Shown here in pieces: positions 1 through 64,000 of a stretch of 64,000 bases of DNA. The DNA is from Trochalopteron elliotii. Its lineage: Eukaryota; Chordata; Aves; Passeriformes; Leiothrichidae. A program made the position numbers and the translations under genes. Location of the stretch: positions 1,340,077 through 1,404,076 of the forward strand of contig JANPWX010000010.1 of the NCBI GenBank assembly GCA_024734555.1, given 5' to 3'. The notes under the pieces are model-generated. The model searched no databases, had not been told where the DNA came from, and was given only the letters and a program-made list of their open reading frames with translations. Each line of letters begins with the position of its first letter. Position 1 is the first letter of the stretch.

Positions 1-87
1 CAGGCATGTGTCGCTCCTGTGAAACGGGACGTGGGACACTGTGTCCCCTGTGAGCCAGGTGGGGGCTGTGGTGGCACTGGGACTCAC

Positions 88-3000
88 CAGCCTGGTGCAG
101 CCAAAAGGGCTCCTTGAAGTAGCTGAGTGTGGGCAACATGTGAGTCCGGGTGACATTCACCAGGACGGAGACGGCACTGCCAGCCTTGGGCTGGAAGGTG
201 CAGGCATAGGTGCTCTGTGCCCCCCTGCTCACGTTCTTGCACTGTTCCCATGCATCTTCCCTGTGGGAGGAGTGGGGAGCCAGTCAGTCCCACCAAAGCA
301 TACCCACAGGCAACATTCCTCCTGCACTTGCCCAGGAAAGCTACTGCTGCTTGTCGTTGGAGGTGCAATGTGACCAGGAGAGATGGTGAGGAGGTATGAG
401 ATTGGTGGTGGTAGAGCAGGGCATGGGCAAGGGGCCCAGTGTTATTGGGTTATTGGGACACAGCAGGACCAGTGGTCCCTAGGATGTGTCTGCCTGAGTG
501 CCATATGCCTGCCATGCCCCTTACCTTGTGCCAGGCCTGCTTGGAGGTGGCCGGTAGAAGAGCTGGTGGGAGCTGTGGGGCTCTGCAGGGTCCCAGCTCC
601 ACTCGCAGCGCACGTGCCGCAGGTCAGGGGTGCTGCAGCACAGCCCGATGTCTCCTGGACAGGCGAGAGCCAGGGCAAGGAGGGGGCTGCTTTCCCTTGG
701 CCCCCCAAAACTTGGGTGTTGCACCTCGCCTACAACAGGACCCCCACCCCCTGCAGCCCCAGGCGTGGGTGCTTCCCTGCTGTTGCTGCCAGCACCCCTG
801 CAGAGGGGATGGCTGCTCACCAGAGGAGTGGGGTGTCTCTGCAGAGGGGATGGCTGCTCACCAGAGGAGTGGGGTGTCTCTGCAGCCACCGGCTGAGACC
901 AGGGCCCCCAGACGCCGTCCATGGAGGTGCCATCAGGCTTGCTGCGCACCTGGATGTGGTACCTCACCCCTGGCTGCAGGTTCTGGAGCACCACCCAGGT
1001 GTTGGCCTGGACCAGCCTCTGTAGGAGAGGGGCCAAGCTGAGGAGCAACTGCAGGCCCCAAACCCCACTGCCCATCCCTGACCCTTCTATGTACCTGCCC
1101 CACACCTAGGGAGGCTGCCCCGGCCCTGGGTGTGTGGGTGCTGACAGTTGACTGGATGGAGGGGTCTCCAGGGTGCTGCCCACTCGGATTCAATGTGGTG
1201 CTGCAGGGCATCCCAGGGGAGGTAGCAGGGCAGCACTGCACCTCATAGAGGAAGAAGTTCAGGAAGTCAGCGAGTGGTGGCTGCCATGACACGCAGAGCT
1301 GCCCCACAGCCCCAGCCCAGCGGGCTGTGATGTTCACGGGGGGAGCAATGAGACCTGCAGAGAACATGCCAGAGTGTTTGCCCTCCTGCAGCAGCCCCGG
1401 TCTGGGCAATGCCTGGTCCTGCTGGGGGGACACATGGAAGTTGCCCCACCAGGCTGCCTCTGTGCCCAGCATGCAGGGCTCAGCCTGTTGCCAGCCCCTG
1501 TCAAAGGCAGAAGGTCAGGGGACCCAGACCTGGAGACTGTCCAGTTGTCACAGGGCATTGCCCAGTCAGAGGGACTCACCCACTGCCTCCACGCTGAGCT
1601 CCCGCCGATACTTTGTGCGGTTTGTGGTGGCATCCAGCACGAGGAGGTGGAGCTGGGTGAAGAGCCGCACGTCCTGGCTGGGGAAGACGCAGACATGTCG
1701 CTTCCTGCCAGCCCCATGGTGCCACGTGGAGACCATGCACGCTGTGGGCACATCCCTGAGGAATGGAGAGCGGGGTCTTGCAGCACCTCACAGCTCCTGC
1801 CTCGGGCCAAGCTTGAGGAGAGGGAGTGTGGGGCACAGCACTGAGACCTCGGTGTCATCGGCTCCTTTCCTGTGCCACCATCCACTGCAGGGCACCCTCC
1901 CCATGGGGCTGAGGGACAGCCAAGGCCTAGCCCTGCTGCAGGGTGCACAGTGGCTGCTGTGTAGCTTCTGTGGGCTCTCCATCTCTCCTTGCAGCTTGGA
2001 GCCACTGGGATAGCCCAGATTGCTGTTACACCCTGACCCTGCTGCTCTCTGTGCAGCAAGGAGGAGGCTGGGCTGTGTCCCCATCATCTCCTACCTGCTG
2101 TACCAGTAGTAGAAGTGGCACATCCCAGGTGTTGTCTCCTCCTCGTCCCAGAAGCAGGTGAGGTCCTCGAAGGAGCGGGAGAAACAGAGGATGTCCTCGG
2201 ACACGCCTGCTAGCAGTGCAGCGTCTGGGAGGAGTGTGGGCATGAAGGAGCCCCTGGGCACAAACCCATCCCCATCTCACCTGCTTCCACCTGCCCCATG
2301 CCCACTGGCATGTGGGGCAGCTTGAGCATGGCCGTGGCACAGGTGCTCTCCACCAGCTTGGCACACTGGGGAGGGACACGGCACCCATGCTGACTGCTGC
2401 CTTGCACTGGGGTCCTGGCTGGTGCAGGGCTCCCCCCGGCCCCACCACGCCCCCCTCCTGAGTATGCGAGATCCTTGAGGACAAACAAACATCCCGAAAT
2501 AGCCCTGCGGTCAGAGGGGAGCTCAGGGCCCAGCGATCAGGGGAAACACCCCTGCCCTGCTCATGCCGGAAGGTGTGCGGAAGTGAGATAAGGAGGAGCA
2601 GCACCCCAGAGAAAGGGAAAGGGGCTGGGGGCTGGTGTGGGGGCATGCGGTCCTGGGCAGGGAGGGATGTCCAAACCCCTGCCCAACCCCTGGGGGCATG
2701 TGCATTTCCCTGTCTCGCTCAGTAAGCCATGCTCCCTGTCATTACATGGACAAACTGGAACATCACACCCTGCAGGATCTCCATCTGAAGCACTGGTAGC
2801 TCTGCTGACATATGGGAGCCTGCCCCTGTTGTCATGGAAGATGGGACAGCCTCAAGATGCAGATGTGTGATGCACAGGGGTGGTCTTGCTGGCCCCAGCA
2901 TTGCTTCAGCAGTCCCTTCTCCCCCACTCCCTCTGCCCTGGGACTTCCTCCAGCCCTCTTCCTCCTCCTCTTCCTACTGGCATTTGCTGCCTTCCCCAGG

Positions 3001-4443
3001 GTTGCCCCCAGCTTTGGGACCCCACAAGCCCACTGCCAATGTCTGCTGCATTTGCTGAGTGTATCCATTCTCTGCTACACATCCACTGCACTGGCAATTG
3101 AGCACACCCTGGGCAAAGAATAAATCACTGTTCCCAAATATTCTCACCACCTTCTTGGTGTCCTTCTGCTCGCCCTGTCCCTTCTTTTGCCCTGACGCCC
3201 CCAGCCCTGTTCCTCATTTCCCAGCCCTGTGTTGCCTTCTTCCCCATGCCCATAGTCCCATCTCTGCCACAGCCTTCCCACCTGTTCTTCTCTTTTTGCC
3301 CCCCAGTACTGCACCCCAGACCTCATGCTTGCTCCATGACCTCACCCAGCTCCAAGTACCAGGAGATGAAGTGGCAGCTCAGTGGCACAGGGACCCATGG
3401 TGTCAGTGGGAGGTCCTGTGGGCTATCAGAGCATCTTTGCTGAGCACAGCCCATTTCTGAGGAAGGGCAGCTACCCAGCTCTGCAGCCCACACCAGCCAT
3501 GCTCAGGCAATGCTGACAAGCCAGTGGAGGGCCCAAGGCACAATGATTTTGCAGAGGCTGTGATCAGAGAGAGGATGAGTACAACCCTGACCCTCGACCC
3601 ACTGTCCCTATGGGGGTGACTCAAAATGTGCTCCCAAGTCTGTCCTGGCCAGAGACCTGAGGTGGGTCTGGAGAGACAAGCAGGAGATCAACAGAGTTTT
3701 ATTCAGTTAATGCTTTTTATGGTGTTACAGAAAGTTCTTAAGGGGCTAAAGAGGCTGTCAATGAATATATGGAGAAGACTGAAATGAGACAAAGTTGGGG
3801 AGTGGCTCTGGCAGGTGCAGTGTGCCAGACTGGGGCCAGCTATCAGCTGAGATGAGGCTGTCCAGTGGCACAGTAAGATCATGGCAAGGCTGGTGCAGGA
3901 GCACAGGGGTTAGCTTGGAAGTGCCACTGCATTGCCTGTGATGCAGAGCTGTGCCATGAGATGTTAACTTGAGTCTTGCTCTATCCCTCATCATGTCATA
4001 ACTCTGAGAACTTCTGATGAGTGAGGAGCCCCTCTGCTACCTGAGCAGGACTGGGAGCATCAGACTGCCATATCCAGGGGCAACCCATGGGCAACCAAGC
4101 TCTGCCTGCAGAGAGCATGGATGTTCCTTTACTCCAAGCATCTCAGGGTGTCCCACAGGTGAGAAGGGCACTCCATTGCTCACCCTGAACACCCCCTGCA
4201 CACCCTCCTGGAATGAGGACTCCCCCCCCCTTCCCAATCCTGTAGATTTTGGCTGCTGTGAGGTGCTCGTTGCCCACACCTGGCATTCTAGCTCCTCTCT
4301 GGCCCATCCTTTGGGGGAGAAAATAGCCCCAAGGACCTACCTTGGGATGTCACTGGCTCAGGGGCTGACGGTGGGCTGCAGAGGCTGAGCAGGATGGCAG
4401 GGAGCAGTGAGAGCTGCCAGCCCTGGCACAGGCAGGCTGCCAT
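88..4443 (-). CDS. MPL: Thrombopoietin receptor MPL, 5' seven coding exons (partial, 3' part off window)
   Basis: MPL is a single-pass type I cytokine receptor that binds thrombopoietin and signals through JAK2-STAT in megakaryocytes and blood stem cells. Coding exons in transcript order are 4341-4443, 2095-2224, 1580-1755, 1095-1354, 862-1018, 525-654 and 88-260. All have GT-AG borders and matching phases, giving 376 codons plus one base. Exon 1 encodes a hydrophobic signal peptide starting [10 protein letters not shown]. Exon 2 has the cytokine-receptor cysteine motif [16 protein letters not shown], nearly identical to human MPL as I remember it. Exon 3 has [11 protein letters not shown]. 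Exon 5 ends the first receptor module with WGPWS, the WSxWS variant. Exons 6-7 begin the second module ([15 protein letters not shown] and [19 protein letters not shown]). The membrane span and JAK-binding tail are off window. An in-frame ATG about 49 codons upstream lies beyond the putative promoter, so I chose the ATG at 4443. Intron 1 (2.1 kb) holds no recognised gene. Confidence 0.95.
799..895. repeat. 41-bp tandem duplication across the MPL exon 5 splice donor
   Basis: Two near-perfect copies with a 41-bp period (about 799-854 and 840-895) sit at the 3' end of MPL coding exon 5 on the minus strand. Each copy carries the same donor context, CTCTG|GTGAGC, giving donors after 862 and after 821. 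The donor after 862 joins exon 6 in frame (GGA GAC). Use of the second copy would add 41 bases and shift the frame. Confidence 0.9.
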
Positions 4444-4530
4444 CCTGCAACCTGTGTGCCGGAGCCACACGTGCCGCACTCGGCCCTTCCCAGTGTCCTG
4501 GGAGCTGCTGTGGCTCCTCTGGGCGATACC

Positions 4531-4547
4531 TTTATCTGGGAAGTGGT
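4531..4547 (-). promoter_or_regulatory. Adjacent ETS and GATA motifs upstream of MPL
   Basis: On the minus strand CACTTCC (an ETS core, GGAAGTG on the other strand) lies directly beside AGATAA (a GATA site), about 90 bases upstream of the MPL start codon. GATA-1 and ETS factors acting on a TATA-less promoter are the established regulators of human MPL. The placement fits, but binding here is inferred. Confidence 0.5.
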
Positions 4548-4671
4548 GGCTGTGCAGCTCAGGAAGCCTGGCTGGGGGCTCTCCCCGCCCCATCACCAGC
4601 ACTTCCCTGTGCCTGAAACCACAATGCCACAGTCCCTCTGCCGCCGGCCGCAGTGCCAAGAGAGACTGCTC

Positions 4672-4682
4672 CTATCAGATAG
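4672..4682. promoter_or_regulatory. Palindromic double GATA motif upstream of MPL
   Basis: The sequence CTATCAGATAG reads as a GATA core on both strands, about 230 bases upstream of the MPL start codon. It could be a second GATA-factor element of the megakaryocytic promoter. A short motif like this can occur by chance. Confidence 0.3.
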
Positions 4683-4699
4683 GCAGCATGTCCTGCCCT

Positions 4700-6280
4700 C
4701 GTGGCTACTGGCATGCTGGGAGGATGGGGTAGGAAGAAAAACAACCCCCGAGAAACTAGGAGGCCCCTGTGTGGGGCAGGGCAGGCTGTTGGGGCTGCTG
4801 CCACATGGGAGCATGGGATGTAGCACAGCTGATCTGCCTCCATTGTGTCCTGTGCTGCCCAGCACTGGTGTGCTCCAGGTGTGCTCTGCCAGTGGCTCCA
4901 TGGCTGTGCTGGGAGCAGAGCTGCAGGCACAGGGGGGCAGAGCCCACAGAGGTGCCAGTGATGTAGGAGCAGGGCCACCACAGTGAGGTCACATGTGGTG
5001 ACCCACAGTCAGGCCCAACCTCATGCCAGTCCACTGCTTCCCGTGGCTGGAGAGTCTCCCACCCTGCCAGGGCACAGCACAGCTGCACAGCCCGGGGGGC
5101 ACCAGCCAGGGCACAAGGAGCCACTTGTACACATGTCCCCTCTGCACCAAGGCCAGGTTTGCTTCTTCAAGACCAGCAGCTGAGGACAGCACCAAAGGTA
5201 CTGAGGGGAGACAGGAGCAGCCAGCCCCAACTTGCCACAGACAAATTTTGTCAAAAAAAGCAGAAAGACCTAGGTGTGAGCAGGACTGGTGACATTGCCA
5301 CACACACTGTTCCCAGCTGGGAGCAGAGGGGGTGCAGAGACAGTAGCACATGTCAGTCTGTTTGTGAGGGCCAGTCCCCATTACTGGTTCACTGGGGACC
5401 TCAGGGATGGGGCAGAGAGGCTGCTCACTAACAGCTGCAGTTGACACCAAAGAGCACTGGAGGCCAGAATGGAAAATCAGAATGGTATTGACAGGGTTCA
5501 GAGACCTTCTGGGGATAAAAGACTCCTGCCCAGGAGAACAATGCAAATGCCCCCATCTCCAGCAGGGATACCAGGCTCTGCAGGAGCCACTCTTGCATCT
5601 CGTGGGCCTGCAGATGGGTAGGCAGACAGTTGGATGGCATGTCCAGGGCTGAGCAAGCTGAAGCCAGCATAGGTGAAGTTCAACCACTCTCAGGGTAACA
5701 AACAGCAGCAGTGCAAGTGAGGGACCTCAACCCTCGAGGGATGGGCACATGAGGATCACCCCAGCAGCACATGTTTGAGCAAGCTGGTCAAACAGCTGTC
5801 ACTTTGCCAGATGTGGGAAGTTACTTGATGGCTCAGCACAGTGCTGGGAGGTACCAGCTGGTCAGGGTGGGAAGGGTGTGGAGTTGCACAGCTCCACAGG
5901 ACCCAGCTGGACGAGCAGGGCCATCCCTTTAAAGAGCAGCCAGCTGAGGGGAAGATGCAGGAACAATTTTCAAGCATGCAAAAGGCAGCTGTACAAAGGA
6001 AGCACATAGCCTGTTCTCCATATCCCTTTGGGGACAAGACCAAGTCTTAAATTGTGTATGTGGGAAAAGATCCCAGTTGGATTCTAAGAAAACCCATCTC
6101 CATGGCATGATGAGACCTGGGACTAGTCTGGGAATGCTGGGACATTCCTGGGGATTATCAGAGGACCCCAATGGGAACAGAATTCTGAGGAGTGCCCACC
6201 ACAGCAGCAGATCACTGGGCCCCCACATCCTGTTCCCCAGTGCTGTCAGCAGAGCAGAGCTGGGTCCCCAGCAACACTCC
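4700..6280. other. MPL-TIE1 intergenic spacer, no gene recognised
   Basis: The spacer between the MPL 5' end and the TIE1 3' end is GC-rich and has several open frames on both strands. None resembles a known protein or has convincing splice structure. I see no repeat I can name. Confidence 0.6.
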
Positions 6281-6304
6281 TCTGGACCCAGCTGTTGCAT
6301 GATC

Positions 6305-6310
6305 TTTATT
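6305..6310 (-). terminator. Candidate TIE1 polyadenylation signal (AATAAA)
   Basis: The minus strand reads CAATAAAG here, about 530 bases past the TIE1 stop codon. It is the first canonical hexamer I find downstream of the stop, so the 3' UTR would run from 6837 to about 6285. Confidence 0.55.
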
Positions 6311-6837
6311 GTCCATAAGGCAGAGCTGACACCTCCGAAGGACCACTGCAGAGCTGGAGGCTGTGCACAGCCAACACTGTCCCTTTACACCTGCCAGGGT
6401 GGCCCATCCCATACCAGCAGTGCTGCTTACAACCCCTGGCACCACTTCAGACCCAGAGCATGCTGAGAGCTGCAGGGCAGGCAGATGCTGTGTTGCTGCT
6501 TCCTCCTCTCGTCCCGAAGCTTAAGCATTTGTGTCCGTGGGCTTAGGCATTACCCTGGCTCCTGAGGGAGGACTTTTGCCTGCTCTGCTGCCAGCACCCT
6601 GCTGCTGCTTGTCCTTGGGGCCATCCCAGTGTGTCCTCAGCAGTGTGGGGCTGTGAGTGGCTGGCACCATGCCAGGGAGGGGTTGGCACGGTGCTGCTGC
6701 AGGGAAAGTGCTCTTGGGAAGGGGCACTGCCATTTGGCTGCTTGGCCCTGGAGTGGGACGAGCAGCCCCTTGTCCCCTCAGCACTGTTCCAGCAGGCTGG
6801 GGCCAGCGTTGCCCCTCTGGGTGGTGCCAGCGCAGCC

Positions 6838-18838
<12,001 letters not shown>

Positions 18839-18849
18839 GTCCTTGGAGC

Positions 18850-18900
18850 TTGTTCCGAATCTGGCAGAGGTCAGAAAATCCCCAGCATTTCCTGGCTGCG
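18850..18900 (-). promoter_or_regulatory. TIE1 5' UTR and promoter-proximal region with ETS-like site
   Basis: Just upstream of the TIE1 ATG is CATTTCCTGG (18886-18895), an ETS core on the minus strand (CCAGGAAATG). ETS factors are established activators of the TIE1 endothelial promoter. I see no TATA box, and the transcription start cannot be placed from sequence. Confidence 0.3.
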
Positions 18901-21900
18901 GAGGTCAGAGCTGGAGGCTGTGGCTGCCTAGGAGCTCCACATGAGAGGCAGCTAAGGACTGCGGCTCCCTGCCTGTGCCTCCCATCTCTTCTCCATGCTG
19001 TTGCTTGACTTCCAGGGCAGCTGAGACCACCTCCTGTGGTGCATAGCCTGGGCACGGACAGAGAGATGCCCCTGTTTCTGCTGGCTCCGTGGCCAGCCAG
19101 CTGTTCAGGAGCAGGGCTTGCTGGCCGAGGGGCCGCTGGGGTCCCCTGCCTGGTGGCAGCTCTTCCAGGGAAAGGCACCCGCTCACCCCCCCAGGGCTAG
19201 GGCTGCATGCTCAGGGTTCCCTGAGCCATGCTGAGCCCCTAGCCCAGGCAGGAGGTGTCCCAGCCCTGCTTTTCGTCCAAGGCTCAGAGTGCCTCATGCC
19301 CCAGCCCGCCCGGGCGGTGGCATCCCCATCCCCTCGGTGCAGCCCCGTGGATGATGGCTGTGGGAAGGGCTCTCTGGAGCACGGAAAGGAAAGGGGCCAA
19401 GGGGCCGTGGCTGGCGGTGGCGGCGGAGCCAAATCCTGTTTCCCATGCGGCGTTTCCTGCTCTCCACCCATTGTTTGGAGACGGCCCTGACTCCAGGAGC
19501 CGTCGGGAGCAGCCCTGCACAGGCTGCCCCCGGGGAGCGGCGTGCGGCGGGGCTGAGGCCGCGCACACCTTGTGACACCTCAGCCTCCCGCCGCCACGAG
19601 CGGGGCTGCGAGGCATGGCCCACCTGAGCTGTGCCAGGCCTGACTTGTCCTGCAGTGGCCCGTGGTGGGGACACTGTCCAGGTTGAAAGGGGCTGGGTGG
19701 GAGCACAGGCAGGGTGCCAACAAGCTGCCCAGGGAGGGTGGCCACGGCCAGGAGAAAACCCTCTGTGTTGTGGTAAACATGTTCCCGGGGGGAAGTGGAA
19801 GCAGAAGAAAGCCTGGCTTTCCCTGAGTACTTTCCCATGCACAGTGCTGGCATGGGCACAGCATAGCATGGCCTTGCTGCAACCCAGCCCAGAGGGTCTC
19901 ACACACAACATTCCAGAGAGGTTGTGCCAGTGTCCAGGCTCTTTGCCTGGCAAACAAAAAGCGTTTCCCAGGGAATCACCATAAGCTTCACGCACCAAAC
20001 CTCACACTGCTTCACAAATCAAACTGTTCTCATGTGAAAGCCAGGGCTGCCAGGGAGTGAGTCTCATGTTTTGATGTGTCCTGAGCCCATGCTGTATCCG
20101 GCCAAAAATCTAAAGCACACATGGAGAGGAAAGGGAAATCCATTCATCGCTTCCGACTATTTACAGAGTGCTCTGGGGCCACACGGTGCCCATGGCATGC
20201 TGAGGGAGGGATGGCAGTGAGCCTGGGCTCCCACTGTGCAGCTGCCTGGCCACTCCACGGCAGGAGGGGTGGAAAAGATCTGAAAAAGGTGGACACCAGG
20301 TGCAGCTGCCCTCATTTGCCTGGAAAATGAAGCTGGCTGTAGAGAATGCAGAGGCCGGTCAGGCTCATAACTGTGTGCTTACATGGGCAACTCATTCTGT
20401 GCTTCCCTGGCAGCTGTGGGGGAGTGCATCACACAGAGCCTGCATTACAGTGCACTCCGTGAAATGTTCTCCTTCAGGAGGACCCGTTTGAGGATGGGAT
20501 TATTTACACCGAATTTTTGTAGAATGGGACCCATATGGGGTCATTCTCTGCACCAGGCCATACCCAGGAGATCTCAGGGATCCATTGAGGAATCTGACCC
20601 AGTGTGATTTTTTTGCGTGTGTTTTTTCCTAGGAGCACCTGGATAAGAGCTGTGCTGTCTATCTGTGCAGATTTCTTCAGCTGGAGGTAGGGTAGGAAAC
20701 CTTCCTGGGGAGTTTTGTGGGTATGCCCAGCTAGGACCTTACAGCTCCAGTTTATCTGTCTCCAGAGGAGGCACTAGAGAGATATCAGCCACAGAGGCTC
20801 AGCTGAACACAGCCGAAGCAGCTGTCCACACTTGCTCTCCTGTAACATGGAAAGCTCCAGTTTTCCAATTCACAGGACACTCCAAGCACCTGAATATCTG
20901 CTGATTTCACGGACCTCAGCTATTTTGCTGAATCACAACAGACTAAAAAAAAAAAAAACCAACAAAGACTGACAAAAATACCACTTTGTTATCATTTGCA
21001 CATTCTAATGCACGGCACCACATGCCAGAAACCAGATACGTTTCCTGATAGGAAATGCAGCCGCCCTACAGATGCACCAATGGACTGAGCTGCCTCAGCA
21101 ACACTTTCTAGCCCTGCTTCTCTGGATGCCTGTTTTATGTGCTCAGCAGGTCCTGGGGAGGCCCCGCAAGGCTGGGATAAGCACTGCTCCCACCAGGCAT
21201 AGAACACCCTGGAAGCAGGGTAGTTGAGCAGCCCCAGCCCGCCTGGACAGCTGGGAATCTGGAGCTGCCTGCTGCGCTGGCATCCAGGACATGCCCACAG
21301 GATGAAGGGCAGGCTGCTGGGAAGCCCTTTCCCTGAGGAAAGGGTGGGACGTGCGGCTGTGGAAGAGCCCTTTGGCAGCGTGGGGGAAGAGGGGCCATCC
21401 TGTCCCAGTTGCCGACAGCTCAAAGTGCTCTTGCTGGCAATCAGCTTCCTGTTTTCTTGAGCAGGCGTGGGACCAGGGAATGGGGAGCAGGGAAGAGAGC
21501 TTGGGGCTCCCTCTTGCTGCAGAGGCGAAGCCAGGAGCAGGTGCAGCCAGCACTTTCTCTGCCTGGTCTGTGGCTCTGTCATCCTTGCCACCTTCACCCA
21601 CCCCATCACCTCTGGGTACAGGAGCAGGTCTGGTGTGCCAGCAAACACCCATGAAATGCTGCTTTGACATGATTTCTCAGACTTTCACTGACCCCGTAGC
21701 AGGACTGGCAGGGAAAACTACTGACAAGTGGCAGGTCTGCATGGGGCATGCCGAAGGTGTTGGGGCACCACCATCCTCTGGGACCCTCACAGACAGGTGC
21801 TGCTCACTGAACTGCTGCTGCTGCTGGGCCCAGAGACCTGCCAGTTTCCTGCATGCTTTAAACACCTTTCTGCTGGAATCCCAGCAAGGCTTTTATTTTC

Positions 21901-22150
21901 CTGTAGGACATTTTCCTGCTGCCTCAGTTCCAACTTCCCCAGCCGGGGCTGGCTGTGTGCCCCAACCCCAGGTGCGTGGACCAACACCTGGACCAGGCTC
22001 AGGCTGCTCTCCTCCGGCGTGGCCTCTCAGGGCAGATGCCACAGAGGTGTCCCCCCTCTCCCTCTGGAAGCCCCCCAGCATTCCCAGTGTCCTGCTGCCA
22101 GTCCGGCAGCCCCAGGGCACCGCACAGCGCAGCAGGCAGCCCTGTCACCG
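18900..22150. other. TIE1-TEMP divergent intergenic region
   Basis: This is about 3.2 kb between two genes transcribed away from each other. It is GC-rich on the TIE1 side and on the TEMP side, more AT-rich in the middle, with an A-run near 20946. Several long open frames exist in the GC-rich parts, including one of 368 codons at 21351-22457 (plus). None shows known homology, so I do not call them genes. Confidence 0.5.
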
Positions 22151-22422
22151 ATCACGGGCGGACACAAGGGTGGGAGGTGATGGGGCGCGGCTGTTAATGT
22201 GTAACCAGCACCTCCACCTTTCACCAGCCGGGGAGGAGCGGGGCCGGGGCGGCAGCCAGGCTGGGTCCCGGGCGCTGCTGTCTGCGGGGCCGGCGTGTGG
22301 GGGCTCGGTGTCGGCCCTGAGCCGTGCGGCCGCGGCCACACCTCGCCCGGCACGGCCGGCTCCGCCGGCTTCCCAGCTTTCCCCGAGACTTGTTTTTCTG
22401 GCCGGAAGTTTCCTGGAGCCAA
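22150..22422 (+). promoter_or_regulatory. CpG-rich promoter of the TEMP orthologue
   Basis: A GC- and CpG-dense block lies immediately upstream of the TEMP start codon. It contains stretches such as GGGGCCGGGGCGG (Sp-type) near 22239 and many CGs to 22375. It looks like a CpG-island promoter covering the first exon. No TATA box is apparent. Confidence 0.5.
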
Positions 22423-25400
22423 ATGGCTCCCACCTGCCTGCTCTGCGGGGTCTGTAGCCTCCTGTGCGTCTGGTCAGTGGTGATGGGACACCCCTGCAGC
22501 CTTGACCGCCAGGTAGGGGGGCCGTGGGGGCTGCGGTGGGAGCAGCGGCTGGGGGTGGGCAGGGGGCAGAACCCGCCCCTGGTTCTGCCACCACAGCGGG
22601 GGTGCCCAGGGGGCAGCAGGGCCTGGCAGGCGGCTCCTGCTCTGCACAGCTCAAGAGAGGAGGAGCGATGAAAACCCATGGGAGCCAGCGGAGTTAATTG
22701 GGAGGTGTGCTGTGGTGGTTTGCCCATGCCCAGAGCCTGGCTGTCCTGCTCCCAGCCTTGGGCTGAATGTGTCATGTTGTCCAGCCTGTTCACCAGAGCA
22801 TTGTCTGGCAAAGCATTGTCTGATCCATTTCTGACTCTGGAGGTCTCTTGGCTGCAGGTGTAACACAGCTGCCCATAAGGGGTGCATGGCAAGCAGCCAT
22901 GAGACACATCCCTGAGGAGGTCCCAACCCCTCACTCCCTTTCCCAGTGTGTGGTGATGCAGTGACTGGAGCCAGGGTGGTGGCAAGCGTGGGGCCAGGAT
23001 CCCTGAGCACCTGGCAAGGAGCAGGAAACACAGCTAACCCACTGAGACAAGCGCTGCAGCCAGCAGCTTGGCTGCATCAGGCAGGAGCTGAGAGAATGAA
23101 GGAAAGTGGCTGTCATGGGCCACTGACCTTTCCACTGAGCTCTCAGTTATTCCACCCAAAGGTTTTCACTGTTTTCCAAAGCCTCCCTGAACCCAGCTGT
23201 GTTTGAGCTGGAAACAGGACCCCTGTGTCTTGGATCAATTATAACCCAGTCCTCAGCACCCCGGTTTAAGGGCATATCTGTTCCTCTACCAAGCAGGAAC
23301 AGCAGGGTCTGATGAGAGATTTAGGTGGACAGGAGGATGAAAGGAGAGGTGAAAGAAATGGAAAGCCCAGCTAACTGGAATGTAGCCAGACATGGAAACC
23401 CAGGACTATGGACCACAGTAAACTAAAAGCACAGCATCTCTGCTTGCAAGGTCAAACACAGCACTTAGCAGGAGCTTGTTCCTGCTCAACCAAACTTAAA
23501 TTGCTGACCTGCCTTTCTGGCAGCTTCAGTTTGGACATTTGACCCTCTCCCACTAAAAGCCCAGGCAAGAGTAACCCATGCTGGGGACTGCTCCCCAAAA
23601 CTATCTGAGCTGGGGCATCCTGTTTTACTGGTTTAAAAAAAAAAAAAAAATCCATCCATCTGGGTTGACTAATCGTTCCATTAGTCTCTGCTGGTCTTTT
23701 GGGACAGTGAATGGTCCTTGGTCTGTTCTGTTTCCTAACACCGTGTCCTAGGGTGACTATGATGCCTGTATCCCCAGTCATCTGTTCTGTATGTGCTGTG
23801 TGTTCTGTACCTTTCAGACTGGTTCTGAGAGTGAGCAGGAAAAGAAGAAGCACTCACTTTGTTTTGAAAAACAGTGTTCACTCCTCTCCATCTTCTCTTC
23901 GTCCTTAAGACTGTGTGTTCATCAAATGCACAAACAACAACCAAAATTTTTTTTCCCTTTTAGTTAATCTAGCTAGCTGAAGCAAAAAAGCTTCCTAAAC
24001 TCTTTTTTTCTTTTTTCTTAAAACGGTTTAAATCTACTCTAAACTAGAAAACCCAAAAAAGCACCAGAAGCTGCACCTGTAGCCCACTGAGCCTAGACCT
24101 CAACATTTTCCAACGCCAAAAAAACTAAAACTAATAAAAAACTAAAAAACTAAACTAACTCACAGCAAAAACTTCTCTCAATTTTGCCATCTCTTTAAAC
24201 GAACAAATAATTTTATTGTTTCATATTATTCATTCCTTATACTTGTAAGCAGCTTGTTTATTAAATAAACAGTTTTTTCCACTTTTCTCCAAAACAGTTC
24301 TTTTCCCAAACCAGCTAAAAAAACCCCAAACCATTTAAGTTTGCTCTCCAAAAAAAACCCATTCAAAGGTTTCCTCCCAAATTTGCCCTAAACCAAAACA
24401 TACTGACACAGCCAGCCAGCAGTAAGCCACAGCTACTCCCCATGTATCCTCAGGAAGGTGGGATAGGTGGAAGCATTGGTACGTTGTCCTGCACAGGCCC
24501 CAGGGAGCTGCTCCTGGCATGGGTGACTGGTACAAGTGCCTATAGCTCTGCAGCCTGGCCAGCTTCCTGCCTGCCCTTGCAACAGGCTAGGCTCAGCTGC
24601 TTCCCTCTCCAGCTGGGGGGATGCCCCTGTGTCACACAAGAGCTCCCAGGGGGCTGGAGCTGGGGATCCAGGGGAGGAAAAGGAAGGCCCTCTGCAAACT
24701 GACCCTGTATGATAACTGCCCTGTACGGAAGGACAGGGGGGTGACAACCTGTCAGTGCTTTGCACTCATCCACTTGGGTTTTTTCCCCAGCTCCTTGTCT
24801 ACTGTTTTGGTCAGCTGCTCTCAGCCCTGGGCTGTCCTGCTCATCTTTCTCCAGGTATCCAGGCACACTCCAATCTGGCAGCTCATGTGTTTTTCAAACG
24901 TGTGTGTGTCTTTGCTTTTTTTAAACTCTGCAAAGGTAATTAAGACATTTGAATCCTTGGGGAGTCCCTCTGTAGAGACACTCCCCATCATGGGTAGCCC
25001 ATTTCAGACAGAAGCTTTTTTCCCAGGGACGGGCCGACTGCAGTGGGAAGAGTCTTCAGCATGCTCCAAGTTCCCTTCCAAGAGACATCACCAGTTTGGA
25101 CCTCTCCTTCAACTCCTTGGTCATGCCCCATCACAGGACTCTCTTGAAGCATTTCCCTTCCCTGCACTCTCTTAACCTCTCCAGCAATGCCAAGCTCACG
25201 CTGAGCTCAGCAATCTTCTCCAACCTCGGGGCACTCCATCTGCTGGACCTGAGCAGCTGTGGCATCACCTACATCCCCATGGACACTTTCAAGGGCCTGG
25301 GAAACTTGCACACACTGCTTCTAAGAAACAACAGCTTGCAAGAGCTTGATGTGCCTTTCCTTTTGCCACTGAGGGCTCTTTCCCACCTGGACCTGCAGCA

Positions 25401-27115
25401 CAACGCGCTGGTCTCTGTGGGCACTTGGAGCCTGCAGCTGATGGAGACAATCCCGTGGGTCCATCTGGAAGGGAACCCCTGGGTCTGTGACTGCAGTGTG
25501 CACCCTCTGCAGCAGTGGCTGCAGCGCAGGCAAGGTGAGAGGAGGGCATGGATGGCAGGGGGTGTGTCAGACAGGTGGAACTCCAAGTGTAGGAGTCTTG
25601 CTTGAGCCATTTGCTCCGACTCCTGGGCAAGGTTTGAGATGGCTCTCTGTCCTACCCTGTTGAGGGACAGCAAACCAATAGGTGATGTGTCTGTTCCTTG
25701 CTTGCAGTTACACAGGATAACAAGGATTTCTAAGAATGTCAGCAGGATGATTTGGCCATTCTTCTGGGAAATGGGTTGCACATATACTTTGGCCTCTAAA
25801 CCCATCTTTATGTGTCTTTGTGGAGTGACCACATTTTCATTGTTGAGAGCTTGGCAGCTCCCTCTCTGGAGCCAGGTCAGGCTCCAACCATCTGAGCTCA
25901 GCTCCGAGTAAGAGCAGTGGGGTTTCTGTGGGTATCCACGAATCTGTCTGTATCCAGTTTAAAGGAGCTGCTAATCAGTCACACAGTCTGTCAGGGGATT
26001 TTCCCTTTAGTTGTTCCCTACAAAATGCTGAGGGTCAGCAAGTGAGGCAGAGCCAGGAGCACCTTGCAATGCATCCCATCACCCCAGGAGCAAGCGGGGA
26101 TCATCTTCTCTAAACAGGAGAGGGGATGGGCTCTGACCTCCATCCCACCTTATCCCATTTGTCTCCCAGCTGTGCAGGTGACCTGCATGTCGCCCCCGGG
26201 GCTGAGGGGCCAGGAGATTGCAGCTCTGGATTCTCAGGACCTGGGCTGCCAGATTAAGCAGCGGTTTGCTCGTGAGGTCAGCCCACCACAGGAGATCACA
26301 GTGACTGAGAACAACAGTAAGTTGTGCAGATTCAGAGGTGTCCATAAGGTCTAGCACCTTCCTGTCCTCTGTCATACTGGATGGGACTGCAGGTGGAGAC
26401 CCCCTGCTCTGCCCCACAGTCCCAGAGGCTGAGGCTGCTAGGCCACACTGGTGCAGTGGCTCGGTGGGAGGGTGGCCAACACCTGGAGGTGTTTGCTGGC
26501 TTTGTGACAGGAAAGTTAACAGATGCCACAAAGCCACATGGAGCACAGATTCCACAGTGATGGGCAGCAGTACCAGCCAGCTGTCAGGTAGTTTTGCTCC
26601 CAGGGTTCACACTCCCTTGGTAGCTGGGTCTTGGTGAAGAGCATCTGTATTGCTCCTAATGGAAGTGATCTAGTGCTGGCTGCACACTGCAGGCAGGCAC
26701 AGGGCTGGAGAATGGGGAGCACTGGGTGTGCCACAGGCTGACCATGTGCCTTTCCTGTCTCACAGCCACTGCACTGCCTGCCGGGAAGGGGGGAAGGAGC
26801 TGGCCATACCTGGTGGGATTCCTGGTGGCAGCAATTGCCATCTCCATCCTGATAGCCCTGGCTGCCAAGTGCAAGCTTGTCCACAAGAACTTTGCCAGCT
26901 ACCGCCACCGGCCGCTGCCCGAAATCAGCTCCATCGGAGGCGGCCCCATGGAGGACAGCAGCAACTGGGACAGGGGCTCCTGTGGGAGCCATTCCATAAC
27001 TGATGCTGCCGACCTGCAAGCTGAGGATGATGATGGCTTCATCGAGGACAACTACATCCAGCCCAGTGAGCAGCTGCCAACAAAAGAGGAGCGGGAGTTG
27101 CATCGCTCCATCTGA
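22423..27115 (+). CDS. C1orf210: TEMP/C1orf210 orthologue carrying an LRR ectodomain, four exons, 364 residues
   Basis: Exons are 22423-22512, 25027-25534, 26170-26316 and 26766-27115, all GT-AG and phase-consistent (1095 bases). Exon 1 encodes a signal peptide (about 1-22) and the first LRR N-cap cysteine. Exon 2 completes the N-cap and encodes five leucine-rich repeats (LDLSFNSL, LNLSSN, LDLSSCGI, LLLRNNSL, LDLQHNAL), then starts the C-cap (WVCDCSVHPLQQWL). Exon 3 finishes the C-cap and a stalk. Exon 4 gives an NTT glycosylation site, a membrane span (YLVGFLVAAIAISILIALAA) and a cytoplasmic tail with ASYRHRPLPE and an acidic DDDGFIEDNYIQP motif. The span and tail match human TEMP, a roughly 113-residue endosomal protein that lacks LRRs as I recall it. 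The layout matches its apparent paralogue LRRC19. A location between TIE1 and TMEM125 confirms orthology. The ligand and function are unknown; it is likely an endosomal or plasma-membrane type I receptor-like protein. Confidence 0.9.
23743..24410 (+). mobile_element. Putative solo LTR of an endogenous retrovirus in TEMP intron 1
   Basis: An AT-rich block of about 670 bases interrupts GC-rich intron sequence. It begins TGTCCTAGGG, ends near CTGACA, and contains an AATAAA signal at 24264-24269 followed by a T-rich stretch, the pattern of an LTR read on the plus strand. I found no internal viral genes and no clear target-site duplication. The ends are therefore approximate and the family assignment is open. 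Confidence 0.45.
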
Positions 27116-27548
27116 GCTTATAAGCTTACAACTCAGCCATCACTGCTGTGGCCTCTAGCTGTCTCCCTAGCTCCACCCCTTTCCCACCTGCCCTTGGTTT
27201 TGGGCCCCACATGTTTGGGGCAGGAGGAAAGGAGCAGAGAGGAGGGGAGAGAGGGATGGGCTAGGTAGGAATGGTGATGGATCTGAAGGTAGCCAGTCCC
27301 AGAATGTCCCAGCATGACACCAGTAGGCTGCACTATCACAGGGACACCAAAACAGCTGCTGCTTTCCCAGCCTCGCTCAGGTGCTGAGGCTGAAGGGAGT
27401 GGTGCCCATTGTGCCCAGGAAGCTGGGTGCAGTGGGAAGAGGAGCCTGCCCTGGTGCTGCCATGGGGTCTTGGGTGCTGGCCCCACGGCCTCATGGTGCC
27501 AGACCCAGCCCTGCTCTGTCCCTCAATGTCTTGTCACTCTGAGGTGTG

Positions 27549-27554
27549 ATTAAA
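27549..27554 (+). terminator. TEMP polyadenylation signal (ATTAAA)
   Basis: ATTAAA lies 434 bases past the TEMP stop codon. It is followed about 30 bases later by a G/T-rich stretch (GTGGTTTGTTGGG), the normal downstream element. The 3' UTR would end near 27575. Confidence 0.65.
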
Positions 27555-27599
27555 GCACGACTTAGCCCTGCCTCTGCCTGCAGTGGTTTGTTGGGATTC

Positions 27600-30500
27600 T
27601 CCCAGTGGCAGTGCCAGGAGGAGACCCCCAGCCCCACAGCTGGGGTGCAGCTTTTTTTACATGTGCTTTCAAGGACCATAAATACATTCCTCTAAATGCG
27701 GCAATGAGAGACCACATCTGTGGCACAATGAGTGCTCTTGTCCAAACAAATATTTCACCTGCTGTGCTGCAGGCAGCCTTGGTGCATCATCACAGGGTTT
27801 CTGTGCATGTCTCTCCAGCCATGGCCCTTCTTTCTTTTCTCTCTTTCCTCTCCAGGAAGACAAGCTAAAAGGCACCTTTCTCCCATAGCTCTGCAGAGCT
27901 GAGCAAACTCATCAGTGCTGCCAGTTGCAGTGCCAGGCACATGTGCTGGGGCAAGATGACCCTCTCCTCCAGCACCCATTACAGAGTTCCACGTGTCTCT
28001 TTAACTGTGGAGTGGTACAAATGCAATAATTTTTACATTCCTGTCATCTTTGTGGTACAATGAACAGCACATGAGACACAGGTAACTGCAAGTTACTTCT
28101 GCTGGAGTTGATTGTGCCTTCGTGGGTTACGCTGGAGTTAAAAGCAGGGAGCAGCAGTGGCATTCACCTTTAGTAAGTGATTCATAAGGCTGGTATCAAC
28201 TGGTTGGTAAGATTTCCCCAGGTCCAGCCCAGTCATTACCATCCCTGATAGCTCAGGAGTCTCTTCGTCATGCTCCAGAGCACGAGCTATCAACACAGGA
28301 CAGCATTTCTCAAAGCTCTGCCACACAGCTAATTACCCCACCTTCTTCAAATCTCTGTTTCACTGCTAACTGCCTTTCTATTTCTCCACTCATTAAAACA
28401 TTTACAGTGTATTAAAAAAATACACCTCAGAGAATGTAAACCAAAGGGGAAAAATGTGTCAGGCATTAGCAGGATGATACAGGCTAGAGAGCAAATGTGC
28501 CACTTGAAGCCATGAGCAGGAGGAAAACCTGCTGGCTTCTCTCAGGTTTGTTTTCTCTCACTGGAGATTTCAGGTGGTGGTTCCAGAGAGTCTTTTTTGC
28601 CCTCTGAAGGGTTTGGATCTGGCGTGAGAATGAAACGGAGTCTTCAATTCTTGTTTTTTCTTGGTTTCTCGCATGTTTATTATTTCTTATCTTACAATTT
28701 TCTCTGTGCCCAGCCGAGATGTTCACAGCTGCATGGGGTCAGCCAGCTTTTGCTCTTAAATGCCATATTTCTAACATGAGCTTTACTTTTTCGGTTACTG
28801 TCTCATCATTTGCCTTCTGGGCTCATCAGCTACCCATGAAAACACACTATATACTGTATTTTTGGAAATTTCTAATATCTTTTGGGTAAGAGATATAAAT
28901 CTGAGGGCTGGGGAAAAGCATTTCAGTTATCTTTTGAAGGGTATTTTCTGGACTTTTCAACATGATTTTTAATCACATGAATTCATGCTAGATGCAGTCT
29001 TTTCTTTTTAGTCTTGGTGATATCTTAAAAGAAGTTAAAAAGAGAAGTGCCCAGGCTTATTTGTTCAGGATCTTACTCACCAGTCCATCAGCACTTAGTA
29101 GTCGGATGACTTGTCTACTTTGACCCTGCTGATAGGCCCACCCATTTATTTATTTTTTAGCCAAGCAGACATGGCAGGTTTTCTTGTGTTTATGCATGTG
29201 TGTGTGTGTGTGTGTGCACATTTTCTGCCCCCTCTCAGGCAGCTGGAGTGTAAGTGGTCAGGAACTTGGCAACTTCTGTTTGGTGGGAAATACATCTGTC
29301 ATGCAGAGCTGGGAATGCAAGGGGTCAGAGCATGAAAAGGAGGATCCTTCTCCAGGGGTCCACCCAGGAAGCTGCTGTGAGGACCTGGCTGAGGCTGGCC
29401 TGGGGCAGAAGCAGGTATGCAGGCAGACTGGTTCCAGGCTCATGTCAGGCAGCAGCTGCTGCCTCAAGACTCAGCCCTGCCACAGGGGGAAACAGCTTCT
29501 CTGTAAACAAACCAGCCGGCACTGACATATTCAGGAGGCTTTGTGTGCTCCATGTGAGCATCTTTCAGGGGCATGGCCAGGTCTCAGGTTCACAGAGCAC
29601 ATCTGGGTTATTAAACAGAGAGAGATTAGCATGCATCTGGAGGTGGGAAGTATGTATGAGGAAAGAAGTACATGCATTTTTGTCTGTGGTGGCATTGCCA
29701 CACTAGCTGGTGATCAAAAACCACAGGCACATGAGGGACCCTGGGCTGTTGGAATTAATTATGGCCCTGGGCTGAGGCCAGCCCTGAAAAGCCCTGACAC
29801 CTCCTGCTCTGCAGAGAGGCTGTGCTCAAATATCAGACTTCAACACAATCAACTTCTCTAACACTTTATTATGTATGTCCACACACAACACAGGAGCCAA
29901 GAAACAAACCAGCCCCTGTGCTGCAGAGGGGTGCCAATGATTGGGCAGCTCTGGGCAGCTGGACACCCAACCACCATCTTCAGGCACAGTATGGTCTCAG
30001 CCATTATCTCCTTGGGTTGCTGTCCTGGCCCAGTCAATCACCCTTTTCTGGCACAATTCACAGGCACTTGGGGCACATTTTGAAGGGGCTGTGGAGGGGA
30101 CAGGATTCACATTGACATGCAGGCAGCACAGAGCTGCGAGCTGGGCATGGTCACACCTCTTCACAGAAATTTCCAGATGTGCAAAACAGCTGGTGTGCAG
30201 GCAGCTGTGGCCTGTCAGCATGTGCAGGCTGGCGGAGCTGGCAGTCACTGCTGGACCACTGGTGCTGGCAGAGGGAGTGCAGCCTGACATAACTGCACAT
30301 GCACTGACACAGACATGCAGAGCAGCAGCAATGGTGATGGTGCAAAACCATTCAGCTCTGGCCTGTCCCCTCCTGAGTAGACACAGGGGTCCCTGGTGGA
30401 CCTGGGGCCAAACAGCCCAGAGGGGAAGAACAGCTTGGCTTTGAAGAGATTTAGCACAGGAGGATCTGAGCTCATCACCACCTTGTGAGCTCTTGGGCAG

Positions 30501-31000
30501 ATTAAGGGAGGAGATACAGAGAGAAGAGGAAAGAGCAGTTTAATAAAATCTACAGATGATGTGAAAGTGGCAGAGGAAAATGTAGAAGTAACAGAGATAG
30601 AGAAAAGCCCAAATGATGTACCTGTACATTGGGGAAAACAATCCAAGGCTTCAGGCAAAGGAAAGTCAGCAGGAGTGGGACAAGAGCAGGTGAATACAGA
30701 TGTGGTCTCATGAGATCTCACTGCATTGGGGATGGTTGGTCTGGAGCTGTGAAGGGGTAAAGCCCTCACTGACCAGCTGATGGTGAACTCTGACACTGCC
30801 TCCAGGTGTAACATGGACAGTGATTTGTGCTGTTAACAAGGGAATCAGCTACCATCCTCTTCCAAATGAATTTGCTACCAGGCACCAAAAAACATTTTCT
30901 CAGTCTTGTCCCATTGAAGAGGAAACTTGGCAATAATGAGCAAAACCAACATCTGAGGCAGAGCAACCCAGGTGAAGGCAAGATGGGTGCAGACAAGAAG
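27600..31000. other. TEMP-TMEM125 intergenic region, no gene recognised
   Basis: The spacer lies between two convergent genes. It holds a short TG microsatellite. The block around 28560-28800 has T-rich, LTR-like composition, but I cannot name it. Open frames here are short and unrelated to known proteins. Part of the right end may be TMEM125 3' UTR. Confidence 0.5.
29197..29216. repeat. (TG)10 microsatellite
   Basis: Ten uninterrupted TG units lie in the TEMP-TMEM125 spacer. Confidence 0.9.
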
Positions 31001-31003
31001 ATG

Positions 31004-31135
31004 AAGAATCACAGAATAGTCTGAGATAGAAGGGGCCCAGAAGGATCATAGAGTCCATCTCTTAAGCGAATGTCCCACATGGGGTTCAAACCCATGACCT
31101 TGGTTTTATTGGCACTTCTGACCAACTGGCTAAGA
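31004..31135 (-). mobile_element. tRNA-derived SINE with CR1-type tail (TguSINE1-like)
   Basis: On the minus strand the element starts with a decayed tRNA head. This has an A-box-like TTAGCCAGTTGG (31122-31133) and a B-box GGTTTGAACCC (31082-31092). The head runs into the typical CR1 3' tail (GACTCTATGATCC, ending ATTCTGTGATTCT). This fusion is the structure described for the passerine SINE TguSINE1, which uses CR1 machinery. It supports a songbird source. Confidence 0.7.
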
Positions 31136-32397
31136 GGAAGAGAAGGTCATGCAGAAGCATCTTCAGCAGGAGGTTGGGATCTATGTCTATGGAAAGGGCA
31201 GTGAAAGGGTTAGCGGGTCTATGAGGGAAGTGAGAATTTTGACACGTAAATTAGACTTAAGCCACAGGAAAAGTTCCTGGGGTGAATTGTTAGTCTGCTT
31301 CGGGGAGAGACACCTTGGTGATAAAACAAGACACCTTGTAGAGATAAAACACCAAAAAAGCTCCAGGTAAGGCCCAAGTGACAGTAGAAGAACTTTTCTG
31401 TGCTGCAGCAGCTGCAGCACTTGGGAGACAGAAACAGCATGGGAACAAGCAGGGACTGGGATGAGCTGCAGGCCTCCTGGCAGCAGAGGTGCCTCTGCCT
31501 GGGAAACTCCTGTGGGAGGGCACAGCACTCTCCCCTCACACAGCTTCTGCAAGAGGGCAGCTCCAGCCTCAGGATTTGGGCATCCCATCACCGTTCCCCA
31601 GCAACTGCACCTTGCTGTTTGTGGCTCATGTAGCTGGAGCACCCTGGCATGATAACAGGGCCCCAACACTCAGTCCAGCACAGATGATCCATCAGGGCCT
31701 TGACACTGACACCCCTTGATCACCCCTTTGATAAAGCACAGGTCATGGTGGGCTGCAGAAATGTAACACTGGAATAGATCCTGGCATTGCAAACACAAAC
31801 AGCATTTCATGTGAGGACAGCCATGCTGTGGCTCTGGCACACACAATCCTATGCAAAGCCAACACTCACTCCCACAGACACCGATAATTTCTTGGGAGCA
31901 GCCCCTGCAGCCATACCTCCCACCAGGCTCCCTCGTGCCTGCTGACATGCAAAATATCTCCTGCCATTCACCAGCTGCTAGAGGCTCTACTTCACTCAGG
32001 AGCTGGAGGCTCTGCACAGAGCACAGGTTGGTTTTACTCCACCCGAAATTACCACCTCTCCTGCCGGGAGAGCATATGACACGGTTCCAGGAACTGCAGG
32101 AACCAAGCAAGTACTGGGATCCCCAGGGGCACAGGACAGGCTCACCTTCACTCTGTAACATGGGTCACAGCCAGGCAGGCAGCAGCTGCCACAGGAGGCT
32201 TTGTGGAGATAAAATGCCAGCCAGGTCAAAGCCCACCCAGGCACCCCGAGTCTGTGCTGTGCCTCCAGCCTGGGACAAAGCAAATGCCAGTCATCTCCAA
32301 CAGAAACACAAGGCACACTGCAGCTCTCGCCCTTCCTTGGGGAAAGGCCATCACTGACAGGCTGTATCCGCTCAGGCTCTCGCAGAAGTGTTCTGGG

Positions 32398-33060
32398 TCA
32401 GATCAGGTTGGCCATGCTGGAGGTGGGAGGAAGCCGCCTGTTTCCAGCGAGGCGGCCGGAGATGGTGAAGACGCGGATCTCGCCGGTCTCCAGGCTGCGA
32501 GGAGCCGCCCGGCGGCAGGAGGTGCACAGCAGGTATAGCAGCAGGCAGAGGAGGATGGCGCTGCCGGCAGTCAGCAGGATGACCCCGCTGGTGAACATGC
32601 TGGCCAGCGGCCGTGCGGGGCTGAGCTGCATGGTGGTGGTGGAGAGGATGGTGAGCACCACCCCGCACACCAGCAGCACCAGGGCGCTCAGCAGCAGCAC
32701 CAGGCAGTCCGAGAAGCCTCCGCTCTTCAGGAGCTCGATCTGATCCCGGCTGCGGATGCAATTCATGTCCTGGATTGCAGAGCTCAGCAGCTGCTTCAGC
32801 AGCACGAGCAGGGCCAGGAGGCAGAGCGTGGTGCCCACGGCGAGCCGCCACTCTCCAGACCGGCTGCTGGTGCTGTACAGCAGGATGATGCCCCCAATCC
32901 CGCAGGCCAGGATCAGCACCACGGCCATCCCATAGCACAGGATGGCCTTTTTGGGGTCCTGGAACCACCAGAGCTCCACATGCTCTTCCAAGATATTCCT
33001 CTGGATGTGGTCTGCATCCGCAGGGGTGCGGGGGCTGCTCAGCTCTGCCAGCTCTGGCAT
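32398..33060 (-). CDS. TMEM125: Transmembrane protein TMEM125, single coding exon, 220 residues
   Basis: This is a four-span membrane protein of unknown molecular function, orthologous to human TMEM125 (219 residues). The cytoplasmic start contains [20 protein letters not shown]. Spans lie at about 39-62, 73-93, 118-139 and 155-178. The conserved block [26 protein letters not shown] follows span 1, then [11 protein letters not shown], and the C-terminus ends TSSMANLI, like the human TSSIASLI as I recall it. The frame stays open 17 codons upstream of the chosen ATG at 33060. A strong acceptor (CTCTTCACCCAG before 33069) and a good start context (ACCATGC) show that the exon begins just before this ATG, so upstream exons are non-coding. 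Its position between TEMP and CFAP57 matches human synteny. Untranslated exons and the promoter could not be placed. Confidence 0.93.
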
Positions 33061-35101
33061 GGTGAGCAGCTGGGTGAAGAGGGCACAGAGGTGGCACAGA
33101 TGAGTTTGCACTCTTACAGCAAATGGAGGGTCAATGCAGCAGCAGTGGTGAAGGCAATTGCATTTCTCCAGCAGTGATGTCTCAGTCTCATTCTTTGGAT
33201 CCTGATGGAATTTCCTTTTGCAGTGGTGCCACCTGGAGAGCTATGGTCCATGTGCTGGGGCTGAGCCCACCACCGAGGCAGGGCTGTGAAACATGATGGA
33301 GCGTTCCCAGAGCAGCACCACAGGGGAACAGCCAGGGCTGTCTCCTTCCTTTCCTTTGTCTTTCATCTGAAAAAGTCAAGAAGAGAAGATATCATTAAAC
33401 AGAGACCCTGCTCCCCTGTACCAAATAATCCTGTGCCAAACCCTGGGCCTTTTTGCTCCAGGCTGGCCTGCAGACCTTACTGTGCTTCCCTCACAGAAGC
33501 CCCGTGTGCTGGAGAACAGATCAGCTGCACGTCTTCCCGGGAGACCTCCATGTGCTGTGGGGGAACCCTGGCCTGCCCCAAGGGTGAGTCTCCTGCCTCC
33601 CCAACACTGTGTGCCCTGCTCAGAGGCTGCTGGCACATTGCTGCCCAAAGGACTCTGCCTGCAGCTGGTGCTGGCAGCAGGGCAGGGACGGAGCAGAGGC
33701 AGGTCCTTTCTGGGATAAAGCCCCATTCACAGCTCTGGCTTCACATGCTCCCTCATCAGCATCAGCCTCTTGTCACCAACTGGCTCTGCTGCCCAGAACG
33801 GGAGGTGGGGGTCAGGACCAGGGTTTAACCCTTCCACTCCAGTGCCTGGAAGAGTGAGAGCTGCCACAGTTGCATGTTCTCAGCCCTGTCCCCATTCCTG
33901 CATTGCCAGTGGTTTCCCCTCAGAAGTTACCTCCAGAAATATTGTAGCTACATCTCCAGTGATCTCAGCACATCCCTGGAAAGAGCCATTAGCTGTGGCC
34001 TGGCATCCTGAGAGTTTGTCCTCCTTGCTGCTGGTCTATGAAGCACTTTGCCACTGGAAGGGAGCAGAGGAAGGGCTGTATTGGCTCTGAAGTGCTGTGC
34101 TTAGCTGGGGTCCCCTGGGCACAGCACCTTGTCTCAGCCCACCACTCGTGATTCTCAGGCTTGTGTCCCCACTGTCCTGGCCCCTCTCAATACTTCCTTG
34201 GATACAGTTTTAGACTAAGAGTGGAAACCACTTGCGTTTCTCTCAGATAATATTCCTCCCTGGCATGTGAGTGCTCCAGCTGGTCCCACAGCACCACAGG
34301 GACCCTCTAGAGCAGCTAGTACCCAAACCATGGAGAGGTGCTGGAGAGGACAGCACAGGAGCATGTCAGGAATGACTGAGCCTAGGAGACACGGGGCTAA
34401 CCTGGAGACCCAAGAACAGCCTCTCTGCTCACCTCCTAGACAGGACAGTGCACCCTTGACCACCACGGGCACGCACATGAACTGCTCTGAGCCCTGCAGG
34501 AGCTCATGGCAGGGACAGGAACTGACTCAGGTCCCTTGTGTCAGGGCCGTGTCACTTCTCCTGCGTGGGGGACAGCCACTCTGCCTGCTAGAAATGGCTC
34601 TCAGGAGCCTATCAGCCCGTGTCAAACACTCTTTGTACCCTGCTCGGCACCGGGGCTCAGGGCTCATTACACAGACAAGGACAATTTATGACCTCCGCAC
34701 ACGGCAGCCCTGCACACACCAGAGATCTCTCCTCCCATCGCTCTCCCTGTCTCTGTTCCCCACAGACTGCATCCCCTCACGGCAATGCCTTTGCTGCCAG
34801 CAAACACCTCCAAACCCGCTGCATCGGGGCCCGGCCAACACGGGGCGGGGGGAGAGGGAGGACAATTGTGTGGGGAGTTGCCCGAACCAGACACCGCCTG
34901 ACAGTGTCAGGCCAAGCTCCTCCTGAGTCACTCCCCGGCTGTGATGGAGCATGAGGTCACTCTGGACGTGGCTCAGGGCCTGCTGCCAGCGGCACACGTG
35001 TGCAGGAAGTCTGTGAGCACGGCGGCTTGGCGGCTTGGAGCCCCCCGCCCGGGAGCCGCACGGGGCTGTTCCTGCGCCGCCGCCGCCGCTGCTGCTGGCA
35101 G

Positions 35102-35240
35102 AGCCCGGGCTGCGGCACAGAACCCCGGGTTGCGGCACAGAACCCCGGGCTGCGGCACAGAACCCCGGGCTGCGGCACAGAAACCCCGGGCTGCGGCACA
35201 GAAACCCCGGGCTGCGGCACAGAACCCCGGGCTGGGAGGC
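35102..35240. repeat. GC-rich 20/21-bp minisatellite, about six and a half units
   Basis: The unit CCCCGGGCTGCGGCACAGAA repeats in tandem. One copy carries GGGTTGC and two copies have an extra A, making them 21 bp. The mixed unit length changes frame within the array, so the open frames crossing it are not conserved coding repeats. It lies in a CpG-rich block upstream of TMEM125. Confidence 0.95.
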
Positions 35241-36145
35241 CTGTGGGGGACCCACAGCTCCTGGCTGGAGCCAGTACAATCAGAAAGCATCAAATCGAGA
35301 GAGAAAAGGGCTGGGGTTGAGCACGTTGGGTTGTGCCTGCGGGGATGCACTTTGATTTTGCATGAGACAGCTGATACCTTGTGCAGTGGGCCTGTGGCCA
35401 GGACACAAGTCCCCAGGAAGGTGAGGATGTCATGGGGCACTGTTGAAGTACAGAGGGGCAAGGAGACATTGAGTCTGGAGTTGTTTCCTCAGCCTATGCA
35501 AATCAGTTTGGTGCTAAACATTGCTCCCTCTGCCTTTCCTTCTCCAAGCACTGAGGTGCCTTATCTCCTCCTTATGGGTGGGTCTAGTAGATAGTAAGTT
35601 TGTAGATTAGATTGAGATTTTGGACTAAGAGAACATAAAGCTTGGAGAAGTGCAAAGTCTGCGTCCTGCTGCTTGACCCAAGTTACGCGAGTCAAACAGT
35701 AAACAAAAAAACCACAACAACATAAACCATGATGAGGGAAAATGGGATCAAAAATCAAGCTACAGGACTGCATTCTTATGTTACTTTTTAAAATTTAACC
35801 ATTTTAGTTTTTTATTTGCTCAGAAGGGCAAGGGAGCAAAATAAAACCACAGGAGCATCTATCTGGCTACAGAACAAAATTAGGTATCCCCTCTACACGC
35901 ATGCTTTTCTCAGTGTTATACTAACCTCTATTAACCAAATGATTTTGAGAGTTTCCCAGTGCTACATTAACCTATATTAAACAAATGATTTGGAGAGGCA
36001 GAGGCTTCTACTGAAGTGTGCCTTCATGTTTCCTTATGTCTGTTTGAAAATGTTCTGGGAATATAATCTTTTGCTCTAAAATCATCCACACTTGCTTCTC
36101 TAGACCATGAGGATTTGTGCTGCTAATAACAGTATTTTTACTCCT

Positions 36146-36430
36146 AGAATCACAGAATAATTAAGGTGGGATGGGACCTTATGAAGTCACCTGCTTAAAG
36201 CAGAGTTCAGCTAAGAGTCAGACTGAGCAGGTCAGGGCCCCATTCATTTATGTGCCAAGGGTGGAGTATCTGCAGCCCCTCAGGGATCATTCCAGAGTTA
36301 AATCACCCTCACCATGAAAACATTCCTCCTTAAGTCTAGCTACAGTTTCTCATTCCTCAGGCTGGGTGCATTGCCTCCTACCCTCTTCAGAAAGCTCTCT
36401 TTTATATGTTAAACCAAAGCAGCCCTATCC
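36146..36430 (-). mobile_element. CR1 LINE 3' fragment
   Basis: The plus strand begins AGAATCACAGAAT and continues as the reverse complement of a CR1 3' end, including GGGATGGGACCTTATGAAG and AAACATTCCTCCTTAAGTC. The element is 5'-truncated and diverged. Confidence 0.75.
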
Positions 36431-37795
36431 TGGGCTGTCACCCAGCACTCCCCGAAGAAGGGATGAACTTTGATCTCACAGAAACTTTGATGATCTGCTT
36501 TCTTGGCATTGTGCAGCACATCACTTTGCCCAGATCAGACCGAGGTAAAGGAAGGAATGTAGATGCCTGCTCTGCAAAGAGGGAGGACAGCCATCCAAAG
36601 CTGTTGCCCCTTCTTTTGGTGTTCTTTGGGCTACCTGGTCTCACTGGTCTGGGACAGACCAGAACAAGCCAGTTGGCCCATCAGATTGGTGTATTTTATA
36701 GTGTGGATCACAGGTCATTAATCTCTACGTTTACTCACTACTGAAGCCAGCACCTTCTGTGTCCCATCTCTGTATGCAAGAGAAAAAGGAGGAGAGGACC
36801 AGCCCAGCCACACAATGCTTTAAGTCCAAAGAGCATATTTCAGGAAAAAAGTGACATGCTGTCCTTCCCCACTGCTGGCTGGCAGCTGTGGAGGAAGAAC
36901 AGGAAAGCATTGGGAATGCAGGAAAACAAAAATGTTCATGTTTTTCCTTTTTCATTGTGTTGGTTGTTTTTTTCTTTCCCTCCTCTGACAACATTTAACT
37001 GGAAATTGAGGGTCATCATCAATGTGCTCCTGGCCACTCCTGACTGCAGGTGTGGGTTGAATGCCTCAGAATGATACATGCATATATTTATTTACTTATG
37101 AACTTTTTGTGCCTGACAGACTGATATCTCACAGACAGGTCATGGACTGTATATTAATTAACACTTCCATTTCAGAGCCACATACAATTCAGCTCTTGAA
37201 ATATTCCTCACTTCCCTCCCCTCCTTGAACCCAGGGTACCCCTTGAAACAATGCTTACCCACGGGTTCAGGAGGGGAAGTCTGGGGATGAGACAGGCTTC
37301 TGCAGTACTTCCTTGTACTTCCAGTCTCCGAAGGGTTTTATGCAGCTTTTATGTAGACTTTGTGAGCATCATGGAGACTGGGAGAGTCCAACAAGATTTG
37401 CTATAAAATAACAGTACATAAAATTATTTGCATGAGCAGTGTTGGATGAGAGCCAGCTATACAATCTCAAACAAATCCAAGCCATCTCAGCCCTGCTTTC
37501 CCAGTCCATCACAGCTTATTTGCTTCTTTGCCTGGTCTGTGCATAGCATGTTTAGGATGGACTTGCCACCACTCTGTGCCTCACAAAAATCTTTAGTCCA
37601 GAATAGGCATAAACATTTTCCCATATTTTCATGTATTTTTTTCAGTTTCCAATGCTTTAGGAAGCATTTCTTTAGCAAGAGATTCAGCCCTGAATTGTTG
37701 TATGTTCCTTCCAACTGAAACAGTACATTCTATTCGGTCCATTGTATTCTGTTTGTCTATTCTAGCCTACTGTATTGTCTATTCTATTGTATTTC

Positions 37796-38110
37796 AATGG
37801 AAAAGGACCTAAAATGATCATCTAGTCCAACTGCCTGACCAATTCAGGGCTGACCAAATTCAGGAATGTTTTTTAGGGCATTACCCAGAAGCCTCTTCAA
37901 TACTGACAGGCTTGGAGTATCAACCAATCCTCTAGGAAGTGTGTTCCAGTGTTTAACCAGCTTTTCAGTAAAAAAATGCTTCCTAAGCATATTTGATTCT
38001 GTTCTAACTCCCTATAGGCTAAAAGAGAATAAAGCTCATGTATCTTGTTTTATGACTGAATTACTGCCAATGCACAAAGCAGAAGCTCTGAGTGTCAAGG
38101 TGCTCAAGGC
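37796..38110 (-). mobile_element. CR1 LINE 3' fragment
   Basis: The sequence contains GATCATCTAGTCCAACTGCC, AGTGTGTTCCAGTGTTTAACC and CAGTAAAAAAATGCTTCCTAA, the usual blocks of a CR1 3' region in reverse complement. A degenerate TATTCTATTG-type simple stretch (about 37725-37795) flanks its tail side. Confidence 0.75.
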
Positions 38111-41100
38111 CTGTCTGTGCACCTTGAGGGACACCTTGGGAAGGTTCCCTCTCTGAGAACTCAGGACTGGGGATAGAAGAACCTGCAAGGAATGGGAATA
38201 ATGGGGCTTTTATGTGGCATCTATCTGTCTTGCCCAAAATCCTAGCAAGAGATCCACACTCCTTTGCCTGCCACACCAACCACCTATTCCCAATGCTCCT
38301 CCTTTCCTGGGTTGCTCAAAATCCATGCAAACCTGTGCAGTTTGATCTGCACCTCTGGGGAGAGCCCATCCTCTCTCCCCTGACAGATAGATAATGCTTT
38401 CCCAGAAGTGAGCATCTGTCCCACCAGCCCTCTTGCCATGGGACTCCATTTGGGAAGCCCCAGGGAAGCCCTGGGTGATGGTGGACTGTCCCTTCCTTTC
38501 CCCAAGGCTAGGGGCAGTGGGCTTAAGGAAGCTGGAGAGCTTGTAACAGAGTCAGTACACAGCTGCCTTGTACACAGATCTAGACAGTTTTGGCACGCTC
38601 CATTGTAAAATATCATGTTCCCTTTCTTCTCTGTATGCTCAACAGGCATCCATTATCCTGACCACACAGAGCCTCTCCTGATGCACCTCTGCCAAGGGTG
38701 GCCCCGGATTTCCAAGGGAACACGAAACTCCCAAGCCTTACGTGCTGAGAGCAAACAGTGGCACAAGGAAGAAACGAACTGGAGACCAAAAGCAGGGTCT
38801 CTTAAGAAGCAAGTCTGAAGCAGCCTCAAACCTGCCAGCAGCTACTGCTGAAGTTCCTTCCCACACAGCTCCCAGGGAGGAAGGGATCGCTCACCTGCGG
38901 CAGACTCTGCCCACACGCGACAACCCAGCACACTTCCCTGCTCCAGCCTGCCAGCAATGGTTTTTCCTGGTTTTCCTTCCACTGGAGCCAGCTAACGAGG
39001 GAGCCCACGGGGAAAATCTCTTCCTTTCCTCTTGCAAGTGCCTGCCAAGACCCAGGTGAGGCTCCCCTTCCTGGTGCCGCGGCAGCACCGAGGTCCGGCT
39101 GCAGCCCTCACCTCCTGCCCGGGCAGGTGCATTCCCCAGCTGGGTGGCGTCTCAGCAAACCTGCTGCTGCTCTTGGAGACGCTCCAGAGCCGCGCCGGTG
39201 TGCAGGTGCTACCCCTCCCTCCCTGCTGGGGCAGGATCTGGCCTCTGGCCACACACCGATCCTGGAACGTGGCTCATTTCCTCCCAGCTGGAGGTGAAGG
39301 GGTGCCAGAGCCAGGGAGCAGCTCCCAGGCAGCAAGGTGAGAAGAAGCCTGCAGCCAGGCTGGCAATGCTAGGGGACGTTTGACACATTCAGCAAGTATT
39401 TGGTATTAAATAAGGTAGCTCCTGCTCTGCTGTATTGGTTAGGGCCATCCAGTCGTAACTGAGCTGCCTCTTTCAGTGGCAGAAGTTCGGGCAGGCACTT
39501 AAGTCAGGCAAGATGACACTGTCACATCTTACCACCAAAAGGCAGCTGCAGTACGCCCTCCCTGGGGGACAGCAGCACCAGCAGAGTTTACCATGCTTCA
39601 GAAGGGCTGATTTCCTGGTAATCCAGTGGGGGAAAAAAAGGCAACTATTTGAGAGTAATCAGGGAAACAGAAAAGGATTAATTTAAGAGTTGAAAAATAA
39701 AAGAAAGGGAGTAGCAGGAATGCCGAAGTCAGTAGGGGAATGGGATTGCCAGACTGATCAATGTCCCTTCCTTCCTGGCTAGGTTTCATGGCAGCAGAAG
39801 GGATCATTACCGTTAGTCTGAGCAGCTGGAAAATCTCCAGGAAAATGCAGGGAGAACGGGACTGAACAACAGCTCTTGCCTGGCTACTGGAAAGGGAGGC
39901 TCTGTTTATTAAGTCACATACTACTTTTTTATCAGGCTGTGAGAAGGGAAACTTAGGATATGCTAATCAAATAGAAACCAAGTAGTGTGAAAAGTTCAGG
40001 AATTTGTCTGAGAAAAATCTGATAGGACTTTCAAGACTTGTGAAATATCATCAGTCCAGAGGATGTTGTCCTACACGTAAAAAAACCAAATGGTATGTGA
40101 TAGGTTTTCCTATATAAACACCTTTGAACAATGAGCTTGACCCTATCCAGAAAAACCTGGGCTTTTTAGTTGGCCAGGTTAACAAAGAAGTCATCTAAGG
40201 GGAAACCTTATTCAGATAGCCATACAGTAATTTTAGAAAGTGGGCTGCAGCTTTGTAAGAGCATGAAATGCTTACCAGCTCCTTTAGGGAGGTACCAAAA
40301 GGAGAAACAGAAAAATGCAGGTCAAGAGAGGATGAAAGCAGAAAATGTTTTTGTACCCCGAGAGAATTCAGAAGACCATTAGCACACAAAACCATAATCC
40401 AGTTACAGCTTAATTCTAAAACATTTATAGAGTGTATGTGGGGGAGTTTGACCTTGGTCTGCTTTTCCCAGTATAGAAGGGGCTTGTATATGTATTTTGC
40501 TTCCAGCAGGTCTGCTGAAGTTTAGTTGTAACACTCTGCTGAAGTTTAATGCTTCCCTATAAAAGCAATGTTTTGGCTGCCCCTTAGCCACTAAGATCAA
40601 GTTCAAAATCTTCTTCAGCCTAGTCTGGCAGCTGAAGCTGCCTAGGCTTCATCTGACAGGCTGTATATTGCCTTAAAAATTTGCTAATGAGGGTGACATA
40701 GGGGCATATTTTTAAGCATACCAGTCACCATTTAGAAATAATTTGCTATCTGTATAGGCATATTAGGAAAAGATCCTTCTTTTTCAGAAAAGTTGATTGC
40801 ATTTCTCTAAACCACAACTATTAAAGCAGTGTGTTGTATGATTCTAGCCCTCAATTTGTCCTGACAGAGAGAGGGGAAAATTATACCACATGAGAGCCTA
40901 GCAAATTAAAATGGGTGTGTCCTGAAAATTTTAGAGGGAACTAGTTTCTAAAATATTTACTAATTACATTAATTACATCCTCTTTCTGTACAGGAAGCAT
41001 CAAGGTGATTATGTGGGGAGGGGAGGAGGAAGAAAGGGTGTTAAGCTAGCCCATAAACAGACCATTAACTTCTTCCTTTTGCTCCTGTGAAACCTATGCT

Positions 41101-41685
41101 CGATACAGGTTAAAGATGCAAAATGGAAAAAAAAATACTAAAGAAATTTAATTCCACATTCATGCACAAAGCACACAGCTGAAGTCTCCAAAACCATTGG
41201 AGCTCATGAAACCAGCTATTTTGCCATGGTATTGCCCTGGAAATGAATCTAGTATTCCTGGTGGTAATGCAGCTTACATGTTACCCAGCCCTGGCACCAC
41301 TTCTTCTGTATAATATTATTAGGAGTATATAAAAGCACTCATCATTTTTCCACAACTCAGGATAGGAAATGAAACATACTGCCTGTTGTAAAACCATATA
41401 GTTCATTGCTCAACAAGTATCTCAGTCTTCTGATAGATGTGAAATACTCCTCAGTGGGACAGCATGTCATGCACTGACAACAAAAGATGAAACATTTAAG
41501 GTTTTTTCCCCCCTCATTATTAAAGAAATTACTCCCTGCCTTTTTCTGTGTATGAGAACTTTGCAGAGTGACTTATTAGGAGAATTTCACTGAAAAACTG
41601 AACTAAAGGGATTGTGGATGTTGAAAAAATGACAAACAAAAATCAATTTATCAAAGTTACATGAGTTATGACATAAGGTTTGGAC

Positions 41686-41691
41686 TTTATT
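41686..41691 (-). terminator. Candidate CFAP57 polyadenylation signal (AATAAA)
   Basis: The minus strand reads GGAATAAAG about 660 bases past the CFAP57 stop codon. It is the clearest hexamer downstream of the gene. Confidence 0.4.
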
Positions 41692-42347
41692 CCAGATTTT
41701 GGGAGTTTGAAACTGGGCTGTCTTTTTTGTCCTGCTGAAATTATTGTAGGAGATGAGGCAACACATCTCTAGGCTTTACCAAGGGCTGTAGGTCAGGTGT
41801 GCTTGAGTCAAAGGTTGCCCTCACAAGGTAATTGATTGTTAATCTGTGACTGCTGTGATTGTTTATCTGTGATACCTGCTTGGAATAACAATGACATCCA
41901 TCTCAAGAGCAGCAGTCTTTCGTATGGACATAGGCAATTTAATACTGGAAGATAAAAGGCTGATGTTGAATTTTGCAGCACAATGACACCAAATTAGAAT
42001 TTTAGCAGAAAAGGCTTACAGTTTGACCAGCTCTTCTAAATTAGGACACATTAGTTTTCAAGAGAAAGGTGAGTAACTAGCATGAAGGCACAAAGATTAG
42101 TCTTACAATAACACTTCTTTTTTCTTTCTTTTGTCTCCTAAGTCTCATGAAAAAGGCAGATTTCAGGAAAGCAGAAGTGTTCAGAGCATTGATTGTTTCA
42201 TATACTCTTCTAATGGAAGAGTATAGGATCACATAAGTCTACTCTATGCCATTGCATTTCTGGTCTTGCCAGGAGGATATAATAACATAAGGCATCCTTG
42301 AACCACATCAGTGTTGCTGTGTCTTGGGGCTTCTTTCCAGACTCAGT

Positions 42348-45300
42348 TCAGGAAGATTTCTGACTGAAAGAGACTGAACCTGGACAGTTCATGGCTTGCC
42401 CCTTCTCCTGGATTTGGTCTCGCAGATATTGTATTTCCAGCTGCTGCATTTCTATGATGTTTTCACATTCCATCTGTGGATTCAACCTTGGGACAGCTGG
42501 GCTGGACAGATGTTCACTGGTGGGAGCTAGAAGATAAAATAGAGAGGACATAGTACAGTAACAAAGGTCCAGCTCATACAGTTCTTTGCCCCTCATACAG
42601 CCCTTCATGAACAAGGGCTGAAGGAGTAGATCTAAATAGTAAGAATTTGCAGGATTTAGCAGCTTCTACAATTAACATTAAAATATAACAGGCACCACCA
42701 GACAGACAAGCTGGAATGAAACACAGACAGTAACAGAACAGTTCACCAAGGACAAAAAGGGCTTCTGCCATGAGTACCATCAATATGGAAAATAGACAAG
42801 AACTATTCACCTGTGTCTTGAATTGCCTTTTTGTGTTTGTATAACCTCAGTGCTGCCTGGAGGTCGTGCACATGTGCATTGGCCACCCTCAGCTCTTGCC
42901 TCAAGTCATTGATTTCCTTAATCAGACTCACGTTTTCCTGCAGAAACAACGTGCTGTCTTAAGGAAAAGCACAGGTGCTACCTTGCTGAACAATATCTTT
43001 GTATCTTTGTGAAAGACACTGCACAGTATAGAATCAGTATCACAAACAGAAGGTGCCGGGCAGTCAGCAGAGTACACAACATTTCGGGTAGGACCACAGT
43101 AGATGTGACACAGAACATGACAGTATTCAAACCACATTAGCTCAAAAAACCAATATTTGTTTTGCTTTTCTGACTGCAGCTGCACTCCAAGGTATCATCT
43201 TCCTTTCCAATTCCAAATGGAAGCTCAGGGCCTTCCTAAATTGATCCAATTAATTCAGAATTAATGCGAAGAATTCCCATCTCTCCCTCTAGTGTGTATT
43301 ATTTTGCTTTTCATTTGTCACTATGTATTTGTTCACTTAAATTATCTTCATCTCCTTGAAACTACTCAAAGTCCTCTTCATTAGTTCTGACAGACATCAG
43401 ACTTTTCCACCCTCCTTCCAAATTATTAGGAAATATATAGAATAAGTGGAGACTTGAGATATCTACTGCTAACATGCTGTTATAGGGAAAAGTTAGCAAT
43501 GTATTAATCTTTTTTTTTTTCAGTCAGTTTTCTGCTCATAAAAGTTCAGTCCTCTAATATTTTTTGTAGTCTACCATAAAGAATCTTGCTGATGGAGCTG
43601 TGAAAGTGCCAGTAAATGTAATTTACCTATTGTTGCAACAGGTTTCAAAGACTTCAGCAAAACCAGTATGGGTCAATACTGGTGAAGGATGATAACACTG
43701 CTGCTCATGATTTAGAAACAGAAGCACTATTAACTAAATATTTCTCTTCTGTATTCAAGAGAGTGAAGTGCAATTGTATATTTGCCTCTCACAAGGACAG
43801 TGAAATACCTTTATACATCAATAACATGGCCAAATGTTAAACAGCTGCCATCATACTTAAACCAAGAATAGCAACCATTTCAGCTAGCTGTGGTGGTTTT
43901 TTTAGAGCTTTTGGAACACAGTGGCAATATTTAAAAAATATAGATGGCAAAAAGTCATGTTTAGGCTACCTCACAATACCAGTCTCAAGCAGTAAAGAAC
44001 CCAATAAAACAACAGGAGATAAGAATAAGGATGAATGAAATTTTCCCATGAAAATGGCGTCTTCAAATATTGTTTTTTACTTTTGTTTTAATGATAATTT
44101 TGGTTGATAGAAATAATTATGTTGCCATAAAGATTGTGCAAAGCATATGATTCAGTTCCTTCGAGTATACTTATAAAAGTGTTGGCACCACACAACTGCA
44201 GGCTGGTCAGCAGCAAAGCACAAAGCTCACTGCACCTCTCAGTGTGTGGCTGCACTCAAGGACTTTGAGTTGGCAGCAATAGCTCAGGGCACGTGTGTGG
44301 CAAGATTATCAAGACTTCACACTAAGCCAAGTACAGCAGCTGTGCTTTAGTTTCTCCTCAGATGAAAATCACTGACTGGAGGAAGAGTGTGGGATTCATT
44401 AAGATCTGAACTTGTTGGGCAAGAAGAGTTGCTCTTGCAGTGTTGTTATGTTGGACTATAAATGCAGCAGGAGTTGGTGTGCTCAGGCAGCTCTGGAACT
44501 GTAATATTTTGTTGAGTCTGACTTGTCTAATTCAAGCCTTTAAATAAAGATGAAATTTGACTCTATGCATTTATGCCAGAGCTTGATTCTGATTTTCTTT
44601 TGACCAGCTTTTAGGGCTGGGTCATAGAATTTGCCTTTAGGTGTACTTTAGTCATGAGCACCTTCATATATTCAGTCCAAGTGATTACCTGCTGCTGTCA
44701 AAGGAAGATCTTGCTTTTGGTCTTTCAGAAAATATAACACAGTATTTTGTATGAAGCAATCTGGGCTATGTAGAAATGTCTTGTTTGGTTTTCTTGATGC
44801 TAAAAGGCTGTTGGTTGACACTGATAATATTTTCCTGAAGAAAATATTCTCCAGAGAGATTAGCCTTTAATTCAATATTTACATTCTGACAGAATGCTTA
44901 CACTACAATGCAAGGTCACAGAATGGATTAAAATAAACGTTCATGGGAAAATTCATTGTCATGGGATATTGCAGCAAAGAACCAATTGTTTCAGAAAAGG
45001 GACTGATCAAATGCATGGATGATGAGGCCATCAGGTACAATGACACGTCATATGGATGCAGTCTACAGTCTAGGAAGTCCCTACAGTGCTGACAGTCAGA
45101 GACAGGTAGGACATAGAGAAAATTTCATCCTATATGGGCTTCAGTTTGAGCAGCATTACTTCAAGGTTATTCAGGGTCTCTGTTTTTAGGTATCCAAAGA
45201 GGCCATTACAAATACAGAAGGCTGGAGGAAAAACTAATAGTTGAATTACAGGCAACTTGTCAACTGGTAAGAATAATTAAAATTATCTTGACAGTTCTAA

Positions 45301-48300
45301 TCATCTATTGCAGCAGTCACTAGTCGAGTGTACCTATGAATAATCTCTCAAAGAGGAGAGCATAGCTCTGAAAATGTAAGCACAACTGAGGAATAATAGA
45401 AATACAGAGCTAGAAGACTGTCAAGATGTCATTTGCTTTTTCAAAACGAATCCTCACAGGAGTTTGTCTAAACTAGTCTTAAAAGCCCCTGCGAAAGACT
45501 GGAAGGCCATGATAATTCCTGCTGGCTGTGAAATCTCATTAATCTACTGGACTTCAGAGAACTGCTTTTTCTTTCAAGAAACCAGGCTGGTTAGAATCTT
45601 TGATATCTTCATCTTCCAGATGTTTTATTAATTTGGTTTTAATCATCATTTCATGTTAGGCTTACTGATCCAAGACATCAAGTATTATCATTATGAACAC
45701 CATCTGTCACCCTATTCCAGTAAGGAAATTCTTCAGGTTATTTTCTGAACCTATCTCCTTTTGTGCCAAAGGAAACATCTAACTCACAGAAAGAGTAAAA
45801 AAAAATTAAAATAGTGACAGGAAAGATTGCTGCTGCCTAGCCCTGAAGAAGCAAATTATGAATAAATAGCAAACAACAGATGACTTAGGAGGGGACTGAG
45901 ATTTAATGATCCTGAGGAAGGATAATAAAGTAATGCAGAAAGGGCTAAAAGGAAATGCTGACTGAGCAGAAGGAGATCATGTTAAGAAGAGACTAAAAAA
46001 GCTGTCCTCCTAGGATGTCTGGTGTGGGGCTCTAGGTCCTCCCACTCCAGATGAAAACAAATTGGATCTTTGACCCCAGCAGTCACGAGTTTACTTTGCT
46101 CTGTAAGAAACAAGGATTCTGAGCAAGAGATCTTAGTACAAATAGACATATTCCTCTCATATTGCTGAACTTCCTTGAAATTTTTGGATGTGAAAAACAG
46201 AAGGTTCTTCTGAATTCACACCAGTAGGCATGGGACTGTGTGGGCAAAGAAAGTGTTTTTTTCTTTTCTTCCTCCAAAATTACTTTCTAAACATTACTAC
46301 ATAGCAGATACAGCTTGACATCCAAACAAGGGCAAATTGACTATGATGGCAATTACAAATACTCTTTGAAATAAAAAATAAGTACATTATTTCCTTTAAA
46401 ACATCCATGTAACAGAAGTTCTCTATCTCCTTTTAGGGAGTAGGAGATAAACAAAAGTATCCACAAAACAGCAGCCATTTCTGACTTCAGAAATCTTGCT
46501 CTTCCACAAAAGTTAATGGAAGCACTTGAAAAATACAGGAATTTCTGGCAAGAAAGCCAACTAAATCTATTTCAAAGTCCTAAGAAACCATAACAGTAAA
46601 GATACTTTTGTGCAGCCACTTCCTTTGTTCCCCCTCCACAGCACAAGGAAAAGGCTTGTTACCTCGATGATGCGCATGTAAGCAGCGTGGTGCATTTCCT
46701 TATCCTTCATCACCTTCTTCCTTATAACTGCCAAATGCCTCTCATTATACTCTTGCTGTTTCTTGTACTGCTGCTGCAAATCTGCATCTTCTGCTTGAGC
46801 CTCCACCTGAGGGGGCACAGCATGTTGCCTCAGTAATTACACTACCAGACAAAGTCATGGGCAAGGAGAAGGCAAAGATCCAGACTCACCATGTCTGATT
46901 GATGCACATACTTGGAGTAGAGTTCACGGATACTATCTTTCATTTTTCTAGAATCATTAATGAAGCTCACACAGTTATGAAGATCTGCCTTAAATCGTTT
47001 GATGAGGGTTTCCATATGTTGCTTCTGCAAGAATGATGTAGTCACATTCTTATTTGGTTCATCAGAACACTCCTTCGTGCAATTTTCCAGAAAGTCTAGT
47101 GGAACTGATGAAAACTCTCATATACTCTCTTCCACTTTATTTTAAAAAAATAATTAAAAACTCCCTGGGAATGTGACCACTACATGTTGAACAGCAATGA
47201 TAGATTTTAGGAGTAATAATAAGCCAAGATACTTTCATTAGATAATATTAGTGCCAGCCTCCAAAGATGACATCTGAAAAACAGTGGCTCATTGTGCTAT
47301 TGCTCACTGTCCTTTCCCAAACACAGAATATGCTGAGTTGGAAGAGACCACCAGGATCATTGAGTCCAGCTCAGCACTGCACAGGACATCTCCAGAAGCC
47401 ACAGCATGTGCCTGAGAGCATTGTCCAAATGCTGTCCTACCTTCTTATATTTAGAAACAACACACCAACAGTTAAGAAGAAAAGTCAAGGGACAAAACAT
47501 ATCAGACACATGCACAGCTTGCTGATTTCACATCAAGGTTGCCTTCTCGTTCTCTCCTGGTTTCTGCCAGGCCTCTCTACCTGTTCCCTCACTCATGCAC
47601 TGCCTGCTAAGCTCCTCCTCCTTCACCTGCAGTCCCTTTTCCTCCCTCATGTCTGATATGTTGTCAAACAAGGGGTCCTTGACTCCTCCATTAATGAGAC
47701 CTTCCTTTATGTCATCCTATGAATGCCGTGGTGGTATCCTACATGCTGCTCCTGTTTGGGCCAAGTGTTCCCAGATTTCAGGCTTGGGCAGGAACATGCA
47801 GTTCAGCATTTTCTTCACTCTTCTGTTAAACTCAGGACAGTATGTGTTCATGCATAAATAACAGGATTTTTTAAAAATATGAACACTCTAAGCCGGTAGC
47901 AGGCTTGGAAGTTTTGTGTCTTTGTCCCCACTGACCAGAGACTCTCTTGATCCTTGAACACAGCACCCTTGAAGTAACTGTTTGCTCAGATTAATGCCTC
48001 ACCAGTGTTCTGTCCCCACCAAAGTCATTCTGTGGGACCTGCATGGTGGGGGTACCCCATACCTTTTCCATCTCTCTGTGCACCTCACAAGCTGTTGCCT
48101 TCTGTTTCTGTTGCTGTTGTGTGATTTTCAGCTTCAGCTCTATGCTCTCCTTGCGGAATTGTTCCAGGTCCTCCTCCATCTGAAAGAAAGCAGGAGGAGG
48201 AAATCAGGGCGAAAAGGAGACGTGAAAAAACAACACATAACAGGAAAACCAGAGACTGGAAATACAGACTTGAGGGAATAGGTCCCTCTTCAGGTTGAAT

Positions 48301-51300
48301 GGCAACATGAGAAACGTCAATTTTGTAACAACACTGCCCTCTGTCAGAATATACAGAAACCACACAAGTGAATATCCAACTCCCTGGTGAGTCACGTTAA
48401 TTTAAATTATGTAATACCCCTAAAATTCCTTGAGCTGAATGGGAGCTCTACGGTTCCATCTGAATAAAAATGGATGAGGTGGAAATGGACAGTCAATACT
48501 GGAAAGTGTAAGACAACAATAACTAGAACCTGATACTGAAAAGAAACAAATTAAATAGCTATTGTGTACAGATCTTTTTATTAGCTGCACAGATATTGAA
48601 TCAGTGCCATGTATACTTGAAAGAAGTCAAGGAACAACCAGGGTGGAGTCTTTTACGGACTTGTTGGGTCATCTTTGTATTTAGACAATGGGCTTATTAG
48701 CAAAGGCCAAATGAGAGTGTTACTCACCTCACTGATCTGTTTCTTCATTGTCTCAATATCATTTTCACGTGACTCTATTTGCTTCTTAAACTCCTCTATT
48801 CTGTAACTCAGTACAAACTTGAAATTTTGCAGTTCCTGATTTTTCATTTTTAGATCATATATATGCTTCTCCTGGAAGAAATTGGTACAGAGATCTGAAT
48901 GAGACTCAGGGGTCAAACAGACCCCTAGGACAAGGCACAAATATGAAAGAGGCAAAACCAGCAGTCACGGATCTTGTGGAAGATTGAACCCCAGTTGCAA
49001 ATCTACAGGTTAGATGGGAGGGGGCAAATAATGCTGAGCCATCTGCAGATTCCAGAACAGGGGATGAGAAAGTCAACATCCTGAACTTGAGCTCCCCAAG
49101 AAAACCTTAGAATGTCAACTAAAAACCAAAATCGCAAGCTGAAGATCACAAATTCCTTAAGTTGAAACTGAGTTTCCAATCATGTGATATTATCGAAACA
49201 AATACTATTAAAGTAAATATCTCTAATTAATGGAGGTGATTTTGACCTCATCCAATTGTCCACTTTCTCACCTTCTCTAGGATAGTTTCAGTTCTCTCTT
49301 TAATATCTGCCTTTAGTGCCAATATGTCCTTTTCCAGTGACTTAATGATGTCTTGCAGTTTCTGCTGTTCCAGTTTCATTTCCTCAATATCCCTGTTCCG
49401 GTCCTTGAGATCTTTCTGTAGGCTGTTCAACTAGAGAGGCAAACTAGTCAGAACTTAACAGTCTCCAAAAGCTGTGCATAACTTGGCCATCTTATTCTGT
49501 AAAATACCTTATAGACAGTGTGGGATAAAGGATAACAAATTAAGATATGATGAAAGAGCAGCACATCACTTAAATGCCTCCAGCTCAAAAGGGGGTTGAG
49601 TATCCAGTTTTGTTTTTTCTGTATATTCTGACAAGAATACCTACTGCACAAGAAGGAAGGAAAGAAGGAAATTGCATCCAGCAGCAAGAAGGGTATGGAT
49701 ATTATGGATACCTAAGCATCAGCTGCAGATAACACTCAATCCACAATATTCTTATAAGGTGAAGGCAATACATCTCTAAAGATGGAAGACTGGAAGGGTT
49801 CCCAATTCATAGCATAGCTCTTGGGTACCTTCAAAATCCCTGCCTCAGTACTAAGATCTGCAAAGCCAAGAAAGTTGGAACCAATGAATGGGGCTGGACA
49901 AACTACAAGGACACATGAAGAAATCCCTGAGGTCTAAAAGACAAAGAAACTAAAGACAGTACCATGACAGTAGAGGGTATGAAAAGAACCTCTCTGTCTC
50001 CAGATAGATACTGAAGAAAATTAAAAAGAAAAAATGTCCCTCTAACATCCTTAGGCAAATGTAATACCCAGACAATAAAAGAGGTAAAATATTTTACGCC
50101 TCCTTAAAAATCCCAGTAAAGCCAATAAAAAATTATGATGCAAACAAAACACAGGGATTATTGCATCGAATGAAGAAGTAGAAATATTTTACTAATAAAG
50201 CAAACTATTTGATGTTAGAAAAATGAAAAGTTCATTTCTTTCCTGTCATAGGATGAACAATATTATTTATAGTTTAAAACTATGTAGATCAGAGAAAGTG
50301 TACTAATAAAAACATACCTCCTTTATCATCTATCTCTAATCATATCAGCAATTCAGTCAGCAGAGAGCTTCTTCTTCTGCCCAAATACTCTAAACATTCA
50401 AACTAACCTAAGAATGAGCTACTGTTGTCATATGAAATGCCACATATTTACACACTAGATTAATGGACTAAATTGACATGCCATTAATCACATTCAATCC
50501 CCAGTTATAAGTCTTCTTGTGCAGGTCTGATACTAGCACAGAATAAAAGGTACCCTTTTATTCAAGACTCCTATTTCTCCTTTCAGTTGTATGTTGGACT
50601 CCTTTTCTTCCAAGAGTTGTCTCTCATACTTGTCTTTGAGTTCCAAGATTTCTTTGTCTCCCTCTTCGTAAATTTGTTTCTCCATTTCTTTGTGTGTTTC
50701 AATCTGCTTCCTAATCTTGCCCTTTGCCTGCAGTTAAGGAAAACAAACATTAATAAAGAAGGTAGGAGTACGAGATCAATAAAGTAGAGAAATTAAAGGT
50801 TATTTGTAACTGTGTTTCTCCTGGGAGAATCTATGTTTAGTGGAATATTCAATTGCAGCAATATCATCTAAGATAACTTTTTAGTGGATTAAAGTAACTT
50901 TAGAAACTGATAACATACACATTGAGGTTCTTATTTATTTATTTATTTATTTATTTTAATAATTCTTAAGACTTGAAAGCTTCAAGTTAGGAATCTGGCC
51001 CAAATACTAACATAAGCAAACTTGTTCTGGCTGCAAAAATCACAAACCAGTATCACTTAAGATTTTTTAAATTTGCTATTTCTGATGCATTAGGACCAAT
51101 AAGCACTCAGGTTTGCCTCAGTCTCTGTATTCCTCTCTTCCTACAAGCTTTTCAAATTGGTATTGCAACACAGGGCTGCAAACAGTAATGGTGATTGGAT
51201 TTTCTGACTCTAAATATGTAAGTATCAGTTATCTGGCTGCCTTTTGTCAAGCCAAGTCTTTGACCTCAGTGTGCAGGAGTTTTTTAAGTTTTCAGGATAT

Positions 51301-54300
51301 TTATCTTTGTTCCCCAAATTATGCAGGTAAGAACTTCAAGGACTCAGGAATGTAATCCACCATTTTCAAAATGTTCTCTCTTCACTAGAACAACATGATT
51401 GAATCTTTCTTTCTTCAATTACTGTAAATGTATCATCTAAGTCACATTAATAAACAGAAATTCTAGGATGTAGGAGAAATGGAGATGAAGCTGAGAAAGC
51501 CCAAGGATATTAATCCTGGCAAGTTACTCAAGGCATGAAACCCCAAAAAGCTGATAACTCAGCTGGGTCTTCCTTATCACTATTCCACCTGTCAAAATAT
51601 TTTCCCATGGTTACAGGCAGATTAGGATTTGCATGGAAGATGCCAACCTCTCCTGTCCTAGGGAACATTTTACCACAGTTGAAAATAAACTTGGTCAACA
51701 AATCAAACTGCAAATCAAGCTTCCTACCTCCTCCAGCTGAACAGATTTATGTTTAAGTTTTTTCTCATAATGTTCTTTTAGCTCCGCCACAGCTCTGGTT
51801 TTGCTTTCCTCCAGATTGTGCAATTGTTTCTCATATTCCTCCTCCATCTTCTGGGATTTCACCTGAAGCTCCTGGTATTTCTCATTTTCCATTGAGAGTT
51901 TCTGACGACTGTCAGATTCTGTTAACAGGAAACATATGGAATGGCTAAAACTAATAGAAAAGAGGAGTGAGTCCTATCCTTCTGCAGTTATCACTGCCTT
52001 AGTATTTACTGTCTTCTTGGCAGCTGGTTGCAATAAATTACAAGTTGAAGTATTTCATTACTTTCTTCATCAGATATACAGGAGCTTTACATTCTGTAGC
52101 CATGCAAAATTGACAACTCATCTAGGCATTTCCTTGGGATAACAACCATGGCAGAGCTGAATAAGCTCAACTGCTACAAAGCATGAGTAGGCAATGGACT
52201 CATTTATGGGGGGACTCTTTGGTACCAATTTGCAGTATTTTTATCTTGATTACAAATCTGGAGTCCAGGTATTTTGCCAGGCTGTGTGCACCTCCTTGCT
52301 GAATTGAATGACTGCACTGTTCTTGCACAGTGAGCTGTGCATAAAATAAAAAAGAAATTACTAATCTCAAGAACCAAATCTCTAAGATACAGGGCCCATG
52401 TGCATGTTCTCATCATGGGCACATGTATGGTGCAGTTTAGACAATCATTTGGCCTGCACCAAACACCTACAAGACATACATCCATTTTTCTTTATACCTC
52501 TGCTCTAGTAACCCCTTCCTGTCACATCAATTGCTATCAATAAAGCATTTTCCCCAGTCTCTAATTACAAACACTTGTTATATCTCACCTAGCCGTTGCA
52601 CCTCCTTGGCCTGTTTATCCATCAGCTCAGACAGTTGAATCTGATGTTGTAGCTCCTGTTTTTCTTTCTCTTCTTCTAAAATCTGGGATAAAAAATAAGA
52701 AAAAATATATTTTAATTTGAAACTAGACAAAGCAATGTCCAAATTGTTTGTGCTGTTGCCCCTGGTGAGTAATACATACACAACAGAAATATGTTTGAAA
52801 TCTCTCACCAAAATTGAGATGCCATGTGTCACTAAAACAAGTTTTCCCACATATATTATTTTTTTCCCACTTACATTTTCCCACATATTTCCCACTTGTT
52901 TTGACAAGTTAAGCTAAGGAAAGCTAAGGAAAAGCAGCAAACTGGGTTCATATAATACAAGGAACTGATCCTAATCTAAAAAAGAAAAGTTTGTGAGCTA
53001 CGAAAGCCTCCACTCCTTTATGTATGCCTGCTTGAGAAGAATTTGCAGTTCCATAAATTATTGTCCAGATATTAAAGTTCAAGCTGCTTCCTGTCTCATT
53101 TGAAGCAACTTTGAGGTCTTAAATGCTGGCATTTGCATAGTATGACATAAACCTAAGCAAGAGTGAATTTTAAATGCCATTCGCTTGGAATGTCAGCCTG
53201 CCACTACAAATTACTTAATCTTCTAAAAAAGCACAAAGAACTGCAGCAAGAAAACAGCTGAGAAATTTCCCAGAGATGCTAGGAATTGTACCATAGTTAC
53301 AATATTTTCACTTTCTTCTCGCAACAACTGCATGGGTCTTGCATAAGCAGAAATATTCCATTTGTCTGATGGATACAGCAAGAAAGGTTAGCCTCAATTC
53401 TAAAGCTGTCATCAGTTTAATCTTAACATGTACTGAAACTTGGACAGGAAGTACAACTTGAGAACTTTCATTCACCTTCAAAGGCATTTGTCTGCAAGTT
53501 AATAATCAAGAAGTCTAAAGAATTTTCAGTAGCTGAGATTATTATAACTTTACAGCCAAACATAACTTATGAAAAGACCTGAAGAACTGCAGAAAAAAAA
53601 AACGAGCAGAGATAAAGCAGAGGTAGAGGAATCCACAAGAATTTAAATGGCTCTCTTGTACAAAGTTAGGTTCTACAAAAGAGAGGAAAAATAGAAAGGT
53701 TAAAACTCAAGTTATTTAGACAAAAAAAAAGAAAAAAAACAACACAATGAGACAAGCCAAAGAATCTGCAAAAATACTTGAAGAAAACATTAAAATGAAT
53801 AATTAAACCTCCTCAAAACCTTTATAGCAAAAACTTACTAGAACAATTGTACAACCAAAAGACAAGAGAGGTATAAAAAGAGCACTTGAAAATTACAAAT
53901 CTGTAAAATACTACAACCAATAAATAATTTGGCAAGCTTTCATACTGAACTCCTGTATGGGGAGTCAAACAGAAATACTGCTTGAAGGGACTATGCACAA
54001 CTTGACAAAATAAGCTGTTACAAATCACCAGGACAGGACAGTATTCACCCAAAAGCTCAAAAAGAACATGAGGTTGACAGGATTGAATCATGTGATATAT
54101 AATCCCTTACTTCAAGTTGTTTTACTGCCAGAGAAATTACTGCTGGATCCCTTGCCTTCTACATCTAAAAGGAGTCCAGAAATGCAACAAATTACAGGTC
54201 AGAAATCCAGTGTGTGCACCAGACAGATGGAGAGAATAGCATTATCAGACACAGATAAATAAGACACTGGGGAGAATTATCATAGTCTCTGCTTTTCAGG

Positions 54301-57300
54301 GGAGTCCTGCTTCATGACCACAAAGAAATCAATAAGCACACAAACAGAAGACATCCGGGAATGTATTTTACTTTTATTTTCAAAAAGCATACAAGAAATC
54401 TCAGTAGATGTTCTTAAAAATCCAAGTAGACAGGACATAAAGATGGCAGCATTAAGGAGAATAATTGTTAGATCCTGCAGCAGCTGCAACCTTATATGGA
54501 AAAGAGCTTTTAAGGCACAGTGCCATTTCTACTACTGATCCTTGGTCTCAGGCAGTATTTATTGTGCTGGTTTTATGTGAAGATACTTACAGGCTACCTA
54601 GGAGAACTCTTGCATCCCCCTGTACCTATAAGATACTTGACTCAAAGGTAATTTCATGCTTTATGAGTATCAAGAACATCTTAAACTGGAAAGGAATGAT
54701 TTCAGATGCTGTATGGCATTTCTACATATGTAATGCAAGCTTGAATTCAACTCTTCAGTGAAAGATTTCTTAGTATTTGGTTCTGCTACGTGAATCATAC
54801 CTGGTGTTTAGTTTTAAGGGAGTTTATTTCCTGAGTGAAATTCTCTTCCAATAGTTTTATTTTCCCTTCACAGTACATGTCCTTGAGACGTAGCTCGTAA
54901 TCACTTTCTGTCTGTAGATCTCTCACAGAAATCTGCAGGTCTTGTATTGCCTGACTCTGTTAGGACATGGATGAGAAAACAGTTTTAAGAGAGAGAATAT
55001 TTGCCATTAGCAACAGCTTGTTAAGGATGTTTTATTTAAATGCACACATTTATGTACAACAGCCTTTACAGAGAATCTTCACACAGACGACCAAGAAGTT
55101 CTAGAAGTAAAGTTCCTTTGCTGTCTTACAAGATGGTTTATAGAAATCCATCATACTTTATTAAAAGAATTTTCAAGAGCTTGGGGAAACTATTAGAGAA
55201 AAATCTAAACCTTTCTCCACAGTTGCTGTTTGCACAATGCTGTTTGCATATTGACAAGCCACTGCAGCAACTTGCTGTAACCTCCTTGACCAAAGCCATG
55301 CAAGCCACATAGGACTGGCTGGTAACAAGCATTATGCAAAAGCAATTCACAGAAATCCTACGGTTTATGTTCACAAATTGCTCCTCCTACCTTCTCATCT
55401 ATATCTGATCTCATGATCAACACTTCCTCAGCATACTGAAGTTCCTGTCCCTTCACTCCCCCACCTTCCTTATCATGCACTTTCCAGATAAATACACAGC
55501 CATCCTCTGAGGCAGTCAGTAGAAACTGGTCATCACTTGTTACTGTCATCTTAGAAGGAAAAAACAACAAAAATAATAGATAAAACATGGAAGAATGGAG
55601 ACACAGTTTTATTTTACATCACATTTTTCTCCCCACCCACATACTCTCTTCATTTCTACCCCAAAAAGTCAACAGTGGAAATAATAACACAGTCCCACTA
55701 CCAACATTTTAATTTATGTTTCCTACTCCTGTTCGAGCCTGGTTGAAACAACAAAGGAAAGGGGAAGAATATGTGTAGACACTGGATCTGCTTCTGGTCT
55801 CAAAGCCATAGGAAGATTTTTGAAACCTGAAACAGAGAAGACCTTCTAGACAATTATAGCACAGATAGACAATTTATATGACAATTCCCAAGGTCCCCAG
55901 TGTTTTTCTTTAAGAAGTTGCGTGAGCAACTGCGTGAGCCACAGATGGCTAAATGTTTTCTTTTGAAACTACAACTAAGCTCACCAAGAGCTATGTAGCA
56001 GTAACTGCTGTCACCTCCTCCAGACCTCCTGTGGCTGCCTGACCTAGCATAGAGTACCTGGGAGCTGATACAGCTTGCAACTGAGGTAAAAGTAGAGTTA
56101 CAGTAACTGAAGTGCATATTCTAATGCTGGACTGTGCAAGGATAAGTCAAGGTGCTGTAGTTGACAGTGATACTTATAACACCAAAATGATGACCAGTTT
56201 TAACAACACAGAACATGTGGCTTCCTGGAGAATGGGGACCTTCCAAAGCACACGGAAGGAGCTGGCAGAAGTGCTCACTGAGCCCTTTCAGTCATTTGGC
56301 AGCAGTACTGGCTCACTAGAGAAGTCTCAGCTGTCTGGAAATGGGCAAATGTGATGCCCCTCTACAAGTGAAAGTGGTGCAGTGACATTCCCTGGAGATA
56401 TTTAAGAGATGTGTAGATGTGGTGCTTGAGGACATGGTTTACTGTGGTTTACAGGTATACTGTGGGCAGTGCTGGGCAAACAGTTGCACTTGTTGACCTA
56501 AAAGGTCTATTCTAACCTAAACGATTCTATGACAAAATCACCTTCCTCTTTCCCGAAGAAGATTTATCAAAGTTTTTCATCCAATACACCATGTTTTGTA
56601 ATCTGGTGCAAGCCACTTTTTAGCCAACAGCTTATTCCCTGACATATCTAGAGACAGGACTCCTATGAATGCTGCAATATTCATTCTCCATGTGCAGACT
56701 CAGCCTTAATTTTTAACATATTATGCTATGAATTGAGAAGGAGAATCAACCCTAATGGAGCTGTGTGCAGCTGGCACCACAGGGTAAAGAAAGAACTCTG
56801 TGCTACCTTTGTAACAGCACCTGCATGGGCCTGGTATTCGTTGAAATCCTTCTTCTGAGGTAATGGGTACTTCATAGCCCGAATTGTCCCCAGGGATGTA
56901 CCAACAAATACCAGGCGCCCGGAACGAGAGACAGCGACAGCCGTGTAAACAACGTCATAAGCAGGCACTTCGTGCTGGATCTAAAACATAAACCAACAGC
57001 ACAAACCACCACACAAAACCATTATTAAACCATATAAACCATTAAACCGTGTTACATTAAGTATTTGATTATGTATTACATGAGCAATTGTTATACCTCT
57101 GCCTGCAGCACATAATGCAGTTAAATGAATCTATATGTCTGTAGAAGTATAGCCTGAACAGTAATTAGTATTAAGTTTTATACTTCTTTTAAAAATTGTT
57201 TTAGATTTAGAAGAAATATTTAGATATAAAATTTCTATATTTGTTACAGCTACCAGTATTAAAATTTCAAGCCAAGTTGATGTGTGATCTAAAAGATGTA

Positions 57301-60300
57301 GTGGTTATCACATACAATTTACTACTTTTCTGGAAAGAAATGCGTGTAGATACAGTGATACACTTGTATTTCAGCAGAACAGTTGATACAATATTGCCTA
57401 GTTAGTTTGTTAGCTGGATTAAAAGATTTCTAGGTAAATCCAAGTAAAATTCCAAAAATATAAAACTACAACAAAATCTCAGGTTTCATTGTAAAGGACA
57501 TAAGAACACAAAAGTGTCAGTAAATATCACAGCTTACAAAACCAGACCGATTCCTATTTACCAAATGGATGCTAAGGAAAGCAAAGCACCAGTACCCTTC
57601 CCAGAGAATGTAGCAAAATCCTAGAGTGTTTGTTAGCTCACCCAAGACTTTGAAATTTCTTTGAGAGTTTGGTCAGATCCAACAGCAAATATAATTTTGG
57701 CATCATAAGTCAGGGAAATGCTGCTGTAGATGCAGGTCTTGAGCACACACTCTGACTCCTTTTTACCTGTCAACAAATTCCACTCATACACAGCACCATG
57801 TGTGTCACAGGAGACAATTTTAGTGTCATCTGCACTCCATTTAATTGCATGTACCTGCCAAAAGCAAAACACACCAAGGAGCTTGAAGTGTATATTATGG
57901 ACATACAGCATGGAGTCATTGTACTGGTGAAGCCACAACAACTTCAGAATCAGACTTCGAAGACTTACTGAAAAACCTCTGGATGTTTCTCAACCAATTC
58001 TATTTTAGCATTAGAAAAAACCAAATCCAGTAAGAACTATCTTATGAACACACTATCAGGAAGAAGTTAATTTCAATATGGAGTAGATTTTATTTTTATA
58101 ATATATTACTGGGATATTTTATTTTGTTCAGCCAGCTGCCAATCATTCACCTCCAATTTAAGGGCAGACTTTTCAAATGTATCTAGTGGATGAACATTTT
58201 GCCTTCTGACCAATGAAAACTGAGTTTTCTATTTCTGTTTTTACTTTTTGGGGCCATCTCAAGATCCAAAATTGTACTTTACCTCTTCAAAATGCATCTT
58301 ATCAACTAGAGTAATAAGTTGTACTGTATAAGATTTGTTTACTGACCTTCCCAGTATGTCCTTTCAGATTAGTAACATTCTCAAAGGTGATGCTGGAATA
58401 AATTTGAATCACATTTCCATTAACTGCAGCAAAATGATGGCCTCCATTACTGAATGAGCACTACGAAAAGAACATAACCACCCATTACTGTAGATGGAAT
58501 GGATAAAAACATTCATGCATTGAATTTCAATGCCATCTTTTAATATCAAATTGTTGCATGCAAACTCCATGACATAATTAGCCACTTATAGTTTTCTTAA
58601 TCAATGCTTTCCCCTGTAAAATTCAGTTCTGGAGTATTTCTCAGCAAATTATCCCTTCTGCTGCTTCCCAGGTCCACACTTACACATCAGCCTCTGGGCC
58701 TTTTCTTCAATAGTCAGAATCAATTTCTCTAAGCTTTGATACAGGACATCCTATATACTTCTAGGATGTTTAAAGAAGTTTTTATTTTCTGTCATGCTCT
58801 TTACTACTGTGCTCCTCATAACTCTCCCCATAACTTAATTTTTGCACCACTCCTTACCTCTCTACACTTTTTCACAGCAAACTCCTTGAAAACATTCATG
58901 TCCTCATACAGCAGACTTACAAATCGTAGTTTGTCAGCAAACCCAACCAAACAGAAAAGGCCAGTGGGATGAAGTGATACTGTGTATGCTTCCTCCTGAT
59001 ATTCCTTACACAGCTCCAAAGTGCTGAAAGAGAAAACGACTGAGCAGTATGGAATAGGACAAACTCCCCACTGCACACTTGACAGAACATTATCAGGCCC
59101 AGCAAGGACACCTGCAGCTAAAATCTACTCTGCCTTGTCCTTGAGGAAGTGTGTTGTAATTCAGTTAAGTAACAATCACAGAGATGTTACAGGAAACAAA
59201 AGCAAATTTGACTTTCTGGTTCACAGAGAAGGTGTGGAAGGTGCAAGAGCAAATCCTTGTGTACTGTAATATAATGAAGAAGGTAAATGAATTGCTGATT
59301 GCAATCCTACACAAGCATCTCTTGAAATTTGTTTTTCCCTCCAGGGAATCTCAAGAGGAGAGTAATTTTACTTAAGAACTATGCCTAAGAAGCAGAATAT
59401 GGGACAAAAGCATCTTAAAACTAAGCTGAATGAGACTTTTCTGAAGAGTTTTTTCAAAAGCACAAGAAGTCTAACACAAAAACAGCTTAACAGAAAAAGC
59501 TTTGTGTTCTTTTGGCACCAGTTTTAAAGGCACTGCATATTCACACTCCCCAAATCATGTCAGTAATACCATTTACATCCCACACCACACAAGAATTTTA
59601 TCAGAACAACACTCTCATTCATATGAGATTGCTGCTGCCACCTCCTAAATACAATATACAAAAAAGCAAGATGTGATAACAAATACAAACAACTCTTTAC
59701 TTCCTCTTGTAATTCCAGATGCGGACAGATCTATCCAGGGAACACGTAGCAAGAATGGGTTTCCAAGTGCATGTGTCCAGACCAGTGATTGAATTGGAAT
59801 GCAATGGGAAATTCATGTATGCAAAATAAGATGTCTTCTCCTGAGAAGGAATGAGAACATTAAGAAACCACAAATATTTCATTGCAAGCAGTAAGTCAGA
59901 TAAAGAAAAATATCTATCATAGTCTGTGCATACAGTTGTACAGTAGATCTAAGGGAACCACTTAATCCTTTCCCTGCATTGGTCTGAACATAACAATGCT
60001 AAAAACCTAACAATGTTAGTTTTAAGTTATAATTAATAATCAAGAGAACTGATGCAGGGCAGAGCAGTGAGAGCAGAACATAACTGTAGGTATATTAAAA
60101 AAAGGCAAGTTAGATAAATAAAACTGGACCTGCAAGAATTCAGTTAATACCTTCTGGTCATGCAGATATTTAAAAAAAAGTCAAGTGCTGAGTGAAAGAA
60201 AACTTCACTAGAATATCTAGCTACCACATGCTGAAAGTGAAGCACCAATAAAATTTTAGGCTGCATGTGGAAATAGGACCCCTAACTACAACCCCTCTAC

Positions 60301-63300
60301 CTGTAAAGATCTTTCTGTATGCCTGCACACAGGTTAGGTACTCAATTCCATATAAATCTATTTTATGATAACACATTTTTCACTTGCCTTTGTATTATTT
60401 AATTCCTTCAGAGTAGGGAAGGTTTTTCACTATGTTTGTATTTCACAGAGAGGTTTCCCTTCTAGCTAGGACTTTAACAACCATCATTTTAGAGTCGAAT
60501 GAGATTCCCTCCCATGGCTGTTCCAGCTTTATCATTGCAATAAAGTTTCTGCATATTACAGTGGAGCACAGACCACACAGTTACACTGAGAATATCTCAG
60601 TTAAAGCCTTAGTGAAGTGGTTCAGCAGAAACAGGCACCCTTAAATGACCTTAAGTGTCTTCCATCATTCTGCTGAATAGCATCAGGTATTCACAGGGAG
60701 GGAGGCTTGAGCAAGGGGCTACAGAAACAGAAACACTGCCCTCAGAGAAGCACACCGAGCACTTCATATCTTGAGCTTTAAGGGTCCATTTGAAGGATTT
60801 AATGAGAATGCATCACAGAAAACAACAGTGACTCGCCTGTATCATTACAATACTGGACATGAAAGCCGTGGAATGTGACTGAACCACACTCACCCTTGTA
60901 AGTTTGGTGGAGAACATAGTAAACATGTAGAGCTGATTTTTACTTGTGCTAACGACCATCGTTTCCTCAGAGGGGCTGAAGCATATACATGTAATGTCCT
61001 GTCTGCCTGACTTTTTTGGCTCAGTGCTGAACAGGTCCTGAGGAAGCTGCACAAGAAAGGCATCCCATGGGTTGTGCCAGGTTTCCATGTTTTGGTAGTA
61101 GGCATGGACACACACAAACTTTTGTTGTAATGCTCCTCTAATAAGCACATACACAATATCAGCAAGACAACTTGGATCATTAATAGCATATAACTGCTAC
61201 AAGGCAGGGAATAGAGGACAAGAGGACAACCTAATGGTATCTATAACATTACAGCTGAAATAATGTATCAGGGGACGTTTCAGCAATAATCTGAAGTATT
61301 GCACTAAACAAGAAACAAAACGGCAGTAGAAAAATATCAACAAAAAAACTAGCAAGTGTCAGAATGAGAACTGCCTAAAAATTGTGATTTCAGAAGAGTT
61401 CTTTGTAATGTATCATTAAGATAGATAAGGCTTATTACAGAGTCTCATGCATAGGGCAGATCTGACCTTTTAGAATGAGAGTATGAAATCTTGACCAGTT
61501 CATTCGAGTTAAATGTTCTTACCCAGAGATTTCAGTAGGTCAATGCATAGAGTTTGCTATATATATATATATATATGTAACAGTTAGAAGAATTATTTAA
61601 GAGTGCACAGGTCTCATGACAGCTCTAATAAATACCTGAGAGGAGAAAAGCTTCTCCTTGGAAAAAAACAAGCAGCCAAGTTGTTCAAAACTGATGTAAA
61701 CTACCTCTTAGTCCCAAACGTCTCCACAAATAAAAGTCTCTTATAGTTTTCCTGAAGTTTAGCAGCCTCAAAGCACATTTTATATGTGGGAAGGGAATAT
61801 ACAGAAATACCTTGCAAAAGGTCATCAGGCACTCACTTTCAGTGGCAATTCCTTTTGACATCACCAGGACAGTTAGCTAATCCTTACAATGCAATTTAGC
61901 AGTGTGCTAAAAATTATTATTTATAACTGAATCAGAAACACAGTTCTCTAAACAGGGCTCTGCTGCATAATTGCTTAGAAAAGCTTTTTTACTCCTTACC
62001 CAGACTTCTTGACTCTCCTTGTAGAGCTCATTTTCCATGGTCTTCTCAAACAGAAGGACAACTCCTGGGCTAGGTGAACATGCAAAGCCTTTGGAATACG
62101 CTGCAACTGCAGATATTTGAGGCACAGAATGCTGTTGTAAAGCATTATCTTCAAAGGCCAGTCCACTAGAAACACCAGAAATGCAATTAGGAAATGCATA
62201 AAGACTTAAAAACAAAGAAGCACAAATCAAAAATTGCTAAGCATCATTTGACTTCATAAATTGACAAGAAGGAGGTAACTAAACTGCAGACAAAAGCATG
62301 GAACTATTACTAATAATGTTCAACAGATTTACCTCTCGTATCCTTTTGTTGCTGTATGTCCTAGTTCCCTGTGTGGTTTTCTGTACTCCAAACTTGTCTC
62401 CCAGTGCAGCTCTCCAGTTTCAAACAAGCTCAGTTTGCCTGTGTCAGTGCCACATATAACTTCCTCCTCGGACAGCCAGGCATGGCACAAGTAGTTTTCT
62501 GGCTCTCCCCTTTGTAAATTCATCTGCTTTAAATATCCTTCACTGTACTTGAAAAGTTTAAAAAAGCCATTTCCAGTGATACAAACCTGAGTATTGTCTT
62601 GAGGATTAAAGCTCACCTATGGAACAAAAAAGAGAGGAAGTATTTTTTTCAACTGTGTTCACAAATAAGCAAATATTATACCTGTTCTGAAGATTTCTAT
62701 ACCAGATACAGGAAAACAAACAAGGGAAGATGGTTCATAGAAACATACAAGAATACCAAAGAGATTAAGAATTAGCCACCATAACTAGGTACTGCAGTTT
62801 TCCCCTTCAAAAGTCTGTCTATCCAAATTAAATTACAAAAGTAAGGCCAAAATGCCTCTTTACTACTGATTAACATTTTTTTTTCCAGTAGCAAGCTTCC
62901 TGGAAAGTGGGACCATTTGTTCTCAAAAGGCCAAGAGTAAGTGTTGTATTCCTGTATTTCAGGCTAACAGTACACACATGAATTCATATAATTAGGTATT
63001 TATTTGTGAAAATGATGGAATAGCCATCGCAATACCTAACATCAAGGATAGGAAGAGTAGTTTGAAGTAATTCTTTATGCTTAATGGGACTTTAGACAGC
63101 CAGAGTCTTTACACTCCCCTCTCTTTAGGAATTGAGCTCATGAATTCAGTAGTTCAGCCAACCTCTGCTTGTAGCTGTACCCCAGAAAAATTGGCATGTA
63201 CTGAAAGTATCTGACCTCCCTGCATGAAAGAATCTAAAAAGGGGCACCCAAAGCTGGATGCAGAAATGATTTGTGTGCCATCGGCCTCCTCCTAGCCACT

Positions 63301-64000
63301 CTTCTCCTCCCATCTGAACACAGAAGACTGCAGGAAGGAAAAGGTGCACTGAGAGCTTTCAAGTGTGTTACAACTACTGAGCACAGCCCATACATTTAGT
63401 GTGTGCTTTTGCAGGTACAAAAGGGATACATTGCACACTCACGGGCCTGTTGTACTGGCCCTGTAACACAGATCTCATGTGATATAAAAGAATCTCATGT
63501 GATACAACAGACACAGACATGAGAATGTCCATTATGAGTCAATGCAAAACTTCAGCCTAGTGTCCTATTGCTGAGGGAGGCCAACAGCAGATGTCAAGAA
63601 AGATCAGAGAAACTGTATGAAATCTAATGTGGAGCCCCTCTCTTCCTCTTGCCATGGATAAAAAGCTATTTGGCCACGGGAAAATGCACTGTGCACCTGT
63701 CCTGAAGGATGAATGTGTGTGTCCAACCTCGCACCTGCTACATGTTGAACTAAATTCTGATCGTTTTATCCACCTTTTTGAAAAGTGAAGTATGCTCCCG
63801 AAGAGCCACTCAGCTGCGAATGGGAGTGTTACCAATGAGCCGCAGGGACGCTGGCACAGCTCGGGTTTGGAACTTTTGGAAGCAGGCGGAGCTGGAGCCA
63901 TTACCTGGCAGGGGCCGTCGCCCGCGGCCGGGACGCGGACTGTCGCCACCGGCTGCTGCTTCTCCCAGAGCCAGCAGGTGAGGCCTGACAAACGCGCAAA
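42348..64000 (-). CDS. CFAP57: Cilia and flagella associated protein 57 (WDR65), 21 exons, N-terminus off window
   Basis: CFAP57 is an axonemal protein of motile cilia needed to assemble a subset of inner dynein arms. Exons: 63905-64000 (runs off the edge), 62333-62616, 62000-62165, 60894-61046, 59701-59840, 58858-59023, 58347-58460, 57642-57854, 56807-56980, 55391-55549, 54801-54956, 52589-52682, 51728-51918, 50554-50727, 49272-49430, 48728-48871, 48063-48179, 46890-47024, 46663-46806, 42811-42937 and 42348-42526. All are GT-AG and the phases join, giving 1094 residues and a stop. The N-terminal half is WD40 repeats ([35 protein letters not shown]). From 54956 onward it is a long coiled coil rich in Glu, Lys and Gln ([30 protein letters not shown]), ending in [16 protein letters not shown]. 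Human CFAP57 has about 1250 residues as I recall, so roughly 130 residues are missing at the right edge. The 60894-61046 exon has a second acceptor 9 bases downstream. Confidence 0.95.
45400..45640 (-). mobile_element. Old CR1-like LINE fragment in CFAP57 intron
   Basis: The blocks ATACAGAGCTAGAAGACTGTC and CTCATTAATCTACTGGACTTC resemble a strongly diverged CR1 3' region in reverse complement. It lies in the 3.7-kb intron between 42938 and 46662. Confidence 0.5.
47320..47450 (-). mobile_element. CR1 LINE 3' fragment in CFAP57 intron
   Basis: AACACAGAATATGCTGAGTTGG and GGATCATTGAGTCCAGCTC are the CR1 3' end in reverse complement. The copy is short and 5'-truncated. Confidence 0.75.
50932..50958. 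repeat. (TTTA)n microsatellite in CFAP57 intron
   Basis: About six TTTA units occur in the intron upstream (in transcript order) of the 50554-50727 exon. Confidence 0.85.
53950..54330 (+). mobile_element. Degraded CR1-like LINE internal fragment in CFAP57 intron
   Basis: Stretches such as AAATCACCAGGACAGGACAG followed by TATTCACCCAAAAGCTC, and later TTATCAGACACAGATAAAT, resemble the reverse-transcriptase region of old CR1-type elements in sense orientation. The copy is riddled with stops and cannot encode protein. Its borders are vague. Confidence 0.4.
56340..56533 (+). mobile_element. CR1 LINE 3' fragment in CFAP57 intron
   Basis: The sequence runs CCCTGGAGATATTTAAGAGA to TTCTAACCTAAACGATTCTA, the CR1 3' end in sense orientation. 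It lies between the exons at 55391-55549 and 56807-56980. Confidence 0.75.
61558..61577. repeat. (AT)n microsatellite in CFAP57 intron
   Basis: About nine AT units lie in the intron between the exons at 60894-61046 and 62000-62165. Confidence 0.85.

Follow-up and report, generated by a model that had tools for sequence, protein, structure and literature searches.

A gene of Trochalopteron elliotii, in the 64,000-nucleotide stretch of DNA analysed here (the window), encodes a complete capped LRR protein with a signal-like start, a membrane span and a TEMP tail. We consider it fairly likely that this is the full form of TEMP/C1orf210, a type I LRR receptor paralogous to LRRC19, and that short TEMPs have lost an ancestral ectodomain.

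Structure of the Gene and Its Protein

The coding sequence lies on the forward strand in four exons (22423-22512, 25027-25534, 26170-26316 and 26766-27115), and spliced translation gives 364 codons and a stop. The exons are joined in phase by three GT-AG introns, of phases 0, 1 and 1, and their coordinates are exactly those proposed in an earlier, sequence-only reading of this DNA. Exon 1, which is conserved in the full-length orthologues, carries the start codon, a hydrophobic signal-like stretch (approximately residues 1-22) and the beginning of the LRR N-cap (Cys25), and ends in the phase 0 donor GTAGGG. Exon 2 encodes residues 31-199, with Cys35 of the N-cap, the LRRs and the first half of the C-cap (Cys184 and Cys186), and has a phase 1 donor. 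Exon 3 contributes the second half of the C-cap (Cys205 and Cys226) and a stalk; it is symmetric (phase 1-1) and ends within the Thr codon of an N-N-T sequon. Exon 4 encodes the juxtamembrane part, the membrane span (residues 261-284, 26801-26872), the TEMP tail and the stop. The two tail blocks that had been singled out are both present in the alignment, SYRHRPLPE as residues 293-301 (26897-26923) and DDDGFIEDNYIQP as residues 336-348 (27026-27064). An ATTAAA at 27549-27554 on the same strand is the likely polyadenylation signal.

Exon 2 also contains an in-frame AG at 25436-25437 on the forward strand, the use of which as an acceptor would remove residues 31-167. Chicken isoform X3 (P0279) lacks the residues that this acceptor would drop; the aligned gap is 30-166, Gln30 and Gln167 being alike.

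Hydropathy indicates a hydrophobic N-terminus, followed by an ectodomain of about 230 residues and a single span within residues 259-288. Pfam identifies LRR_8 (45.9 bits, cut-off 27), LRRCT (20.1 bits, barely above the cut-off of 20) and LRR19-TM (PF15176; 42.1 bits, cut-off 27), while the N-cap is recognised by its cysteines and in the structural model, not by a Pfam LRRNT match. The Pfam list (E<=1) includes no TIR domain, and an NCBIfam scan gave only matches far under the cut-offs. In the AlphaFold2 model of the orthologue P0001 (93% identical), LRR strands are at 53-55, 78-80, 102-104, 126-128, 150-152 and 174-176, a C-cap helix at 186-197 and a span helix at 261-292, and the tail is of low confidence. 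Hydropathy, Pfam and this model agree with the proposed joining of signal-like start, N-cap, C-cap, span and tail. The LRR array that had been predicted stands as well, but its count of five becomes six once the strand next to the C-cap is included.

Long Orthologues in Birds and Alligator

A protein search with the window protein gave 334 matches at E<=1e-3, and 119 of the best 120 bear bird names. The best, P0001, is likewise 364 aa long and aligns over its whole length, and the most complete bird long orthologues among the matches listed have 357-390 aa. Alligator P0272 is a long LRR-TEMP fusion of 392 aa, so the fusion is not absent from other sauropsids. All eight cysteines tested are present in each of the 33 full-length rows (the window protein, 31 listed rows of 350-400 aa and Alligator). 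In exon 2 the median identity is 0.79 (31 rows), with 93 of 169 residues identical in Alligator; under neutral simulation its frame was still open in 165 of 5000 runs at 0.3 substitutions per site, a figure that we do not take as proof. A further relative, P0002 (364 aa, 325/364 identical), is encoded by one uninterrupted ORF in a contig of 1,692 bases. This implies a spliced transcript and places the LRR exons in the same gene as the TEMP exon, as had been claimed. A chance ORF or false splice is ruled out by the orthologues and P0002. A separate LRR gene fused by assembly is rejected, given the P0002 ORF and the layout across bird and Alligator assemblies. Comparison of the Alligator protein with viral contigs confirmed nothing.

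Identification as TEMP

The alignment of TEMP spans and tails has 21 invariant columns over 30 rows. The tail of the window protein shares 43-45% identity (68-74 bits) with two placental TEMPs and 34% (36 bits) with a single human LRRC19 sequence. In a tail tree the window protein groups with sauropsid TEMPs, and the Alligator row stands beside Crocodylus (85/48) even though it begins 11 residues too early; the long form branches from within the short ones. The downstream neighbour, tail to tail with TEMP, is TMEM125 (ORF at 32401-33240, reverse strand; PF15109, 169.8 bits). The upstream neighbour is a TIE-family kinase exon (8224-8376, reverse strand) with a PDB match to Tie2/TEK, which we provisionally take to be TIE1 rather than TEK from its residues and the link to TMEM125. 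Two of the five neighbour ORFs scanned with Pfam had no family. Tail similarity, the tail tree and the TMEM125 and TIE-family kinase flanks together support the proposed orthology with TEMP/C1orf210.

NCBI records already name long bird proteins TEMP, and many bird records say LRRC19 or LRC19. The latter names would fit a gene that is LRRC19 itself, or an LRR gene-TEMP chimera made by read-through or misassembly. We regard this as very improbable, given the closer tail similarity to placental TEMPs, the adjoining TMEM125, the single P0002 ORF and the recurrence of this layout in many bird assemblies and in that of Alligator. Chicken LRRC19 appears in a gene list with PLAA and CAAP1 (PMC11816201) and chicken C1orf210 in another source (PMC10959104); the portions available are lists of names, not maps. 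As to locus, LRRC19 itself was rejected because the neighbours are TMEM125 and the kinase read as TIE1, not TEK and IFT74.

The type III topology, in which a short lumenal N-terminus goes with the lack of a signal peptide, does not apply to the window protein, with its hydrophobic N-terminus and roughly 230 ectodomain residues. The protein owes the name TEMP to its descent and does not have the topology that this name describes.

Kinship with LRRC19

LRR19-TM scored above its cut-off in all seven database TEMPs scanned (tamarin, Alligator, ostrich, fish, newt, caecilian and frog), and the human LRRC19 sequence used for comparison scores 234 bits to the same family. Over residues 26-350, in one alignment, the window protein is identical to this LRRC19 at 99 of 356 positions (95 bits), the comparison being with one human sequence whose ectodomain letters are unverified. 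Identity is 62/212 in the ectodomain and 32/85 in the tail. By hand arithmetic, the ratio of ectodomain to tail divergence is about 1.4 for bird-Alligator and about 1.3 for bird-LRRC19; since these are alike, both parts look equally old. LRRC15 (PDB) reaches 116 bits against the window protein by phmmer, so LRR similarity alone cannot single out LRRC19. On the LRR19-TM match, the alignment of residues 26-350 and the TIE kinase and TEK neighbours taken together, TEMP is by sequence a paralogue of LRRC19.

Short TEMPs of Other Vertebrates

As described in the available text of PMC3901140, mouse TEMP has 111 aa, no signal peptide and type III topology, in agreement with the short human form, also without LRRs, that the sequence-only reading had described. 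The same text reports the mouse protein from stomach, kidney and gut and locates it to the surface as well as to early/recycling endosomes. The authors, who named TEMP in this 2012 paper, could assign it to no family and found orthologues only among mammals. Placental TEMPs resemble bird TEMP in their span, SYRHRPLPE-type and DDDGFIEDNYIQP blocks, lumenal N-terminus and cytosolic C-terminus. Unlike the 364-residue bird protein, they are mostly about 111-119 aa, with no signal peptide and no LRR, according to the listed rows and that source.

A short-form search, whose length limit admitted only short proteins, returned 34 placental, 7 amphibian and 15 teleost short TEMPs among the best 120 of 178 matches. 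A wider search (admitting at least 107 to 392 aa) gave, among the best 120 of 1018 matches, 24 rows of at least 250 aa, namely 23 birds and one Alligator; none of the long rows bears the name of a non-sauropsid. Among the matches listed, none is named squamate, monotreme, marsupial, shark or coelacanth.

Read-through proteins suggest that placentals have an intron at the same Thr codon and phase (1) as bird intron 3, splitting an N-x-T sequon in both (P0180 and P0237 for the donor, P0244 versus P0241 for the acceptor). In placentals, amphibians and teleosts alike, the short form starts about equally far ahead of the span. We searched 29 short-form leaders with a bird exon-3 profile, using 50 shuffles each, and found no convincing relic of exon 3 (LRRCT/stalk): the best real leader scored 2.4 bits, whereas shuffles reached 5.5 bits. 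That leader, P0210, exceeded 50/50 of its own shuffles; P0260 and P0160 were equalled by 1/50 and P0165 by 2. Five of the six fish leaders in this test (P0168, P0181, P0195, P0218 and P0253) contained nearly the whole protein. The suggestion that mammalian translation came to start near the span fits the apparently shared intron but finds no detectable exon-3 relic.

Discussion

Because TEMP is paralogous to LRRC19, the most likely ancestral state, judging from the sequences, is the LRR form. This part of the sequence-only reading holds up, but its choice of mammals as the losing lineage does not: the listed amphibian and teleost TEMPs are short too, so mammals are not special and the ectodomain was probably lost repeatedly, unless long forms went unlisted. 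The early vertebrate genome duplications may have produced TEMP and LRRC19 at the same time as TIE1 and TEK; the common ancestor of TEMP and LRRC19 would have possessed the ectodomain. The short TEMPs would then have shed it, with translation beginning in a remnant of exon 3 and the topology unchanged.

Two other histories deserve weighing. TEMP might have lost its ectodomain soon after the split from LRRC19, and sauropsids might have acquired a new one, through exon shuffling or gene conversion, either from LRRC19 or from a different LRR gene. Such a course needs two events rather than three or more losses, as the listed teleost, amphibian and placental TEMPs are short, and the nested position of the long form in the tail tree makes one sauropsid gain simpler if the LRRC19 outgroup is left aside. 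We nevertheless think it unlikely: relative to their rates, ectodomain and tail have diverged from LRRC19 to the same extent, all parts from N-cap to tail are arranged as in LRRC19, and placentals apparently have intron 3 at the matching codon and phase. Alternatively, an ancient internal promoter could produce the short type III form, the long form having escaped annotation, or being confined to certain tissues, in some amphibians or fishes, with upstream exons later dropped by lineages. The similar starts of short forms would suit such a gene, as would the label isoform X2 on some listed short records (e.g., Ambystoma P0166), but with every listed long form a sauropsid one we give it only a small chance.

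Under the preferred history of ancestral LRR form and later loss, the LRR ectodomain of bird TEMP would lie outside the cell or in the endosome lumen and the short conserved tail in the cytosol. On epithelium of gut or kidney type, the LRR solenoid of the protein may bind a microbial or tissue ligand. Like mouse TEMP, the protein may move back and forth between the surface and early/recycling endosomes, and it may signal or sort through the SYRHRPLPE and DDDGFIEDNYIQP blocks. By analogy, we infer that it works as an LRRC19-like epithelial receptor. More tentatively, TEMP may have been beheaded repeatedly, in the teleost, amphibian and mammalian lines at least, from a type I LRR receptor to a signal-less type III stub that starts just before the span and keeps only a trafficking/adaptor tail. 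In gut and kidney cells that it shares with its paralogue LRRC19, the stub could compete with LRRC19 without sensing a ligand or serve as its partner in trafficking; birds and crocodilians would keep two full receptors.

Judged by title and the opening of the abstract, the listed papers on C1orf210, 2610528J11Rik or LRRC19 include no description of an LRR-bearing TEMP. In mammals TEMP is an orphan, a small membrane protein without an assigned function. A likely duplication partner, LRRC19, and a head kept in birds and Alligator would give it a family and a likely ancestral job, and the pairing raises the question of whether the stub modulates LRRC19. TEMP would also show clearly how an ectodomain can be lost, and the signal peptide with it, while the membrane topology stays.

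Among known proteins, LRRC19, an immune receptor of gut and kidney, comes closest. Mouse Lrrc19 is given, in the available part of PMC2235866, as 364 aa with a signal sequence, LRRNT, six LRRs, LRRCT and TM. Bird TEMP has a corresponding layout of signal peptide (by hydropathy only), LRRNT, about six LRRs, LRRCT, single span and LRR19-TM tail with a DDDGFIED-YI block, at near-equal length and with its gene likewise beside a TIE/TEK kinase gene. The two differ in that LRRC19 is beside TEK (a sheep gene table in the accessible part of PMC9448734 places LRRC19 within IFT74, with TEK as the next gene), whereas bird TEMP is beside a TIE kinase next to TMEM125, and in the tail block, which reads DKYID in LRRC19 and DNYIQP in bird TEMP. 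Signalling is known for LRRC19 only: the available parts of PMC4742566 and PMC10763354 report TRAF2/TRAF6-linked NF-kB activation, and in the former LRRC19 without its extracellular region gave no NF-kB response to lactobacilli in HEK293T cells. Toll-like receptors, Slit2, the Nogo receptor, LRRC26 and VLRs are other capped extracellular LRR proteins, and a fold match is uninformative on ligand; Toll-like receptors differ further in their TIR domain, which Pfam does not find in the bird tail.

The Long Form in Birds and Alligator

The predicted 364-residue TEMP protein gave 334 protein matches at E≤1e-3, and 119 of the 120 best listed carry bird names. The gene is already present in databases, under a misleading name. 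In NCBI records the long bird proteins bear the name TEMP, in others LRRC19/LRC19, CA210 or C1orf210 homolog. One of the matches, P0002, is an unbroken 364-residue ORF identical to the window protein at 325/364 positions, and since its longest contig is 1,692 bases while the coding span in the window is 4,693 bases, we took it to be a spliced transcript. The Alligator protein P0272 (392 aa) aligns from the signal region through the LRRs, caps, stalk and span to the tail, with 117/218 residues identical to window residues 31-248. All eight cysteines tested are retained in 33 full-length rows (the window protein, Alligator and 31 rows of 350-400 aa among the matches listed). Median identity over the 31 rows is 0.79 for exon 2 (25027-25534) and 0.80 for the tail, so that the ectodomain is about as conserved as the tail. 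With long orthologues in birds and Alligator, the P0002 ORF and the retained cysteines, the gene is real and was correctly assembled in the sequence-only reading. An LRR-bearing TEMP is not described as such in the papers listed by literature searches on C1orf210/TEMP and LRRC19.

In chicken isoform X3 (P0279, 255 aa) the counterpart of residues 31-167 is missing, that is, the LRR strands up to 150-152. The gap looks like splicing to an in-frame AG, also present in the window at 25436-25438. Exon 3 (26170-26316) is symmetric (147 bases, phase 1-1), and the isoform records P0031 and P0038, from Acridotheres and Pithys, lack residues 201-249 (half of the C-cap plus the stalk) in frame.

Gene Identity and Relation to LRRC19

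The last 110 residues are 43-45% identical (68-74 bits) to two placental TEMPs. Identity is 47-55% with three amphibian TEMPs and 49% with one from a fish, against 34% (36 bits) with a provisional LRRC19 sequence. In a maximum-likelihood tree of 43 tails, the window protein groups with the remaining long bird tails (97/94). A branch (100/100) sets the placentals apart, and frogs group with placentals, perhaps a long-branch effect. TMEM125 (32401-33240) lies tail to tail with the TEMP gene (22423-27115). A TIE-family kinase exon is on the minus strand at 8224-8376; we tentatively take this kinase to be TIE1 from its residues and the link with TMEM125. Beyond it, at 524-1514 on the minus strand, is a cytokine-receptor-like sequence with a WGPWS motif, presumably resembling MPL; Pfam gave sub-threshold matches only, including fn3, to one of its two ORFs scanned.

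Mouse TEMP was named by Aturaliya et al. 2012 (PMC3901140). That paper describes a type III topology, location at the surface and in early/recycling endosomes, and expression in stomach, kidney and intestine; it reports that TEMP is not significantly related to other domains or families, has orthologues in mammals only, and has one motif in common with Lrrc19. Mouse Lrrc19 is described as 364 aa with signal, LRRNT, six LRRs, LRRCT and span (PMC2235866). All 7 database TEMPs scanned, which range from tamarin to fish, match the Pfam family LRR19-TM, and the provisional human LRRC19 sequence, whose ectodomain letters are tentative, scores 234 bits against it. Window residues 26-350 align to the same sequence with 99 identities over 356 columns (95 bits). 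The paralogues TIE1 and TEK stem from the genome duplications of vertebrates. TEMP by a TIE kinase and LRRC19 by TEK is the pattern expected of a duplicated block. Sheep LRRC19 sits within IFT74, adjoining TEK (PMC9448734), and human and pig gene lists agree on its neighbourhood (PMC6764480, PMC8227816).

Distribution and Origin of the Short Form

Of 178 matches in a search restricted to short proteins, 120 were listed (34 placental, 15 teleost, 7 amphibian, 12 bird, 8 other sauropsid, 44 unassigned). With a profile of diverse tails, 120 of 1018 were listed: 24 rows of at least 250 aa (23 birds and Alligator), the remaining 96 of at most 192 aa. The proposal that mammals lost the ectodomain is therefore too narrow, as the teleost and amphibian TEMPs among the matches listed are short too, and the long forms listed come only from birds and Alligator. 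Among the matches listed, none carries the name of a squamate, a marsupial, a monotreme or a cartilaginous fish. The short sauropsid row P0142 starts with sequence resembling window intron 3. Read-through or partial gene models account for at least some of the short rows from birds and reptiles; P0142, P0143, P0146, P0148, P0153, P0158 and like UniRef 'C1orf210' rows look like fragments or intron read-through, without LRR exons. Such rows thus give no support to a sauropsid short form.

The position of the placental intron was deduced from read-through proteins. Past the donor, Sigmodon P0180 reads NQ-S-E-W, Rhynchocyon P0237 NQ-S-K-R and the window NN-S-K-L; from IVGPSEL on, P0244 is identical to P0241, its spliced counterpart, and the two diverge exactly at A/T. 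Because both ends fit (P0180/P0237 on the donor side, P0244/P0241 on the acceptor side), these sequences are consistent with a phase 1 intron cutting the Thr of an N-x-T sequon, like window intron 3. This would place the start codon of placentals within the remainder of exon 3, and the short form would retain a lumenal N-terminus, since the span and basic flank remain. Relics of the lost part, sought in sequence upstream of the placental start, were not found.

If the bird gene keeps an ancestral LRR form, the tail tree calls for three losses; early loss followed by recapture of the ectodomain in sauropsids takes two events and is slightly favoured by that count. Against recapture, the LRRC19 outgroup (one provisional sequence) has the same layout and the intron appears common to the window gene and placentals. 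Nor does the ectodomain look younger than the tail: the bird-Alligator pair gives an ectodomain/tail ratio of minus ln identity of 1.38, the bird-LRRC19 pair one of 1.26, by hand arithmetic and on the thin base of one provisional LRRC19 sequence.

Likely Mode of Action

The finding is a solid lead on the nature of TEMP. Bird TEMP would act like LRRC19, with ligand bound by the LRRs; it would cycle between surface and endosome, and its tail would engage adaptors. In gut epithelium LRRC19 is reported to act via TRAF2/6 and NF-kB (PMC4742566). It is also reported to bind flagellin (PMC10763354), and an LRRC19 construct lacking the extracellular part gave no response to lactobacilli (PMC4742566). 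Mammalian TEMP resembles this ectodomain-less construct, and a possible role as competitor or in trafficking is therefore worth testing.
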